Shown piece by piece: positions 1 to 64,000 of a stretch of 64,000 nt of DNA. The stretch's first letter is position 1; every line of letters starts with the position of its first letter. A program made the translations under genes and the position numbers. Location: the NCBI GenBank assembly GCA_029238125.1, contig JAQWGQ010000021.1, positions 1-64,000 on the forward strand, in the 5' to 3' direction. The notes under the pieces are model-generated. The model saw only the letters and a list, made by a program, of their open reading frames with translations, searched no databases and had not been told where the DNA came from. This DNA comes from Flavobacteriaceae bacterium (lineage in GTDB: Bacteria > Bacteroidota > Bacteroidia > Flavobacteriales > Flavobacteriaceae).

Positions 1-115
1 TTGGAAAATAAGAATCTAATGACTTTTTATTAATCGTAATTTCCCCTTTACCTTGAGACATATAAACGCGAGCAACTGCGCTTTTACGACGACCAATGGT
101 ATGAATCACTTCCAT
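1..115 (-). CDS. rpsI: 30S ribosomal protein S9, N-terminal part (runs off the window)
   Basis: This is the first 38 codons of ribosomal protein S9, a small-subunit protein whose C-terminal tail reaches the P site. The translation begins [18 protein letters not shown], and the GRRKxAVARV block is the family signature. The ATG lies one base after the stop of the L13 gene on the same strand, which is the normal rplM-rpsI order, so the two are co-transcribed from the promoter at 628-658. The rest of the gene lies outside the window. Confidence 0.95.
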
Positions 116-116
116 A

Positions 117-572
117 TTAATTTAATTCGTTGATGTTAACAACTGTTGGTTTTTGACCCTCATAAGAGTGCTCTGCCCCAGCAACAACATAGAGGTTGCG
201 GAACAGTTCTGCTCCCAATTTGTTTTTGGGCAGCATGCCTTTGACAGACTTTTCGACCAAGCGCGTTGGATTTTTTTCATGGATTTCACTAGCTGTCAAA
301 CTGCGCTGACCACCAGGATATCCCGTGTGGCGGATATAGGTTTTGTTATTCCACTTGTCACCAGTTAGTTTGATTTTGTCAGCATTTAACACGATGACGT
401 TATCACCACAATCTGCATGAGGCGTAAAGCTGGGCTTGTACTTACCTCTCAAAAGCTTGGCAACCTTAGACGAAAAACGCCCCAAAACTTGATCCGCAGC
501 ATCAACTACAACCCACTGTTTATCAGCGTTTTTCTTGTTGATTGAGACGGTTTTGTAACTTAATGAATCCAC
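117..572 (-). CDS. rplM: 50S ribosomal protein L13, GTG start
   Basis: L13 is an early-assembly protein of the large subunit. The 151-residue product starts (V/M)DSLSYKTVS and contains the family blocks [29 protein letters not shown] and [10 protein letters not shown] chose the GTG at 572 rather than the ATG at 638. The upstream extension has no similarity to L13. More decisively, the ATG at 638 overlaps a -7 promoter box at 628-635, so a transcript from that promoter would not contain it. The GTG start gives the usual L13 length of about 151 residues. rpsI follows one base later. The leader is about 50 nt and could hold an autoregulatory site, but I see no clear structure in it. Confidence 0.93.
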
Positions 573-627
573 TACTTTTTCTTTAATACGTTGTTTAGTT
601 CCGTCACAGTTGACTGAAAACGGGCTG

Positions 628-658
628 CAAATGTACAATTAATAGAGTAAAAAGCAAA
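628..658 (-). promoter_or_regulatory. Bacteroidota-type promoter of rplM-rpsI
   Basis: On the minus strand, TTTG (655-658) is followed after exactly 19 bp by TACATTTG (628-635), matching the Bacteroidota -33/-7 consensus TTTG-N19-TAnnTTTG. Transcription would start near position 621-624, giving a leader of about 50 nt before the GTG of rplM. The box lies between the polA stop and the L13 gene, so the ribosomal operon has its own promoter. Confidence 0.85.
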
Positions 659-672
659 TCAAAAAAAGAAAA

Positions 673-3471
673 TCAATGTGCTTCGAGCCAATTCATGCCT
701 GTTCCCACATCCACTACGAGAGGGACTTGAAGTGTGTATGCCTGTTCCATTTCGGTCTTGATCATGCTTGTTAGCGCGTCGAGTTCGGATTTTTTGACGT
801 CAAACACCAGTTCATCATGCACTTGTAAGAGCATTTTGGATTCAAAACCGTTTAGTTTTTCATGGATCCGCAACATCGCAATTTTGATGATGTCCGCAGC
901 ACTCCCTTGAATGGGCGCATTGACAGCATTTCGCTCTGCTGCCCCGCGTACAATACTGTTTTGAGAGTTGATATCCTTGAGATAGCGACGACGACCCAAA
1001 ACAGTTTCGACATAGCCATTCTCACGTGCAAAATCAACTTGCTGACGCATATATTTTTTTAACTGCGGATAGGTTTCATAATAGGCATCAATCAAGGCCT
1101 TGGCTTCGGATCGGTTCAAGCTGGTTTGGTTGCTCAACCCAAAAGCCGATACGCCATACACAATCCCAAAGTTGACCGTTTTGGCTTGACTTCGTTGCTC
1201 TCGGCTCACCTCTGCCAATGATACGCCAAAAACCTTGGCAGCGGTACTGGCATGAATATCTTCACCCTTTTGAAAGGCCTCTTGCATTTCTGCATCTCCA
1301 CTCAATGAGGCAATCACTCGCAATTCGATTTGCGAATAATCCGCTGCGAGCAAGACATGTTCGTCATCGCCTGGGACAAAGGCCTTACGAACTAACTGGC
1401 CTCGCTCGGTTCGAATTGGGATGTTTTGCAGGTTGGGATGGTTGCTACTCAGTCGTCCTGTGGCTGCCACCGCCTGATTGAAAATCGTGTGGACGCGATC
1501 TGTTTTCGGATTGACTTGTTCGGGAAGGGCCTCGATGTAGGTGTTGCTCAACTTTTTGACCGACCTCCACTCCAGAATATCAGCAACAATCGCATGGTCT
1601 TTTGCCAAATAAGATAGCACATCTTCAGCAGTGGAATACTGCCCAGTTTTGGTTTTTTTGGGTTTGTCAACAAGCTTGAGCTTGTCAAACAAAATAGGAC
1701 CCAATTGTTTGGGCGAAGCCAAGTTAAATCGCTCTCCGGCTCGCTCATAGATTCGCTCTTCTAGCACAGCGGTTTCTTCTCGAAACTGAACCGCCAATTC
1801 ATTCAGATAGGTCACATCGATACGGATACCTGCGCTTTCCATGGCTGCCAAAACATTGACCAAAGGCAATTCGATATTGGTAAACAAATCGACAACTTCC
1901 TCAGATGCCAATTCCGAAACAAAATGATTTTTGAGCTGAAGGGTAATATCGGCATCTTCAACAGCATATTCGGTTTGTTTGTCGATCGGTACATTGCGCA
2001 TCGACCCTTGATTGGGACCTTTTTTTCCAATCAATTCGGTAATGGGTTGTGGTTTGTATCCCAAATAAGTTTCAGCCAAGATATCCATATTATGACGCAT
2101 ATCGGGATTGATCAGATAGTGCGCAATCATGGTATCAAAGATGGGGGCATGAACTGCCATACCGTGTTGCTGCAAGACCTTGATATCGTATTTGAGATTA
2201 TGGCCTACTTTTTCGATGGTCGGACTGTGAAAAAAGGGCGCAAAATAGGCGAGTTTGGTTTCACAGGCCGTGCGATCTTCAGGGAAAGGAAGGTAGTAGC
2301 CCGTTCCTTTTTTCCAACTAAAGGCAATGCCAACGAGTTCGGCAGTGAGTTCGTCTAGCCCTGTGGTTTCGGTATCAAAGCAAACCGATTTTTGTTGCAA
2401 CAACCACTCCAACAACATTTCTTGTTCTGTTTCGGTTTGGATGCTTTGGTACAGGTGTTCGCTAGTCGATAAGTTTTTATAGGTGTCATCAACGCTTACC
2501 TCTACTGCACCCGGTTGATTAAACAAATCGAAAGTGGGTGGGGCACTCTTTTTGGATTCAGGCGTGGGGATTTCTGCTTGTTCCTCGTTGGAAAACAGTT
2601 TTAGAAAACGATCTCCAAGACGCCGAAATTCCAATTCTCGAAAAATGTCTTGCACTTTTTCTGTGTTTGGTTGAGTGAGCTCATAGCTTTTTTCGTCAAA
2701 GGATACGGGCACGTCCAACAAGATGCGAGCAAGCTTTTTGGATAGCGTGCCAAGCGCTTTATTTTCTTCAATTTTTTCTTTGAGCTTTCCTTTGAGTTCA
2801 TGCGTATTGGCAAGCAGATTTTCCATTGAACCATATTGCGCCAAAAACTTTTTTGCGGTTTTATCTCCCACTCCTGGCAAGCCCGGTATGTTGTCAACAG
2901 AGTCCCCCATCATGCCCAAGTAGTCGATGACTTGCTCTGGATGGTCGATTTGAAATTTTTCTTTCACTTCATCTACCCCCCAAATTTCGATTCCATTTCC
3001 CTGACGCGATGGGCGATACATAAAAATATTTGGAGAGACTAGCTGAGCAAAATCTTTATCGGGGGTCATCATATACACATCAAAACCCTTTTTTTCAGCT
3101 TGTTTAGCAAGTGTTCCGATGATATCATCGGCTTCATACCCTTGCTTTTCAATCACGGGGATTTGCATGGCTTTGAGCAGGTCTTGGATATAGGGAACAG
3201 CAACTCGAATGGCTTCGGGCGTTTCGGGACGATTTGCTTTGTATTCGGTGTACATTTCGGTCCGATCGACCGATCCCCCTTTGTCAAAAGCAACAGCCAG
3301 ATAGTCGGGTTTTTCCCGATTGATCAGGTCAAACAAAGAGTTGGTAAACCCCATGATGGCACTCGTGTCCATCCCTTTGGAGTTGATTCTTGGATTTTTG
3401 ATAAACGCATAATACCCTCTAAAAATCAAGGCGTAAGCGTCAAGTAGGAATAGTTTTTTGTCGTTTGCCAT
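673..3471 (-). CDS. polA: DNA polymerase I
   Basis: This 932-residue enzyme fills gaps and removes primers in repair and lagging-strand synthesis. All three domains are present. The N-terminal 5'-3' nuclease (about 1-290) has YEADDIIGTLA and the DSVDNIPGLPGVGDKTA helix-hairpin-helix region. A 3'-5' exonuclease domain follows with an intact DTETTG motif (D366, E368), so proofreading is probably active, unlike in Taq-type enzymes. The polymerase domain has DYSQIELR (motif A), RSQAKTVNFGIVYG (motif B) and VHDELVFD (motif C, D886). The length is typical. The start ATG at 3471 sits 10 nt downstream of a -7 box. It is transcribed toward rplM, which has a separate promoter. Confidence 0.97.
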   Translation of the reverse strand: MANDKKLFLLDAYALIFRGYYAFIKNPRINSKGMDTSAIMGFTNSLFDLINREKPDYLAVAFDKGGSVDRTEMYTEYKANRPETPEAIRVAVPYIQDLLKAMQIPVIEKQGYEADDIIGTLAKQAEKKGFDVYMMTPDKDFAQLVSPNIFMYRPSRQGNGIEIWGVDEVKEKFQIDHPEQVIDYLGMMGDSVDNIPGLPGVGDKTAKKFLAQYGSMENLLANTHELKGKLKEKIEENKALGTLSKKLARILLDVPVSFDEKSYELTQPNTEKVQDIFRELEFRRLGDRFLKLFSNEEQAEIPTPESKKSAPPTFDLFNQPGAVEVSVDDTYKNLSTSEHLYQSIQTETEQEMLLEWLLQQKSVCFDTETTGLDELTAELVGIAFSWKKGTGYYLPFPEDRTACETKLAYFAPFFHSPTIEKVGHNLKYDIKVLQQHGMAVHAPIFDTMIAHYLINPDMRHNMDILAETYLGYKPQPITELIGKKGPNQGSMRNVPIDKQTEYAVEDADITLQLKNHFVSELASEEVVDLFTNIELPLVNVLAAMESAGIRIDVTYLNELAVQFREETAVLEERIYERAGERFNLASPKQLGPILFDKLKLVDKPKKTKTGQYSTAEDVLSYLAKDHAIVADILEWRSVKKLSNTYIEALPEQVNPKTDRVHTIFNQAVAATGRLSSNHPNLQNIPIRTERGQLVRKAFVPGDDEHVLLAADYSQIELRVIASLSGDAEMQEAFQKGEDIHASTAAKVFGVSLAEVSREQRSQAKTVNFGIVYGVSAFGLSNQTSLNRSEAKALIDAYYETYPQLKKYMRQQVDFARENGYVETVLGRRRYLKDINSQNSIVRGAAERNAVNAPIQGSAADIIKIAMLRIHEKLNGFESKMLLQVHDELVFDVKKSELDALTSMIKTEMEQAYTLQVPLVVDVGTGMNWLEAH

Positions 3472-3481
3472 GGTTGGATAC

Positions 3482-3489
3482 CAAAAATA
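3482..3489 (-). promoter_or_regulatory. -7 promoter box upstream of polA
   Basis: The minus strand reads TATTTTTG, a full match to TAnnTTTG, ending 10 nt before the polA ATG. No good -33 TTG was found at 19 bp, so the call rests on the -7 element alone. Confidence 0.5.
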
Positions 3490-3627
3490 GGAATTATTAT
3501 GCGAATGATTTAAATATAAAGGTCTGTATTAAGATGACAATTCCGATCTGGATTTTATATCAATTCAGTTCATTTTAGAACAAAATACTATTTTAGCAAT
3601 ACCTGATGATGTAAAAAAAGTCTTGTT

Positions 3628-3924
3628 ATGTCAAAATTTGGTGACATCATTTATGCGAAAATTCCGATTCTCCTCAACTTTTATTCTGATTTGGATGAGT
3701 CTTCTGCGGAGATGCATGCTGTGTTGCGTGACGTTGCTGCAGCCATGGGCGATCACGGTAAAGTCATCAAAATCGATGTGGAAAAAAACCCGAAACTTTC
3801 AGAAGCACTTCGCGTGCGGAGGTTGCCAACTTTAATGATATATAAAGGCGGTGAAATGGTCTGGCGACAAAGTGGAGATCAAGATGCCAACACCATTATT
3901 TCGCTGATGAAAGACTTTGTTTAG
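3628..3924 (+). CDS. Thioredoxin-fold protein lacking the CxxC redox pair
   Basis: This 98-residue cytoplasmic protein has the thioredoxin fold order: a beta strand ILLNFYSDL, the helix region where thioredoxin carries WCGPC, a second strand KVIKIDVEKNP, the cis-Pro loop RRLPTLMIYKGG and a final helix. The active-site segment here reads SDLDESSAEM, with no cysteine in the whole protein, so it cannot act as a disulfide reductase. A binding or chaperone-like role is possible, but the sequence does not show it. It is convergent with the DUF2723 gene and their stop codons overlap (TTAG at 3921-3924). Confidence 0.85.
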   Translation: MSKFGDIIYAKIPILLNFYSDLDESSAEMHAVLRDVAAAMGDHGKVIKIDVEKNPKLSEALRVRRLPTLMIYKGGEMVWRQSGDQDANTIISLMKDFV

Positions 3925-6900
3925 TCGAGAAAATCAAACTGACCAACCGTTTCTGCATAGGTGTTTTGCACTTTTTCAACGACTTCTGGATTTGTTTCAT
4001 TTCGCTTGATGGTAGACACCAAGCTTTTATAGGCCTCGACTTCAATGCCAATTTCCATTTCAAAATACGTCAATTGCTCTTTCTCTAGGGTCAAAAAACG
4101 ATTGAGCAGGTCGATGTATTGCTGGGCGATATTTCCACTGAGCTCTCGCGCCAATTTCAGTTGATCAGCTGCATATAAACCAGCAACAAATGGGGTGAGC
4201 TCGGTGTAGAAGTCATATTTTCCATAAATATAGCTAAACGGCAATATCGACTCGTAAAACGGATCGTATATGGCAGCTAGGGTTTCGTAATCTCTGGCTT
4301 GGACAACTTCGGTCAGTAAGCTTTTGTACCGCTCCACATTCCCGACAAGCTCTTCCATAAGCGCCAACTGGTCGTCATTGTCCCACTGGGCATAGTAGCG
4401 CATATATTCTTGATAGCCAGCTGCGATCTTTTGCACAATCTGTTGGGCGTTTTCTGTAGCCCCTGCACGATAATAGGCACTCGCTATAGGAGTGACCAAG
4501 CTGTAATAGCCAAAAGTCTCAATCGGCATTTTTTCCATGGCGAGGTCGAGGACAGTGATTGCTTTTTCAGCTTGTCCTTCCTTAATTAAGGCATTGGCCA
4601 ATCGTGTGATATTAGATCGGAAAGAAATGCTATTTTTTCTTGTTTCGGGATCGTGGTAAATGTCTGGGCTGTCAGAATTTCCCCAGTCCCAACCCATCAC
4701 AATATCATACATGCGATTGGCATCTATTCGACCCATTTGGTAGGGGTTGTTTGGATCAAGAGGGGTTTTGATCGGCACGAGTTTATAAACCAAGCCATCG
4801 AGTTGTAAATAGTCTTTCATCCAAAAATACTCACTATCGTCATAACTGCCTCCTGTAAAATAAATCGGTCGCTCCCAGTCGTTGTTGTGTAGTATGTCGA
4901 GCATCATCAATCGGTTTTTGTACAACCCTGACGTGGGAAGATCGATATCGATATAATCGACAATGAGCTCTGCGTCTTCGGGCTTGACCACTCCACTTTT
5001 CAATACGTTTTCTTTATTGACAGGCACCCGGATTTGGTTGGTCGGGTAATAAATCATTTGTTGGGTTGACTTGGGAATACTGGTTGTTGAAACCTCATAT
5101 TGTTCAAGGAGAAACTTATACTGCGTACGCGGTTGGTCGCTACTCACCCACCGCATAAAGTCATTCAACGACCAGCGGACCGAGTCGAGCAGTGCCTCGT
5201 GTTTGATGTAATCCCGTACGCCATAGGCATATTGGCGATGCTTGAGTTGAGACGGGATTGGCGAGCTGGTGTAGGTAAGCCGTTTGAGTTGATCGATATA
5301 CCAGTCAGTTGCCAGAAGTTGGGTGTTGATGCTACGCACATCCGTTCGGTATCCTTCAATTTCTTGCGCATACCAAATGGCAAAGGTGTCATTATCTCCA
5401 ATAGTAAAAATCATGGCATCAACATCTTCCTCCACAGAGTCCAGATAGGCCTTTGCGGTCGACTGTGCGGTATACCGACCCGAGCGATCGTGATCGTCCC
5501 AGTTTTCGGAGGCAAGTAATACAGGCACACAGAGCAAGCTTAATACCCCAACAATGGGAAGGGCTAGTCGTGGTCGAAGAAAGAATTGGATTCGTTCGGA
5601 AAGAGCAAGTACCCCCAAACCAATGTAAATGCTAAAAGCATAAAACGAACCAACCAAGGCATAGTCGCGCTCACGTGGTTCAAAAACCCGTTCGTTGAGA
5701 TAGACTTTAAGGGCCAGTCCCGTAAACAAAAACAGCAATAGCATCACCCAAAACCGTTTGGGGTCTTTGCGATACAAAAAGGCAAATCCCAAAATCCCCA
5801 TTAATAGGGGCAACATATAGTATTTATTTTTCCCTTTGTTGCTGGCCAGTTCGCTTGGCAACATATTTTGCGGACCTAAACGCCAGTTGTCAATCAGTGG
5901 GATTCCACTGATCCAATTTCCATTGATTGGGTCTAGTTTTCCTTGAAGATCGTTTTGGCGACCAGAGAAATTCCACATAAAATATCGCCAATACATATAC
6001 CCCATTTGGAAGTCAAACATATAGCGGAGGTTGTCAAAAAATGAGGGCTTTTCGATATCGAGATAGGCAGCATAGGTCGTAAGGAAATTGTGATACTCAT
6101 CTACATCTGCTCGACCTTCGTTCCACTCGCTGATAAACGAGTTTACTGCCTCCACAAGACCTTCTTCGTTTCGGTACTCGGGCTTGACATCAAAGTCAAC
6201 CGTACCGTAGTAGGTCATATAATTGGTTGCATTCCCACTGCTCCACATTCTCGGCAATATGCCTTCGTGCTTGCTGTTGCTGTTGATTCGCGCATTCTCC
6301 CACGCATTGACAATAATATAGCGACCTGTTTCCTCGTCTTTTTCATACTTGGGCTTATCGTCTACATAGGGCGTATTTTCGTCCTGTCCAGCATACATAT
6401 CGGTAAACATGGGTCCATAGAACAAATGGGTATCAGGATATTGTTCGAGGTTGTAATAGGCCAGCAATGCACGCGCATCTGCGGGTGCGTTTTCATTGAT
6501 GACCGTATTGGCATTGGCACGAATCGGAAGCATAAGCCAAGACGAAAACCCAACAAGTATAAATATGATGCAAAGAAGTGCGGTATTGAGTTGCACCCAG
6601 CGTTTGCGGTGAGTCAACTGTAGCGTGTACACAAAAAATGCCAGGAGTGAAAGTCCAGCAGCGATGGTTCCAGAGTGAAAAGGCAAGCCAATTTGATTGA
6701 CAAAAAACACCTCTGCATAGCCAAAATACGCAAGTGTACTCGGAAGAAGGAGTTTAAATATAAAAAGCAAAACCGCTACGGAGAGGATATTGGCCAACAC
6801 AAACCCTTTTATCGTCACGGTCTTTGTGGTTTTAAAATAGTACAACATCCCGATTGCAGGGATGGTCAAGAGGCCCATAAAATGCACACCAAAGGAAAGA

Positions 6901-7445
6901 CCAACAACAAAAGCAATCAGCACCAACCAGCGATCGCCTCGCGGCTTGCCCATATCGGCTTCCCAGCGTAGGCCTAGCCAAAAGAGGATTGATAGGATAC
7001 AAGTCGCCATGGCATAGACTTCTGCCTCAACGGCATTGAACCAAAAACTATCGGTGTATGCAAATCCAAGTGCACCGACGAGTCCAGCGACCAAAACTAG
7101 GACTTTAGTGGAATTATCATCGGGGTGTTCGCGCACCAAACGACGCGCAATCCCAGTAATTGTCCAAAACAAAAACAAGACCGTAAAGCTACTCGACAAT
7201 ACCGACATCATATTGACCGAAAGGGCGATATACTCTGCACTGGGCGCGAGGATAGCAAACACAGCTCCAACCATTTGAAAAAATGGAGCACCCGGCGGGT
7301 GACCAACTTGTAACTTGGCTGCGGTAGCGATATACTCGCTACAATCCCAATAGCTAGCAGTGGGTTCGACAGTGAGCAAGTAGGAGAGGAGTGAAATCGC
7401 AAAAGCAAACCATCCCAATCTCAGATTCCAGACACGAAAATTCAT
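3921..7445 (-). CDS. DUF2723 family giant integral membrane protein
   Basis: This 1174-residue inner-membrane protein belongs to DUF2723, a Bacteroidota family related in fold to protein O-mannosyltransferase-type (GT-C) glycosyltransferases such as TMEM260. The N-terminal half (to about residue 690) holds many hydrophobic helices. Near the start are the conserved acidic motif SYWDCSEYI (about 31-39) and HPPGAPFFQ, the kind of loop that carries catalytic acids in GT-C enzymes. The middle has a large polar region with MIFTIGDNDTFAIWY. The C-terminal 300 residues are helical, TPR-like repeats, for example in QAEKAITVLDLAMEKMP. A role in glycosylating exported proteins is an inference from the family and was not tested here. 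It is monocistronic. Confidence 0.85.
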   Translation of the reverse strand: MNFRVWNLRLGWFAFAISLLSYLLTVEPTASYWDCSEYIATAAKLQVGHPPGAPFFQMVGAVFAILAPSAEYIALSVNMMSVLSSSFTVLFLFWTITGIARRLVREHPDDNSTKVLVLVAGLVGALGFAYTDSFWFNAVEAEVYAMATCILSILFWLGLRWEADMGKPRGDRWLVLIAFVVGLSFGVHFMGLLTIPAIGMLYYFKTTKTVTIKGFVLANILSVAVLLFIFKLLLPSTLAYFGYAEVFFVNQIGLPFHSGTIAAGLSLLAFFVYTLQLTHRKRWVQLNTALLCIIFILVGFSSWLMLPIRANANTVINENAPADARALLAYYNLEQYPDTHLFYGPMFTDMYAGQDENTPYVDDKPKYEKDEETGRYIIVNAWENARINSNSKHEGILPRMWSSGNATNYMTYYGTVDFDVKPEYRNEEGLVEAVNSFISEWNEGRADVDEYHNFLTTYAAYLDIEKPSFFDNLRYMFDFQMGYMYWRYFMWNFSGRQNDLQGKLDPINGNWISGIPLIDNWRLGPQNMLPSELASNKGKNKYYMLPLLMGILGFAFLYRKDPKRFWVMLLLFLFTGLALKVYLNERVFEPRERDYALVGSFYAFSIYIGLGVLALSERIQFFLRPRLALPIVGVLSLLCVPVLLASENWDDHDRSGRYTAQSTAKAYLDSVEEDVDAMIFTIGDNDTFAIWYAQEIEGYRTDVRSINTQLLATDWYIDQLKRLTYTSSPIPSQLKHRQYAYGVRDYIKHEALLDSVRWSLNDFMRWVSSDQPRTQYKFLLEQYEVSTTSIPKSTQQMIYYPTNQIRVPVNKENVLKSGVVKPEDAELIVDYIDIDLPTSGLYKNRLMMLDILHNNDWERPIYFTGGSYDDSEYFWMKDYLQLDGLVYKLVPIKTPLDPNNPYQMGRIDANRMYDIVMGWDWGNSDSPDIYHDPETRKNSISFRSNITRLANALIKEGQAEKAITVLDLAMEKMPIETFGYYSLVTPIASAYYRAGATENAQQIVQKIAAGYQEYMRYYAQWDNDDQLALMEELVGNVERYKSLLTEVVQARDYETLAAIYDPFYESILPFSYIYGKYDFYTELTPFVAGLYAADQLKLARELSGNIAQQYIDLLNRFLTLEKEQLTYFEMEIGIEVEAYKSLVSTIKRNETNPEVVEKVQNTYAETVGQFDFLD

Positions 7446-7509
7446 TTGTGGTTTTTGGAGTTACGAATGTACAATATTCTCATTGGGTTGAGAAATCAAA
7501 ATAGAAGTA

Positions 7510-7539
7510 TTGGCGTTATCAAACTTTGTTTTATTTTTG
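7510..7539 (+). promoter_or_regulatory. Promoter of tRNA-Gln
   Basis: TTG at 7510-7512 is followed after exactly 19 bp by TATTTTTG (7532-7539), matching the Bacteroidota -33/-7 consensus. Transcription would start about 5 nt before the mature tRNA at 7549. Confidence 0.8.
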
Positions 7540-7548
7540 CAGCGCTAT

Positions 7549-7621
7549 TGGCCTATGGTGTAACTGGCAACACGTCTGATTTTGGTTCAGAAGAGTCTAG
7601 GTTCGATCCCTAGTAGGCCAA
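7549..7621 (+). tRNA. tRNA-Gln(TTG)
   Basis: The sequence folds as a full cloverleaf. The acceptor stem TGGCCTA pairs with TAGGCCA (7614-7620) and the discriminator is A7621. The anticodon stem TCTGA/TCAGA closes a seven-base loop TTTTGGT with anticodon TTG. The T arm is CTAGG-TTCGATC-CCTAG. The 3' CCA is not encoded, as is common in Bacteroidota. It has its own promoter and is followed by a terminator, so it is an independent unit. Confidence 0.95.
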
Positions 7622-7630
7622 CGAGGAGAG

Positions 7631-7657
7631 TCCCGTCTAAACAGGCGGGATTTTTTG
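7631..7657 (+). terminator. Rho-independent terminator after tRNA-Gln
   Basis: A seven-pair stem CCCGTCT/AGGCGGG (one G-T pair) with an AAAC loop is followed by a run of six T. It lies 10 nt past the tRNA 3' end. Confidence 0.85.
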
Positions 7658-7769
7658 TTCCGCGATCTCTAGTGTCTTATTGTTTCTTGCCAACTCTCAA
7701 TTCCCCGCCAACTCCGACAACGATCTTACATCACGTTTTGTCTCTCCATCATGGAAGAGCGTTTCAGAA

Positions 7770-9191
7770 CTAGCTTGTGGTCGTGCAGCTAGATTGTTGC
7801 AAAGAAATATCGGATTCTTTGATAGATTTCATCCCGCCAAGAACATTGATTCCGGTGTGAATCCCACGGGCTTTTAAAATCGAAAGCGCAATCATACTGC
7901 GATAACCCCCTGCACAGTGTAGGTAAAAGGGTTTGTCGTGGTCAAAACGGTTGAGGTTTTGGTTGATTTTGTTCAAAGGCACAAGGTTTACGTGGGGGAT
8001 ATGGACAGAATTGTATTCGCTTTCTTTGCGCACATCAAAAATTGCAGCCCCATTATCCACTTGGGTTTCCAATTCTTGCGCACTGATATTGTCAATTTTC
8101 TCGGCAGCTTTTCCTTGCTTGATCCAGGCGTTTATGCCTCCTTCCAAATAGCCAAGGGTATTGTCAAACCCCACTCTAGACAGGCGGGTGATGGTTTCTT
8201 CCTCTCGCCCCTCTGGTGTGACGAGCAAAATAGGGTGTTTGGTGTCGCCGATTAGTGTTCCGACCCAAGGGGCAAAACCACCGTCAATGCCAATAAAAAT
8301 GGCGTTGGGGATATGTGATTTGGCAAAATCGTCTGCGCTGCGCACATCCAATACCACGGCCCCAGTGCGTATGGCAGCTTCCTCAAAAGCATCTGGGTGA
8401 AGGGGTTTGTTCCCAGTTTCCAAAATCTCATCAATATCGTCATAACCCAATCGGTTGAGTTGTACATTTTCTGGAAAATACTGGGGCGGTGGATCTAAAC
8501 CATCGATGACCTCTTTGACAAACTCTTCCTTGGTCATGTCTTGGCGTAATGCGTAGTTGACCTTTTTTTGGTTGCCGAGGGTGTCCACGGTTTCATTCAT
8601 CATTTTTTTACCACAAGCCGAGCCAGCACCATGTGCAGGATAGACGGTGATATCATCGGCTAGGGGCATGATTTTGTTTCGCAGACTGTCAAATAGGGTT
8701 TCGGCCAATTGTTCTTGGGTCATTTCGCCTTGTTTTTGCGCGAGGTCTGGCCGTCCAACATCCCCCAAGAAGAGAGTGTCTCCACTAAAAATCGCATGAT
8801 CTTTTCCGTTGGCGTCACGAAGCAAATAGGTGGTGCTTTCCATGGTATGCCCAGGGGTGTGCAAAGCGGTTATGGTCACATCTCCGATGCGAAACGTCTG
8901 GCCGTCTTTAGCGATAATCACATCAAAATCTGGATCGGCGAGTGGGCCAAAGACAATGGGTGCTTTGGTTTTGTTGGACAGGGTGAGGTGTCCACTGACA
9001 AAATCAGCATGAAAATGTGTTTCAAAAATATATTTGATGCTCGCCTTGTTTTTCTGTGCTCGTTGGAGATAGGGTTCCACCTCACGAAGGGGGTCAATAA
9101 CAGCAGCTTCGCCGTTGCTCTCGATATAATATGCCCCTTGTGCCAAACAACCTGTATAGATTTGCTCTACAATCATGTTATTTTTTTGCAT
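7770..9191 (-). CDS. Metallo-beta-lactamase fold hydrolase with two rhodanese domains (persulfide dioxygenase-like)
   Basis: This 473-residue cytoplasmic protein joins a metallo-beta-lactamase domain (about 1-260) to two rhodanese domains (about 265-365 and 375-455). Metal-binding motifs are THFHADFVSGH (58-68), HTPGHT and SGDTLFLGDVGRPD, the pattern of the ETHE1/persulfide dioxygenase branch, which oxidises glutathione or other persulfides in sulfide detoxification. The second rhodanese domain has a candidate catalytic loop HCAGGYRS (C426). In the first, the loop reads VTPEGRE with no cysteine, so that copy is structural or regulatory. Translation may start at the ATG for residue 6 (9176), since homologous proteins begin near IVEQIYTGCLAQG. 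The function is inferred from the family. Confidence 0.88.
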   Translation of the reverse strand: MQKNNMIVEQIYTGCLAQGAYYIESNGEAAVIDPLREVEPYLQRAQKNKASIKYIFETHFHADFVSGHLTLSNKTKAPIVFGPLADPDFDVIIAKDGQTFRIGDVTITALHTPGHTMESTTYLLRDANGKDHAIFSGDTLFLGDVGRPDLAQKQGEMTQEQLAETLFDSLRNKIMPLADDITVYPAHGAGSACGKKMMNETVDTLGNQKKVNYALRQDMTKEEFVKEVIDGLDPPPQYFPENVQLNRLGYDDIDEILETGNKPLHPDAFEEAAIRTGAVVLDVRSADDFAKSHIPNAIFIGIDGGFAPWVGTLIGDTKHPILLVTPEGREEETITRLSRVGFDNTLGYLEGGINAWIKQGKAAEKIDNISAQELETQVDNGAAIFDVRKESEYNSVHIPHVNLVPLNKINQNLNRFDHDKPFYLHCAGGYRSMIALSILKARGIHTGINVLGGMKSIKESDISLQQSSCTTTS

Positions 9192-9214
9192 GTAAAATTA
9201 ATATTTAATTATAA

Positions 9215-9244
9215 ACCCCAAAATTAAACAAACCTATTTGGGGT
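9215..9244 (-). terminator. Hairpin at the 3' end of the acylase gene
   Basis: A perfect 8-bp inverted repeat (ACCCCAAA/TTTGGGGT) with a 14-nt loop overlaps the acylase stop codon and lies 24 bp before the next gene on the same strand. The sequence after it is AT-rich but has only a weak T run, so it could be a weak terminator or an mRNA 3' stabiliser. Confidence 0.4.
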
Positions 9245-11303
9245 GGTAGATCCGTTTGGCATTTTTCAAAACCACTTCCCGATCAAATGACATGGGTTTG
9301 GTCTGAAAATGTCGATACATCTCCATCTGGTCGGTATAGTGTGGGGAGTCGGGGCGGGCACTGTTGCCGTATGAGATCACTGACTCATAGGTGGTATTTG
9401 TTTTTCCAAACCGAATTAGGGCGATATAGGACTCTCCATGCTCGATTTTAATTTGCCCATTTTTATATGGATTCCCTCTCATGGCGGTCACCACGTCGGG
9501 AAGCCCAAAAATGGGAAGTTCCTTGTCGCCGCGCACGAGTTTTTGAAAATCGCCCAAGCGAATTCTGGTCGTTCCAAAGTGTTTGAGCAGATGTTTTTTG
9601 GCATCTTTCAGACAGGTATGAATCAACAAGGGATTGAAGGTTTTTGAAGGGCCTAGGCGTGGATAGTATTTGCCAAGGGTATAGTATAACACAGCAAATG
9701 CGCCTGCCCCATAGGAATCCGCACTTGCCACACGATCCCAATCTTGAATGTCAGCCAACAGGTCTGTTACGTCGGGATAGTCTATGGGCTTCATCTCATA
9801 GAGTGCATTGAAATCAACAAAATTGTAGTTGAGCGGGGTGGGCAGGGTGTGGTCGTATTTGATGCGTTTAAAATCGGAATAAGACAAACTGTCTTTTTCG
9901 GAGAGTAAGTCAAATAAGCGTGTACTGCGGTTGTTGTTATAGTTTTCGTAGTTCATCGCTTTGGCATAGTCATCGGGTTTTGGGTTTTCGTCTTCTGCAG
10001 TTGAATAAAATGGACTGTGATTGGCGTTATACACATAGCCCGCTTGGGGAGCGATAACTTGGGGAAGTTCTTGGGTGGTGTAGTAGCTGTCCCACAACGT
10101 TTTTTTGGTATTTCCAGGGATGGTTTTTTGCCAATTGTAATTGGGATCACGTCGGGGAATTTTCCCGTTGGAGATATAAAAAATGGTATCATTTCGATCG
10201 GCATAGCCAATGTTATATCCCGGAAGGGCGTTCCATTCCAAAACCGAATAAAACTCAGAAAAAGAACGGGATTTGTTCATGCGCCACCACTGCTCGAGGG
10301 CATTGATATTGGTTGTGCTTGGCGTTCGGATGGCAAAAACACCGCTTTTGTTTTTTAGGGCAGGTCCATAGATGCTTTGATAAAAGGTCTTGGAAATTGG
10401 AATCCGCAAGCCCAAGAGCCGAACAAACATCTTTGCTTTTTTCTTTACGAGTTGGTGTTCTTCTCCATCAACAATATAGGTGGTTTTGTTTTTCATCTCC
10501 AATTGGTACGCATCGGCCTTGTCGGGATAGTTTACGGTATGGGTCCACCCCAGATATTCGTTGGCACCAGTGAGGATACAAGGGGCACCGGGAAAGGTTG
10601 CTCCGATGATATTGGTGCCTTCCTCACTGACCAGATGGGCTTCATACCATGAGGTAGGTCCTTCCAAGGGCTGATGGGTGTTGATGGCCAAAAAGCTTTC
10701 GTCAATTTTTGTTTTTCGAGAACTCAAGGCGATGAGATTGGAGCCGTGTACGTCTTCGTGGATTGGTTTTTCATATTGGTCGATTCGATTGGTAAAAACC
10801 GCTTCCACGAGCTTGTCCCCTTGGTTGGAAGCAAAAAGTTGTAGCTGTGAATAAATCAGCATTATTTTGGGTGTGATCGGAAAGAAACCTGGTATCAGCA
10901 CCTCATCGGGATGGTGCTTGGCATAGCTATTCAACCCCGCTGCATAGCCCTTGATCACTTCGATAAACTCATTGCTTAAGGTGTGATAAAAGCGATCGAC
11001 GGTTTCGGCGCTTTGGATCAACTGCGCAACAAAATCAGCACCAATCCCCTTTTTCCCATTCCATCGACTGAGCATTCCATTTCCGGCTAGATAGGCCTTT
11101 TGAATGGTTAAAAAATTGTCTTCGGCATGCGCCCACGCCAATCCATAGGCGGTATCGGCATCGGTTTTTCCATAGATATGCGGAACCCCATAGCTGTCAC
11201 GAATGATTTCCACATCTTCCGGATCGACCTGTGCATGCACAATTCCCAAAGCAAACGCAAAGAGAATCACAAAACGATATCGGATGCTTTTAAAATTATT
11301 CAT
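9234..11303 (-). CDS. Secreted penicillin acylase family (Ntn-hydrolase) protein
   Basis: This 689-residue protein starts with a signal peptide ending near GIVHAQ and continues with VEIIRDSYGVPHIYG, the N-terminal signature of the penicillin amidase (S45) family. These precursors self-cleave so that a Ser becomes the N-terminal nucleophile of the beta chain. The likely nucleophile is S188 in HGSNLIAL, with the supporting conserved segments GATFPGAPCILTGANEYLGWTHT and NANHSPFY. It probably hydrolyses amide bonds of acylated small molecules in the periplasm, for example acyl-homoserine lactones or lipopeptides. The substrate cannot be read from sequence. It lies upstream of the MBL-rhodanese gene on the same strand, separated by a hairpin. 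Confidence 0.87.
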   Translation of the reverse strand: MNNFKSIRYRFVILFAFALGIVHAQVDPEDVEIIRDSYGVPHIYGKTDADTAYGLAWAHAEDNFLTIQKAYLAGNGMLSRWNGKKGIGADFVAQLIQSAETVDRFYHTLSNEFIEVIKGYAAGLNSYAKHHPDEVLIPGFFPITPKIMLIYSQLQLFASNQGDKLVEAVFTNRIDQYEKPIHEDVHGSNLIALSSRKTKIDESFLAINTHQPLEGPTSWYEAHLVSEEGTNIIGATFPGAPCILTGANEYLGWTHTVNYPDKADAYQLEMKNKTTYIVDGEEHQLVKKKAKMFVRLLGLRIPISKTFYQSIYGPALKNKSGVFAIRTPSTTNINALEQWWRMNKSRSFSEFYSVLEWNALPGYNIGYADRNDTIFYISNGKIPRRDPNYNWQKTIPGNTKKTLWDSYYTTQELPQVIAPQAGYVYNANHSPFYSTAEDENPKPDDYAKAMNYENYNNNRSTRLFDLLSEKDSLSYSDFKRIKYDHTLPTPLNYNFVDFNALYEMKPIDYPDVTDLLADIQDWDRVASADSYGAGAFAVLYYTLGKYYPRLGPSKTFNPLLIHTCLKDAKKHLLKHFGTTRIRLGDFQKLVRGDKELPIFGLPDVVTAMRGNPYKNGQIKIEHGESYIALIRFGKTNTTYESVISYGNSARPDSPHYTDQMEMYRHFQTKPMSFDREVVLKNAKRIYHPK

Positions 11304-11405
11304 TCCTGCAAGATATTCAAATTCTTTAGCTTGTCAATTGAGCTTCTGATGGATAAGATGAAAAACGCGACAATAATTATTTTAATTATATTTAAAACAA
11401 AAAAC

Positions 11406-11882
11406 ATGAAAAATAGAAGAGACTTTCTCAAGGAAGTCTGCCCAACAGTTGCCTTTGCTTTTTTTGGGTTGAGTTTTTTGGAGGCCTGCAGTGCCGATAG
11501 CTTAGAAGAAGACAAAGGCGATGGAACAACACCCACAGACAATGGCGGGAGTTCTGATAATGGGTATACAAAAAACGGTTCTACCTATACCATTGATTTA
11601 ACCCATTCCAATTTTTCTCAGCTGTCCGAAGTTGGGGGTTGGAAAAATGCTGAATCTAATGGTATTAGTGCGTTGTTTTTAAGAACTTCAGCAACTACTA
11701 TCCTCGCTTATTCTAATATTTGTCCAAATCATGGCTTAAAAAATCGCTGGGAATTATTGAACAACAATAATTTTATTTGTAAACATGATGATTACAGAGC
11801 AAGTACGGATTGTCTAAACACAACTTTGGACTGCTATGAGACTTCCCTTTCTGGTAATGAACTTACAGTGACCATTTCATAA
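11406..11882 (+). CDS. Tat-signal lipoprotein with a Rieske-like but rearranged Cys/His motif
   Basis: This 158-residue protein starts NRRDFLKE, a twin-arginine-type signal, followed by a hydrophobic stretch and a lipobox ending LEAC, so it is probably exported folded and lipidated. After a Gly/Ser/Asp-rich linker comes a small beta-rich domain with ICPNHG and, 15 residues later, ICKHDDY. Rieske [2Fe-2S] proteins use CxH...CxxH, but here the spacing is reversed (CxxH...CxH). It resembles small flavobacterial Rieske-type lipoproteins in size and architecture, but cluster binding is uncertain. I start at the ATG at 11406 because the longer upstream frame lacks a signal peptide and runs over the divergent acylase promoter region. 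Confidence 0.7.
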   Translation: MKNRRDFLKEVCPTVAFAFFGLSFLEACSADSLEEDKGDGTTPTDNGGSSDNGYTKNGSTYTIDLTHSNFSQLSEVGGWKNAESNGISALFLRTSATTILAYSNICPNHGLKNRWELLNNNNFICKHDDYRASTDCLNTTLDCYETSLSGNELTVTIS

Positions 11883-11941
11883 AAATTTGGTAAAATAATC
11901 ATATTTTTTGCAGATTGTACAGTGGGTTCATTTTCATCACT

Positions 11942-11949
11942 TACCTTTG
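11942..11949 (+). promoter_or_regulatory. -7 promoter box of crtI, probable leaderless transcript
   Basis: TACCTTTG matches TAnnTTTG exactly and ends 6 nt before the GTG start codon of crtI. With transcription starting about 4-7 nt after the box, the mRNA would have little or no leader. No convincing -33 element was seen at 19 bp. Confidence 0.6.
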
Positions 11950-11955
11950 TAAGAC

Positions 11956-13410
11956 GTGAGAAAAATCAACATCATCGGTTCTGGGTTTTCCTCTCTTTCT
12001 GCTGCCTGTCATTTGGCAAAGCGTGGATTTCAAGTGGAGGTCTTTGAAAAAAACAGTTCGCTAGGCGGTCGCGCACGCCAGTTTCAAAAAGATGGGTTTA
12101 CCTTTGATATGGGTCCTTCTTGGTACTGGATGCCTGATGTTTTTGAACGGTTTTTTGCGGGCTTTGGCAAGCAAGTGTCCGACTATTACGAACTCGAACG
12201 CCTCGACCCTGGCTATCAAGTTGTGTTTGGAAAAGACGAGGTTTTCCCTGTTCACAATAGCATCGAGAAAATCGCCGATCGATTTGAACTAGAAGAGAAA
12301 GGGAGCGGTCGAAAATTGGTCTCTTTTCTCAATCAAGCCAAACGAAACTATGATGTTGCCATCGAGGATTTGGTCTATAAACCAGGGGTTTCCCCTTTGG
12401 AACTCATTACGCCCGTAACGATCAAAAATGCAGGTCTATTCTTGACCAATGTGCGCAAACAAGTGGAACGAGATTTTAAAAGCCCAAAACTCCGTTCCCT
12501 ATTGCAATTTCCAGTCCTTTTTCTCGGCGCAAAACCAGAGCAAACACCTGCCTTCTACAACTTTATGAACTATGCCGATTTTGGCTTGGGAACTTGGCAT
12601 CCCAAAGGGGGAATGATTCAGATTGTGAATGCCATGGTGTCTTTAGGTAAAGAACTCGGCGTGAGCTTTCATACTGATGCCCCTGTGCATGAAATCATCA
12701 CAAATAACAAAAAAGCAACAGGAATTCGCGTGGGCGATACCATACACCATGCAGATATCATCATCAGTGGGGCAGACTATCATCATACCGAAAGTTTGTT
12801 ACAAGCATCCCTTCGCGGATATAGCGAGGCCTATTGGAAGAAAAAGGTATTTGCTCCTTCCTCTCTTCTATTTTATGTGGGGATCGATAAAAAACTGGAC
12901 AATTTGGCGCATCACAACCTCTTTTTTGATGTGGATTTTGACAAACACGCATCGAGTATTTACGACACACCAGAGTGGCCAAAAGAACCATTGTTCTACG
13001 TTAACCTGCCCTCTTCTTCAGATCAAAGCATGGCGCCAAAAGGAAAAGAAGCTTGCTTTATTTTGATCCCTATCGCTCCCGATTTGGAAGATACCCAAGC
13101 GTTGCGCGACAAATACTACAATATCGTTCTAACACGAATGGAGGAACTCACCAATCAATCGATTAGAGAGCATGTGCTTTTCAATAAATCTTTTTGCGTC
13201 CTCGATTTTGTAAACGACTACAACTCCTATAAAGGCAACGCCTATGGCATGGCGAATACCTTGACCCAAACCGCATTTTTGCGCCCCAAACTCAAAAGTA
13301 AAAAAGTAAAGGATTTGTATTTCACAGGTCAATTGACCGTGCCAGGCCCTGGCGTTCCGCCAGCCCTGATTTCAGGGAACATCGTTGCGGATATGATTGC
13401 ACCAAACTAA
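11956..13410 (+). CDS. crtI: Phytoene desaturase, GTG start
   Basis: This 484-residue CrtI-type desaturase turns phytoene into lycopene using FAD at the membrane. The N-terminal dinucleotide-binding fold reads NIIGSGFSSLSAACHLAKRG (about 5-24), followed by VEVFEKNSSLGGRARQF and DMGPSWYWMPDVFE. The C-terminal FAD and substrate signature is LYFTGQLTVPGPGVPPALISG. The start must be at or near the GTG at 11956, because the GxGxxG motif begins at residue 8 and no ATG fits. It begins a same-strand group with the pirin gene (12-bp gap) and the decayed HMA gene. It is distinguished from the second desaturase (crtD) by the C-terminal signature and the typical flavobacterial CrtI N-terminus. Confidence 0.92.
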   Translation: MRKINIIGSGFSSLSAACHLAKRGFQVEVFEKNSSLGGRARQFQKDGFTFDMGPSWYWMPDVFERFFAGFGKQVSDYYELERLDPGYQVVFGKDEVFPVHNSIEKIADRFELEEKGSGRKLVSFLNQAKRNYDVAIEDLVYKPGVSPLELITPVTIKNAGLFLTNVRKQVERDFKSPKLRSLLQFPVLFLGAKPEQTPAFYNFMNYADFGLGTWHPKGGMIQIVNAMVSLGKELGVSFHTDAPVHEIITNNKKATGIRVGDTIHHADIIISGADYHHTESLLQASLRGYSEAYWKKKVFAPSSLLFYVGIDKKLDNLAHHNLFFDVDFDKHASSIYDTPEWPKEPLFYVNLPSSSDQSMAPKGKEACFILIPIAPDLEDTQALRDKYYNIVLTRMEELTNQSIREHVLFNKSFCVLDFVNDYNSYKGNAYGMANTLTQTAFLRPKLKSKKVKDLYFTGQLTVPGPGVPPALISGNIVADMIAPN

Positions 13411-13422
13411 AATTTCAATTGC

Positions 13423-14142
13423 ATGAAAACCGTTTTCCATCCTTCTGATTCAAGAGGACATGCCAATCATGGCTGGCTAGAAGCTCGCCACAGCTTTAGT
13501 TTTGCGAGTTGGTATCAACCCGATCGTCTTCATTTTGGCGCTTTGCGCGTACTTAACGATGATATCATACAAGGTGGTATGGGATTTGGCACCCACCCAC
13601 ACGATAATATGGAAATTGTGACCATTCCGCTGAAAGGGGATTTGGAGCACAAAGACTCTATGGGCAATGCAGCGGTCATCCAAGAAGGCGATATTCAAGT
13701 GATGAGCGCCGGAACGGGCGTTCAGCATTCGGAGTACAATAACAACCCTGATTTAGATATCAATTTGTTTCAGTTGTGGTTGTTTCCCAATAAGCGAAAC
13801 GTAAGCCCTCGCTATGACCAATTGCCGATTCGCAGTTTGCATCAAAAAAATGCTTTTTTTCAAATTTTGTCTCCATCAGCCGATGATCAAGGAGTTTGGA
13901 TTCATCAAGATGCTTGGATACATATGCTCGATGCGGATCAAGGGCAATCCTTTCATTACGAATTACAAAGTCCAGACCATGGCGTGTATATGATTGTGAT
14001 TGAAGGCGAAGTGGAGGTTGGCGATCAAACCCTTTCTCGACGTGATGCCATAGGGGTTTGGGAAACCCAAAAGGTGGAGATTAAAACCAAAACCAACGCC
14101 GAACTTCTTCTGGTTCAAGTGCCCATGCTTCAGCTGACGTAG
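13423..14142 (+). CDS. Pirin family bicupin protein
   Basis: This 239-residue protein of the pirin family (YhhW-like size) is a double cupin that binds a metal ion. Some members have quercetin 2,3-dioxygenase activity and others act as redox-dependent regulators. Family signatures are GWLEARHSFSFASW, FGALRVLNDD and HPHDNMEIVTIPLKGDLEHKDSMGN. Candidate metal ligands are the histidines in the HPHDNME segment, the later His in GTGVQHSEYN, and nearby Glu. It follows crtI by 12 bp and is probably co-transcribed with it. A role in carotenoid synthesis is not known and I do not infer one. Confidence 0.92.
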   Translation: MKTVFHPSDSRGHANHGWLEARHSFSFASWYQPDRLHFGALRVLNDDIIQGGMGFGTHPHDNMEIVTIPLKGDLEHKDSMGNAAVIQEGDIQVMSAGTGVQHSEYNNNPDLDINLFQLWLFPNKRNVSPRYDQLPIRSLHQKNAFFQILSPSADDQGVWIHQDAWIHMLDADQGQSFHYELQSPDHGVYMIVIEGEVEVGDQTLSRRDAIGVWETQKVEIKTKTNAELLLVQVPMLQLT

Positions 14143-14178
14143 TCGAATTTTTAGTATATTGGATGTTTAAGTTCCTCC

Positions 14179-14863
14179 ATGAAACAAATCGTCCATATTG
14201 AAGGCATGACCTGTCAAGGGTGCGCCGCAAATGTTGAGGAAGCCATTGCACAACTTCTAGTAGTGGAAACCGTCAAGGCCAATCCCAAAACTGGTATCGT
14301 TGAGATTTTGCATCAATCTACACTCCAAACCGATGATATCAAAGCTGTTTTACCGCCCAAATATGCACTGGTCGATAATCCATCAACAGCGCCTTCAAAA
14401 ATCAAACAACTCTTTCCGTTGGGGCTAATTTTTGTATTCCTGATTGGGGGAACAACAATCATTCATTACCCCATTTTTGAGACAAATGCAGTTTTACCCG
14501 ACTTTATGGGTTTGTTTTTTGTGGTGTTTTCGTTTTTTAAGTTTCTTGACCTTAAAGGGTTTCAACAAAGCTTTAGGCGATATGACCCGCTGGCCAAATA
14601 TATCCCTTTATATGGTTGGGTCTATCCGTTTGTAGAGCTTGCATTAGGCGTTCTTTTTTTGATGCGTTTAGAAGTATCAACTGGCATTATGGCTGACTTT
14701 GGGAATTTTGAGCATCACGACCCTAGGGGTTGTCAAAGTATTAGTGTCTAAACAACAAATTCAATGTGCATGTTTGGGTTCGGTACTCAACCTACCGATG
14801 ACCTAGGCCACTTTTATTGAAAATGTAGTGATGATTGGTATGGCAGGGTGGATGCTCTTATAA
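14179..14863 (+). pseudogene. Decayed HMA-domain / four-helix membrane protein gene (frameshift plus in-frame stop)
   Basis: The intact part encodes a heavy-metal-associated domain with GMTCQGCAANVEEA and its CxxC metal site, then three or more hydrophobic helices, as in flavobacterial HMA-MauE/DoxX-like membrane proteins. The open frame (14179-14751) ends in an unrelated hydrophilic tail. The true continuation (TLGILSITTLGVVKVLV, then QIQCACLGSVLNLPMT) is found one frame over from 14696, so a frameshift lies around 14695. That frame then meets TAG at 14804-14806, probably a former Lys codon, before running on as ATFIENVVMIGMAGWMLL to TAA at 14861. Two independent lesions argue for a real pseudogene rather than one sequencing error. 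It would have made a copper- or heavy-metal-handling inner-membrane protein. Confidence 0.85.
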
Positions 14864-15391
14864 TTGCCCAACAAATACCGCCAAAGCGTTTTGGAATTGG
14901 GCTTCCAGTTTCGAATCCAAGATGCCTTTATTCTGATCAAAGGTTTTTGAAAAGTTTGGAAGTGAAAAATGCGGGACATCGTAGGGGTTTTTCCTTGCGA
15001 TTCGGTTATGGGCTTGCTCCAAAACGGTTTTGGCGCCTCGATCACCGTCATTGGTTGCCAACAACAACATCGGTTTGCTGTACCAAATATCCCCATCGAA
15101 ACGAGAGATCCAATCAAAAATATTTTTAAACGCTGCCGAATAAGAGCTGTTGTGCTCGGCAAAGGAAATGATAATCCCATCTGCAGACATAAGCAAGTCT
15201 TTGAAATCATGGGCAAGCTGGGGATAGCCGTTCTTGTTTTGACGATCAACACTAAAAATGGGCATCTCATAATCGTTTAAATCCAAAACAGTCGCTTGGG
15301 CATTTGGCACACAGGAGGCAGCATAAGCCGCCAATTTTTTATTGATGGAATGGATGGAGGAACTCGCTCCAAAGGCAATGATCTTTTTCAT
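14858..15391 (-). CDS. NADPH-dependent FMN reductase family protein
   Basis: This is a 177-residue flavodoxin-fold reductase. The phosphate-binding N-terminal loop reads KIIAFGASSSIHSINKKLA, and the mid segment ADGIIISFAEHNSSYSAAFKNIFDWISR is the FMN-binding and dimer signature of the NADPH-dependent FMN reductase/azoreductase family. I start at the ATG at 15391, where the beta-alpha fold begins. The frame is open further upstream, but that part is not family-like. Its stop abuts the end of the preceding pseudogene in the convergent direction (TTATAA at 14858-14863). It is divergent from the crtA-like gene. Confidence 0.88.
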   Translation of the reverse strand: MKKIIAFGASSSIHSINKKLAAYAASCVPNAQATVLDLNDYEMPIFSVDRQNKNGYPQLAHDFKDLLMSADGIIISFAEHNSSYSAAFKNIFDWISRFDGDIWYSKPMLLLATNDGDRGAKTVLEQAHNRIARKNPYDVPHFSLPNFSKTFDQNKGILDSKLEAQFQNALAVFVGQL

Positions 15392-15473
15392 GGTCTCCAA
15401 ATTACAAATTCTGTTTGGTTTTAAAACTTGGCTATTGTTTGTGCATCCCATCCAGATAAGTGATATCTTTATC

Positions 15474-16148
15474 ATGATGGGGCAAGTCGTTTATCTTCAC
15501 TTTTTTACGTACGATCAACATCGCTTTTGGGCATTTACCCAGATGCAACGCGCACATGCTGGTTTGCAAGACTGCAAGGGATTGCAGTTTTATAAGATGT
15601 TGGGGACGGGTGCTGGTGCTGGTTTTAGCTTGCGCCCTGATTTCTCGACCTATGCCTTGCTCAGCGTTTGGGACAGTGAAGACGATAAAAAACAGGCCTT
15701 TACAAGTTCACCCGTTTTACAGGCATTTTTTGATCGGTCTGCAACGCAGCGTATCTATGTATTGCGCCCAATCCATACCCATGGGAAGTGGAGCGGTCAG
15801 TCTCCCTTTATTGCGCAAAAGCCCTTAGGCGATAAACCCATTGGCGTTATCACCCGTGCCACACTCAACCCTTTACGACTGATCGATTTTTGGCGGCATG
15901 TCCCGCAGGCATCACAGGCGATAAAAGAGGCAAAAGGCGTTGGTTTTTTTAAAGGGATTGGCGAATGGCCTTTTGTGCAACAAGCGACCTTTAGCGTATG
16001 GGAAAGCGCCGAAGCGATTCGTACTTTCGCCTATGTGTCTCAGGCACACGCCACGATTGTCAAAAAGACGAGAGAACGCAAATGGTATAAAGAAGATATG
16101 TTTAATCGTTTTGAAGTATTAAGTGAAGAAAAAACGCCTTTGATATGA
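15474..16148 (+). CDS. CrtA-like (spheroidene monooxygenase family) carotenoid oxygenase
   Basis: This 224-residue protein belongs to the spheroidene monooxygenase (CrtA) family, with VVYLHFFTYDQHRFWAF, FYKMLGTGAGAGFSLRPDFSTYALLSVWD and a second half repeating a similar fold (VGFFKGIGEWPFVQQATFSVWES). A CrtA-related enzyme in a flavobacterium is known to act as the carotenoid 2'-hydroxylase of myxol synthesis. With crtD overlapping by four bases (ATGA at 16145) and cruF nearby, that role fits best here; the alternative is the 2-ketolase activity of the purple-bacterial enzyme. Two ATGs (15474, 15477) are possible starts. The frame is open upstream to 15342, but it overlaps the divergent reductase gene there. 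Confidence 0.85.
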   Translation: MMGQVVYLHFFTYDQHRFWAFTQMQRAHAGLQDCKGLQFYKMLGTGAGAGFSLRPDFSTYALLSVWDSEDDKKQAFTSSPVLQAFFDRSATQRIYVLRPIHTHGKWSGQSPFIAQKPLGDKPIGVITRATLNPLRLIDFWRHVPQASQAIKEAKGVGFFKGIGEWPFVQQATFSVWESAEAIRTFAYVSQAHATIVKKTRERKWYKEDMFNRFEVLSEEKTPLI

Positions 16149-17617
16149 GTAAACAAGCAATCGTAATTGGTTCGGGTATCGCAGGCATTGCCACATCGAT
16201 TCGGTTGGCTTGTCAGGGGTTTGCGGTTTCCGTTTTTGAAAAAAACGAATACGCAGGAGGGAAATTATCTTCCTTTTCGATGGGGGACTACCGATTTGAT
16301 TTTGGTCCTTCCTTGTTTACCATGCCGCATTTTGTCGATGAGCTTTTTGAGTTGGCTGGTGAAAATCCACGAGATCATTTTCAGTACAAACGCAAAGAGA
16401 TTGGGTGTAAATACTACTGGGAAGATGGCGTTCGACTAAATGCTTATGGCGATACTGATCGGTTTTTGAAAGAAGTCGATGACAAATTGGGCGTACCAAA
16501 ACACCAACTGCAAGATTATCTTGCTCGCGCCGAGAAAAAATACAATCGAACGGCATCCATATTTTTAGAGCAATCCTTACACAAATGGCAAACCTATCTC
16601 AACAAAACTACCCTAGAAGGCATTCTCCACTTGTTTTCCTACGAACTCGACACCACACTGCACAAGGTCAACATCCGCCGATTGAAAGAACCACATTTGG
16701 TGCAGTTCTACGATCGCTTTGCGACCTATAACGGCTCCAACCCCTATCAAACACCTGGTATGATGACCCTCATTCAACACCTTGAGCAGCATTATGGCAC
16801 CTTTGTTCCTCAAAAGGGTATGGTTGATATCACCAACAGCTTGGTTGCTCTCGCCAAACGCAAAGGCGTACAGTTTCATTACAACGCAGCCGTTGATGAA
16901 ATCATCATAGAGGGCAAAACGGCGGTCGGAATCCAGACGAATGGCACAACGCACAAAGCAGATGTGGTGGTGTCCAATATGGATGTCGTACCCACCTATC
17001 GGCATTTGATGCCAGCGCAAAAAGCGCCCGAGAAAAGTCTTCGGCAAGAAAGGTCGAGCTCGGCAGTGATTTTTTACTGGGGGGTCAATCGATCGTTTCC
17101 CGACTTGGATTTGCACAACATCTTTTTTAGTGAGGACTACAAGGCAGAATTTGATACGCTATTTACAGACAAAACCCTAGCTGCTGACCCGACGGTCTAT
17201 GTCAATATCACGACCAAAGACGTGCAAGGCGATGCCCCAGCAGGAAAGGAAAACTGGTTTGTGATGATCAATGCGCCCCGTGATGTAGGTCAGGACTGGG
17301 ATTTGCTATCAAAAGAATTGCGGAGACGGGTATTGGACAAGCTCAATCGGAATTTGAAGATAAAACTTGAAGATTGTATTGAAGAAGAGTTTGTAGTAAC
17401 CCCTCCCATGATTGCGGAAAAGACAGCGTCCTTTACAGGGGCTTTGTATGGCGCAGCAAGCAATGACCGTATGGCTGCCTTTTTGCGTCATCCCAACTTT
17501 TCACGTCAAATAGAGGGGCTTTATTTTTGTGGTGGAAGTGTACATCCGGGGGGCGGAATTCCCTTGTGTTTGCTGTCTGCCAAAATCGTTGCTGAGCTCG
17601 TCAATACGGGCGAATAA
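16145..17617 (+). CDS. crtD: CrtD-type carotenoid 3,4-desaturase
   Basis: This 490-residue FAD enzyme of the CrtI/CrtD superfamily has the dinucleotide fold IVIGSGIAGIATSIRLACQG at its N-terminus, then VFEKNEYAGGKLSSF and DFGPSLFTMP, and the C-terminal signature GLYFCGGSVHPGGGIPLCLLSAK. The CGGSVHPGGGIP motif is typical of desaturases acting on hydroxylated carotenoids (CrtD) and differs from the CTGxTxPGxGxP form of CrtI. It would introduce the 3',4' double bond after CruF adds the 1'-hydroxyl, giving a myxol- or saproxanthin-type end group. The start ATG overlaps the crtA-like stop, so the two are translationally coupled. Confidence 0.88.
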   Translation: MSKQAIVIGSGIAGIATSIRLACQGFAVSVFEKNEYAGGKLSSFSMGDYRFDFGPSLFTMPHFVDELFELAGENPRDHFQYKRKEIGCKYYWEDGVRLNAYGDTDRFLKEVDDKLGVPKHQLQDYLARAEKKYNRTASIFLEQSLHKWQTYLNKTTLEGILHLFSYELDTTLHKVNIRRLKEPHLVQFYDRFATYNGSNPYQTPGMMTLIQHLEQHYGTFVPQKGMVDITNSLVALAKRKGVQFHYNAAVDEIIIEGKTAVGIQTNGTTHKADVVVSNMDVVPTYRHLMPAQKAPEKSLRQERSSSAVIFYWGVNRSFPDLDLHNIFFSEDYKAEFDTLFTDKTLAADPTVYVNITTKDVQGDAPAGKENWFVMINAPRDVGQDWDLLSKELRRRVLDKLNRNLKIKLEDCIEEEFVVTPPMIAEKTASFTGALYGAASNDRMAAFLRHPNFSRQIEGLYFCGGSVHPGGGIPLCLLSAKIVAELVNTGE

Positions 17618-17689
17618 AGCACACGGACCAAGCTTTGATTTTCACGCCATTTCGTCTTATTTTTTCTAAATTATTATAGTCAATAAATG

Positions 17690-17720
17690 ATATAACTATC
17701 TAACAGATAGGGAGTTATAT
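17690..17720 (+). other. Stable stem with a GGGA bulge between crtD and the T9SS gene
   Basis: ATATAAC-TATCT pairs with AGATA-(GGGA)-GTTATAT, giving 7 + 5 base pairs around a three-base loop with a four-base purine bulge. It ends two bases before the ATG of a 19-codon frame. It could be the 5' structure of a small RNA or an mRNA leader. Confidence 0.4.
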
Positions 17721-17722
17721 TT

Positions 17723-17782
17723 ATGAAAAAAGTAGTTGGAGATTTTAATCACGCTTTCTATTTTAGTCCCAAGGTGGTGTAG
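17723..17782 (+). CDS. Candidate 19-residue leader peptide
   Basis: The frame encodes MKKVVGDFNHAFYFSPKVV and then TAG. Its ATG follows the stem at 17690-17720 by two bases, and its stop falls inside the hairpin at 17774-17791, an arrangement reminiscent of attenuation leaders. Short frames occur by chance in AT-rich DNA and nothing else supports translation, so this is a low-confidence call. Confidence 0.2.
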   Translation: MKKVVGDFNHAFYFSPKVV

Positions 17783-17800
17783 AAACACCACAATTTTGTT
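17774..17800 (+). terminator. Hairpin followed by a T-rich stretch upstream of the T9SS gene
   Basis: A perfect 7-bp stem GTGGTGT/ACACCAC with an AGAA loop is followed by AATTTTGTTT. It could end crtD transcription or act as an attenuator before the gene at 17822. The T run is interrupted, so strength is uncertain. Confidence 0.5.
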
Positions 17801-17821
17801 TAACCAAATCTTATAGAATTT

Positions 17822-18676
17822 ATGAAAGATTTATACTATTTAATTTTCTTGTTATTTACAGTGTCTGTTTCATCACAAACCTATAGTTCGATTGATGAAA
17901 CTACTTACACAAATGGCTATATGAATGTTTTCGAAAACAATAATGGAGCCAAAGGAGACTATTTATTTGGGAGTGTATGGGGAATTACAGCAATAATTGC
18001 AAATGTTAGCACTGATGGATCAAATACTGTAGAATTAAAACCAAATACCAATGGGTATGCTGAAAATGCAAATGATTCTTATTGGAGAAATAATGAAGGA
18101 GCTGGGCCAGATGGCAATAAATGGATGGAAGCATCTTCATATACGGAAATTAGTGCTGGTGATTATTCTGGTGGAAAACTTACTTTTAGCGTTGATGTAA
18201 CTGCTAATGATTTAGACAGTCGGTATTCTCTTGTTATGTTTATTAAAGACCTAGCACCTGATTACTCTACAGAGGCAAGTGACGAATTAACAATTTCGGG
18301 AACAGGAGTAAATACATTAGAATATACTCCTAGGAGCGATGATAATCATGTTCAATATGGGTTTCGGGATGGTCTTAATGCCAATCCAGCAACTGATTGG
18401 GGGTCTGTAACTGTAACTGCAATTACACAAAGTTCTAAAAAAGTTCTTATCGATGATTTTAAGATTTACCCCAACCCAGTGTCAAACCGCGTTTCTGTTT
18501 CAGCGGCAGAATCCATAGATAACATGCGTATCTATGACCTAAGCGGTCGATTGGTGAAACAAGCTAGTCCGCACAAAGCGGCGTTTAGCGTAGATGTTTC
18601 TGGTCTTTCAAAAGGGGTTTACCTTGTGAAGCTTAATGCTGGTGATCGTGAAGCAACAACCAAAATGATCAAGTAA
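17822..18676 (+). CDS. Small T9SS-exported protein with a jelly-roll-like domain
   Basis: This 284-residue protein has a signal peptide ending near VSVSSQ, one beta-rich domain (about 20-205) and a type A T9SS sorting domain (about 210-284) with FKIYPNPVSNRVSV, RIYDLSGRLVKQ and GVYLVKLNAGDREATTKMIK. It is therefore secreted across the outer membrane and probably anchored to the surface. The sorting domain is very like that of the glucan-binding protein at 23924-25795, and both genes end in CCCACC/GGTGGG terminators. No catalytic motif is visible. The central domain looks like a carbohydrate-binding jelly roll, but I cannot name its family. Base composition is more AT-rich than the flanking carotenoid genes, which suggests later insertion. 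Confidence 0.8.
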   Translation: MKDLYYLIFLLFTVSVSSQTYSSIDETTYTNGYMNVFENNNGAKGDYLFGSVWGITAIIANVSTDGSNTVELKPNTNGYAENANDSYWRNNEGAGPDGNKWMEASSYTEISAGDYSGGKLTFSVDVTANDLDSRYSLVMFIKDLAPDYSTEASDELTISGTGVNTLEYTPRSDDNHVQYGFRDGLNANPATDWGSVTVTAITQSSKKVLIDDFKIYPNPVSNRVSVSAAESIDNMRIYDLSGRLVKQASPHKAAFSVDVSGLSKGVYLVKLNAGDREATTKMIK

Positions 18677-18705
18677 AACCAACCAACAACAACCAAGAGA
18701 GAAAA

Positions 18706-18731
18706 GCCCACCAAATGGTGGGTTTTTTTTT
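18706..18731 (+). terminator. Rho-independent terminator after the small T9SS gene
   Basis: A stem CCCACC/GGTGGG with an AAAT loop, extended by G-T pairing, is followed by nine T. Confidence 0.9.
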
Positions 18732-18748
18732 GGCAAGGTGTAAAGCTG

Positions 18749-18756
18749 TATTTTTG
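18749..18756 (+). promoter_or_regulatory. -7 promoter box upstream of cruF
   Basis: TATTTTTG matches TAnnTTTG and lies 30 nt before the cruF ATG and just after the previous terminator. A TTG at 18730-18732 is only 16 bp away, shorter than the usual 19, so the -33 element is weak. Confidence 0.55.
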
Positions 18757-18786
18757 TGGAACAAACACAGTGTCCAACACCGTCCT

Positions 18787-19434
18787 ATGATTCAATTGTT
18801 AATTCCAAAAGAGCGCACCACACAAATTTCTGTGGGTATGATTTGGTTGTTTCATATCAGTGGTGCCTTGGGAATTCTTTACGGCAACAGGGAGTTCTTT
18901 TTACAAACCACGCCCATCAATTTGTTTTTTACGCTTGTGTTGTTGTTTGTCAACCTTAAAAACCCCGATCGCCGTATGGCATGGGCTGCGATTTTGGCCT
19001 TTACCCTTGGGATGTTGGTCGAGATATTAGGCGTGAACTATGGGTTGATTTTTGGATCGTATTCTTATGGGGAAAACCTCGGGGTTAAAATCCTTGGAGT
19101 ACCGATTTTAATCGGCGCCAATTGGGTGATGCTAAGTTTTATTACTGGCTCTATGGGAGAAGTGCTGTTTGCAAATAGCAAGTTCAAAGCTGCAGTAACA
19201 GGTGCGATCTTAATGGTCTTACTCGATTTGGTAATTGAGCCGGTTGCGCCCATATTCGACTATTGGACGTTTACCGATCATGTTGCACCCCTGTCAAACT
19301 ACATCGGTTGGTTTTTGGTTGCTTTGCCCATTCAGTTGGGTGTCCAGTATTGGATTCGAGAAAAAGAATACACTTTTTCGGCACACCTCGTGCTGGTTCA
19401 CTTTTTATTTTTTGGGGTATTTGCCCTCCAATAG
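18787..19434 (+). CDS. cruF: CruF-type carotenoid 1',2'-hydratase, integral membrane
   Basis: This 215-residue protein with about six to seven hydrophobic helices belongs to the carotenoid biosynthesis family that includes gamma-carotene 1'-hydroxylase (CruF) and bisanhydrobacterioruberin hydratase. Diagnostic segments are GMLVEILGVNYGLIFGSYSYGENLGVKILGVP, LDLVIEPVAPIFDYWTF and NYIGWFLVALPIQ; the conserved acidic residues in LVEILG and LDLVIEP are probable catalytic sites. It adds water to the acyclic end of a carotenoid, giving the 1'-hydroxyl that CrtD needs. I start at the ATG at 18787 because the upstream extension crosses the promoter box. The stop TAG overlaps the first two bases of tRNA-Arg. 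Confidence 0.88.
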   Translation: MIQLLIPKERTTQISVGMIWLFHISGALGILYGNREFFLQTTPINLFFTLVLLFVNLKNPDRRMAWAAILAFTLGMLVEILGVNYGLIFGSYSYGENLGVKILGVPILIGANWVMLSFITGSMGEVLFANSKFKAAVTGAILMVLLDLVIEPVAPIFDYWTFTDHVAPLSNYIGWFLVALPIQLGVQYWIREKEYTFSAHLVLVHFLFFGVFALQ

Positions 19435-19504
19435 CCCCGTAGTTCAACGGATAGAATAGAAGTTTCCTAAACTTTAGATCCAGGTTCGATTCCTGGCGGG
19501 GCTA
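19433..19504 (+). tRNA. tRNA-Arg(CCT)
   Basis: The acceptor AGCCCCG pairs with CGGGGCT (19497-19503), with discriminator A19504. The anticodon arm GAAGT-TTCCTAA-ACTTT has anticodon CCT. The T arm is CCAGG-TTCGATT-CCTGG. The 3' CCA is not encoded. Its 5' end overlaps the cruF stop codon (TAG 19432-19434), so it is probably processed from a transcript that also contains cruF; no separate promoter box was seen. Confidence 0.93.
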
Positions 19505-19577
19505 CTGTTCACTCCGATAGTGCTGCGTAGCGCTGAATGTTAAAAACATCAATTGTTATGCTGTTAAAAATGGCGCT

Positions 19578-22500
19578 CTATTCAACAACGATTCTGTGAA
19601 AAGAGTGTTGTCCTTCTCGATAGACTTTAATCAGGTATAAACCACTTGCGAGTTCATCCACTTGGAGACGATCATCGGAATTAGCTTCTTTAATTTTTAC
19701 ACCGCTTATTGTATAGAGTTCCAATTTGTCAATACTTCCTTGGCTGACCGAAACAAACACCTCTTTGTTAGCAGGGTTGGGATAGATAAACACCTCATTT
19801 GATGAAGACATTTGATCATAACTAAGGGCACAGTCATCCCCAACTTGATAGGTAAAGTTTTTGGTCACTGCCAACCCTGCACCAGCATAGGCAAATTTGA
19901 CGGCATAGTTGATGCTTTCCCCTGTGCTAAATCCACCGATTGTTTTCGTAAAGGTTGTACCACTCACATGATCCATTTGTGTTTCTGATGTTATATTTGG
20001 TCTTTCCCATAGATAAGCGACCACGCCAGTTTTGTCTGTATCAAGGAGTTCGATTGTAAAAGTTACATTGTTTCCTACGGTTTCAAAAGACATCTCATAG
20101 CCAACAGAAAACGAACCCTCAGCGGCTTGGTTGTCAGTAATCACACAGGAAACAACTTCGTTAACATTTATAGCTACCGCTTGTGAAGTTGAGGTGCCCC
20201 CTACGTCATCAGTTGTTTTTGCTGTTATTTGATAGTTTCCAGCTGCAACATTGGTCCAAGAAAATTCAAATGGTTCAGTCGAGTCTTCTCCAATTTTTGT
20301 GTCTCCAGCAAAAAACTCAACCAACGAAACTGTGCCATCTAAATCAGATGCTTGTGCTGTGATGTCTATAGTATCTCCTTCCGCAAAAGAAGCACCGTCG
20401 GTAGGAGAAGTAATCGAAACCGATGGATTTGAATTTCCAGATTCCGATACGATGATTTTTATCTCATCACTAGAAGAATATGTGCCATCAGAAACAGTCA
20501 GCATACACTTATAGACACCAATGGCGAGGTTTGATACTTGAGGTGTAGCACTGGAGGTAGTTGAAAAAGTTAATGCCGTTGGACCGTAAACTTGTGACCA
20601 AGTATAAGTGACGGTTTTTCCTGTGGGCTCATAAGTACTAGAGCCATCTAATGAAACAGGACTGCTAGACAAGGTCGCCGACACATTGGATCCAGCATCC
20701 GCAACAGGGGGGTCAAAACCTAAATCTCCTGTTCGCGTGAATGTCATTCTCCCTAAGTTAAACTCTCCTTGGTTTATTGCAACGCGTAAAATTTGTTCTC
20801 CACCTGTAAGTGGAATCTCCGTTATGGTTTTGGTGGTCCAAGTACCCCAATCATTTGTTGTTGGGAATGAAATCGGATCGCTCACACTTTCTCCGTCTAA
20901 TTTAAACTGCATAGGCCCCCCACCATTGGGATTTCCAGATGCATAGCGAAGTTCTATCGAGTACATTCCTGGATTTTGAACATTGACAGTATATTCTAAC
21001 CATTCTCCAGCAGTAGTCCAACCAATAATCGCGCCTTCGTTGTTATCTAAAACAGTATCTACATATTCACCTGTCCTGGTGTCTCCGTCATTATTTTGAG
21101 AGCTGTCGTAATAGGCAATATTTTGACCAACGCCCGCCTCGTATGAATCGAAATGACCCGGTTCGATTGTTCCGGGTATAACAAGTACAGAGGCATAGGG
21201 AATTTGCTCCCCAACTTGAACAGAAATATTATTGGACAAGCCGAATTCTGCTCCGACATAAACTTTTGCATACATTCCATGAATTCCCAATCCAAGGTTG
21301 GTGGCTTGCGCTTCAAAAGGAGCACTCGTATCAGAACTTATCAATGTTGTTCCGTCATAAAATTCAACCCTGTCGATATTTGTGCTGGTTGTATCATATG
21401 TTAAACGAACACTACCGCCGACATAAGCCTGATCAAAATCTGAACGCAGAGATCCAGAAATATCAAGATCACGACTAGTGGTCAGCTTATTTGCGGATGC
21501 TTCTAACACATAACCATCAGAAAAGCTAACCGAAACGGCATTATTACTGTAGTTGTGAGCTGTGTAAGTGGTCGTTCCAGAATCGTCAGTAAAGGCAACA
21601 GCAAGTGGATGATTGGATGTGATAGATGCATCAACAGGCCCTATGGCATTCATGGCATGTAACCAATGATAGGTTTGCGCATCAGAAATGCCAAATTTTA
21701 AATTTCGATCAGGATAACTATCATACAGATCAATTGCAGCTTGGGCATCGGTAAGTGATAGAAACTTCCAATAAGTATCATGCCACAGATTTGGATTTTC
21801 CTCGTTGCTTAAAATCCCTGTTTTTGAGGCCATTTCTGTCCATAATTCAGCAGCATAGACTTGGTTATGCCCAAGGTACAAAGAGCCGCCATGGATTGGA
21901 TACAACTCAATGCCATAAGATGCGGCGACACCGCCTCCCCAAAATGTCTGAAAATCATAGTCATTCCCCCAGAGTCGTGAAACTACCATTTCGCCATAGT
22001 TTTCAAAAACTCGATCATACATATCAAACCAATAATCTTCTACAGCTGATTGTTCTGTTGTATAGATATAGATTCCTAAATCTCGAATCGCATCGTTGGC
22101 AGTTACACTTCCCCAGTGAATGAGTGAGGTTGCAAATTGCATACTTTCAGAGGTGGATTCCTGATCATTTCCTTGGGGGAAAGTCGCAAATCCATTTGCC
22201 CAGCTATGCCCTGCATAGGGGCTGAAATTTCGCAAAAAGGGGAATAAGGGATCGTTTCGATCAGATGAGGCAGCATCGCGAATGAGTAAATTCACCATTG
22301 CCCCCCAGTCATCTGCCCATCCTGGCTCAAATTGCTCAACAAATGCAGCGGCATGTATAAAATATCCCCAATGAAAGTGGTGATCATTTAAATTTGAATC
22401 TTGTCCATGGCCAGCTGGATATCCCAGAAGGGCTGTCCAGTTATTTTGATAATAAAATAGAAAAGAGATTTCTCCAGTTTCATAAGACAACCAATCTTCC

Positions 22501-23693
22501 AATCGCTCTTTGATGGTTGTGTGAATTTTTTGCAGCGCATCACTATCGCCCATTTGATCAGCAATACGCGCGGTCTGAATTAGCCGATTCATCGCCTGAC
22601 CTTCATTATAAGAGTCTGTATATGATGACAATGCATCGTTTTCAATCAGTTCTATTTTTTGATTGAGACTAGTGGGGTCAAAGCCTGAGCTATAATTTGC
22701 TAAATATGGTAGGGTGGGTAGAACTCCCTTAAAAGTGTGGGATACTTTAAAATGATTGCCATCAAGCATTTTAAGTTCTCCACGAATCGATTGGTAACTT
22801 TGTTCGGATGGTGTAGGCGAGCTAGAATCTAGATTTGCCCATTGATGTGGCAATAGTCCCATTAGGACATTGGTTTCTGTACCTTCTTTTATGCTGGTGC
22901 TAACTGTAAAATCAGTCGTCATCTTGGAAGTTTCGGCATTGTAGTTCCAAGAGGTTGTTGTGGTTGTCGGAAAAACATAGGCGTATTTTTTATAAGCTTC
23001 TGCGGTAGCGCCAACGTCGGTTGTGCTTTGTGGAAGCATTGCCATTGACCAATAATTTTGACCGTTTAGTGTAGATGTATATGTACCGCTTGAAACAGTC
23101 CAGGTACTGCCACTCGGTGCATAAACAACGAAATCAGCACCATTGCTAGCATTTTCGACAATGATTAGTTCATTTGAAATGGTTGCATTTCCACTATTGA
23201 CAGTGATTTGGGCAGTGGAAGACGAATTCTTTTTAAAATACACAAAGGGCATACCAATTCCCGAGGTTGCTTCAAAATCTCGAGTACCATCATTCCAATT
23301 CATGGTAACGGTCCAATCTGAATAATCTGAAACAGTTGTGTTTGAAGAGTTTAAACCAGTGAGACCAACTTGAATCGCCTGATTATCTCCAATTACATTT
23401 CTGGGGATATACGTAACAATGAGACCATTATCTGTCGTTTTCATGGTCATGGGATAATTGAAGAGATTATCCGCATGGTTTTCTTTAAGTAGTTTAGACC
23501 ACCAATCATTTGTATGTACAGGTTTTCCTATTGCATTTTTAGAAAGTTGAGGGCTTCCGCTAGGAAAATTATTAAAAGGGCCATTAGCACCTGGGTAAGA
23601 TGTTGTGTAGCTTCCAGAACCAACAGGGGTTTGTGCAAAAGTAAGAGTCCCAATTAAGGATAAGGCTACAAATATGATTTTGTTTAACTTCAT
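19578..23693 (-). CDS. Secreted multimodular GH81 endo-beta-1,3-glucanase (laminarinase)
   Basis: This 1371-residue T9SS cargo enzyme cuts beta-1,3-glucan. It has a signal peptide ending TLTFAQ, then a GH81 catalytic domain (about 30-720) with HTNDWWSKL, LNDHHFHWGYFIHAA (candidate acid D437) and GNDQESTSESMQFA (E512 and E516, one the candidate base). Next come an Ig-like stretch, a CBM6-like module (about 840-980) with YYDSSQNNDGDTRTGE and TAGEWLEYTV, a PKD domain (about 985-1075), another Ig-like domain (1080-1170), and a beta-sandwich ending VGDDC (about 1180-1287) that resembles the N-terminal module of the GH16 at 25872. A T9SS sorting domain ends the protein (VFIYPNPANKEVFVS). It is transcribed divergently from the glucan-binding gene at 23924. 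Confidence 0.93.
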   Translation of the reverse strand: MKLNKIIFVALSLIGTLTFAQTPVGSGSYTTSYPGANGPFNNFPSGSPQLSKNAIGKPVHTNDWWSKLLKENHADNLFNYPMTMKTTDNGLIVTYIPRNVIGDNQAIQVGLTGLNSSNTTVSDYSDWTVTMNWNDGTRDFEATSGIGMPFVYFKKNSSSTAQITVNSGNATISNELIIVENASNGADFVVYAPSGSTWTVSSGTYTSTLNGQNYWSMAMLPQSTTDVGATAEAYKKYAYVFPTTTTTSWNYNAETSKMTTDFTVSTSIKEGTETNVLMGLLPHQWANLDSSSPTPSEQSYQSIRGELKMLDGNHFKVSHTFKGVLPTLPYLANYSSGFDPTSLNQKIELIENDALSSYTDSYNEGQAMNRLIQTARIADQMGDSDALQKIHTTIKERLEDWLSYETGEISFLFYYQNNWTALLGYPAGHGQDSNLNDHHFHWGYFIHAAAFVEQFEPGWADDWGAMVNLLIRDAASSDRNDPLFPFLRNFSPYAGHSWANGFATFPQGNDQESTSESMQFATSLIHWGSVTANDAIRDLGIYIYTTEQSAVEDYWFDMYDRVFENYGEMVVSRLWGNDYDFQTFWGGGVAASYGIELYPIHGGSLYLGHNQVYAAELWTEMASKTGILSNEENPNLWHDTYWKFLSLTDAQAAIDLYDSYPDRNLKFGISDAQTYHWLHAMNAIGPVDASITSNHPLAVAFTDDSGTTTYTAHNYSNNAVSVSFSDGYVLEASANKLTTSRDLDISGSLRSDFDQAYVGGSVRLTYDTTSTNIDRVEFYDGTTLISSDTSAPFEAQATNLGLGIHGMYAKVYVGAEFGLSNNISVQVGEQIPYASVLVIPGTIEPGHFDSYEAGVGQNIAYYDSSQNNDGDTRTGEYVDTVLDNNEGAIIGWTTAGEWLEYTVNVQNPGMYSIELRYASGNPNGGGPMQFKLDGESVSDPISFPTTNDWGTWTTKTITEIPLTGGEQILRVAINQGEFNLGRMTFTRTGDLGFDPPVADAGSNVSATLSSSPVSLDGSSTYEPTGKTVTYTWSQVYGPTALTFSTTSSATPQVSNLAIGVYKCMLTVSDGTYSSSDEIKIIVSESGNSNPSVSITSPTDGASFAEGDTIDITAQASDLDGTVSLVEFFAGDTKIGEDSTEPFEFSWTNVAAGNYQITAKTTDDVGGTSTSQAVAINVNEVVSCVITDNQAAEGSFSVGYEMSFETVGNNVTFTIELLDTDKTGVVAYLWERPNITSETQMDHVSGTTFTKTIGGFSTGESINYAVKFAYAGAGLAVTKNFTYQVGDDCALSYDQMSSSNEVFIYPNPANKEVFVSVSQGSIDKLELYTISGVKIKEANSDDRLQVDELASGLYLIKVYREGQHSFHRIVVE

Positions 23694-23923
23694 TAAAATA
23701 TTAGTTGATTAAATACTAAACCTTGTAAAAGTACTCTGAATCTTAAGATTTGAGGTATTTTTTACTGCTATTGGAGTGAATATTTATTTCTATTTCGCTT
23801 GTTATCAGCTTACTAATTTATCTGTGTAGAGGTTTTGTAGTATATGCTAAAGTAATTTGTATAGGTGATATTTTAATTATCTCTTTAGTAATTATGTAAT
23901 ATTGATCAATTAAATTTATAAAT

Positions 23924-25795
23924 ATGAAAAAATTATACACACTTTTATTATTAATTTCATTTAGCGTGACAGCGCAAATGCCAGTTAATTTACTAACAAA
24001 TGGAGACTTTGAAGCTAATAACGCTGCTACAGTTTGGACTGGAAATGTTGAGATTCGCAATGATAATCCTGGTTCTGGTCAAGCTGATGATAACTTTTAT
24101 TTCTTTGCAGATGTAGCAACCGCTGGGGATTCATGGAATGTAAATCTTTCTCAGGCAGTTACTCTAACTCAGGGAAATACATACACTCTTTCGTTTGAAG
24201 CTTCTACTGGAACCGCAAATACTCGAACAATTAAAGCAGGTATTGGACAAAATGCAGAACCCTATGGAAGTGCAACTGAAACAATTACTTTAACGGACAC
24301 TAACGAAACCATTACTCATGATTTTGTTGCAGGCTTTGCAGGTCCTCACCGTGTGTTATTCGACATGGGTGCTGACGCGGGAATTGTAGTTATTGACAAT
24401 GTTTCGTTGGTAGAAAAAGATGTTAGTAGTGGTACAGGTGCACCAAATAATTTACTTTTAGAGGACTTTTCTGGTAGCCCAAATACAGAGGCTTTTGAAT
24501 CACTAACTAGTGCCACCATAGAGGCTGATCCGGCCACTGGAGGAACAAATGGTAGCGCATTAAAATTAATCACCAATCCAGGTGGTAATGGCTGGCAAGG
24601 AGCTACAATTAAATTTGCAGCTGGAAGCTATGCAAATATTTCAACGAATAAAACGATTGCAGTAGATGTTCATGCCACGTCAGCTATTAGTATTATGGCT
24701 AAGGTTGAAGATGAATCCTTTAGCTCTCCTGCTGCTGCTAATACACAAACCCATACTGGATTAGGTTGGGAAACATTAATATTCACATTTACTTCAGGAT
24801 CAGATGGTACTACAACTGCAAATGGGACATATACTAAAGTTTCAATATTTCCAAATAGAAAAGCAGATGATACTGGCTGGAACGACCCTGTTGTAGATCA
24901 AACTATTTACATTGATAACATCAAATCAACAGAAGCAGCACCACAACACCAAAATGGGCTTCAAGACGGAGATGAGACAGGTGTAGATTGTGGCGGTACT
25001 GTAGCACCAGCATGTCCTGTAGTAGTTACTGGCCCCACTGATGCACCAGCCACGCCTCCAGTAAGAAATGCAGCGGATGTGATTTCTGTTTATGGAGAGG
25101 CATATGGAACAGCTGTTGGTCTAAAAAATACAACTTGGGATAAATCCACTTTTGCAGACGAAACCATAGCTGGCAACGTTGTTTTGAAAGTTGAACTTTC
25201 TGATGGAGATTATATTGGTGCAGATTTAGCCCAAAAAATTGACGCAACTAGTATGACTCATTTCCATATTGATTATTGGTTAGCTGGGGATCTTTTGACG
25301 GGGCAAACAATGAACTCAAAATGGTCAAACCATGCTGGTGGGAATGTCGAAACGTCAAGTTTTCAAGATTATAACGCTGCGCCAGAAGTTGGGTCATGGA
25401 AATCTAGGGATATTGATATCACCGCATTAACTGTTAACACTTCGCGAGATGAATTGGCTCAGCTTATTATATCTCTCGCCGCCACGGGTGGAACTTATCC
25501 TTCTACAATTTATATTGATAACGTTTATTTCTACAAAGAAGCAACTGCTTCTATTGATGATATAAAAATCAATGTAAATGTTTACCCTAACCCTGTTAAA
25601 GATATTTTAAATGTCATCTCTGCTGAGTCAATTGATGCAGTTAGAATCTTTGATCTTACTGGGAGAGTTGTAAAACAAGCAACTCCTAACAAAGAAAACT
25701 TCGATTTGGATGTTGCTGATCTTTCAAATGGAGTTTACCTTGTAAAACTTAATGCTGGTAATAAAGAAGTTTCTACAAAGCTCATTAAGCAATAA
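23924..25795 (+). CDS. T9SS-exported three-module glucan-binding protein without a catalytic domain
   Basis: This 623-residue protein starts with a signal peptide (SFSVTAQ). A CBM4/9-like module (about 20-165) has NLLTNGDFEANNAATVW and VVIDNVSLVEKD. A second jelly roll follows (about 180-350, NNLLLEDFSG to YIDNIKS), then a third (about 375-545, DVISVYGEAYG to YIDNVYFYKEA), and a T9SS sorting domain (VNVYPNPVKDILNV, GVYLVKLNAG). The third module is homologous to the C-terminal module of the lipoprotein at 33858-35288. No glycosidase acids are apparent, so it probably holds laminarin at the cell surface, doing the job SusE/SusF-type proteins do elsewhere. That function is inferred from modules and context. 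Confidence 0.82.
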   Translation: MKKLYTLLLLISFSVTAQMPVNLLTNGDFEANNAATVWTGNVEIRNDNPGSGQADDNFYFFADVATAGDSWNVNLSQAVTLTQGNTYTLSFEASTGTANTRTIKAGIGQNAEPYGSATETITLTDTNETITHDFVAGFAGPHRVLFDMGADAGIVVIDNVSLVEKDVSSGTGAPNNLLLEDFSGSPNTEAFESLTSATIEADPATGGTNGSALKLITNPGGNGWQGATIKFAAGSYANISTNKTIAVDVHATSAISIMAKVEDESFSSPAAANTQTHTGLGWETLIFTFTSGSDGTTTANGTYTKVSIFPNRKADDTGWNDPVVDQTIYIDNIKSTEAAPQHQNGLQDGDETGVDCGGTVAPACPVVVTGPTDAPATPPVRNAADVISVYGEAYGTAVGLKNTTWDKSTFADETIAGNVVLKVELSDGDYIGADLAQKIDATSMTHFHIDYWLAGDLLTGQTMNSKWSNHAGGNVETSSFQDYNAAPEVGSWKSRDIDITALTVNTSRDELAQLIISLAATGGTYPSTIYIDNVYFYKEATASIDDIKINVNVYPNPVKDILNVISAESIDAVRIFDLTGRVVKQATPNKENFDLDVADLSNGVYLVKLNAGNKEVSTKLIKQ

Positions 25796-25820
25796 TTATT
25801 TCTAACAAACAAACCTAAAT

Positions 25821-25846
25821 AAACCCACCAGTAATGGTGGGTTTAT
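25821..25846 (+). terminator. Rho-independent terminator after the glucan-binding gene
   Basis: A ten-pair stem AAACCCACCA/TGGTGGGTTT with a GTAA loop is followed by ATTATTTTT. The core stem is the same CCCACC/GGTGGG as at 18706. Confidence 0.85.
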
Positions 25847-25854
25847 TATTTTTG
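25847..25854 (+). promoter_or_regulatory. -7 promoter box upstream of the T9SS GH16
   Basis: TATTTTTG matches TAnnTTTG, ends 17 nt before the ATG at 25872, and overlaps the T run of the preceding terminator. No -33 TTG was found at the usual distance, so an activator may be needed. Confidence 0.5.
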
Positions 25855-25871
25855 CACCAAATTTAATTGAA

Positions 25872-27566
25872 ATGATAAGATCGGTTTTCATTATTTCGGT
25901 TTTACTCTCACAAAGCATATTATTATTAAATCATATTATTGATGAGGTTTTTGGTGGAAACGCTGTTCCTTCGCAAACACAAAATTGTGCTCAAGACGCT
26001 GAAAATGGGGATTACCGATATGAGATTTCAAGCGACCTCAATAATCCAACGATTACGTTTATTCCATTGAACGGGGATGCAGGTTCCACACTATGTTTAC
26101 TCTATTACGGAGTTGGAACTGGACCACACCCAGTGAATAACATCAACCCTAACACACCTTTCCAAATTAATGCCTCGCAAGGTTCCCAAATCAATTTTTA
26201 TTTTACTTATTCATATAATGGAGGAGAACGAAACAATTCAAACAACCCATATAGCTTTGTTGTGGGGGAATGTGCAAGTTCAGATGCAACTGATGATGCC
26301 ACTCTTTCTTCAATTTCTATTAATAACACCCCTCTGTCTGGATTTTCTGCTCAAACAATGTCATACACATACAGCTTGCCGATTGGAGAAACCAATGTAC
26401 CAACAGTTTCCGTATCAACCTCAAATGTGAATGCTACTTATTCTATAAACGATATCTCTTCAATTCCAGGAACAACAACCATAACCGTTGTTTCAGAAGA
26501 CACCACCCAGACAAAAACATATTCAATTGCATTCCAACAAAGCAGCTATGCCCTGGTATGGTCAGATGAGTTTGATGATAATGGCACGACTTATATTTCT
26601 GGAGTTGACAATCCAATTGATGATTCCAAATGGTTTCATCAAACCAAGTTGCCAAATGGCTGGGGATGGTATAACAACGAGCAACAACATTATACGAATC
26701 GTATTGAAAATTCCTATGTTTCAGATGGAACCTTAAAGATTGTTGCAAAAAAAGAAGTTTTTTCAGACCAAGGTCATACAAAGGACTACACCTCGGCAAG
26801 GTTAAACTCAAAGTTTGCCTTTACATATGGGGTTGTAGAGATTAGAGTAAAGCTACCTATAGGGGTTGGCACTTGGCCCGCCATTTGGACTTTAGGCAAA
26901 AACATAAATGAAAACGGAGCTTACTGGCAACAGCAAGGGTTTGGCTCTGTTTCATGGCCAGCTTGTGGAGAGATTGACATTATGGAACATTGGGGCAGCA
27001 ATCAAAACTTTATCCAAAGTGCGATGCATACCCCCTCATCTCATGGCGCTACTGTCAACCATGGGGGTAGATCTATATCAACAATTTCCTCACAATTTCA
27101 TGTGTATAAGCTTGAATGGACAGCAGAAAAAATGACTTTTTTAGTAGATGATATTGAGCATTACACCTACAATCCATCAGTAAAAAACGATGATACATGG
27201 CCATTTGACAATGACCAATATATTTTACTGAACATTGCTATAGAGTCATCCGTTACAGCGAGCTTTACATCTTCAGCAATGGAAATAGACTATATAAGGG
27301 TCTACCAAGAACAGCCCTTATCAATTGATCAAAACACTCCTTTGCAAATTCAACTCTACCCAAATCCCGCCTTAAAACGATTTTTTATTGACTCTACAAA
27401 AGATATAGACGAGGTAAATATCTATGACTTAAATGGTCGACCAGTCGTACAGCGACGGCCTATGCAAAAAGAGATCAGCATAGTGGAAGATTTATCTAAA
27501 GGGGTATATCTAGTTGAAATAAAAGGTTTAGATTTTCAATTTACACGTCGGTTGATTGTACAATAA
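25872..27566 (+). CDS. T9SS-exported GH16 laminarinase with an N-terminal glucan-binding-type module
   Basis: This 564-residue protein has a hydrophobic N-terminus and a beta-sandwich (about 38-138) that matches the pre-sorting-domain module of the GH81 enzyme (both end Y-x-VG-acid-C) and may be CBM56-like. A cadherin-like beta-sandwich (140-225) follows, then a GH16 domain (228-480), and a T9SS sorting domain (LYPNPALKRFFID to RRLIVQ). The catalytic motif is GEIDIMEHWG with nucleophile E367, D369 and acid/base E372, the form found in beta-1,3-glucanases. The DNA of the GH16 domain (26554-27308) aligns without gaps to that of the lipoprotein GH16 at 35440-36194. It is an endo-acting surface enzyme by family and context. 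Confidence 0.93.
   Translation: MIRSVFIISVLLSQSILLLNHIIDEVFGGNAVPSQTQNCAQDAENGDYRYEISSDLNNPTITFIPLNGDAGSTLCLLYYGVGTGPHPVNNINPNTPFQINASQGSQINFYFTYSYNGGERNNSNNPYSFVVGECASSDATDDATLSSISINNTPLSGFSAQTMSYTYSLPIGETNVPTVSVSTSNVNATYSINDISSIPGTTTITVVSEDTTQTKTYSIAFQQSSYALVWSDEFDDNGTTYISGVDNPIDDSKWFHQTKLPNGWGWYNNEQQHYTNRIENSYVSDGTLKIVAKKEVFSDQGHTKDYTSARLNSKFAFTYGVVEIRVKLPIGVGTWPAIWTLGKNINENGAYWQQQGFGSVSWPACGEIDIMEHWGSNQNFIQSAMHTPSSHGATVNHGGRSISTISSQFHVYKLEWTAEKMTFLVDDIEHYTYNPSVKNDDTWPFDNDQYILLNIAIESSVTASFTSSAMEIDYIRVYQEQPLSIDQNTPLQIQLYPNPALKRFFIDSTKDIDEVNIYDLNGRPVVQRRPMQKEISIVEDLSKGVYLVEIKGLDFQFTRRLIVQ
26554..27308 (+). repeat. GH16 duplication, copy 1
   Basis: This 755-bp stretch coding for a GH16 catalytic domain aligns to 35440-36194 in the same orientation with a constant offset of 8886 bp and no net indel. 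The encoded domains differ at roughly 32 of about 250 residues by my hand count. Confidence 0.85.
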
Positions 27567-27602
27567 AGTAATTTCTCTAAGTTTAGAATTTTTTAAATTC
27601 AC

Positions 27603-27610
27603 TACATTTG
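27603..27610 (+). promoter_or_regulatory. -7 promoter box of the regulator gene
   Basis: TACATTTG matches TAnnTTTG. A TTTA at 27582-27585 lies 17 bp upstream as a weak -33 candidate. The box overlaps the TTG at 27608 that would open a longer frame, which supports the ATG at 27632 as the start. Confidence 0.6.
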
Positions 27611-27631
27611 GAAAATTTTGGTTTTCTGAAT

Positions 27632-30424
27632 ATGACTATATTTTATCGTAAGTTATTGATTTTATGCGTATTGTGTACATACACTACCCTTTACACTCAA
27701 GCACTACCTCCTATACAGAGCTTTCCCATGGAGGAATATGCAGCTGGAAACCAAAACTGGTCATTAACGCAAGGAAAAAACGACGAAATCTACATTGCAA
27801 ACAATGAAGGGATTTTAAAGTATGATGCAGAACGCTGGACACTTTACCCAACCAACTCTATTGTTCGCTCGGTTGCTGTCTTTGATGGGGTATTATATTC
27901 AGGAAGTTACATGGATTTTGGGTACTGGGAAGAACAGGTTACGGGAGAGTTGGTTTACCAATCATTGGTTGAACAATATGAAATTCAACTTATTGAAGAC
28001 GAACAGTTTTGGCATATTTATCAGGTTAAGGACACATTGATTTTCCAATCGCTAAATCGCCTTTTTTTATGGAATCAATCCACAAATCAGTTTAAACAAA
28101 TCCAACCCGACAAACCAATAATCAAATCTTTTGTTGTAAACCAGCAGTTGTTTTTTCATCTCGAAAATGATGGGATATATAAATACTTTTCAGAAGGGAT
28201 TCGATACCTTTTTGGAAAAACAGAATTTAAAGACACTGAAGTTATTGAGTTATTCTCACTTTCAGATGGATTTCGAATTCTGACTTCATCACAGGGATTT
28301 TATACTTATTTAAATCAATATTTGCGCCCTTGGGATATTCAAACTTCCATTTTAACAAATGAGCTCGTTTACAGCGGCTTGCAGTCTTCCAATGGGGATT
28401 ATGTGGTCGGTACAGTAACAAATGGATTGTTTATCATATCAGAAGTTGGAAGAGAGATAAAGCATTACAATTTTGAAAAGGGATTACTCAACAACACGAT
28501 TTTATCAATCTTTCAAGATAAAAGCAATAACCTTTGGTTAGGGTTAGACAGTGGAATCAATTGTATTTTGATTGATTCTCCCTTTCAATTTTACAATGAC
28601 ACCAAAGGGAAGCTAGGTACTGTATATGCATCCAAACGGTTTCAAAATAACCTTTATTTGGCCACGAATCGAGGTTTGTTCTATCGTCCATATAATAACC
28701 CAGCCTCAGAATTTAAATCTATTAGTGGCTTGTCAGGTCAAAATTGGAATTTGGAAATTGTCAATGGGGTTTTATTTGTTGGGCATGATAGGGGCACGTT
28801 TACCGTACAAGGGAATACAGCCATTCGAATCGGTTCATATATAGGTGCATGGACACACAAAATTATAGATCGTAACACGATTTATGTTGGCGCCTATGAC
28901 GGAATTCATGTGCTCAACCGTCAAAATGGGGTTTGGCTGTATGGGTATAAAATTTCGGGATTCGATATCTCCTCCAGACACATGGAAATAATAAGTAATA
29001 ATGAAATATTAATTAGCCATGAGTATAAAGGGGTTTATCATGTCACGCTTAGTGAAGATTTAAGTTTGGCCCAAAATGTAAAGACGCTTGATGTTAAAAG
29101 CGGGAGACATTCTACTTTAACTAAATTCAATGATAACGTTTATTATTTAAGTCCAAATGGCTTGTTTGGCTATTTTGAGGAAAATGAAGAATTTTTGCCG
29201 CTCCCCATTTCATCTAGGATGTTTGAAAATGATTTTTATGGTAGTGGTAAAATGATTTTAGATAAACGGAATCGGATTTGGACATTTTTTGAAAAAAATA
29301 TTGTGCTGCTTGAAAAAAATATTTTTGACAACTCTTTTTCAATTCAAAAAATACCAATTCACAATGATTTTCGAAAAACAAATCTAGGGTTTGAAAATAT
29401 TTCAGATTTGGAAAGTAATTCTTATCTACTTGGAACGATGAATGGTTTTTTAACCATCAATCTGAGCAATTATCAAGTTCCAGATTCAAAAATTTTGCTG
29501 ACAAGTGTAAAATCCTCTGATTTAAACCAAAAAGAAATCAAACTTTCATTTTCTGGAAATATTGACTTACCACCCGAGATGAACAATATCAATTTTGAGT
29601 TTAGTATACCAAACTTTAGTGATTTCAACAGTATTCATTATGAGTGGTTTCTTGAGGGGTATCATAAAAATTGGATTTTAAACAATGATGATTCATTTGT
29701 AGAGTTTAAAAATTTAGATTTTGGGGATTATACTTTTTATTTAAGAGCCCAAAGTGGACGGCAGCCCATTGGAAATACAGTAACTTATGCATTTTCAATT
29801 GATTACCCATGGTATCTGTCCTATTGGGCAATTGCTTTTTATGTCGGCGCACTTGTTTTTATTTCATTTTTAATCAACAATTTATATACACGTTATTACA
29901 GAAGGCAACAAATGAAATATGTTGAAGAAACCAAAAAAGAACTTGCTTTAAAAGAGTTGTCCAATACCAAGGCGCTAGTTGAAGCGAAGAACGAACAATT
30001 AAACCAGCGAATTGAAAATAAGAATCGAGAACTTGCTATTTCAACCATGAGCATGATTAAGAAAAACACCTTGCTGGGATCGATTAAAGATGAATTGTTG
30101 AATTTGAAGTACCTTTCTGAGGTTAAACAAGTTGTACGACATATTGATAAAAACATTAATAATGATGACGATTGGAACTTTTTTGAAGAGGCCTTTAATA
30201 ATGCTGATCAAGACTTTTTGAAGAAAATTAAGGATATACACCCAAGCCTAACTCCAAATGATCTACGGCTATGTGCCTATTTGCGTTTAAACCTTTCCTC
30301 AAAAGAGATAGCATCCCTTTTAAATATATCTTCAAAAAGTGTTGAAATTAAACGATATCGTTTGCGAAAACGAATGAATTTAGAACACGGAACAAACTTG
30401 ATTAGTTATATTCTATCTGTATAG
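27632..30424 (+). CDS. Membrane-spanning LuxR-type regulator with periplasmic propeller and Y_Y_Y domain
   Basis: This 930-residue one-component sensor starts with a signal-like helix (RKLLILCVLCTYTTLYTQ). A large periplasmic region carries repeats like those of two-component regulator propellers (ENRE-type blades such as DKSNNLWLGLDSGIN). A Y_Y_Y domain (HYEWFLEGYHKNW, FGDYTFYLRAQSG) comes next, followed by one transmembrane helix (about 725-750), a coiled coil (KKELALKELSNTKALVEAKNEQL) and a LuxR-type helix-turn-helix (LSSKEIASLLNISSKSVEIKRYRLRKRM). Unlike hybrid two-component systems it has no histidine kinase or receiver domain, so it would have to pass the signal through the membrane to its own HTH. 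It sits between the surface enzymes and the long operon and is probably the locus regulator. Confidence 0.88.
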   Translation: MTIFYRKLLILCVLCTYTTLYTQALPPIQSFPMEEYAAGNQNWSLTQGKNDEIYIANNEGILKYDAERWTLYPTNSIVRSVAVFDGVLYSGSYMDFGYWEEQVTGELVYQSLVEQYEIQLIEDEQFWHIYQVKDTLIFQSLNRLFLWNQSTNQFKQIQPDKPIIKSFVVNQQLFFHLENDGIYKYFSEGIRYLFGKTEFKDTEVIELFSLSDGFRILTSSQGFYTYLNQYLRPWDIQTSILTNELVYSGLQSSNGDYVVGTVTNGLFIISEVGREIKHYNFEKGLLNNTILSIFQDKSNNLWLGLDSGINCILIDSPFQFYNDTKGKLGTVYASKRFQNNLYLATNRGLFYRPYNNPASEFKSISGLSGQNWNLEIVNGVLFVGHDRGTFTVQGNTAIRIGSYIGAWTHKIIDRNTIYVGAYDGIHVLNRQNGVWLYGYKISGFDISSRHMEIISNNEILISHEYKGVYHVTLSEDLSLAQNVKTLDVKSGRHSTLTKFNDNVYYLSPNGLFGYFEENEEFLPLPISSRMFENDFYGSGKMILDKRNRIWTFFEKNIVLLEKNIFDNSFSIQKIPIHNDFRKTNLGFENISDLESNSYLLGTMNGFLTINLSNYQVPDSKILLTSVKSSDLNQKEIKLSFSGNIDLPPEMNNINFEFSIPNFSDFNSIHYEWFLEGYHKNWILNNDDSFVEFKNLDFGDYTFYLRAQSGRQPIGNTVTYAFSIDYPWYLSYWAIAFYVGALVFISFLINNLYTRYYRRQQMKYVEETKKELALKELSNTKALVEAKNEQLNQRIENKNRELAISTMSMIKKNTLLGSIKDELLNLKYLSEVKQVVRHIDKNINNDDDWNFFEEAFNNADQDFLKKIKDIHPSLTPNDLRLCAYLRLNLSSKEIASLLNISSKSVEIKRYRLRKRMNLEHGTNLISYILSV

Positions 30425-30676
30425 GAGTTGAACCCCATCATTTCCACCTATACGATTCCTATACAATGATCAATTTGAATAAAGATGATATCCGTATTAC
30501 AAGATGAAAAATGACAATTTATAAAAAAACCACCATTTCATTTAATGAGTATATAAATTGTAGAGTCCGATTTTATGGACTTGCTAATCTAACTTTTTTA
30601 AATTTATTTCCTAAATAATCAAACATCACAAAACTTCAATCATTATCAATAAATGATGTGAATTAAAAACAGACAT
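30425..30676 (+). promoter_or_regulatory. Upstream region of the main glucan operon
   Basis: This AT-rich 252-bp gap lies between the regulator and the barrel-fusion gene. It must hold the promoter of the 17.5-kb same-strand run. No exact TAnnTTTG box is present, which fits a promoter that depends on an activator. A small inverted repeat AGTCC/GGACT (30564-30568 and 30577-30581, 8-base spacer) is the only symmetric element I found and is a weak operator candidate. Confidence 0.3.
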
Positions 30677-33600
30677 ATGAAATATAGTTTTTTAATTATT
30701 CTTTTTTCTATTTTTTCTTTTTCTAGTTTCTCACAGCCAGCAAAAGTTATAGTTCAAAGCGACAACGACCAAGTTAAACTTGTTGTCAACGGAGATGATT
30801 TTATGATCAACGGTATGAACTGGGATTACTTTCCTAGAAGTACAAATTACTCCTTTAGTATATGGAATCAATCCGATGATTTTATTAAATCTGCCTTAGA
30901 TGCCGAGATGGGATTGCTCAAAAATATGGGTGTAAACACCATTAGAACCTACACAGGCATTCAGCCACGTTGGGTTCAGTATATCTATGAAAACTATGGC
31001 ATACACACCATTCTCAATCATTCTTTTGGACGTTACGGCTTAACCCTTGACGGCACTTGGGTAGCAGTGACAGATTATAGTAATCCAGCTGTCAAAGAGC
31101 TTTTGATGTCAGAAATAACTGCGTTAGCGGAGGAGTTTAAAAACACGCCAGGACTCTTGATGATATTGTTGGGTAATGAAAACAATTATGGTTTGTTTTG
31201 GGCAGGTGCTGAAACAGAAGACTTTCCAGACGAAGAGGATCAGCGCAGAGCTGTTGGTGAGAACCGCGGACGACCCATGTACAAACTTATGAACCAAGCC
31301 GCAATTGCGATTAAAGAAATTGATGGTTCACGCCCTGTTGCAATATGTAATGGCGATTTGTTATTCTTAGATATAATTGCTGAAGAATGTCAAGACGTTG
31401 ACATTTATGGTACCAATATGTACCGAGGTATTTCCTTTGGAGATACTTTCGAGCGTGTTAAAAATGAATATGGGAAGCCTGTTTTGTTTACTGAGTTTGG
31501 CTCAGATGCCTTCAATGCACTTTCCAACAAAGAAGACCAACAAGCTCAAGCTACTATTATGGTTGGTCAGTGGAAAGAGATTTATGCGAACGCTGCAGGA
31601 CTTGGTAAAACAGGAAACTCCATAGGTGGATGCACATTCCAGTTTAGTGATGGCTGGTGGAAATTCGGACAAACCGATAATCTAGATATTCACGATAACA
31701 ATGCTTCTTGGTCAAACGGGGGCTATCCATTCGATTACAAACCGGGTCAAAACAATATGAATGAAGAGTGGTTTGGGATTTGTGCAAAAGGACCCAACGA
31801 CGCACGAGGGTTGTATGACTTGTATCCAAGAGCTGCATATTATGCGTTGAAAGAAGTGCATACCGTCAACCCGTATGCAGATGGGATAGACGCTGCTTTT
31901 CTCAATAACCATTTCGATAACATCCAAATTATGGATGCGATGCTTCGTGCACGTGGTGACAAAGCGGCTATGGGTGGTGATGAAAAACTTCGAATTAGCA
32001 ATCTCAGGGCAGAATTCACAAGCTTTAATACAGGAGGAGATTTAACAACAACTCCAGAAACTGCGAATTCGGAAGAAACGGTTTATCCCGACCAATTGGG
32101 CTTTGACCATATGCAATCCTATTTTGTTGGTGTTGAAGGAAAACCTGCTCCAGGAATGCGTGCTGAAGTAAATGTAAGCGTATTGGGTCATGTTACAGAT
32201 AATGCGATTGATGAAATTTTCTACGAAAATCGTGGAAGACCACAAAAAGTCGTTTCTAAGTCTGGAGACATTATAACGATTAATGATCCAAACAGGGTTC
32301 AAGTCTACAATGCCGAGTTTGAGTGGAATGCAAAAAACTTTGATTTAAGAGGTTTCTACAGAACTGGACACTACCACTGGGCATATGAAGGAGACGTATT
32401 TAATTTGTATCCAGAGTCTTATTATGGACCAAACTTGGACATCTACAATGGAGAAATTTTAGGAGCAGAGTTGGATGCCAAAGGAGCACTCAGTGGTCTT
32501 AAAGCTGCATTTGGTCCTCAGTTGTGGTGGGGTGCCAATCCTGCAGTCTTGTTAAAGTATGCTAAGGATTTACTCAAATGGAAAGTAACAGGGGTTTATC
32601 ACAGAGACCTTGTTACCAATCTTGAGTATGACGAAAGTGGCAGACGTGTATTGAACGAAAATCAACTTACCAGTGGGGTTATCCCAGCATGGCCAACTGA
32701 GCGAGCTACACTCGCTTTTGAACGAAAAATTGGGAATTTCGGATTTACCTTTGGTGGAATTTGGGGTGGTAGCCCATTAAACGGTAGCTCATTCCAAGTT
32801 TTTGATGAAGAGCTTAATCAGGTATTTGTTGATAAGATTATTGCTGATGACAATTGGGGAGCAAAAGCTAAAATCACCTATCAGAAGGGTAGATTAAATT
32901 GGTATGCACAAGGTTCATATATGGGCTTAGTTGCCAATGGAGGCGCTGATCAGACGAAAACCTTTACTGGCTGGAAACTAAAAGATTCTGGTAGTGGAAA
33001 CATGACCAATGTGCTTTCTGGGTTTACATACCTCATCGGAAACCTGCAAATCGCACCAAACTTTTTATATCAAAAGCCGCTGATTGATCCAATTCCAAAT
33101 GCATTCACTGGGCCAGGAAGATTACGCAATGTAATTGACGATCCTTTTGCAGTGCGTGGCGGAAACAGAGAAATGTCATCTGGAGAAATATTATTCACAT
33201 TTGACCCAACGCCAGGAACTTGGATGTATGAGTGGAACAACGATGTTGTTGAAGATGCAAAATTTGCGATGAGTGCTGGATTTGTATATAAACATCTACC
33301 GACTACGCAAGATGCTCATATCGGATTTTTGGCAAATCGACAGTTCTTTGCCTTTGGGCAAAGTACACTTGCCGAAGATCTTTGGGAAGCGCATACCCGA
33401 ATTGTTTCAAAGCTCAGTCCTGAGCTCGGAATGATTGGAAATTTCTATTACGGAAATGGTCAAGCAAATGGTGATTCAGATCGTACCATTACACGATTTG
33501 GTGGTGACCTCAGAATGGTTTATAAAAACATGAAAATGATATCACATGTAAAAGTGAATGATTGGGGGCCATACGATTACCATCGTGACTTTAACCTCAC

Positions 33601-33844
33601 ATTCCCACTCCAATTGATGGTTGATTTTTCAACCTCGCTTGGAAAACAAGACTGGTTTGGACTTCCCAATACACAAATAGGTATTAGAGGAACGTGGAGA
33701 TCTTTGGATCAATACTCTCCAAGATATGCTCCAGCTGCCACTAGTATAGGAGTTTTAAACCCACCAACACTAGATTTTAGTGGATTCTCTGAAGGATCAG
33801 AATGGGAGATTCGAACCTATGTTCATATCAATATTGGTAAATAA
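30677..33844 (+). CDS. Glycosidase TIM-barrel fused to an outer-membrane beta-barrel
   Basis: This 1055-residue protein has a signal peptide (IFSFSSFSQ), then a clan GH-A-type TIM barrel (about 25-400). NGMNWDYFP opens it, the candidate acid/base is E168 in LLGNENN and the candidate nucleophile E273 in LFTEFGSD, resembling GH2/GH5/GH72-like beta-glycosidases. From about residue 410 to the end the sequence has alternating polar and aromatic strands and short turns (for example NFDLRGFYRTGHYHWAYEGD, EIRTYVHINIG), as in an outer-membrane beta-barrel of 16 or more strands. The last residue is Lys, not the usual Phe. It heads the operon where a SusC transporter would be expected. A surface or periplasmic glycosidase coupled to a pore is the inference; the exact family is unknown to me. 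Confidence 0.75.
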   Translation: MKYSFLIILFSIFSFSSFSQPAKVIVQSDNDQVKLVVNGDDFMINGMNWDYFPRSTNYSFSIWNQSDDFIKSALDAEMGLLKNMGVNTIRTYTGIQPRWVQYIYENYGIHTILNHSFGRYGLTLDGTWVAVTDYSNPAVKELLMSEITALAEEFKNTPGLLMILLGNENNYGLFWAGAETEDFPDEEDQRRAVGENRGRPMYKLMNQAAIAIKEIDGSRPVAICNGDLLFLDIIAEECQDVDIYGTNMYRGISFGDTFERVKNEYGKPVLFTEFGSDAFNALSNKEDQQAQATIMVGQWKEIYANAAGLGKTGNSIGGCTFQFSDGWWKFGQTDNLDIHDNNASWSNGGYPFDYKPGQNNMNEEWFGICAKGPNDARGLYDLYPRAAYYALKEVHTVNPYADGIDAAFLNNHFDNIQIMDAMLRARGDKAAMGGDEKLRISNLRAEFTSFNTGGDLTTTPETANSEETVYPDQLGFDHMQSYFVGVEGKPAPGMRAEVNVSVLGHVTDNAIDEIFYENRGRPQKVVSKSGDIITINDPNRVQVYNAEFEWNAKNFDLRGFYRTGHYHWAYEGDVFNLYPESYYGPNLDIYNGEILGAELDAKGALSGLKAAFGPQLWWGANPAVLLKYAKDLLKWKVTGVYHRDLVTNLEYDESGRRVLNENQLTSGVIPAWPTERATLAFERKIGNFGFTFGGIWGGSPLNGSSFQVFDEELNQVFVDKIIADDNWGAKAKITYQKGRLNWYAQGSYMGLVANGGADQTKTFTGWKLKDSGSGNMTNVLSGFTYLIGNLQIAPNFLYQKPLIDPIPNAFTGPGRLRNVIDDPFAVRGGNREMSSGEILFTFDPTPGTWMYEWNNDVVEDAKFAMSAGFVYKHLPTTQDAHIGFLANRQFFAFGQSTLAEDLWEAHTRIVSKLSPELGMIGNFYYGNGQANGDSDRTITRFGGDLRMVYKNMKMISHVKVNDWGPYDYHRDFNLTFPLQLMVDFSTSLGKQDWFGLPNTQIGIRGTWRSLDQYSPRYAPAATSIGVLNPPTLDFSGFSEGSEWEIRTYVHINIGK

Positions 33845-33857
33845 TAAATAAACTAAG

Positions 33858-35288
33858 ATGAAAAAATTTAAATATACATCACAAATTATCATCGTTTTCG
33901 CATCTGTACTAACGGTACTGACATTAGGATGTGAACGAGAACTCTCAGATGATATTTCTTCGGCAAAGTATCCAAATACGCCAGAAGTTTTTACAGACTT
34001 TCCAGTGAGTCTAACAGACCAGTTTTTTATATCCTTTGACCCTGCTGAAGGCGCCAATGTCAATGGTTTCGACGTTGATAATAACGCCTACAAAGGATCG
34101 AATGCAATTCGTATAGACGTTCCTGGATCTGAAGATCCTGAAGGAGGATTTATCGGTGGAATTTTTAAAGATAGATTTATTGGTAGAGACCTTACGGAAT
34201 ATGATGCCTTAACCTTCTGGGCGAAGGGTACAACGACAGCAATCATTGGCTTATTTGGGTTTGGAACTGATTTTGAAGGGGACAAATTCAATGTTGGTTT
34301 GGAAGAAATCAATCTCACAACCACATGGAAGCAGTACATTATTCCATTTCCAGACCCTGCTAAACTAGTGCAAGAAAAAGGGATGTTTGCTTTTTCTGCT
34401 GGAACAGACTCTACTGACGGGCTTGGGTATACCTTTTGGATCGATGAAATTCGGTTTGAAAAACTGGGATATTTCACCCAACCAAGACCAACATTATATG
34501 ATAGTATGGAAAAAGAAATTACTGGCTATACTGGTTCAGAGATTGATATAAAAGAAACGGGACTAACACTTAGTTTGGGCAATGGCTCAGATGTAACTGT
34601 CTCAGCAGCAGCAGCCTATTTTGATTACACTTCTTCAGATACAGCAGTTGCAACTGTTGATGAAGATGGTGTAGTGACTGTTCTAGACATAGGGACATCT
34701 ACAATCACAGCAAGTTTAAATGGGGTTGATGCCACAGGCTCACTCATCGTTGAGTCCAAAGGATTTTTTGAATCGGCTCCTGTTCCAACTCATGCTGCTG
34801 AAAATGTAATATCTGTTTTTAGTGATGCCTATGAAGATGTCAACATCGATTATTACAATGGGTATTGGAAACCATGGCAAACAACAACATCTGCAGATTT
34901 TGTCTATAATGGTGATAATATTATAGCTTACGAAAACTTCAATTTTGTAGGACAACAATTCACAGACCCTCTCGTAGATGTTACTGAAATGACTCATTAT
35001 CATGTTGATGTGTTGATACCAAACGATGTTCAACCAAATGATGAGTTAAAAATCACGATTAAAGATTATGGTCCCAACAAAGCTGATAATGGTGGTCGTG
35101 GCGATGATATAACACAAGTGGTGCGGGTCAATAGCTCTCAATTAACCTCTAATGGGTGGACGAGTGTAAGTGTTCCTTTGACGCTTACCCCTCGATCAAG
35201 CGTAGGGCAGCTAATCTATGAAAACAGTAGTGGTGCATCTAAAATAAGTACTGTTTACTTAGACAATATCTACTTCTACAAGGAATAA
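33858..35288 (+). CDS. Surface glycan-binding lipoprotein with a BIG2 linker
   Basis: This 476-residue protein has a lipoprotein signal with the acylated Cys at position 25 (LTLGC). A first jelly-roll domain (about 50-215) has YDALTFWAKGTT and FWIDEIRFEKLGY. A bacterial Ig-like BIG2 domain (about 225-305, SSDTAVATVDEDGVVTVLDIGTSTITA) and a second jelly roll (about 310-476, NVISVFSDAYED to STVYLDNIYFYKE) follow. The last module matches the third module of the T9SS protein at 23924. It has no SusD-type helical repeat fold and no visible catalytic pair. It follows the barrel-fusion gene by 13 bp, in the place SusD holds beside SusC in typical loci, so it may be the binding partner of that barrel. 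Confidence 0.8.
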   Translation: MKKFKYTSQIIIVFASVLTVLTLGCERELSDDISSAKYPNTPEVFTDFPVSLTDQFFISFDPAEGANVNGFDVDNNAYKGSNAIRIDVPGSEDPEGGFIGGIFKDRFIGRDLTEYDALTFWAKGTTTAIIGLFGFGTDFEGDKFNVGLEEINLTTTWKQYIIPFPDPAKLVQEKGMFAFSAGTDSTDGLGYTFWIDEIRFEKLGYFTQPRPTLYDSMEKEITGYTGSEIDIKETGLTLSLGNGSDVTVSAAAAYFDYTSSDTAVATVDEDGVVTVLDIGTSTITASLNGVDATGSLIVESKGFFESAPVPTHAAENVISVFSDAYEDVNIDYYNGYWKPWQTTTSADFVYNGDNIIAYENFNFVGQQFTDPLVDVTEMTHYHVDVLIPNDVQPNDELKITIKDYGPNKADNGGRGDDITQVVRVNSSQLTSNGWTSVSVPLTLTPRSSVGQLIYENSSGASKISTVYLDNIYFYKE

Positions 35289-35327
35289 ATGATTTTGAAG
35301 TATTGAAACTGTAAATAAGGTTTTATT

Positions 35328-36197
35328 TTGTATTATTTTAAGTTGATCTTTTGTCAGCTGGTACTAGCTGTATTGTTTGTTTGCTGTAAGAAAGAAGGGG
35401 TGTACAACCCTCAAGATGACCTTATAGATGGGAAGACCTTGGTATGGTCAGATGAGTTTGATGATGACGGTACGACTTATATGTCTGGAGTTGACAACCC
35501 AATTGATGATTCAAAATGGTTTCACCAAACCAAGTTACCAAATGGCTGGGGTTGGTATAATAATGAACTCCAACATTATACGAATCGTATTGACAATTCC
35601 TATGTTTCAGACGGCACATTGAAGATTGTTGCAAAAAAAGAAGTTTTTTCAGACCAAGGTCAAACAAAGGACTACACCTCGGCAAGGTTAAACTCAAAGT
35701 TTGCCTTTACCTATGGGGTTGTAGAAATAAGAGCAAAGCTGCCTACAGGGGTTGGCACTTGGCCTGCCATTTGGACTCTTGGGAAAAATATCAACGAAAA
35801 CGGAGCTTACTGGCAACAACAAGGACACGGCTCTGTTTCATGGCCAGCTTGTGGGGAGATTGACATTATGGAACATTGGGGCAGCAATCAAAACTTTATC
35901 CAAAGTGCCATGCATACCCCCTCATCTCATGGTGGTACGGTAAATAAAGGTGGTAGAACGATATCAACGGTTTCTTCGAAGTTCCATGTGTATAAGCTCG
36001 AATGGACACCAGAAAAAATGACTTTTTCAGTCGATGATTATGTGCACTACATTTATAACCCACCAGTAAAAGATGCAAGTACATGGCCGTTTAACTCAGA
36101 TCAGTACTTATTACTAAATGTTGCCATACAGTCATCCATCGCATCGGGCTTTACATCTTCAACCATGGAAATTGATTATATCAGAGTATATCAATAA
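35328..36197 (+). CDS. GH16 laminarinase lipoprotein, probable TTG start
   Basis: This 289-residue enzyme consists of a short export signal (LIFCQLVLAVLFVCCKK) and one GH16 domain with GEIDIMEHWG (E177, D179, E182). No ATG fits upstream of the GH16 domain in this frame. The TTG at 35328, preceded by TAAGG, gives a complete signal, though the residue before the Cys (Val) is a poor lipobox match. Its catalytic domain is about 87% identical by hand count to that of the T9SS GH16 at 25872, so the same enzyme is placed twice with different anchors: this one lipid-anchored, the other exported by T9SS. It lies 39 bp after the lipoprotein gene in the operon. Confidence 0.88.
   Translation: MYYFKLIFCQLVLAVLFVCCKKEGVYNPQDDLIDGKTLVWSDEFDDDGTTYMSGVDNPIDDSKWFHQTKLPNGWGWYNNELQHYTNRIDNSYVSDGTLKIVAKKEVFSDQGQTKDYTSARLNSKFAFTYGVVEIRAKLPTGVGTWPAIWTLGKNINENGAYWQQQGHGSVSWPACGEIDIMEHWGSNQNFIQSAMHTPSSHGGTVNKGGRTISTVSSKFHVYKLEWTPEKMTFSVDDYVHYIYNPPVKDASTWPFNSDQYLLLNVAIQSSIASGFTSSTMEIDYIRVYQ
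35440..36194 (+). repeat. GH16 duplication, copy 2
   Basis: This is the partner of 26554-27308: same length, same orientation, no net indel. The similarity covers only the catalytic domain and stops where the domains flanking copy 1 begin, so a domain-sized duplication or gene conversion is likely. Confidence 0.85.
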
Positions 36198-36205
36198 AAC
36201 AAAGA

Positions 36206-37741
36206 ATGACAAAAAAAACACTTTTTATTGCTTTTGTTGTTTCTCTGGGTGGTTTTCTATTTGGGTTTGATGCAGGCATTATTTCTGGTGTGATGTCTTA
36301 TGTTGGGCCTCAGTTTGATCTTAATGATGCACAGACAGGATGGGTTGTAAGTTCACCTTCTTTTGCGGCCATGATAGCCATGCTAGTTGCCGGTCGTCTT
36401 AGTGATCGTATCGGCCGAAAAAAAATATTACTATTAGTAGCATTCCTATATGCTCTTTCTGCGATCACTTCTGCCTATTCCATTTCGTATGAAACCTTGT
36501 ATATCGCTCGTATGGTTGGGGGATTGGCTTTTGGTGCAGCACTCATTTTAGCGCCAACCTATATCGCCGAAATTTCAACGGCCGAAAATCGAGGAAAACT
36601 CGTTTCCATTCAGCAGCTCAATATCGTTTTGGGCTTTTTTGCTGCTTTTTTGAGCAATTATTATTTCAACCAATACAACGTTTCGGGAAGTGAAGCTCTT
36701 TCCAATGAAAATGTTTGGAGATGGATGTTGGGGGTAGAGTTTTTCCCCGCCATCTTTTATTTTGGACTCCTATTTTTTGTGCCAAAAAGTCCACGTTGGC
36801 TCTATACTCAAAATCGCGCAGACCAAGCCAAGCATGTCTTGGAGCGTATCCATGGATCAGAGCAAGCTGAACTCGAAATCAAATCGATAGAAAAAAATAT
36901 CGAAGATAGTGAGGTTTCGAAAGCAGTTTCTATTCGAGAACTCTTTGCGCCAGCTTTACGATTCATCATGATTGTTGGAATCACCTTGGGAATTTTACAA
37001 CAAGTTACGGGGATCAATGCAATTTATTTTTATGCCACTTCCATATTTAAACAAACGGGAATCGGTACAGATGCTGCTTTTTCCTCAGGAGTTTTGCTGA
37101 GTTTTACCACAGTTGTGTTTACGCTAGTTGCCATCTACTTGATTGATCGTATGGGAAGACGACCGCTACTGCTCGTTGGCATGTCTGGGATTGCGATAAG
37201 TTTACTGTTGTGTGCCTACAGTTTTAACCAAGCAACCTATCAACTCTCAGCTGCTGAAATCAACTCTTTTGAAAATATTGATACCTATAAGCTAGCAGAA
37301 TTTCAAGATGTTACCTATGAAAGTGATGTTATCTTTAAGAATGACATCAAAGCCGCTATCGGAAACCAAGTCTATGCGCTCAATGAAGGAGCCATCTTGG
37401 AAGCTGCAATCGACATGAATGCAATCCTTGTTCTCATGGGGATTCTCGGATTTATCGCCTGCTTTGCGTTTTCACTTGGGCCAGTGATGTGGGTTATGCT
37501 CTCCGAAATTTTTCCAAATCGCTTTCGTGGTTTAGCAATTGGGGTGATTGGCTTTATCAACTCTTTTTCCAGTTGGTTGATTCAACAAATTTTCCCTTGG
37601 GAAATTTCAAACTTGGGAAGCGCATTGACTTTCTTTATCTATGGGCTAATTGCTACAGTAGGGGTGTTGTTGTTTATCAAAATCCTTCCTGAAACAAAAG
37701 GAAAGTCACTTGAAGAAATTGAAACTGAATTGATAAAATAA
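36206..37741 (+). CDS. Sugar porter family MFS transporter
   Basis: This 511-residue inner-membrane carrier with 12 predicted helices has the sugar-porter signatures LGGFLFGFDAGIISGV (helix 1), GRLSDRIGRKK (loop 2-3), VPKSPRWLY, QQVTGINAIYFYA (helix 7), DRMGRRPLLL and LPETKGKSLEEIE (C-terminus). It resembles XylE/GLUT-type proton symporters. A polar insert of about 60 residues (about 345-405) replaces the usual short loop between helices 9 and 10. It would import glucose or a small gluco-oligosaccharide released in the periplasm. It is in the middle of the glucan operon, 8 bp after GH16. Confidence 0.93.
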   Translation: MTKKTLFIAFVVSLGGFLFGFDAGIISGVMSYVGPQFDLNDAQTGWVVSSPSFAAMIAMLVAGRLSDRIGRKKILLLVAFLYALSAITSAYSISYETLYIARMVGGLAFGAALILAPTYIAEISTAENRGKLVSIQQLNIVLGFFAAFLSNYYFNQYNVSGSEALSNENVWRWMLGVEFFPAIFYFGLLFFVPKSPRWLYTQNRADQAKHVLERIHGSEQAELEIKSIEKNIEDSEVSKAVSIRELFAPALRFIMIVGITLGILQQVTGINAIYFYATSIFKQTGIGTDAAFSSGVLLSFTTVVFTLVAIYLIDRMGRRPLLLVGMSGIAISLLLCAYSFNQATYQLSAAEINSFENIDTYKLAEFQDVTYESDVIFKNDIKAAIGNQVYALNEGAILEAAIDMNAILVLMGILGFIACFAFSLGPVMWVMLSEIFPNRFRGLAIGVIGFINSFSSWLIQQIFPWEISNLGSALTFFIYGLIATVGVLLFIKILPETKGKSLEEIETELIK

Positions 37742-37774
37742 CTAAAGATCAAAAAATAATAACGTATTGTATAC

Positions 37775-40700
37775 ATGTATATCGGACAAAATTTAAGACA
37801 GACAAATCCACTTGAACCAGAGGGTGAGCTGATAAAAATAGAAGGAGATTGGTTTTTTAAAATTAGCAACGTTGACAATATGCCACCATTTTTTATGAGT
37901 ATTGTCAGCGACGCAAATCACTGGATGTTTATCGGAAGTAATGGTGGTCTTTCTGCGGGCAGAAAAGATTGTAACCAAGCACTGTTTCCCTACTACACAG
38001 TCGATAAAATTTTAGAAACCTCAGAAGCCACAGGCAGTAAAACGATACTGCGTATTGGCCAAGACGGAAAATCCTTTCTATGGGAGCCCTTTTCAGTACT
38101 CACGGACTCGGTCTATGATACTGAAACAAACTTGTATAAAAGCGAGTATGGAAATGTTGTGATTTTTGAGCAAATCAATCACGACTTAGGACTTTCGTTC
38201 AAATACCAATGGAGTTCGAGCAATCGATTTGGATTTGTCCGCCGCGCAACATTGAGCAATCTAACCGAAACCAAAAAAATTGTTCATGTTTTGGATGGAA
38301 TCCAAAATCTAGTCCCTTATGGGGTTGAAGCCGATTTACAAAACAGCAAGAGTAACCTTGTCGACGCTTATAAGAAAAGTGAATTGGAAAAAGAATACGC
38401 CTTGGGGATCTATGCTCTGAGCGCGATTATTGTTGACCGAGCAGAGCCAAGTGAGGCGCTTAAAGCTACAACCGTTTGGTCTTCGGGGTTGAGTAGCCCA
38501 ACTTACTTATTGTCATCCTTCCAACTCGAAGCATTTCGCCGGGGACAGAGCCCCACAGAAGAGTGGGAAAACAAAGGCGAAAAAGGAGCGTATTTTTTGG
38601 TTGACACCCTAACTCTTGAAGGGAATCAAGCCGAAGACTGGCATATTGTGGCTGACGTAAACCAGTCAATGATTGGCATTCGGTCTCTAACGCAAGCCAT
38701 GTCAAAGGGCGATATCATAGATCAAGTTCATGAAGATATCCAGGAAGGTACAAAAAAGCTCATTCAACTGTGCGCAGCAGCGGACGGTGTACAGCTTACT
38801 AATGATAAGCGAACCATCATGCGCCACTTCTCTAACACCATGTTTAATATCATGCGTGGAGGAATTTTTGATACCAATTATCAAATCGAAAAAGCGGATT
38901 TCCTTCCCTATCTCCAACAAGCGAACAAAGTGGAATTCGAAAAATTTCAAGATCAACTCAATCAATGGGATGACCTGTTTTCACTCGAGAAATTGGCAAC
39001 CAATATCAGCTCAATTCCATCCGTTCCAATCAAACGATTGGCCACAGAATACTTGCCACTCAAATTTAGTCGTCGTCATGGCGATCCGAGTCGTCCCTGG
39101 AACTGGTTTTCGATCAATACCCAAAACGAAAATGATGGATCAAAAATTCTAGATTACCAAGGCAACTGGCGCGATATTTTCCAAAACTGGGAAGCGCTTG
39201 CACATGCCTATCCATCTTTTATAGAAGGGATGATTTTTAGATTTCTCAATGCATCAACCTTTGACGGGTACAACCCATATCGAGTTACCAAAGATGGGTT
39301 TGATTGGGAAATTATCGAGCCACACGATCCATGGTCTTATATTGGGTATTGGGGAGATCATCAAATCATTTATTTGTTGAAGTTTTTGGAATTTATCCAA
39401 AAACATTTCCCTGGAAAACTAGTAAATAGTTTGGCGGAAAACCATTTTGTCTACGCCCATGTTCCTTATATCATCAAATCGTATAAAGACATCGTCAAAA
39501 ACCCAAAGGACACGATACTTTTTGACGAGGCGTTACACAATCAAATTGATCAACAAAAAGAAACTCTGGGTGCTGATGGTGCTTTGCTTAAAACGCCGAG
39601 TGGCGAGGTGTATCACGTCAACATGCTCGAAAAACTGTTGGCAACCATACTTGCAAAAATGTCAAATTTTGTTCCTGAAGCAGGAATTTGGCTCAACACC
39701 CAGCGACCCGAGTGGAACGATGCCAACAATGCGCTAGTTGGAAACGGTACATCTATGGTGACTTTATACTATATGCGTCGTTTCTTTTCGTTTTTAGATA
39801 ATTTGATCGATAGTGCTGACTTTGCATCTTCTGCAATTTCAGAAGAGTTGTATCGATTTTTTAATGAAATTTTCAACCAGCTCAATAAACACGAAAGTTT
39901 ACTTGCCAATCCAATGAATCAGCAAGATCGACAGTCAGTTGTTGATGCACTAGGGCAAGCGGGGAGTAGCTATCGAAATCAGATTTACAATAATGGGTTT
40001 TCTTCAAAGACAACAGATATCAGTACAGCCGATCTCAAAGCGTTTATTCGTGTTAGCTTGTCCTTTATCGACCATTCTATTGATGCAAACAAACGGGAAG
40101 ATGGTTTGTACCATGCTTACAATCTGATCACATTTGAAGATCAAGGTGGCGTTTCTATTTCCTATCTCGACGAAATGCTTGAAGGGCAAGTTGCCGTTTT
40201 AAGTTCGGGCTATTTAAGCCCAGTACAGGTTGACGAGGTGCTTAATCAAATGCGCAAAAGCAAGCTTTACAGAGCGGATCAAAACAGTTATATTTTGTAC
40301 CCCAACAAAGACCTACCTCGTTTTTTTGAGAAAAACAATGTGCCAGCAGAAGCCGTTGAAAGTTCAACTCTACTGAAAACATTACTAGATGACAACTACA
40401 AGCAGGTCATTCAAAAGGACTCTGCAGGGGTCTATCATTTCAACGGCAATTTTACAAACGCGGACAGCTTAAAAAATGCGTTGTCTGAGTTGCCAGCTCG
40501 TTATGACAATTTGGTCTCAAATGAAGAAGAGGGTCTGTTGCATGTGTTTGAAGACTTGTTTGATCACAAATCCTTTACGGGTCGATCAGGAACATTTTTT
40601 GGCTTTGAAGGGCTAGGATCGATTTACTGGCATATGGTTTCCAAATTGGCGTTGGCTGTTCAAGAGGTTCTTTGGGAATCGATTCACAAGCAGTCTGACT

Positions 40701-41215
40701 CCAAAGTCTCTGAATCGCTTCGAAAACATTACTATGCGGTTGTTGATGGAATAGGGGCGCATAAAACCCCAAAAGCATATGGTGCATTTCCGACAGACCC
40801 ATATTCTCATACCCCTGCTGGTCGAGGCGCACAACAGCCCGGAATGACAGGTCAGGTCAAAGAAGATATTTTATGTCGTTGGGGAGAGTTTGGGGTGTAT
40901 GCACAAGGAGGCAAGCTCTTTTTTGACCCCTCAATGGTTCGAACTGAGGAGTACTTAGAAGATCAAAAGGAATTTGAATTCTACGATGTGGAAAACAAAA
41001 AGCAAACGCTCACCATTCCAAAGCACGCACTCTGCTTTACCTATTGCCAAGTACCGATTGTTTATCACAGCCAATCCAACGCCAATGGAATTGAACTTGT
41101 TCGCTCCAATGGGGAACAGAAAAAGATTGACCAACATCACCTCGATGAGGTTGATGCAGCCAATCTCTTCAGTCGAAATGGAAAAATCTCTCAAATTCAT
41201 ATTTATTTTTCATGA
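37775..41215 (+). CDS. GH149 beta-1,3-oligoglucan phosphorylase
   Basis: This 1146-residue protein lacks a signal peptide and so is cytosolic. Size and sequence fit GH149 (relatives of GH94 phosphorylases), with RRHGDPSRPWNWFSI, YQGNWRDIFQNWEAL, STFDGYNPYRVTKDG and DPWSYIGYWGDHQI. D528 in the WGDHQ segment is a candidate catalytic acid by analogy with GH94. Family members use phosphate to release glucose 1-phosphate from beta-1,3-glucan chains, saving ATP over hydrolysis. Its place between two carriers and five glycosidases of the same linkage supports the call. The next gene starts within its stop codon (ATGA at 41212), so expression is coupled. Confidence 0.85.
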   Translation: MYIGQNLRQTNPLEPEGELIKIEGDWFFKISNVDNMPPFFMSIVSDANHWMFIGSNGGLSAGRKDCNQALFPYYTVDKILETSEATGSKTILRIGQDGKSFLWEPFSVLTDSVYDTETNLYKSEYGNVVIFEQINHDLGLSFKYQWSSSNRFGFVRRATLSNLTETKKIVHVLDGIQNLVPYGVEADLQNSKSNLVDAYKKSELEKEYALGIYALSAIIVDRAEPSEALKATTVWSSGLSSPTYLLSSFQLEAFRRGQSPTEEWENKGEKGAYFLVDTLTLEGNQAEDWHIVADVNQSMIGIRSLTQAMSKGDIIDQVHEDIQEGTKKLIQLCAAADGVQLTNDKRTIMRHFSNTMFNIMRGGIFDTNYQIEKADFLPYLQQANKVEFEKFQDQLNQWDDLFSLEKLATNISSIPSVPIKRLATEYLPLKFSRRHGDPSRPWNWFSINTQNENDGSKILDYQGNWRDIFQNWEALAHAYPSFIEGMIFRFLNASTFDGYNPYRVTKDGFDWEIIEPHDPWSYIGYWGDHQIIYLLKFLEFIQKHFPGKLVNSLAENHFVYAHVPYIIKSYKDIVKNPKDTILFDEALHNQIDQQKETLGADGALLKTPSGEVYHVNMLEKLLATILAKMSNFVPEAGIWLNTQRPEWNDANNALVGNGTSMVTLYYMRRFFSFLDNLIDSADFASSAISEELYRFFNEIFNQLNKHESLLANPMNQQDRQSVVDALGQAGSSYRNQIYNNGFSSKTTDISTADLKAFIRVSLSFIDHSIDANKREDGLYHAYNLITFEDQGGVSISYLDEMLEGQVAVLSSGYLSPVQVDEVLNQMRKSKLYRADQNSYILYPNKDLPRFFEKNNVPAEAVESSTLLKTLLDDNYKQVIQKDSAGVYHFNGNFTNADSLKNALSELPARYDNLVSNEEEGLLHVFEDLFDHKSFTGRSGTFFGFEGLGSIYWHMVSKLALAVQEVLWESIHKQSDSKVSESLRKHYYAVVDGIGAHKTPKAYGAFPTDPYSHTPAGRGAQQPGMTGQVKEDILCRWGEFGVYAQGGKLFFDPSMVRTEEYLEDQKEFEFYDVENKKQTLTIPKHALCFTYCQVPIVYHSQSNANGIELVRSNGEQKKIDQHHLDEVDAANLFSRNGKISQIHIYFS

Positions 41216-42477
41216 GTCAATTTCCAACATTTCGACTTATTGCTACGCTGATGACTAGTGCTTCTATTCTTATGACGAGTTGTTCGAATTCACCAGAGGA
41301 TAGTCCAACAGCACAGGATATTTTAGGAAATCCAAACTATCAAGCCATTTCTTATGGAGGTTATCGCACAACATCTCGTGATACCGTACCGAGTGTTGAT
41401 CAAATCAAGGATGATATGCGAATCTTATCTGCGATGGATGTCAAAATATTGCGCACTTACAACACAGAATTGGCAGAATTGCCAAATCTACTACAAGCGA
41501 TTACAGAGCTGAAACAAGAGGACTCATCATTTGAGATGTATTTGATGGTTGGCGCTTGGATCAATTGTAAAGATGCTTTTACAGACAATCCAGATCATAC
41601 GCAAGAAGATGAGGCATACAATGAATCCGAAGTACAGCGGGCCGTTCAATACGCACAACAATATCCAGAAATCATTAAAATAATTGCGGTTGGAAATGAA
41701 GCAATGGTTCACTGGGCTTCTAGCTATTTTGTACCACCCTCTGTGATCTTAAAGTGGGTCATCTATCTACAAGACCTCAAAACCAAGGGGGATCTTCCCA
41801 GTGATTTGTGGATCACGAGCTCTGACGATTTTGCTTCATGGGGAGGTGCTTCTAACAATTATCACACAGAGGATTTGAATCGTTTAATTGGCGCAGTCGA
41901 TTTTATTTCGATGCATACGTATGCCTTTCACAATTCTCATTACAACCCCGATTACTGGTATAACCGAGATCCGAGTTTGAGTGAAATTGAGCAAATTGAT
42001 GCAGCGATGCAGCGCGCAGGGGAGTTTGCAGCTGGTCAATACAACGACGTGAAGCAGTATATGTTGAGTTTGGGAATCGACAAACCAATTCATATTGGAG
42101 AGACTGGTTGGGCAACTGTCTCAAACGGCTACTATGGAGCAGAGGGCTCACAAGCAGCCGACGAGTATAAGCAAGCAATCTACTACAACCTCATGCGCCA
42201 ATGGACTTCACAGAATAACATCTCATGCTTTTTCTTTGAAGCTTTTGATGAAATATGGAAAGACGCTACAAATAGCCAAGGATCTGAAAATCATTTTGGG
42301 CTTTTTACTGTTGATGGAAAAGCAAAGTATGCCTTGTGGAATTCAGTTGACAAAGGAATTTTTTCTGGATTGACACGAAATGGAAATACGATTACAAAAA
42401 CTTTTAATGGGAGTAAGGAAAATCTGCTAGCTTTTGTCTTACCTCCTGTAACACGTAAAACCGATATAAACAAATAG
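41212..42477 (+). CDS. GH17 beta-1,3-glucanase lipoprotein
   Basis: This 421-residue GH17 enzyme has a lipoprotein signal (ILMTSC) and a TIM barrel with acid/base E163 in AVGNEAM and nucleophile E297 in IGETGW, plus FFEAFDEIWKD and ENHFGLF near the end. It is probably periplasmic or surface-anchored and cuts or trims beta-1,3-gluco-oligosaccharides; some bacterial GH17 enzymes are glucanosyltransferases, which sequence alone does not exclude. It is the secreted counterpart of the signal-less GH17 at 47256, sharing the EAFDExWK and HWGLF-type ending. The start overlaps the GH149 stop by four bases. Confidence 0.9.
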   Translation: MSQFPTFRLIATLMTSASILMTSCSNSPEDSPTAQDILGNPNYQAISYGGYRTTSRDTVPSVDQIKDDMRILSAMDVKILRTYNTELAELPNLLQAITELKQEDSSFEMYLMVGAWINCKDAFTDNPDHTQEDEAYNESEVQRAVQYAQQYPEIIKIIAVGNEAMVHWASSYFVPPSVILKWVIYLQDLKTKGDLPSDLWITSSDDFASWGGASNNYHTEDLNRLIGAVDFISMHTYAFHNSHYNPDYWYNRDPSLSEIEQIDAAMQRAGEFAAGQYNDVKQYMLSLGIDKPIHIGETGWATVSNGYYGAEGSQAADEYKQAIYYNLMRQWTSQNNISCFFFEAFDEIWKDATNSQGSENHFGLFTVDGKAKYALWNSVDKGIFSGLTRNGNTITKTFNGSKENLLAFVLPPVTRKTDINK

Positions 42478-42480
42478 ATT

Positions 42481-43962
42481 ATGTATCATAAAACTTTTTT
42501 CTTAATGATTCTTTTTACAGCGATATCATGTAATTCAATAAACTCCGAAGTACAAGTTTATGAGACCTCTGAAAGCGGCAATCAATTAAGCGTGCAAACA
42601 ACATTCGAACATGATTCAGAGGCGTCAACAATCGTGATTAATTCAAAAAAAGAACTTCAAACCATTACAGGTTTCGGCGGAGCCTTTACCGAGTCTTCGG
42701 CTTATTTACTCAATAAGATGAGTGAAGAGAAACGCAATGAAATTTTAGCAGCTTATTTTGCTAAAGATGGTGCTCGTTACTCTCTTACGCGTACCCACAT
42801 GAATTCATGTGACTTCTCATTAAATAATTACTCCTATACTCCTGTGGCAGGAGATAAAAATTTGGATCACTTTTCGATAGATGAGGACAAAGATGATATT
42901 ATTCCCATGATAAAGGATGCGATGGCGATATCAGAGGATGGGTTTAAACTTTTTTCTTCGCCTTGGACTGCATCTCCATGGATGAAAGACAATAACAGTT
43001 GGGTAGGAGGGAAGCTATTGCCAGAGTATTACGACACTTGGGCTTTGTTCTTTTCAAAATATGTTGATGCCTACAAGGCAGAAGGAATTGATATTTGGGG
43101 ATTTACTGTTGAAAATGAACCACACGGAAATGGTGAGAATTGGGAAAGCATGCATTATTCTCCTGAAGAAATGACGCACTTCGTCCAAAACTTTTTGGGC
43201 CCAAAGCTCGAAGCTGATGGTAAAGGGCACCTTAAAATTTTAGGATATGACCAAAATCGCGAAGGATTGCGTGAGTGGGTAGATATCATGTACAAAGACA
43301 AAGCTTCAAGTAAGTATTACGATGGAACAGCAATTCATTGGTATGAAAGCACCTACGACTATTTCCCAGAGGAATTGCAGTATGCACACCAAAAGGCCCC
43401 AGAAAAATATCTCATTCAAACCGAAGCTTGCGTAGATGCCGAAGTACCTGTTTGGAAAGACGACAAATGGTACTGGAAAAAAGAAGCAACGGATTGGGGA
43501 TACGACTGGAGAGAAGAAGAAAAAAAATATTTACATCCCAAATACGCTCCTGCCAATAGATATGCTCGTGACATTATCGGATGCCTAAACAATTGGGTCG
43601 ATGGTTGGGTAGATTGGAATATGGTTCTAGATGCCAAAGGAGGACCGAATTGGGCAAATAACTGGTGTATTGCCCCTGTAATTGTAGACCCAGAAAAGGA
43701 TGAGGTTTACTACACACCGCTCTATTACATTATGGCTCATTTTAGTAAGTTTATTCGACCAAAGGCGAAAGTAATTGAAGCCAAAAAATCAGATGAGGAA
43801 CTTATGGTAGCTGCTGCCAAAAATCCAGACGGAAGCATAGCAGTTGTGGTATTTAATGAAGGAACCACGTCAAAAAATTTCGAACTAACTCATAATGATT
43901 TAACCAAAAACATAAGTATAAGCCCGCAAGCAATACAAACCATAATGATCCACAGCCACTAA
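42481..43962 (+). CDS. GH30 beta-glucosidase/beta-1,6-glucanase lipoprotein
   Basis: This 493-residue GH30 enzyme has a lipoprotein signal (FTAISC), then GFGGAFTESSAYLLNKM, SLTRTHMNSCDFSL, SSPWTASPWMKDN, acid/base E213 in FTVENEPHGN and nucleophile E315 in IQTEACVDA, and a C-terminal beta-sandwich (LMVAAAKNPDGSIAVVVFNEGT). The sequence fits GH30 subfamily 1 or 3. In marine flavobacterial laminarin loci GH30 enzymes remove the beta-1,6-linked glucose branches, which fits its place here beside GH17 and GH16. It lies 3 bp after GH17 in the operon. Confidence 0.92.
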   Translation: MYHKTFFLMILFTAISCNSINSEVQVYETSESGNQLSVQTTFEHDSEASTIVINSKKELQTITGFGGAFTESSAYLLNKMSEEKRNEILAAYFAKDGARYSLTRTHMNSCDFSLNNYSYTPVAGDKNLDHFSIDEDKDDIIPMIKDAMAISEDGFKLFSSPWTASPWMKDNNSWVGGKLLPEYYDTWALFFSKYVDAYKAEGIDIWGFTVENEPHGNGENWESMHYSPEEMTHFVQNFLGPKLEADGKGHLKILGYDQNREGLREWVDIMYKDKASSKYYDGTAIHWYESTYDYFPEELQYAHQKAPEKYLIQTEACVDAEVPVWKDDKWYWKKEATDWGYDWREEEKKYLHPKYAPANRYARDIIGCLNNWVDGWVDWNMVLDAKGGPNWANNWCIAPVIVDPEKDEVYYTPLYYIMAHFSKFIRPKAKVIEAKKSDEELMVAAAKNPDGSIAVVVFNEGTTSKNFELTHNDLTKNISISPQAIQTIMIHSH

Positions 43963-43972
43963 AAATAATATC

Positions 43973-46321
43973 ATGGACAACCTCTCCTTAAAAAACAGAG
44001 TCCCGTTAGGTCAAAAAATTGCATTTGGCATCGGCATGTTTGCCAATCAAATGTTTCCCGCTATTCTTGGGATATTTATGGTTGTCTTAGTTCAAGATTT
44101 GGGTTTTCCAGGGTGGATGTGGTCTCTTATCTATTTTTTTCCTAGAATATTTGACTCTATTACCGACCCTGTAATGGGTTTTATATCTGATAATACAAAA
44201 TCGAAATGGGGGCGTCGTAAACAGTATGTTTTGATAGGCGGTATTATTATGGGAGTTGCCTACATTTTTATGTGGCAGCTATTTAAGGAGAATACATTAC
44301 AATTTAATTTTTGGTATTTCTTTATATGGTCCATTGTTTTTTATTTAGGACTTACTTTTTTTAGTGTCCCCTATGTAGCTATGGGGTATGAAATGAGCGA
44401 TGATTTTCACGAACGTACAAATATCATGGCTATTGCGCAATGGATTGGACAATGGGCATGGGTGATTGCACCGTGGTTTTGGGTCATAATGTATGACCCC
44501 GAGTGGTTTCCTTCAGCAGATGTAGCAGCAAGAGAACTCGCAATATGGGTAGCAATCCCTTGTGCAATTTGTGCTATTGTTCCAGCAATATTCATAAAGA
44601 GCAAATCTACCCTTAATGAAGATTATGAGCCATTGAGTATTGCTAATATTGGCGCTAGTTTTGGAAAAATTTATGACAGCTTTATAGAAGCATTTAAAAT
44701 TAAAGAATTTAGAAAATTATGCGGTGCTACATTTTTGGTATACAACGCCTTTATGGCGGTATCATCCCTAACATTCTTTGTAATTGTATATAAACTTTTT
44801 AACGGCGATACCGAAGCTACGGGGATTTGGGTGTCACTGTTTGGATGCCTTGGTGCTTTGGGAACTACTTTTGTCGTAATCCCTGTTGTAGCGTGGTTAT
44901 CCAAAAAAACGGGAAAGAAAAAAGCATTTATGGTTTCCCAAGGCATCTCAATTCTTGGGTATGTGATGCTGTACTTTTTATTTATACCTGGAAAGCCTTG
45001 GATGTACATTATCGCTCTTCCATTTTTTTCATTTGGCATTGGAAGCTTATTTACCATTATGATGTCTATGACTGCAGATGTAATCGACGTTGATGAGCTA
45101 AACTCAGGTAAAAGAAGAGAAGGTGTTTTTGGAGCGATTTATTGGTGGATGGTTAAAGTAGGTTTTGCCATAGCAGGGGCTCTGAGCGGTGTGATTATTG
45201 CTGCGGTGGGCTTTAACCCAGACTTAACCACGGTAGAGCAACAATCGGCAGTAGATGGGCTGCATGCTTTCTTTTGTTTTTTTCCAACACTTGGAACATT
45301 GGGTGCGATGTGGATTATGCGTAACTATCGTATAGATGAGACTCGCGCCAATGAAATAAGAGCACTATTAAAATCTCGGAAAGGAGAATCTTTAAGCCTT
45401 ACTTATGAAAAAATGCAAGGCAAATTATCTTCACTAACTGACAAAAGATTTACAAAAAGACTACACTCAGATGTGGATTTTTCTACTTGTTCTGAATCAA
45501 AACAAAAAACATTATTTGACAATATATTGCATAAGGGTCTACATGGTATTTGTTTTAGCCCGTATCGCGAAAACCAAGATATACATGACATCTTAGCTGA
45601 AAGCCAAATTGAAGAACGTATGGAAATAGTTGCTCCTTACACAAAGTGGGTGCGTTCGTTTTCATGTGCTGGAGGGAATGAACATATTCCCAAAGTTGCT
45701 AGAGCTAAAGGCTTAAAAACCATGGTAGGCGCTTGGATTGGTAACGATAAAAAAGAAAATGACAAGGAAATAAAATCGCTTATTCGTCTTGCCAAAAAAG
45801 GATTGGTAGATATTGCCGTAGTGGGCAACGAAACCTTAATGCGTAATGAAGTAAGTGAAGAAAACATTCTTGATTATTTAGCCGAGGTTAAAAAAGCCCT
45901 TCCAGGAGTTAAAGTAGGTTACGTTGATGCATACTATCAATTTATTCAACGCCCAAAACTAGTGGAAGCATGTGATGTTATTCTAATTAATTGCTATCCC
46001 TTCTGGGAAGGTTGTAAAATAGAATTTGCATCGTCAAGTTTACGTGAAATGTATCAAGCGACAAAAAATATTTCCAACGGAAAGCCTGTCATGATAACAG
46101 AAACAGGGTGGCCAAATCAAGGGGAGAGTGTTGGTAAATCACAACCGTCAGCACAAAATGCGATGGACTATTTTGTCAATGCTCATTTATGGGCGGCACT
46201 AGAGAAAGTGCCTATGTTCTACTTTTCCTCGTTTGATGAGTCTTGGAAAGTACACCATGAAGGAGATGTAGGTTCGGGATGGGGAATTTGGGATAAAAAC
46301 GAAAACCGTAAATACAAATAA
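43973..46321 (+). CDS. GPH-type MFS sugar carrier fused to a C-terminal GH17 domain
   Basis: This 782-residue protein is one continuous frame. Residues 1-455 form a 12-helix glycoside-pentoside-hexuronide (MelB/LacS-like) carrier with FPRIFDSITDPVMGFISDNTKSKWGRRKQYVLIGG and GKRREGVFGAIYWWMVKVG. After a basic linker (about 455-490) a full GH17 domain follows (about 490-782) with acid/base E620 in VVGNETLM and nucleophile E710 in ITETGWP and FYFSSFDESWK. GPH carriers have cytoplasmic termini, so the glycosidase would face the cytosol and act on sugar as it enters. The GH17 part is about half identical to the separate GH17 that follows 2 bp later. I know of no characterised enzyme with this architecture. 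Confidence 0.88.
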   Translation: MDNLSLKNRVPLGQKIAFGIGMFANQMFPAILGIFMVVLVQDLGFPGWMWSLIYFFPRIFDSITDPVMGFISDNTKSKWGRRKQYVLIGGIIMGVAYIFMWQLFKENTLQFNFWYFFIWSIVFYLGLTFFSVPYVAMGYEMSDDFHERTNIMAIAQWIGQWAWVIAPWFWVIMYDPEWFPSADVAARELAIWVAIPCAICAIVPAIFIKSKSTLNEDYEPLSIANIGASFGKIYDSFIEAFKIKEFRKLCGATFLVYNAFMAVSSLTFFVIVYKLFNGDTEATGIWVSLFGCLGALGTTFVVIPVVAWLSKKTGKKKAFMVSQGISILGYVMLYFLFIPGKPWMYIIALPFFSFGIGSLFTIMMSMTADVIDVDELNSGKRREGVFGAIYWWMVKVGFAIAGALSGVIIAAVGFNPDLTTVEQQSAVDGLHAFFCFFPTLGTLGAMWIMRNYRIDETRANEIRALLKSRKGESLSLTYEKMQGKLSSLTDKRFTKRLHSDVDFSTCSESKQKTLFDNILHKGLHGICFSPYRENQDIHDILAESQIEERMEIVAPYTKWVRSFSCAGGNEHIPKVARAKGLKTMVGAWIGNDKKENDKEIKSLIRLAKKGLVDIAVVGNETLMRNEVSEENILDYLAEVKKALPGVKVGYVDAYYQFIQRPKLVEACDVILINCYPFWEGCKIEFASSSLREMYQATKNISNGKPVMITETGWPNQGESVGKSQPSAQNAMDYFVNAHLWAALEKVPMFYFSSFDESWKVHHEGDVGSGWGIWDKNENRKYK

Positions 46322-46323
46322 TA

Positions 46324-47241
46324 ATGTCATACAGAGAAGGAGTTGACTTTAAGCTCGAAGAACTCGAACATCAATCTTATGAGGGACTTGTCTTGCCTGA
46401 GCACACAACAGATGATTTAAACATCATTTGGAGAAACACATTAAAATCAGGAATGCATGGGATTTGTTTTAGTCTTTATGAAGACGGCCAAGAGCCAGGA
46501 GATACGATAACAGCAACGCAAGTAGAGCGTCGTGTAAAGATTTTGAAACCGTTTACGAAGTGGATACGTTCTTTTTCTTGTCTTGAAGGAAACGAACACA
46601 TCCCTCGTATTGCTAAAAAACACGGACTCAAAACAATGGTAGGTGCTTGGCTTGGAGATGACGATAAGAAAAACAAACAAGAAATAAAAGCTCTAATTGA
46701 ACTTGCTAACGAGGGCAATGTAGATATTGCGGCTGTAGGTAACGAGGTACTTTACAGAAATGACTTAAGTCTTGAAGAACTAATCGGTTACATGAAAGAG
46801 GTTAGAGCTGCAATTCCAGCACATATTCCTATTGGTTATGTAGATGCTTATTATGAATTTTCTTCTCACCCAGAATTAGTAGAACATTCCGACGTTATTT
46901 TGTCTAACTGCTATCCCTTTTGGGAAGGCTGTCCTGAAGAATATGCATTGCCCCATATGCAAAGTATGTATGGTCAGGCTATGGATGCAGCCAAAGGAAA
47001 AAAAGTAATCATTACGGAAACGGGATGGCCAAGCAAAGGAGAAAACCTGAATGGAGCGGTACCTTCAGAAGTTCATGCCATGAAATATTTTATTAACACC
47101 CAGGCTTGGGCAAAGGATTCAAATCTAGAAGTGTTCTACTTTTCTTCTTTTGATGAATCTTGGAAAGTGGGCCCTGAAGGAGATGTAGGAGCTTATTGGG
47201 GCTTGTGGGATAAAGATGAAAACATTAAGTTTAATATTTAA
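46324..47241 (+). CDS. GH17 enzyme without signal peptide
   Basis: This 305-residue protein is a bare GH17 TIM barrel with no export signal: acid/base E141 in AVGNEVLY, nucleophile E232 in ITETGWPSKG and FYFSSFDESWK. It begins 2 bp after the stop of the MFS-GH17 fusion and is the close paralogue of that fused domain (GYVDAYYEF and CYPFWEGC in both). It is expected to act in the cytosol on imported beta-1,3-gluco-oligosaccharides, or to transfer glucosyl units between them before GH149 phosphorolysis. The tandem arrangement suggests that duplication of this gene gave rise to the fusion, or the reverse. Confidence 0.88.
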   Translation: MSYREGVDFKLEELEHQSYEGLVLPEHTTDDLNIIWRNTLKSGMHGICFSLYEDGQEPGDTITATQVERRVKILKPFTKWIRSFSCLEGNEHIPRIAKKHGLKTMVGAWLGDDDKKNKQEIKALIELANEGNVDIAAVGNEVLYRNDLSLEELIGYMKEVRAAIPAHIPIGYVDAYYEFSSHPELVEHSDVILSNCYPFWEGCPEEYALPHMQSMYGQAMDAAKGKKVIITETGWPSKGENLNGAVPSEVHAMKYFINTQAWAKDSNLEVFYFSSFDESWKVGPEGDVGAYWGLWDKDENIKFNI

Positions 47242-47255
47242 TATTTATTGATCCA

Positions 47256-48191
47256 ATGGATTATACCACATTGCTTTCCATTCCGAAAGGGGCTGCGGTT
47301 TGTTACTCAGGATTTCGTGAGGGGCAACGACCTGGGGATGTCTATCCGAACTATGAGCAAGTCAAGGAAGATTTGTTAATTGTACAGCGTCATTGGCGCT
47401 ATATTCGTTTGTATAGTTGTGATCAACACGCCCATACCGTACTCGAAGTGATTCGCAAAGAACAGCTCCCGATTCAAGTCATGCTGGGTGCCTATCTCGA
47501 TGGAGAACAGTCCAATCCCAATTGTCCATGGGGAGGCGAATATAGCGATGCGGAAATCGATTCCCACAAGAAAAATAACAAAGCCGAAATCGAAACCTTG
47601 ATTGCATGGGCAAACGCCTATGGAGATATCATTATCGCCTTAGCAGTTGGCAACGAATCCTGTGTTGACTGGTCAGGAAATATGGTTCCTGTCGATCAGA
47701 TGATTGCTTATGTAAGACAAGTAAAGGCATCAACCAATCAAGCGGTTACCTTTTGTGAAAATTATGTCCCTTGGCTTGATAAACTTGCGCCCCTTGTTGA
47801 AGAACTAGATTTTATCTCCATACACACATACCCCTTGTGGGAACACAAATCCATTGAGGAGGCCATAGCGCATACTAAGGAAAATTATTATCAAGTTTCT
47901 CAAAAATATCCAGATAAAGTTGTTGTTATCACAGAAGCGGGTTGGGCAACAGACGCCAATGGGCGTGGTTTTCCTAAAGCCCATGCAAATGTATTTTTTC
48001 AAAAAATGTACTACGATTCCTTGTGCCAATGGACAGCAAACAAGAACATCCTCACCTTTGTTTTTGAAGCTTTTGACGAACCCTGGAAAGGGTCTCCAGA
48101 TCCGTTTGAACCCGAAAAACACTGGGGTCTGTTTTATGAAAACCGGAATCCAAAAATGGCAATTGCTAATCCACCTGGTTATAAGCGGTAA
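47256..48191 (+). CDS. GH17 enzyme without signal peptide, second type
   Basis: This 311-residue GH17 protein begins MDYTTLLSIPKGAAVCYSG and has no signal peptide. Acid/base is E134 in AVGNES, nucleophile E227 in VITEAGW, and the C-terminus has FVFEAFDEPWKGS and EKHWGLF. It is closer in sequence to the GH17 lipoprotein at 41212 than to the two GH17 domains just upstream, so the operon holds two GH17 types each in two settings. It is the last gene of the operon. Cytosolic beta-1,3-oligosaccharide hydrolysis or transglycosylation is the likely role. Confidence 0.87.
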   Translation: MDYTTLLSIPKGAAVCYSGFREGQRPGDVYPNYEQVKEDLLIVQRHWRYIRLYSCDQHAHTVLEVIRKEQLPIQVMLGAYLDGEQSNPNCPWGGEYSDAEIDSHKKNNKAEIETLIAWANAYGDIIIALAVGNESCVDWSGNMVPVDQMIAYVRQVKASTNQAVTFCENYVPWLDKLAPLVEELDFISIHTYPLWEHKSIEEAIAHTKENYYQVSQKYPDKVVVITEAGWATDANGRGFPKAHANVFFQKMYYDSLCQWTANKNILTFVFEAFDEPWKGSPDPFEPEKHWGLFYENRNPKMAIANPPGYKR

Positions 48192-48215
48192 GGGTCGCTT
48201 ACTCTAAACATACTG

Positions 48216-48223
48216 TATATTTG
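48216..48223 (+). promoter_or_regulatory. -7 promoter box of the small lipoprotein gene, probable leaderless transcript
   Basis: TATATTTG matches TAnnTTTG and ends 4 nt before the ATG at 48228. This separates the lipoprotein gene from the glucan operon upstream. Confidence 0.6.
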
Positions 48224-48227
48224 CTTC

Positions 48228-48743
48228 ATGAAAAGAACCTTTTTGTTGTTTTTTGCACTCATCACTTCATGTTCCCAATCTGGACAAAAAACGACGAATG
48301 CTGAATCAATCGTTATCGAAAACAGAAATTTTTTTGACAACAAACCGCAGCTCACCCCAATTCCCCTTGGGGAAGAACAACCCTTTACTTCCCTGTTTGC
48401 CCAACTTGAAGAGTTGCCAAATGTCGACACCAATACCCTTCAGCAGCAGCTCGAATCGATTGGAGATGAAGCAGATCGAATTTCAGAGAAAAACTTCCCA
48501 GATCAACTTCGCATTCCGCAACTCGTGAGTCGGTATAAGGTTTTTCGAACCCGAGTTGGGATTGTTCGTTTTGCCAACCCCTCACAGTACGTAGATTCCT
48601 CTTTTGTCAAGGGAATGGATGATGTGATCATTGCTTGGAATGTATTTGCCGATCACTACAATCGAATCGCTAAAGAGCTTGATCAAGACCAAGTTTCGGC
48701 TCAAAAAAAGCGTATCCCAATGATTCAAGCTGTGGATCAGTAA
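48228..48743 (+). CDS. Small lipoprotein of unknown function
   Basis: This 171-residue protein has a lipoprotein signal (FALITSCSQ), then a hydrophilic, helix-rich region with LFAQLEELPNVDTNTLQQQLESIGDEADRISEKNFP. I do not recognise a family. It has its own -7 box and ends 74 bp inside the 3' end of the convergent epimerase-like gene, so the two 3' regions overlap antisense. Both frames look real: this one has a proper signal and the other a complete family sequence. Confidence 0.7.
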   Translation: MKRTFLLFFALITSCSQSGQKTTNAESIVIENRNFFDNKPQLTPIPLGEEQPFTSLFAQLEELPNVDTNTLQQQLESIGDEADRISEKNFPDQLRIPQLVSRYKVFRTRVGIVRFANPSQYVDSSFVKGMDDVIIAWNVFADHYNRIAKELDQDQVSAQKKRIPMIQAVDQ

Positions 48744-49491
48744 CAATCTTATTGGTATTTCCTGACTCTTCAGCAAATTTTGGTAAAGGGAGTTGCATCT
48801 CTTTCGCAGCTTGCTCGTAGAAATCCTGTTTTGTAGGATGCCATGGCGCAACACCATTATAGATACTCTGCCAAGGAGATTGATCAGCCAAATAGCGAAG
48901 TAAGCCGATAGCATCTGCTTTGTGAATCAAGTTGATCGGAGCTTGGGGGTTATCAACTACTGGTAATTTGGCGAGTTGTTTCACGGGATGTCGGTCGCCA
49001 CCCAAAAGGCCACCCAAACGAACGATTTGTGTAGAAAAACCGTCTTGAGACAGTAAAATATTCTCAACTTCAAAAAGCTGCCGCCCACTTTCAGTTTTTG
49101 GTTGCGGGACTATGCTTGGTGTAACAAGTCCTTGCTCTGGACCATAAACACCTGTACTGCTGGTAAACACGACCTCTTTGACTTTGCTTTTATGGACATG
49201 TGGAAGGAGTTGCTGAATCACCGCTACAAAATTTCGTTTTGGGTTTTGTCGAAGCCCAGGCGGAAAGGTTAAAAACAAACGGCTGACCCCATAAAGAAAC
49301 TCGGATAAATTGCCTGAAACATGGTTTTCCCTGATTTGGACATCAAATCCATGAATCCCCTGCTCTTGAAGAGAATCCGCATCTTTTTTCGATTGCCGAC
49401 TGCCATGTACAATGAATCCACTCTCCACATAGGATTGGGCAAGTCCAAGGCCTAGCCAACCACAACCAAGCACCCCAATTCGCTCTTTCAT
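48670..49491 (-). CDS. NAD-dependent epimerase/dehydratase-like protein (YeeZ-type)
   Basis: This 273-residue Rossmann-fold protein has an N-terminal dinucleotide motif RIGVLGCGWLGLGLAQSYVESG, then VFTSSTGVYGP and RLGGLLGGDRHPV, as in the YeeZ-like extended short-chain dehydrogenase group. Substrate is unknown. I start at the ATG at 49491, which lies 4 nt from a -7 box; the longer open frame to 49575 would start upstream of the promoter. It is convergent with the small lipoprotein gene (74-bp overlap) and divergent from the CBS gene. Confidence 0.85.
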   Translation of the reverse strand: MKERIGVLGCGWLGLGLAQSYVESGFIVHGSRQSKKDADSLQEQGIHGFDVQIRENHVSGNLSEFLYGVSRLFLTFPPGLRQNPKRNFVAVIQQLLPHVHKSKVKEVVFTSSTGVYGPEQGLVTPSIVPQPKTESGRQLFEVENILLSQDGFSTQIVRLGGLLGGDRHPVKQLAKLPVVDNPQAPINLIHKADAIGLLRYLADQSPWQSIYNGVAPWHPTKQDFYEQAAKEMQLPLPKFAEESGNTNKIVTDPQLESLGYAFFEPKLGLDQAL

Positions 49492-49495
49492 ATTG

Positions 49496-49503
49496 CAAAA
49501 ATA
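49496..49503 (-). promoter_or_regulatory. -7 promoter box of the epimerase-like gene, probable leaderless transcript
   Basis: The minus strand reads TATTTTTG, ending 4 nt before the ATG at 49491. No -33 match was found. Confidence 0.6.
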
Positions 49504-49576
49504 GACTCTTTTCACCCTGTTCTTCCACCCATTTGCTAAAAAAAATGTACATTGTTGAGTATAAAAACACAACAAT

Positions 49577-50041
49577 ATGGCAATTAAAAGTTTTCAAGGC
49601 GTTCGTGCAAAGGCAAAACCAGCTCCCAATCCTCCTTTGCTTGTTTCGGACTATATGACCCGGGAGCTGATCATATTTTCCCCAGACCAATCGATTTTAG
49701 AAGTGATGGAGTTGTTTATTCGTCATCGCATATCTGGCGGACCGGTCGTTGATGATAAAGGAATACTCGTTGGGATTGTTTCGGAGGCAGACTTTATGAA
49801 GCAGATCTCGGAAAGTCGTTATTTTAATATGCCAATTTTAGAAAAGCAAGTGTCAAACTTTATGTCGTCTCCTGTCAATACGATTGAGCATGATCGTACG
49901 ATTTTTGATGCAGCTTTGTATTTTCACACCAATAGCCGTCGTCGCTTACCGGTGCTCAACAATGGACGTTTGGTCGGTCAGATCAGCCGTCGCGATATTG
50001 TTGTAGCGGCCTTACAGTTGCGCAGTCAGCGTTGGCGTTAG
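49577..50041 (+). CDS. CBS domain pair protein
   Basis: This 154-residue protein is mostly two CBS motifs (about 22-82 and 90-150): VSDYMTRELIIFSPDQSILEV with GPVVDDKGILVGIVSEADF, then FMSSPVNTIEHDRTIFDAA with RRLPVLNNGRLVGQISRRDI. CBS pairs bind adenosyl nucleotides and regulate partners, but no partner domain is present here. A short positively charged N-terminal tail precedes them. Its stop TAG overlaps the stop of the convergent zinc-ribbon gene (TTAG at 50038-50041). Confidence 0.9.
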   Translation: MAIKSFQGVRAKAKPAPNPPLLVSDYMTRELIIFSPDQSILEVMELFIRHRISGGPVVDDKGILVGIVSEADFMKQISESRYFNMPILEKQVSNFMSSPVNTIEHDRTIFDAALYFHTNSRRRLPVLNNGRLVGQISRRDIVVAALQLRSQRWR

Positions 50042-50397
50042 CCCCAGTCCTGCCGCTTTACCAATACATACCAGTCATTATCGAGAGGTAAATAACCCTG
50101 ATCATACACAAAATAATAAGTCTTTCCAGCTTTTGTGTGATAGATACTTGTGATATAAGAAAATGAAAAAGCTGCGTCGATTAGTTTTTTATGAGTGACT
50201 TTGGTCTTATCCCCTTTATTCAACTTTTTAAGTATGCGGTAATTATGAAGTAGCCGCCGGTTGACTTTGTAAATATTGCGCTTATGCTCACGTTGATCAC
50301 GGTTGTTATAAACGTTTCTACACTGGTCTCCACAAAATCGTTTGTCGCTACGACCAGAAATGGGCTGTTTGCATTCGAGGCAATGACGTTCTCTCAT
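50038..50397 (-). CDS. Small N-terminal zinc-ribbon protein of unknown function
   Basis: This 119-residue protein begins with a treble-clef-like zinc site, HCLECKQPISGRSDKRFCGDQC, with four cysteines in a CxxC...CxxxC pattern (residues about 6-26). A basic region follows (RDQREHKRNIYKVNRRLLHNY) and then a beta-rich C-terminal part (YYFVYDQGYLPLDNDWYVLV). Similar uncharacterised proteins are common in flavobacteria. Nucleic-acid binding is plausible from the charge and zinc site only. The 240-bp gap upstream (50398-50637) shows no feature I can support beyond AT-rich promoter-like DNA. Confidence 0.75.
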   Translation of the reverse strand: MRERHCLECKQPISGRSDKRFCGDQCRNVYNNRDQREHKRNIYKVNRRLLHNYRILKKLNKGDKTKVTHKKLIDAAFSFSYITSIYHTKAGKTYYFVYDQGYLPLDNDWYVLVKRQDWG

Positions 50398-50637
50398 GGT
50401 TGAAGTGATTTGGATAACACAAATCTATAAAATTCATTTTGTTATCCAATTTAAAAGGTTGAATCTTAATGCCGTAGGAAAGATTATTTTCAATTCCCAA
50501 AAAATCACTTCCCCCTTCGAAGAAAGTCATTTCTAACCGTTTATAAACGACTATATCCGTAAATAAGTGGATAACATACGACTCTTTGGTTTTGTCCCAT
50601 GCAACTTTGCTCCATTGTTTAACGTAAATCTACTATT

Positions 50638-50964
50638 ATGAACAAAATTCAAAATCGTGTAAAATTGATCGGGCACTTAGGCGCCGATCCAGAAATCAAA
50701 ACCTTAGAAAGCGGCCGTAAGGTGGCGATCTTTCGAGTTGCTACCAACTCGTCCTACACCAATGATAAGAACGAGCGGGTAGAAGACACCCAATGGCACC
50801 CCGTCGTGGCGTGGGGCAAGCTTGCGGAAATCAGCGAAAAACACCTGACCAAAGGTAAAAAAGTTGCTATCGAAGGCAAGTTAGTACACCGTACCTACGA
50901 AACCAAAGACGGTGATAAACGCTATATCACAGAAGTGAGTTGTGACGAGCTGATGATGCTCTAA
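50638..50964 (+). CDS. ssb: Short single-stranded DNA-binding protein
   Basis: This 108-residue protein is one OB fold with the SSB signatures NRVKLIGHLGADPE, FRVATNSSYTND, TQWHPVVAWGKLAE and KGKKVAIEGKLVHRTYETKDGDKRY. It ends soon after the fold (CDELMML) and lacks the Gly/Gln-rich linker and acidic DDDIPF-type tip that recruit repair proteins, so it resembles the short SSB paralogues rather than the main replicative SSB. It ends 2 bp before the stop of the convergent HDAC-family gene. Confidence 0.9.
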   Translation: MNKIQNRVKLIGHLGADPEIKTLESGRKVAIFRVATNSSYTNDKNERVEDTQWHPVVAWGKLAEISEKHLTKGKKVAIEGKLVHRTYETKDGDKRYITEVSCDELMML

Positions 50965-50966
50965 AC

Positions 50967-51869
50967 CTAAAAGTAGATGTCCCGCGCCAATCGAAACGTA
51001 TTGGCGTGGGCCTCTACTAAAATGGAGAGTTCAGGGACATACCCACCACCCATACTGCACTGCACAGGCAAGGCGTGCTGCCGACACCACTGCAAGACCA
51101 TTTCATCGCGCTGTTTACAGCCCGCCACCGACAAACCCAATCTTCCCAATTTGTCCTGCGCAATCACATCCACTCCACATAAATAAAACACAAAATCTGG
51201 CTGTACTTTTTGATGCAAATCGTCCAGTGCATCTGCCAATACCTTTAAATAGGTCGCATCATCGGTTTGGTCGGCTAACCCAATGTCCCAATCGCTCGTT
51301 TCCTTACGGAAAGGATAGTTTTTTTCGCCATGCATAGAAAACGTAAATACATCCTTGTGATTTGAAAAAATAGCTGCCGTTCCATTGCCCTGGTGCACAT
51401 CCAAATCGAGAATCAACACCTTTTTTGCCCTGCCATTGTCGAGTAGCCATTGCGCTGCAATGGCCTGATCGTTGAGCATACAAAAGGCTTCTGATCGATC
51501 GGCATAGGCATGGTGTGTTCCCCCAGCTATGTTCATCGCAATCCCATGCGTCAAAGCATGTTCAGCACCGTCAATGGTTCCTTGGGCAATGACATGTTCA
51601 CGGTATACCAGTGCCTTAGAAAGCGGAAACCCCAAACCCCTGACCTCTGCCTTGGAGAGGGTGAGCGCACACAATTGCTCGTAATATTCAGGATCGTGAA
51701 CCCGCAGTACCGTGTTTTTATCAATGGGTTTTGGACTGAAAAATTGTTCGGGAGTACAAGTCCCTTCGTGTAGGAGTTGCTTAGGCAACAACTCGTATTT
51801 GATCATGGGGAAGCGATGCCTATCGGGCAGTGGATGCGCATAGCATGCATCAAAAGCAATGTAAAGCAT
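50967..51869 (-). CDS. Histone-deacetylase superfamily (acetoin utilisation type) hydrolase
   Basis: This 300-residue zinc amidohydrolase has NIAGGTHHAYADRSEAFCMLNDQA, DLDVHQGNGTAAIF (zinc ligands Asp and His), FSMHGEKNYPF and YLCGVDVIAQDKLGRL, all HDAC-superfamily signatures. Bacterial members remove acyl groups from acetyl-CoA synthetase, polyamines or other small molecules; the substrate here is unknown. It starts 4 bp after the metG stop on the same strand and is probably co-transcribed with metG. Confidence 0.9.
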   Translation of the reverse strand: MLYIAFDACYAHPLPDRHRFPMIKYELLPKQLLHEGTCTPEQFFSPKPIDKNTVLRVHDPEYYEQLCALTLSKAEVRGLGFPLSKALVYREHVIAQGTIDGAEHALTHGIAMNIAGGTHHAYADRSEAFCMLNDQAIAAQWLLDNGRAKKVLILDLDVHQGNGTAAIFSNHKDVFTFSMHGEKNYPFRKETSDWDIGLADQTDDATYLKVLADALDDLHQKVQPDFVFYLCGVDVIAQDKLGRLGLSVAGCKQRDEMVLQWCRQHALPVQCSMGGGYVPELSILVEAHANTFRLARDIYF

Positions 51870-51873
51870 GGGG

Positions 51874-53559
51874 TTAGACGCTCTGGATTTTCAGTTTGTC
51901 TAATTGGACTTTGATATCATCATCTTCAACTTTTGAAAACAACAATTCACTAGGGGCGAGGACTGTTCCAGCGGGGATAAATTCGATTTGTGCCAAATCA
52001 TCCCATTTGGATTCGAGGGGAAGTCCTAAAATTTGTTTGAGTTTGTCAGCCGTTTGTGGTAAAAAGGGTGTGCTGGCAATGGCCAATACAGCAGCGATTT
52101 GTAAGCCGTTATACATGATGGTTTTAACGCGTTCAGGATTGGTTTTTTGCTGTTTCCACGGCTCTTCATCGGCCAGATATTTATTGCCTAAGCGAGCAAT
52201 TTTTAAGAGTATCTGACTGGCTTCGCGAAAGCGATAGCTCTCCACTGCGGCGGCGATTTGCGTTGGCAAAGCATGCAACTCGGCTAGGGTTTCCTGATCG
52301 ACTTGCGTATTAGTATTTGGTACAGGCACAACACCATCATAATATTTATGGGTCAGCACCACAATCCGATTGATAAAGTTCCCATAGATGGCAACGAGTT
52401 CATTGTCGTTTCGGGCTTGGAAGTCACGCCATGTAAAGTCATTGTCTTTGTTTTCTGGCGCATTGGCAGTCAAGACATAGCGCAACACATCTTGCTTGCC
52501 TGGAAAATCTTCCAAAAACTCATGCAGCCAAACGGCCCAGTTTTTAGAAGTAGACAGTTTTTGTCCTTCAAGGTTTAAAAATTCGTTGGCAGGCACATTG
52601 GTTGGCAACACATAAGAACCTTCAGCGTGGAGCATAGCGGGGAAGATAATACAGTGAAATACGATATTATCCTTGCCAATAAAGTGGACGAGTTTGGTGT
52701 TTTTATCTTTCCAATAGGGTTCCCAGTCTGTGTTGTTTTTCTCAGCCCATTCTTTGGTTGCGGAGATATACCCAATCGGTGCGTCAAACCAAACATAGAG
52801 GACTTTGCTTTCACCACCTGGCACAGGAACAGGAATCCCCCAATCGAGATCTCGTGTCACTGCTCGTGCTTTGAGTCCATCGTCGAGCCAGGATTTGACT
52901 TGCCCATAGACGTTGGGTTTCCAGTCATCAGCGTGTCCTTTTAGGATCCAATCTTCCAAAAAGGTCTGGTATCGATCCAAAGGTAAAAACCAATGTTTGG
53001 TTGCTTTGGTTACGGGAACACTACCAGAGATCGTGGAGGTTGGATTGATCAGATCAGTCGCATTGAGTGAGCGCCCACAGGACTCGCATTGATCGCCATA
53101 GGCCTCTTCATGACCGCAATGAGGACAGGTGCCCACGACAAATCGATCTGCCAAAAACTGTTCGGCTTCCTCGTCGTAGAGTTGTTCTGTGGTTTCTTCA
53201 ATAAAGTCGCCTTTGTCGTAAAGAGTTGTAAAAAAATCACTCGCAGTTTGATGATGGATGGGGTCAGAGGTTCTTCCATAGTGGTCAAAAGAAATACCAA
53301 AGTCATCAAAAGACGACTTGATCATATGGTGATAATGATCAACGAGTTCTTTTGGAGATTTCCCTTCTTTTTTGGCTCGAATCGAAATCGCCACCCCGTG
53401 CTCATCACTACCACAAACAAAAAACACATCCTCTCCTTTCATGCGCAGATAGCGGGCATAAATGTCTGCTGGGACATAAACGCCAGCGAGATGTCCGATA
53501 TGTATCGGACCGTTGGTGTAGGGAAGTGCTGCGGTAACCGTGTAGCGGTTTTTTGACAT
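51874..53559 (-). CDS. metG: Methionyl-tRNA synthetase, short form without the C-terminal tRNA-binding domain
   Basis: This 561-residue synthetase charges tRNA-Met. It has the HIGH-type motif HIGHLAGVY, the zinc knuckles [25 protein letters not shown], and the KMSKS-type loop as KLSTSKNW, followed by the anticodon-binding helices. Flavobacterial MetG is usually about 690 residues with a C-terminal EMAP/Trbp111 dimerisation and tRNA-binding domain; here the frame ends at LDKLKIQSV, and only 4 bp separate it from the next gene, so that domain is cleanly missing. I start at the ATG for [17 protein letters not shown] (53559), since the -7 box lies 20 nt upstream. Confidence 0.94.
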
Positions 53560-53579
53560 GAAGGAATCTATATTGACCG

Positions 53580-53587
53580 CAAAAATA
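53580..53587 (-). promoter_or_regulatory. -7 promoter box of metG
   Basis: The minus strand reads TATTTTTG, 20 nt before the metG ATG. No -33 TTG at 19 bp was found. Confidence 0.55.
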
Positions 53588-53642
53588 AACAATAATCTCC
53601 CTCTCATTGATTTTTTATATCTTCAAATTCAAATCAACCCCA

Positions 53643-54002
53643 ATGAACACAACCATTCGTGGCCGAAAAGGCGAAGACTTAGCCGCAGAAAGCTACCAAA
53701 AACAAGGGTTTACCATCTTAAAACGTAATTATCGATTTGCTAGGGCAGAAGTGGACATCATTGCCCAAAAGGGTGATACACTCGCAATCGTAGAGGTCAA
53801 ATGGCGCAGCAACACCTACTTTGGCGACCCACAATCCTTTGTTTCCAAAAAACAACAACGATCCCTCATCACGGCAGCGGATCATTATGTCAGTTCCAAT
53901 GGATTAGACGTTCATGTCAGGTTCGATATTGTAAGTATTGTGGGAAAACAACCCAAAATCGACATTCAAATCATCGAAAATGCCTTTTACCCTTTTATTT
54001 AA
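53643..54002 (+). CDS. YraN/UPF0102 family nuclease-like protein
   Basis: This 119-residue protein of the UPF0102 family has a restriction-endonuclease-like fold: RGRKGEDLAAESYQKQGFTILKRNYR, then EVDIIAQKGDTLAIVEVKWR, which carries the D-(x)n-ExK catalytic pattern. The physiological role is unresolved; recombination or DNA uptake have been suggested for relatives. I start at the ATG at 53643, since the frame upstream (from 53607) is unlike the family. It is divergent from metG. Confidence 0.92.
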   Translation: MNTTIRGRKGEDLAAESYQKQGFTILKRNYRFARAEVDIIAQKGDTLAIVEVKWRSNTYFGDPQSFVSKKQQRSLITAADHYVSSNGLDVHVRFDIVSIVGKQPKIDIQIIENAFYPFI

Positions 54003-54047
54003 ATGTGTTATTTATAACAAATTGTTTAATTATTTATTATTTTCGCG

Positions 54048-54725
54048 ATGGATTTACGTACACATATGAAAACAATTTCTTCGGCTGTTGAAGGCTATAT
54101 CAAAAGCAAGCCCTTTTTGGTCAGTGCGCTCACGCAGGGAATCATCAATCTGACTTCCTTGGCACGTATGATGAACAAGGACATCACGAGTGTGATGAAC
54201 AAAGACGTGCGAAATGGTGCGATTGTGATGGCACTCAAACGCCTTTCCTCTGACTTTGAATTTCGCTCCTCTCTCAAAATTGTACGCACTTTACGCAATA
54301 TTGGAGATATCACGGTTCGCTCGTCTCTAATCGACTACAATTTTAAAACGTCACCTACGCTTTTGACATCTCAAGTAAAATTAATGGCTGACATCTCTGG
54401 CGATAAAGACAATTTTTATACCTCTTCAAGGGGAGTCAACGAGTGTAATGTTGTGGTCAGCGGCAATCTTGCGGAGTTGGTTGAAAGTTGTTTTTCCAAT
54501 GAGACTTGTATTCACAAGGAAATGGAATTGTCTTCGATTTCGGTGAAGTTACCAATTGAGAATGTGTCTGTACCAGGGATCTATTATTTTGTTTTCCAAC
54601 GTCTTTCATGGGAGGGAATCAACATCTATGAGGTTATTTCGACGTCAAATGAGTTCACCATTTTAGTCAACGAGGAGCAAGTTGATAAGGCCTTTCGGAT
54701 TATCAAGGATCTCAAACAGTTGTAG
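54048..54725 (+). CDS. Stand-alone ACT-like regulatory domain protein
   Basis: This 225-residue cytoplasmic protein starts with a helical, possibly DNA-binding half (SKPFLVSALTQGIINLTSLARMM, VMNKDVRNGAIVMALKRL). The second half resembles an aspartokinase-type ACT pair (VPGIYYFVFQRLSWEGINIYEVISTSNEFTILVNEEQVDKAFRIIKDL). It lacks any kinase domain. Translation may start at 54048 or at the ATG at 54066. A -7-like TATTTTCG sits just upstream. Amino-acid sensing is suggested by the fold and by the separate aspartokinase 4 kb away, but that link is inference. It overlaps mfd by 14 bp at the 3' end. Confidence 0.75.
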   Translation: MDLRTHMKTISSAVEGYIKSKPFLVSALTQGIINLTSLARMMNKDITSVMNKDVRNGAIVMALKRLSSDFEFRSSLKIVRTLRNIGDITVRSSLIDYNFKTSPTLLTSQVKLMADISGDKDNFYTSSRGVNECNVVVSGNLAELVESCFSNETCIHKEMELSSISVKLPIENVSVPGIYYFVFQRLSWEGINIYEVISTSNEFTILVNEEQVDKAFRIIKDLKQL

Positions 54726-57700
54726 GTTGTAACTCTGCCAAACAACGCAGCGCTTCCTCAATTGTATTTACCCCTTCAAAAGACAATAACAAACGTGTAT
54801 TTTCTGCTTGCTTACGCTCTTTTAATACACCCTTTTTCGAATGGGATTGGAGCTGTTTCATCATACGACTAAAATCATCTGACTGAAAAAAGTTGTCAGT
54901 GCTTGTGGTATCAAAATAACAGATGAGTTTGTTTTTTTTCAAAACGACTTTTTCAAAGTGCAAATCAGTAGCTAGCCATTTCAGCTGAACACTTTGGATC
55001 AAGGCTTGTGAAGTGAGAGGTAAAGGACCAAATCGATCTTTGAGTTCAACGACCAATTGGTCAAGTGCGGATTGATTGGTCACTTCGTTTAAACTTTGAT
55101 AACAACTCAACCGTTCCTGTACGTTGTTGATGTAGGTATCGGGGAAAAGAATTTCGAGGTCAGTATCGATTTGCACCTTTTTTTGGGTTGGCTTATGATC
55201 GGGATAGAGTTCTTGAAAATGCTCAATTTTTAACTCTTCAATGGCCTCTTTTAAGATTTTCTGATAGGTGTCAAAACCGATATCATTGATAAACCCACTT
55301 TGTTCTCCACCGAGCAGATCGCCTGCTCCGCGAATTTCCAAATCACGCATAGCGATTTGAAAGCCAGAACCCAGAGCGGTGTGCTCGGCAAGTGCGCGCA
55401 TCCGTTTTCTTGCCTCATCGTTTAAGGTGGACAAAGGTGCAGACAGAAAATAACAAAAGGCCTTTTTATTGCTTCTTCCAACACGGCCACGCATCTGGTG
55501 AAGATCACTCAATCCAAATTGGTGTGCATTGTTGATGAATATCGTGTTGGCGTTTGGTACATCAAGCCCATTCTCTATGATGGTTGTTGCGACGAGGATA
55601 TCGATCTGTCCTTCAATAAAATTCCGCATTCGACTCTCAATAGATGAACCGTCCATTTGACCGTGAATACTTGTGACTTTGGCATCGGGAACCAGACGTT
55701 GTAACATCCCTGTAAACTCCACTAAATTCTCAACGCGATTGTGCACAAAAAAGACTTGTCCTCCACGCTGCAATTCATAGATGATGGCGTCGCGGATCAA
55801 GGGTTCACTAAATCCAACAACCTGACTTTCTATTGGGTGTCTGTTGGGCGGTGGCGTATTGATGATCGATAGGTCACGGGCTGCCATCAAGCTAAATTGA
55901 AGAGTACGAGGAATTGGTGTGGCTGTAAGGGTGAGTACATCCACATTGTTTTTTAACGCTCGGAGTTTCTCCTTGACCCCCACACCAAATTTTTGCTCTT
56001 CATCTACGACTAGCAATCCGAGATTTTTAAAGCTAATACTCTTGTTGACCAGTTGGTGCGTTCCGATAACAATATCGATTGAGCCATCGTTTAGGCCATT
56101 GAGTATTTCCTTTCTGTCTTTGGCCGATCGAAAGCGGTTGAGATAGTTGATTTGCACCGGAAAATCTTGCAATCGCTTTGAAAAAGTGTTGTGATGCTGA
56201 AAGGCAAGAATCGTGGTGGGAACAAGAACGGCCACTTGCTTACCATTGTCCACGGCCTTAAAAGCAGCACGAATTGCCACTTCCGTTTTTCCAAAACCAA
56301 CATCTCCACAAACCAATCGATCCATGGGCTGTTCACTTTCCATATCTTGTTTAACCGCCTCTGTTGCACTTCGCTGATCGGGGGTATCTTCATATACAAA
56401 AGAGGCCTCCAACTCATGCTGCAAATAGCTGTCTGATCGGTATTGAAAGCCCTTTTTGAGTTTGCGCTTGGCATAGACCTGAATAAGGTCAAAAGCAATT
56501 TCTTTAACCCGCTTTTTGGTTTTTATCTTCAGTTTTTTCCAAGCGGCTGATCCGAGTTTGTAGATTTTGGGAACCGCACCGTCCTTCCCTGAATATTTTG
56601 AGATTTTATGCAGAGAATGAATGCTGACATAGAGAATATCGCGTTCCCCATAGATCAATTTAATCGCTTCTTGTTGTTTTCCTTCAACTTCAATACGCTG
56701 GAGTCCACCAAACCTACCAACCCCATGATCGATATGGGTCACATAATCCCCAACACTCAACTGGTTAAACGCTTTAAGACTAATCGCTTGCTTTTTGGCA
56801 TAGCCGTTTTTGAGCCTAAACTTATGATGACGATCAAAAAACTGATGGTCTGTGTAACATGCTACTTGGTTTTCTCTATCGATAAACCCACGGTAAAGAG
56901 GCATGATATGAATGTCAAATAAATCTTCGGACACCAACTCATCAGCAATTCGAAGAAAACGGTCTGCCTGCGGTTTTGAACTGCAGTAAATATGATTGTG
57001 GATACCCTTCGATTGGTTTTCGATCAGGTGCTCAATAATATGCTCGAAATTTCGATGAAAGCTCGGTTGCGGCTGGCAGTCAAAAGCAATATGGTTTGAC
57101 ATTTTTTCACCTCCAAAATGGACAGTGGTTCGATTGGCAAGTGCTTCTTCAAAATTTTGACCGTGTACAAAAAGATCTTCGGGTTTGGCGTGCGCTATTG
57201 GGCTTTCCAAGGCGGCATGCGCTTCAATTGACTTTTCATAGAGCTTGTCCAAAACAGAACAAACGTCTGAAATACGTGGAAGTAAATAGGTAGTTGATTT
57301 GTGTAAAAATGACCAGAGGGGTTGCCGTTCTTCACTTTTTAGTTTGTGTTCCAAATGCGCTATAACATCAACGGCTTGCAGGGACTTAGTAGACAGTTGG
57401 GTTTCAATATCAAAGCAATTGATTCGATCGATTTCATCCCCAAAAAACTCGATGCGATAGGGCTCATCCTTGTCGAAAGAAAAGATATCGATAATCCCAC
57501 CACGAACCGAAAACTCACCTGGTTGGGTCACAAAATCAACCCTTTGAAAATCATATTCAAACAAGGCCTCATTGACAAGGTCTCGACCCAGACTTTCGCC
57601 AACTTTGATAGTCAAGGTTTTTTTCTGCAGCTCTTGTTTTGTGATAACCTGTTCAAATAAGGCATCGGGATAGCTAACAAGTACGATTGGTTGTTTGGCA

Positions 57701-58104
57701 TGACTACACTGTTTAAGGGCTTCAGCACGCATCATCACATTGGCATTGTCCACTTGTTCGATCTTATATGGGCGACGGTAGCTAGCAGGATAAAACAACA
57801 CTTGATGGTTGGGCAATAATCGCTCGAGATCGTTATGCATATACGCTGCCTCTTCTTTGTCTTCAAGTACCCAGACGAGATGCTTTGTACTTTGTTCAAA
57901 GAGAGCAGCGACCAAAAAAGCATAGGAAGAGCCTGCGAGACCCGAAATACTGACTTTTTCGCTCGCTTCAATGTGGTTGTAAAGCTGTTGGGTTTGTGCA
58001 CTTGCCAGCGCACCACCCAAGTTGCCAAATGGATTCAACCCAATTTTTTTGCAATGATACAAACTCTGGCGGTAGCTCACATACAAAACCCAAAAAGATT
58101 CCAT
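54712..58104 (-). CDS. mfd: Transcription-repair coupling factor
   Basis: This 1130-residue Mfd protein removes RNA polymerase stalled at lesions and recruits UvrA. It has an N-terminal UvrB-like module (to about 400), the RNA polymerase-interacting domain (GDYVTHIDHGVGRFGGL), and a RecG-like helicase with DRLVCGDVGFGKTEVAIRAAF (Walker A), VVDEEQKFGV (DEEQ box), LTATPIPRTL and QMRGRVGRSNKKAFCYF. A C-terminal TRCF domain follows. The length is normal. The exact start is uncertain within the first 30 residues; ATG 58104 gives the longest product. It is divergent from the GNAT gene. Confidence 0.95.
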   Translation of the reverse strand: MESFWVLYVSYRQSLYHCKKIGLNPFGNLGGALASAQTQQLYNHIEASEKVSISGLAGSSYAFLVAALFEQSTKHLVWVLEDKEEAAYMHNDLERLLPNHQVLFYPASYRRPYKIEQVDNANVMMRAEALKQCSHAKQPIVLVSYPDALFEQVITKQELQKKTLTIKVGESLGRDLVNEALFEYDFQRVDFVTQPGEFSVRGGIIDIFSFDKDEPYRIEFFGDEIDRINCFDIETQLSTKSLQAVDVIAHLEHKLKSEERQPLWSFLHKSTTYLLPRISDVCSVLDKLYEKSIEAHAALESPIAHAKPEDLFVHGQNFEEALANRTTVHFGGEKMSNHIAFDCQPQPSFHRNFEHIIEHLIENQSKGIHNHIYCSSKPQADRFLRIADELVSEDLFDIHIMPLYRGFIDRENQVACYTDHQFFDRHHKFRLKNGYAKKQAISLKAFNQLSVGDYVTHIDHGVGRFGGLQRIEVEGKQQEAIKLIYGERDILYVSIHSLHKISKYSGKDGAVPKIYKLGSAAWKKLKIKTKKRVKEIAFDLIQVYAKRKLKKGFQYRSDSYLQHELEASFVYEDTPDQRSATEAVKQDMESEQPMDRLVCGDVGFGKTEVAIRAAFKAVDNGKQVAVLVPTTILAFQHHNTFSKRLQDFPVQINYLNRFRSAKDRKEILNGLNDGSIDIVIGTHQLVNKSISFKNLGLLVVDEEQKFGVGVKEKLRALKNNVDVLTLTATPIPRTLQFSLMAARDLSIINTPPPNRHPIESQVVGFSEPLIRDAIIYELQRGGQVFFVHNRVENLVEFTGMLQRLVPDAKVTSIHGQMDGSSIESRMRNFIEGQIDILVATTIIENGLDVPNANTIFINNAHQFGLSDLHQMRGRVGRSNKKAFCYFLSAPLSTLNDEARKRMRALAEHTALGSGFQIAMRDLEIRGAGDLLGGEQSGFINDIGFDTYQKILKEAIEELKIEHFQELYPDHKPTQKKVQIDTDLEILFPDTYINNVQERLSCYQSLNEVTNQSALDQLVVELKDRFGPLPLTSQALIQSVQLKWLATDLHFEKVVLKKNKLICYFDTTSTDNFFQSDDFSRMMKQLQSHSKKGVLKERKQAENTRLLLSFEGVNTIEEALRCLAELQPTTV

Positions 58105-58110
58105 TTTGCA

Positions 58111-58143
58111 TTTGTAGGCATATTCTGCTTATTGTTACCTTTG
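58111..58143 (+). promoter_or_regulatory. Promoter of the GNAT-aspartokinase unit, probable leaderless transcript
   Basis: TTTG (58111-58114) and TACCTTTG (58136-58143) are separated by 21 bp. The -7 box ends 5 nt before the ATG at 58149, so the mRNA probably starts at or next to the start codon. Confidence 0.65.
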
Positions 58144-58148
58144 CGCCC

Positions 58149-58649
58149 ATGATAAATCAGGTTTGTATTCGCCAGGCGACTGTTGAGGATGCACAAGCGA
58201 TTTTATCGCTTATTCAGGAGCTTGCTACTTTTGAGCGCGAGCCCGAATCGGTAGTACTCACCAAAGAAGAGCTTGTTCGGGACGGCTTTGGCGAACAACC
58301 GGCATTTGTGTGTTTTGTAGCTGAGGAAGACAAACAAATTATTGGAATGGCGTTGGGCTACCCACGTTATTCAACCTGGAAAGGCAAAACCATGCATCTT
58401 GAAGACTTGATCGTACAAGAGCAGCATCGTGGCAAAGGAGTTGGATTTGCCTTATACAAACGATTTATCCATTATGCTGCCTCCCTTCGTGTGAAACGCA
58501 TTGAGTGGGCTGTCTTGGATTGGAACCAATCTGCAATCGATTTTTACGAACAAACAGGTGCCAAAGTATTGTCCGATTGGCGCACAGCGCAAATGGGCGA
58601 AAACGAAATTTCTCATTTTATAAATCAATACCCTGATGCGGATATTTAA
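58149..58649 (+). CDS. GNAT family N-acetyltransferase
   Basis: This 166-residue acetyltransferase has the GNAT acetyl-CoA site VQEQHRGKGVGFALYKRF (R/QxxGxG/A), followed by RIEWAVLDWNQSAIDFYEQTGAKV, as in the diamine/spermidine acetyltransferase-like group. The acceptor is unknown. The start at 58149 is set by the promoter box 5 nt upstream; the longer frame overlaps mfd. It overlaps the aspartokinase gene by 14 bp, so the two are co-transcribed. Confidence 0.9.
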   Translation: MINQVCIRQATVEDAQAILSLIQELATFEREPESVVLTKEELVRDGFGEQPAFVCFVAEEDKQIIGMALGYPRYSTWKGKTMHLEDLIVQEQHRGKGVGFALYKRFIHYAASLRVKRIEWAVLDWNQSAIDFYEQTGAKVLSDWRTAQMGENEISHFINQYPDADI

Positions 58650-59886
58650 ATTTGGAGGAGCGTCGGTTAAAGACGCCGATGGGATACACAATATGTGTCG
58701 TGTACTGGAACAAACGGGTCATGAAAATACCCTGATTGTAGTGTCAGCCATGGGGAAAACGACCAATGCCCTCGAAAAGCTAATCGAAGTCTATTTTGAA
58801 GATTCCCAAAAAATTGAGTCACAAATCAATGAAGTTATCGATTATCACTTGGGAATTATGAATGAGATATTTGACCATCCCAAGCATGATGTATTTGCTG
58901 AAGTCAAAGGACGATTTGACCGCTTGCGTTACTTTTTGAAAAACAATAAGTCTCCGCATTACTCTTTTGTCTATGACCAAGTTGTGAGTACAGGCGAACT
59001 GGTGTCAACGACAATCATCACACATTATCTCAATTCAAAAGGGATTTCTGCCGACTGGCTTGATGCGAGAGAATGCATACAAACCGACGCAAGCTATCGA
59101 GATGCGAATGTGGACTGGACGCGGACAGAGGTCGCTATTAATGAGCAAGTCAGCCCAAACCGATTGTACATTACGCAAGGGTTTATTGGAAGCGATGATA
59201 ACAATTTTACGACTACGCTTGGCCGTGAAGGGTCGGATTATACAGCAGCGATTTTTGCGTATTGTCTCAATGGAAATTCTGTTACCATTTGGAAGGACGT
59301 ACCAGGTGTTCTCAATGCCGATCCACGTCATTTTGAATCCACTCAACTGCTTCATCATATTTCTTATCAGGAAGCCATCGAGCTCGCTTTTTATGGGGCA
59401 TCTGTTATTCACCCCAAAACCCTACAGCCATTGCAGCGCAAAGAGATTCCACTTCACGTAAAATCGTTCATCAATCCCAATGATGAGGGAACCAAAGTGA
59501 GTAAAGGGGTCACGATCGATCCACATGTCCCATGTTTTATTGTCAAAAACGACTTGGCACTGATCCGCTTGTCATCACTCGACTTTTCCTTTATCATCGA
59601 GAAAAACATCAGTGATATTTTTGCGATGCTCCACAAGCATAAAATGAAAGTCGATTTGATTCAAAATTCAGCGATTAGCTTTTCAGTGTGTGTATTTGAT
59701 AAGTTCAACAAAATGGAGGAACTTCTTCACGAGCTCCGTGGCCGGTTTCAAGTGAATCATACAGAAGATGTTTCACTGTACACAATTCGATACTTTCAAG
59801 CTGAAAGCGCAGATTTTTTGCTGCGTAAACACGAACTATTACTCGAGCAACGAACCCAAGAGACCATTCAGTTGGTGATGCGCTAA
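58636..59886 (+). CDS. Aspartate kinase
   Basis: This 416-residue monofunctional aspartokinase phosphorylates aspartate in lysine, threonine and methionine synthesis. It starts FKFGGASVKDADG (nucleotide-binding lysine motif) and has TTTLGREGSDYTAA and VWKDVPGVLNADP-type segments, then a C-terminal pair of ACT domains (about 300-416, FSFIIEKNISDIFAMLHKHKMKVDLIQNS). Lysine or threonine feedback is expected from the family. It overlaps the upstream acetyltransferase gene by 14 bp and shares stop-codon bases with the convergent arsenate reductase gene (CTAA at 59883-59886). Confidence 0.93.
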   Translation: MRIFKFGGASVKDADGIHNMCRVLEQTGHENTLIVVSAMGKTTNALEKLIEVYFEDSQKIESQINEVIDYHLGIMNEIFDHPKHDVFAEVKGRFDRLRYFLKNNKSPHYSFVYDQVVSTGELVSTTIITHYLNSKGISADWLDARECIQTDASYRDANVDWTRTEVAINEQVSPNRLYITQGFIGSDDNNFTTTLGREGSDYTAAIFAYCLNGNSVTIWKDVPGVLNADPRHFESTQLLHHISYQEAIELAFYGASVIHPKTLQPLQRKEIPLHVKSFINPNDEGTKVSKGVTIDPHVPCFIVKNDLALIRLSSLDFSFIIEKNISDIFAMLHKHKMKVDLIQNSAISFSVCVFDKFNKMEELLHELRGRFQVNHTEDVSLYTIRYFQAESADFLLRKHELLLEQRTQETIQLVMR

Positions 59887-60311
59887 ACCCCGACCTGATG
59901 TTGCTCGATAAAGGCCTGAACAAATTTTTTGATTTCGTCTCTAGTCGCAGCAAAAGCAGCTTTGATTTCTTCCTCGTTTTCTGAGACCAATTTGGAGGGG
60001 TCTGTAAAGTTGTGATGAATCCGAAGGGCTGTCTGGCTCGGGATGTAAGGGCAGTTTTCTTGTGCGTGATCACATACCGTAAAAATATAGTCGAAGGGAA
60101 TATGAAGATACTCATCGACGTGATTTGACGTATGATTCGAAATATCGATCCCATCATCTGCCATCGTTGCAATTGCCTTATGGTTGACACCATGCGTTTC
60201 GATACCCGCTGAATACACCTTTAGATTTTGTTTCCCAAAATGAGCAAAATAGCCATGAGCGATTTGACTTCGACAGGAATTACCTGTGCATAAAATGAGT
60301 ATGTTTTTCAT
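59883..60311 (-). CDS. arsC: Thioredoxin-coupled arsenate reductase (low-molecular-weight phosphatase fold)
   Basis: This 142-residue protein has the P-loop CTGNSCRS (8-15) of low-molecular-weight protein tyrosine phosphatases and a later CDHAQENC pair, cysteines seven residues apart, as in the pI258-type ArsC that relays oxidation to thioredoxin. HHNFTDPS supplies the phosphatase Asp. It reduces arsenate to arsenite. No ars operon is nearby, so it may serve general arsenate resistance alone. It is preceded by a -7 box 5 nt from the ATG. Confidence 0.87.
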   Translation of the reverse strand: MKNILILCTGNSCRSQIAHGYFAHFGKQNLKVYSAGIETHGVNHKAIATMADDGIDISNHTSNHVDEYLHIPFDYIFTVCDHAQENCPYIPSQTALRIHHNFTDPSKLVSENEEEIKAAFAATRDEIKKFVQAFIEQHQVGV

Positions 60312-60316
60312 GGAAA

Positions 60317-60324
60317 CAAAAATA
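60317..60324 (-). promoter_or_regulatory. -7 promoter box of arsC, probable leaderless transcript
   Basis: The minus strand reads TATTTTTG, ending 5 nt before the arsC ATG (60311). No -33 TTG at 19 bp was found. Confidence 0.6.
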
Positions 60325-60383
60325 CCAATAGAAGGATATTGGCTTGTAAATTTGAGGTTAAGTTATGCGACTTTTAGTTGCGT

Positions 60384-61322
60384 TTAAAAAAAACGTCCTT
60401 TCACCTTATCGACGATAACTTGCGCAAGTCGCTCTTTACTTTGGTGTGTCCAGCCAGCAACGTGCGGACTGAGCAAGACATGTGGGTTGTCGATGAGTTG
60501 TTGTAGTTGGGGGTTGTGATCGAGTTGTTCAAAAGATGATTTTTCAAAGGGGAGCACATCCAAACCAGCTCCTTTGATCGTTTTGTTTTCCATTGCTTCC
60601 AATAGGTCATCGATAACCACTTGGTTTCCACGTGAAGTGTTGATCAGCCAAAAGGGTTTTGCCATCTGATTGATAAAATCGACATTGATATATGCCTTGG
60701 TTTCTGGTGTTTGTGGCAGATGCAAACTCACAATATCAGCTTGTTCTTGTAAGACCGCTAAGGAAACTTGCATCGCATTTTCATCGCCTTTGTTTGGTAG
60801 GATATCGTGACACAATACCTTCACGTCAAATCCCTGAAGTTTTTTGGCAAAACGCCCAGCTGTGTGACCATAACCAATGAGTCCGATTGTTTTCCCGTCG
60901 AGTTCTTCTCCTCGATTGCCTTCTCGTTCCCAATTTCCATTGGCGATATCTTGAGCGCCTTTTGGAAGGTTATTTAGCAGTCCCAATAGCATCGCTAGTG
61001 CGTGGTTACCAACTGCATTGGCATTGCCCTCTGGAGAGGAAATGATCTCAATCCCTAAAGACTTTGCGTGTGTCACATCTATATTTTCAAGACCTGATCC
61101 CACACGAGCAATAAAACGAAGATGCTGAGCTGCATCCAAAAACACTTTGTCGATTGGAAAACGACTGCGAATAACAATGGCATCATAGTTTTCAATGATG
61201 GCCACGATGTCTTCTTTCGAACTTTTAAAGTCAAACACATTGGTACAACCGAGTTTGCTCAATCCTTGCGTTAGGATATCATGGTTACTGTCTAGATGGA
61301 GAACACGCATGACGATTGACAT
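60384..61322 (-). CDS. D-2-hydroxyacid dehydrogenase (phosphoglycerate dehydrogenase-like)
   Basis: This 312-residue NAD-dependent dehydrogenase has IARVGSGLENID, the nucleotide-binding motif LIGYGHTAGRFAKKLQG, WLINTSRGNQV and the catalytic His segment LLSPHVAGWT. It lacks the C-terminal ACT domain of classical SerA. Substrates of such proteins range from 3-phosphoglycerate to glyoxylate or lactate; none can be chosen here. Start may be ATG 61322 or, better by alignment of the first strand, ATG 61310 (MRVLHLDSN). It follows mgtE by 6 bp. Confidence 0.9.
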   Translation of the reverse strand: MSIVMRVLHLDSNHDILTQGLSKLGCTNVFDFKSSKEDIVAIIENYDAIVIRSRFPIDKVFLDAAQHLRFIARVGSGLENIDVTHAKSLGIEIISSPEGNANAVGNHALAMLLGLLNNLPKGAQDIANGNWEREGNRGEELDGKTIGLIGYGHTAGRFAKKLQGFDVKVLCHDILPNKGDENAMQVSLAVLQEQADIVSLHLPQTPETKAYINVDFINQMAKPFWLINTSRGNQVVIDDLLEAMENKTIKGAGLDVLPFEKSSFEQLDHNPQLQQLIDNPHVLLSPHVAGWTHQSKERLAQVIVDKVKGRFF

Positions 61323-61328
61323 TTGGAA

Positions 61329-62684
61329 TTAAACCAATAACCACTTGGCGATATAAAAAAAGAGAAAGATTCCAAAGATGTCATTGCTTGTGGTGATAAA
61401 CGGCCCTGTGGCAATTGCTGGATCGATACCCCTTCGATTTAGGATGATGGGCACAAAAGTGCCGATGAGCGCAGAAACAATAATCACACAAAGCATCGAT
61501 AAAGCGATCGTCAAACTGATTTCGGTCGGTTGTTGCGTGGCAACTCCAAACAAGATAACCAGTAGCGCGAGCGCACCTCCGTTGATGAGTCCAAGACCAA
61601 CTTCTTTGAGTAAGCGGTTGAGAAGACTGCCTTTGACCACATCATTGGCAAGACCCTGAACAATGATTGCGGACGATTGTACACCAACATTACCAGCCAT
61701 GGCTGCAATCAGGGGTGTAAAAAAGAATAACGATTTATACGATGGGTGATTCATAAAACTCTCAAAGCCCTCGAGGATAAATACACTTCCGAGCCCTCCA
61801 ATCAAACCCAAAACCAACCATGGAAGTCTTGCTTTAGTGAGTTGAACAATGGAGTCATTGGCTTCAACGTCAGAGGAAATTCCCGCTGCGAGCTGATAAT
61901 CTTTTTCTGCTTCATCCTTGATTAAATCAACAATATCGTCGATTGTAATTCTACCGACCAGTTGTTTGTTTTCATTGACAACAGGGATTGCCTCTAAGTC
62001 ATATTTCGACATGATTTTTGCCACTTCCTCTCCGTTTACATCAACTTGTACATAATCGACTTTGGGGATATAAATGCTTGCGATTTTGCTTTTCTCATTC
62101 GCGGTTAGCAAATCTTTTAACGACAAGCGTCCAAGCAATACATTCTCATTATCAACAACATAAATAGAATGGACTCGAGTGACCTCTTGCGCTTGTATGC
62201 GCATTTCGCGCACACAGCGTGTAACCGTCCAGTTTTGATTGACACAAACCAACTCTTTAGCCATCAATCCACCCGCAGAATTTTCATCGTATGAAAGGAG
62301 TTCACGGATGTCATCAGCGTGTTCTGTGTCTGAGATTTGGTCGATTACTTCTTTTTGGATCTCCATGGGGAGTTCCGCTACGATATCCACAGCGTCGTCG
62401 GTATCAAGCTCATTGATTTCGGTCGCAATTTCCTCTGAAGATAGTGCATCCAAGATGTTTTCTCGGACATCTTCATCCAGTTCGGTGAGCATATCTGCTG
62501 TTTTTTCAGAGTCAATCAGCTTGAACAAATACACCGCTTGTTCGATTTGGAGGGCGTCAAAAATTTCTGCTAAATCTGCGTAGTGATATTCTTTGAAAAG
62601 AGTTTGAAGTGCTTTGTCATTTTCAGAGGCAATATCTCCGATGACTTGTTCTAGAAGTTTTTCGCTAAGCTGAAAAGGCGTCAT
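61329..62684 (-). CDS. mgtE: Magnesium transporter MgtE
   Basis: This 451-residue Mg2+ channel has an N-terminal MgtE_N superhelical domain (about 30-130, with acidic runs [20 protein letters not shown]), two CBS domains (about 130-255, [21 protein letters not shown] and [20 protein letters not shown]) and a C-terminal five-helix pore (about 280-451) with [21 protein letters not shown] and [15 protein letters not shown]. Cytosolic Mg2+ bound to the N and CBS domains gates the pore. I start at ATG 62684; the TTG at 62690 is the alternative. It overlaps ksgA by about 20 bp. Confidence 0.94.
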
Positions 62685-63444
62685 GAGCAATCAAATTTGT
62701 GATGCGAACAAAATCCGAAACGCCCAGTTGTTCAGGACGTTGCCCAAAGATAGTGTCTTCTTTTAAATTGGCTGGTAAAGAAAAGGTTTTTAAACTGTTT
62801 CGCAAGGTTTTACGCCTTTGCTGAAAGGCGGTTTTGACGACTTGGAAGTACAAGCGTTCATCACAATCCAATTTGATATTTTCTTTTCTTCGCAACCGCA
62901 AAACAGCTGATGCAACTTTCGGTGGGGGATTAAACACAAAACGGTTGACATTAAATAAATACTCCGTTTCGTAAAAACTCTGCGTCAATACGGACAGTAT
63001 ACCATAGGATTTTGAGCCAGGGGGCTCGCAAATACGCTCGGCAACCTCTTTTTGAAACATGCCTACAAATTCAGGAACTCGCTCCCGGTTTTCAATGGTT
63101 TTAAATAAGATTTGAGAAGAGATGTTGTACGGAAAATTACCAATAATTGCGAGTGGACTTGGAAACTGATTGGCCAAATCGCATTTCAGAAAATCTCCAA
63201 AAACCAGATTGGATTTTAATTTGGGATAGTTGTCTTGTAAGTAATCAATGGATTCTTCATCAACTTCAATGGCATGAATGGTATAATCCGTTTGCAGTAG
63301 ATATTGAGTAAGCACACCCATTCCAGGTCCAACCTCCAAAACATCTTTGTAGCCCAGCCCGGTGAGTGCTCCCGCAATATTTTGTGCGATATTCAGATCG
63401 GTCAAAAAGTGTTGACCCAGATGTTTTTTTGGTCGAACTCTCAA
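62665..63444 (-). CDS. rsmA: 16S rRNA (adenine1518-N6/adenine1519-N6)-dimethyltransferase, TTG start
   Basis: This 259-residue SAM enzyme (KsgA) dimethylates two adenines in helix 45 of 16S rRNA. It has [13 protein letters not shown], the SAM motif [22 protein letters not shown] and the catalytic [10 protein letters not shown], and a C-terminal helical domain. The frame opens with TTG (63444), since no ATG or GTG fits and the family's KKHLGQHFL motif begins at residue 6. The start overlaps the DUF4286 stop as TTGA. Confidence 0.94.
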
Positions 63445-63731
63445 GGGGCTAGTTTTTCGAGTTCTGTGTCAAAGCTTACCCACTTATTGGGAAATGAAGT
63501 TTGGAGTTGTTGGTAGGTGCTGTCCAATTCAATGCGTTTAAAATCTCGGATTGCTGTTGCAGATTCAAACTCGATTTGAAGTCCAAATGTTGGATGGGTG
63601 TTAGCATCACTATGTATACGCAATAGTGAACTCTTGTGGTCTAGTTTGGGAATAATTTGCTGCTGAACATAGGAGACAAAACCCTCTTCGACAGATGGAT
63701 CAACACTAAAGGTGATATTGAGAATATGCAT
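63441..63731 (-). CDS. DUF4286 family protein
   Basis: This 96-residue protein fits DUF4286, a Bacteroidota family with a dimeric alpha-beta barrel-like fold: [28 protein letters not shown], then [18 protein letters not shown] and [13 protein letters not shown]. Function is unknown. It lies between serS and ksgA on the same strand (8 bp after serS) and its TGA stop overlaps the ksgA TTG start, so translation is coupled. Confidence 0.85.
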
Positions 63732-63739
63732 ACAGACAG

Positions 63740-64000
63740 TTAGCGAATCATGTCAAATCCAGTATACGAAACCAGGGCTTCTGGAATGCGAATGCCGTTT
63801 TCAGATTGATGGTTTTCAAGAAGTCCAGCAATGATACGCGGAAGAGCAAGCGCACTCCCATTAAGGGTGTGTACCCATTTCCGGTTTCCATCGTTGTCTT
63901 TAAAACGAAGCTTTAGGCGAGTGGATTGATAACTCTCAAAGTTGGATACAGAGCTCACTTCAAGCCATCGCTCTTGCGCAGTGGAATAGATTTCAAAATC
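63740..64000 (-). CDS. serS: Seryl-tRNA synthetase, C-terminal part (runs off the window)
   Basis: This is the C-terminal 86 residues of SerRS. The segment VSSVSNFESYQSTRLKLRFKD and motif 3 region LNGSALALPRIIAGLLENHQ are diagnostic of the class II SerRS active site. The frame is open through the end of the window, so the gene continues beyond 64000. It is followed by DUF4286, ksgA and mgtE on the same strand, probably one transcription unit. Confidence 0.93.
   Translation of the reverse strand, partial: DFEIYSTAQERWLEVSSVSNFESYQSTRLKLRFKDNDGNRKWVHTLNGSALALPRIIAGLLENHQSENGIRIPEALVSYTGFDMIR

Follow-up and report, generated by a model that had tools for sequence, protein, structure and literature searches.

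Why a sugar carrier and a glycoside hydrolase should be joined in one polypeptide, and on which side of the membrane such an enzyme would act, are questions raised by a gene in a 64,000-nucleotide stretch of DNA (the window) from a Flavobacteriaceae bacterium. We favor, with a probability of about 0.83, the explanation that its product carries out the inner-membrane step in laminarin utilization by a variant-1 locus, with the carrier domain importing sugar and a tethered GH17 domain acting on it in the cytosol. What the analysis shows is the order of the domains, their conservation, a bias in topology, the catalytic and cation-site residues, and the operon; the substrate of the carrier, symport, and any direct hand-over to the enzyme are inferred. 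Laminarin, the algal storage sugar, ranks among the major carbon stores of the sea, and the fusion would sit at the inner-membrane step of its use by bloom bacteria.

The fusion gene and its domains

The gene and its parts are as follows.

43973..46321, +: MFS(GPH)-GH17 fusion gene of the FbGH17B type, 782 aa (open reading frame, Pfam, phmmer, AlphaFold2 model, PMC6246565)
44024..45340, +: GPH/MFS_2 cation symporter domain, residues 18 to 456, 12 transmembrane (TM) helices (Pfam, AlphaFold2 model, MelB alignment)
45341..45502, +: linker, with a conserved C-tail helix (residues 456 to 471) and then a low-confidence part of variable length to about residue 510
45503..46318, +: GH17 domain, residues ~511 to 782 (Pfam, conservation, Foldseek; residue roles from PMC11005184)

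The gene is a single uninterrupted forward-strand frame from ATG to TAA. Its N-terminal part matches MFS_2 (PF13347) at residues 18 to 456, spanning positions 2 to 427 of the 427-position profile (2.8e-65; 221 bits against a curated cut-off of 27), and its C-terminal part gives a partial match to Glyco_hydro_17 (PF00332) at residues 706 to 782 (5.9e-9; 36.4 bits against a curated cut-off of 28.2), which was widened to residues 548 to 772 by a phmmer match to a solved structure, the Rhizomucor miehei β-1,3-glucanosyltransferase 4WTP. An AlphaFold2 model of the protein displays 12 TM helices, the C-tail helix, and a TIM barrel, and Foldseek searches with it retrieved MFSD2A, MelB, and the R. miehei GH17 structure 4WTR (TMt, 0.86). 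The (β/α)8 barrel bears the glutamate pair characteristic of the family, namely, the predicted acid/base E620 in a VGNE motif and the predicted nucleophile E710 in a TETGW motif, both of which are kept in every homologue having that column. The original prediction of a 12-helix carrier continuing in one frame into a GH17 domain with catalytic glutamates at these two positions is thus borne out. The junction, which it had singled out for checking, lies in the same open frame in many independent assemblies, and a frameshift or assembly error there is thereby ruled out. As the model has a pTM of only 0.58 and a low-confidence linker, it does not fix the placement of the carrier exit relative to the active site.

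Proteins of this type have been described before. In Unfried et al. 2018 (PMC6246565), FORMB_24740/FbGH17B of Formosa sp. Hel1_33_131 is reported to carry a 12-helix MFS carrier at the N terminus and a GH17 domain at the C terminus and to have exo-β-1,3-glucosidase activity, releasing glucose from the products of FbGH17A. The same paper gives the gene order as FORMB_24720 (GH17A), 24730 (GH30), and 24740 (MFS-GH17B), reports induction by laminarin, calls the fusion “common among marine Flavobacteriia,” and proposes a coupling of hydrolysis and product uptake. Although FbGH17B (AOR29491.1) comes from another species and the likeness is drawn from its published description, it shares with the window protein the order of the domains, the 12 TM helices, and a methionine at the acceptor tyrosine position, and its gene likewise stands third after GH17A and GH30 (41212, 42481, and 43973 in the window). 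With this frame and gene order, and with a GH149 gene in the locus (6HQ6, 1426 bits), the window gene is an orthologue of FbGH17B, a protein type that has already been published; the exo-β-1,3-glucosidase activity, assayed for FbGH17B only, is putative for the window protein. Hence, the finding mainly confirms MFS-GH17 in one more uncultured flavobacterium. What is new is a residue rule at position 623 that separates fused from free GH17 domains, with exceptions, and an evolutionary frame of one old fused/free split with probable repeated domain loss; together these make the role of the fusion testable.

A laminarin locus around the fusion gene

The neighboring genes that bear on the function of the fusion are the following.

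35328..36197, +: GH16, lipoprotein-like laminarinase candidate (open reading frame, Pfam)
36206..37741, +: second sugar carrier, Sugar_tr family (Pfam)
37775..41215, +: GH149 β-1,3-oligoglucan phosphorylase without a signal peptide (6HQ6/6HQ8, 1426 bits, residues 18 to 1143)
41212..42477, +: secreted/lipoprotein-like GH17, FbGH17A/MlGH17A-like endo-laminarinase (open reading frame, Pfam)
42481..43962, +: GH30, lipoprotein-like β-1,6-glucosidase candidate (open reading frame, Pfam; activity by family)
46324..47241, +: free GH17 paralogue, 305 aa, no signal peptide, acceptor tyrosine kept, MlGH17B-like (open reading frame, Pfam)
47256..48191, +: third cytosolic-type GH17 (GH17c), 311 aa, more distant (open reading frame, Pfam, tree)

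The upstream series runs through GH81, a CBM protein, GH16, a Y_Y_Y/LuxR-type regulator, a GH2-like protein, GH16, the sugar porter, and GH149, and two more GH17 genes follow the fusion gene, so that this locus holds all four GH17s found in the genome, which is 82% complete. Signal peptides were judged by eye, without a predictor; the N termini look lipoprotein-like in GH16, the secreted GH17, and GH30, and no obvious signal peptide is seen in GH149, the free GH17, or GH17c. The family activity assigned to GH30 is that given in PMC13188888 and PMC6246565. The order GH16, GH149, secreted GH17, GH30, MFS-GH17, and free GH17 is common to most related loci, with GH30 absent from several Cyclobacteriaceae and related loci. 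The laminari-oligosaccharide context originally proposed is therefore backed by the GH16, GH149, GH17, and GH30 neighbors. No SusC/SusD pair was seen in the laminarin locus (window positions 19578 to 48191) of this 82% complete genome, in which the sole SusD_RagB match is on another contig (C1:13912-14277).

Two further observations concern the genes around the fusion. A third signal-less GH17 of the GH17c type also follows the fused/free pair in L019, L024, L026, L029, L035, L037, L045, L063, L075, L077, and L091; the window copy has a valine at the acceptor position discussed below. The 1055-aa protein encoded at 30677-33844 (+) has an N-terminal GH2-type TIM barrel (PF02836, residues 34 to 287) followed by ~600 residues without a Pfam match, which may form an outer-membrane barrel (9 amphipathic strands against 6.5 +/- 2.2 in shuffles, a weak excess). 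It is matched, mostly at full length and with 64 to 69% identity, in 33 of 149 same-family genomes, and in several genomes the homologue lies ~13 to 15 kb from the carrier.

The carrier and the membrane face of the enzyme

Twelve helices place both termini of the carrier on one side of the membrane. In the window protein, 25 lysines and arginines fall on the terminal side and 2 on the opposite side, and a bias of the same sign is seen in 48/48 aligned fused proteins, the loops in each case being taken from the predicted model. MelB, whose termini are cytosolic, aligns with residues 12 to 463 of the fusion protein, i.e., over the full length of the carrier. The MelB cation-site residues D55 and D59, located via the mutant chains D55C (8FQ9) and D59C (7L16), correspond to D61 and D65, which are invariant in the 48 fused proteins. 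Taken together, the helix number, the charge bias, the MelB alignment, and the two invariant aspartates make a cation symporter with its enzyme in the cytosol the best reading of the predicted topology, as the original prediction had supposed from the family. The resemblance to MelB (4M64, 7L16, 8T60) covers the GPH fold, the full-length alignment, and both cation-site aspartates; MelB differs in having no enzyme domain and a different sugar. The NCBIfam model TIGR00792 (gph) covers the carrier at profile positions 1 to 436 of 437 but scores 172.8 bits, below its curated cut-off of 231.35, which places the carrier in a divergent part of the GPH family and makes “MFS_2, GPH-like” the safe label. 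A GH17 domain on the periplasmic face, producing glucose that the carrier then imports, is a very improbable arrangement: the coupling proposed in PMC6246565, whose available part does not state the membrane face of the enzyme, could be read in this way, and a second carrier of the sugar-porter type is also in the locus, but the predicted charge distribution over the 12 helices and the cytosolic termini of MelB speak against it, as do the lack of a visible signal peptide on the free homologue and the report of MlGH17B without one.

The acceptor residue and a possible division of labor

Three residues past the acid/base E620, position 623 is equivalent to Tyr102 of RmBgt17A from R. miehei and to Tyr136 of MlGH17B from Muricauda lutaonensis; the substitution Tyr102Ala abolished transglycosylation by RmBgt17A, and FbGH17B was noted to have a methionine there (PMC11005184). 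RmBgt17A (4WTP/4WTR), a fungal transglycosylase without a carrier, shares with the fused domain the TIM barrel, the catalytic glutamate pair, and the equivalents of W157 and E158, kept here as W678 and E679, but the tyrosine of its Tyr-Trp-Glu acceptor site, Y102, is replaced by M623. The free neighbor at 46324-47241 keeps the tyrosine. In the first set, the 66 fused domains have leucine (39), methionine (25), or glutamine (2) at this position and never tyrosine, which is found in 57 of the 64 free neighbors; the GH17s of unfused loci have it in 17 of 17 cases. In a second set (L096-L106), leucine or methionine occurs in 10 of 11 fused domains and tyrosine in 9 of 10 free neighbors, the exceptions being fused L098 with tyrosine and free L096 with leucine. 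As the divergent fused L091 also has tyrosine, and some free copies have leucine, an absolute rule that fused domains lack the tyrosine is ruled out. Moreover, the fused domains are essentially one lineage, so the counts reflect mostly one or a few long-kept changes rather than 66 independent ones.

Because the acceptor residue differs, the comparison with two characterized enzymes suggests that the fused and free GH17s may do different jobs, as hydrolase and transglycosylase, respectively. Of the enzymes described, MlGH17B, a transglycosylase of the same GH17 subgroup (PMC11005184), comes nearest in kind to the free neighbor; it differs from the fused domain in being unfused, in its activity, and in its tyrosine. 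That the fused domain is itself mainly a transglycosylase like MlGH17B appears unlikely to us. The two are not far apart, with 53% identity between MlGH17B and the FbGH17B module, whose possible undetected transferase activity was raised by the authors of PMC11005184, and the best solved structure is that of a transglycosylase. On the other hand, FbGH17B released glucose in the assays of PMC6246565, and none of the 66 fused domains in the first set retains the acceptor tyrosine, even though the tryptophan and glutamate are kept.

The most useful idea to arise is that the two copies form a conserved cytosolic pair, in which the tethered copy without the acceptor tyrosine would act as an exo-hydrolase at the carrier exit and the free copy with it would disproportionate short laminari-oligosaccharides, yielding chains usable by the GH149 phosphorylase; we advance this tentatively, at a little under even odds. 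Maltodextrin metabolism has such a set in MalZ/MalQ/MalP, of which the fused/free GH17 pair together with GH149 would, if this holds, be the β-1,3-glucan counterpart.

A model for the inner-membrane step

On our preferred reading, the secreted or lipoprotein GH16, GH17A, and GH30 would shorten and debranch laminarin outside the cell and in the periplasm, and the MelB-like carrier domain would bring short laminari-oligosaccharides into the cytosol together with a cation. The tethered GH17 on the cytosolic face would then clip glucose off the incoming oligosaccharides, the free GH17 would probably act as a transglycosylase that redistributes chains, and chains would be turned into glucose-1-phosphate by the GH149 phosphorylase. 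We are not aware of any transport assay for carriers of this family. A putative hand-over of substrate from the carrier to the active site is plausible and resembles the coupling put forward in PMC6246565.

Distribution of the fusion

A search of genome_contigs gave 522 confirmed matches, and among the best 80, picked by their match to the full-length fusion and therefore over-representing it, 65 loci have the fusion and 15 have separate carrier and GH17 genes. Since 65/80 of these share the fusion, with 41 to 83% identity in the aligned set, it can be put down neither to misassembly nor to a recent chance event. Proteins with this domain order are widespread, and the original view that carrier-hydrolase fusions are rare did not hold up as a mark of novelty, this fusion having been published and its GH17 assayed (PMC6246565) and having been described again in PMC10108472. 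The hosts include Flavobacteriaceae, Saprospiraceae, Cyclobacteriaceae, Flammeovirgaceae, and Chitinophagaceae, and GH17-MFS fusions were reported in 2023 from most of the expressed variant-1 laminarin PULs, including those of SAR92, Luminiphilus, and SAR86, some of these fusions being gammaproteobacterial (PMC10108472). In Muricauda, the carrier and GH17 were reported as separate genes (PMC13188888). An even sample of the same family gave a full-length match in ~13 of 149 genomes, with the fusion checked at the open reading frame level for the window and L091 only, and ~14 of 395 genomes of the phylum gave one besides the window, 11 of them checked at that level. The open frames of ~1025 to 1121 aa from the family search are ruled out as extra fusions, as their DNA shows separate carrier and GH17 open reading frames in L085-L090 and L092-L095; L091 is the only true fusion among them (822 aa, 39% carrier identity). 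In plasmid records, the two best matches, from Emticicia and Vibrio fortis, are unfused carriers only.

Evolution of the fused and free copies

In a careful GH17 tree, a starred branch (96/97) divides all 45 unfused domains from all the fused ones; depending on where the root is placed, the fused set may or may not be a clade, and a quick tree was also examined for this split. The 2-bp gap between the fusion stop and the free paralogue is as originally described, but the starred branch makes the downstream gene an old paralogue, anciently separate from the fused domain, and rules out a recent tandem duplication. In the careful carrier tree (a quick one was also made), fused and unfused forms are interspersed, with 9 changes, 6 of them forced by starred branches, and a constraint that keeps all unfused carriers in a single clade is rejected (p-AU, 2.4e-71). 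Unfused loci are not simply split fusion genes, as their GH17s fall with the free copies in the trees and all 17 have the tyrosine. Given a single fused lineage and scattered unfused carriers, the simplest reading of these sequences is that the GH17 domain has probably been lost repeatedly from carriers; a similar pattern would also result if carrier genes had been exchanged or recombination had taken place within the operon.

Such losses among closely related carriers suggest that transport may be independent of the GH17 domain, and they bear on an alternative to which we grant a considerable chance, rather short of even, namely, that the tether has no channeling role and only sets the expression ratio and membrane location, the domain being dispensable for transport. 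The interspersion of the two forms is what this would lead one to expect, as is the ending of unfused carriers just past the conserved C-tail helix. Against it, every homologue keeps both catalytic glutamates and several Bacteroidota families have retained the fusion, which indicates that selection of some kind maintains the joined form.

Some loci depart from the common pattern. L021, L033, L041, L086, L087, and L092 have a second GPH-like carrier (44 to 46% identical) next to another free GH17 and a pair of secreted GH17s, which together look like a duplicated transport module. The fusion at L091:3988-6453 (G069), in which a divergent carrier (39% identical to that of the window) is joined to a GH17 domain with the acceptor tyrosine, either arose by a separate fusion event or branched off early.
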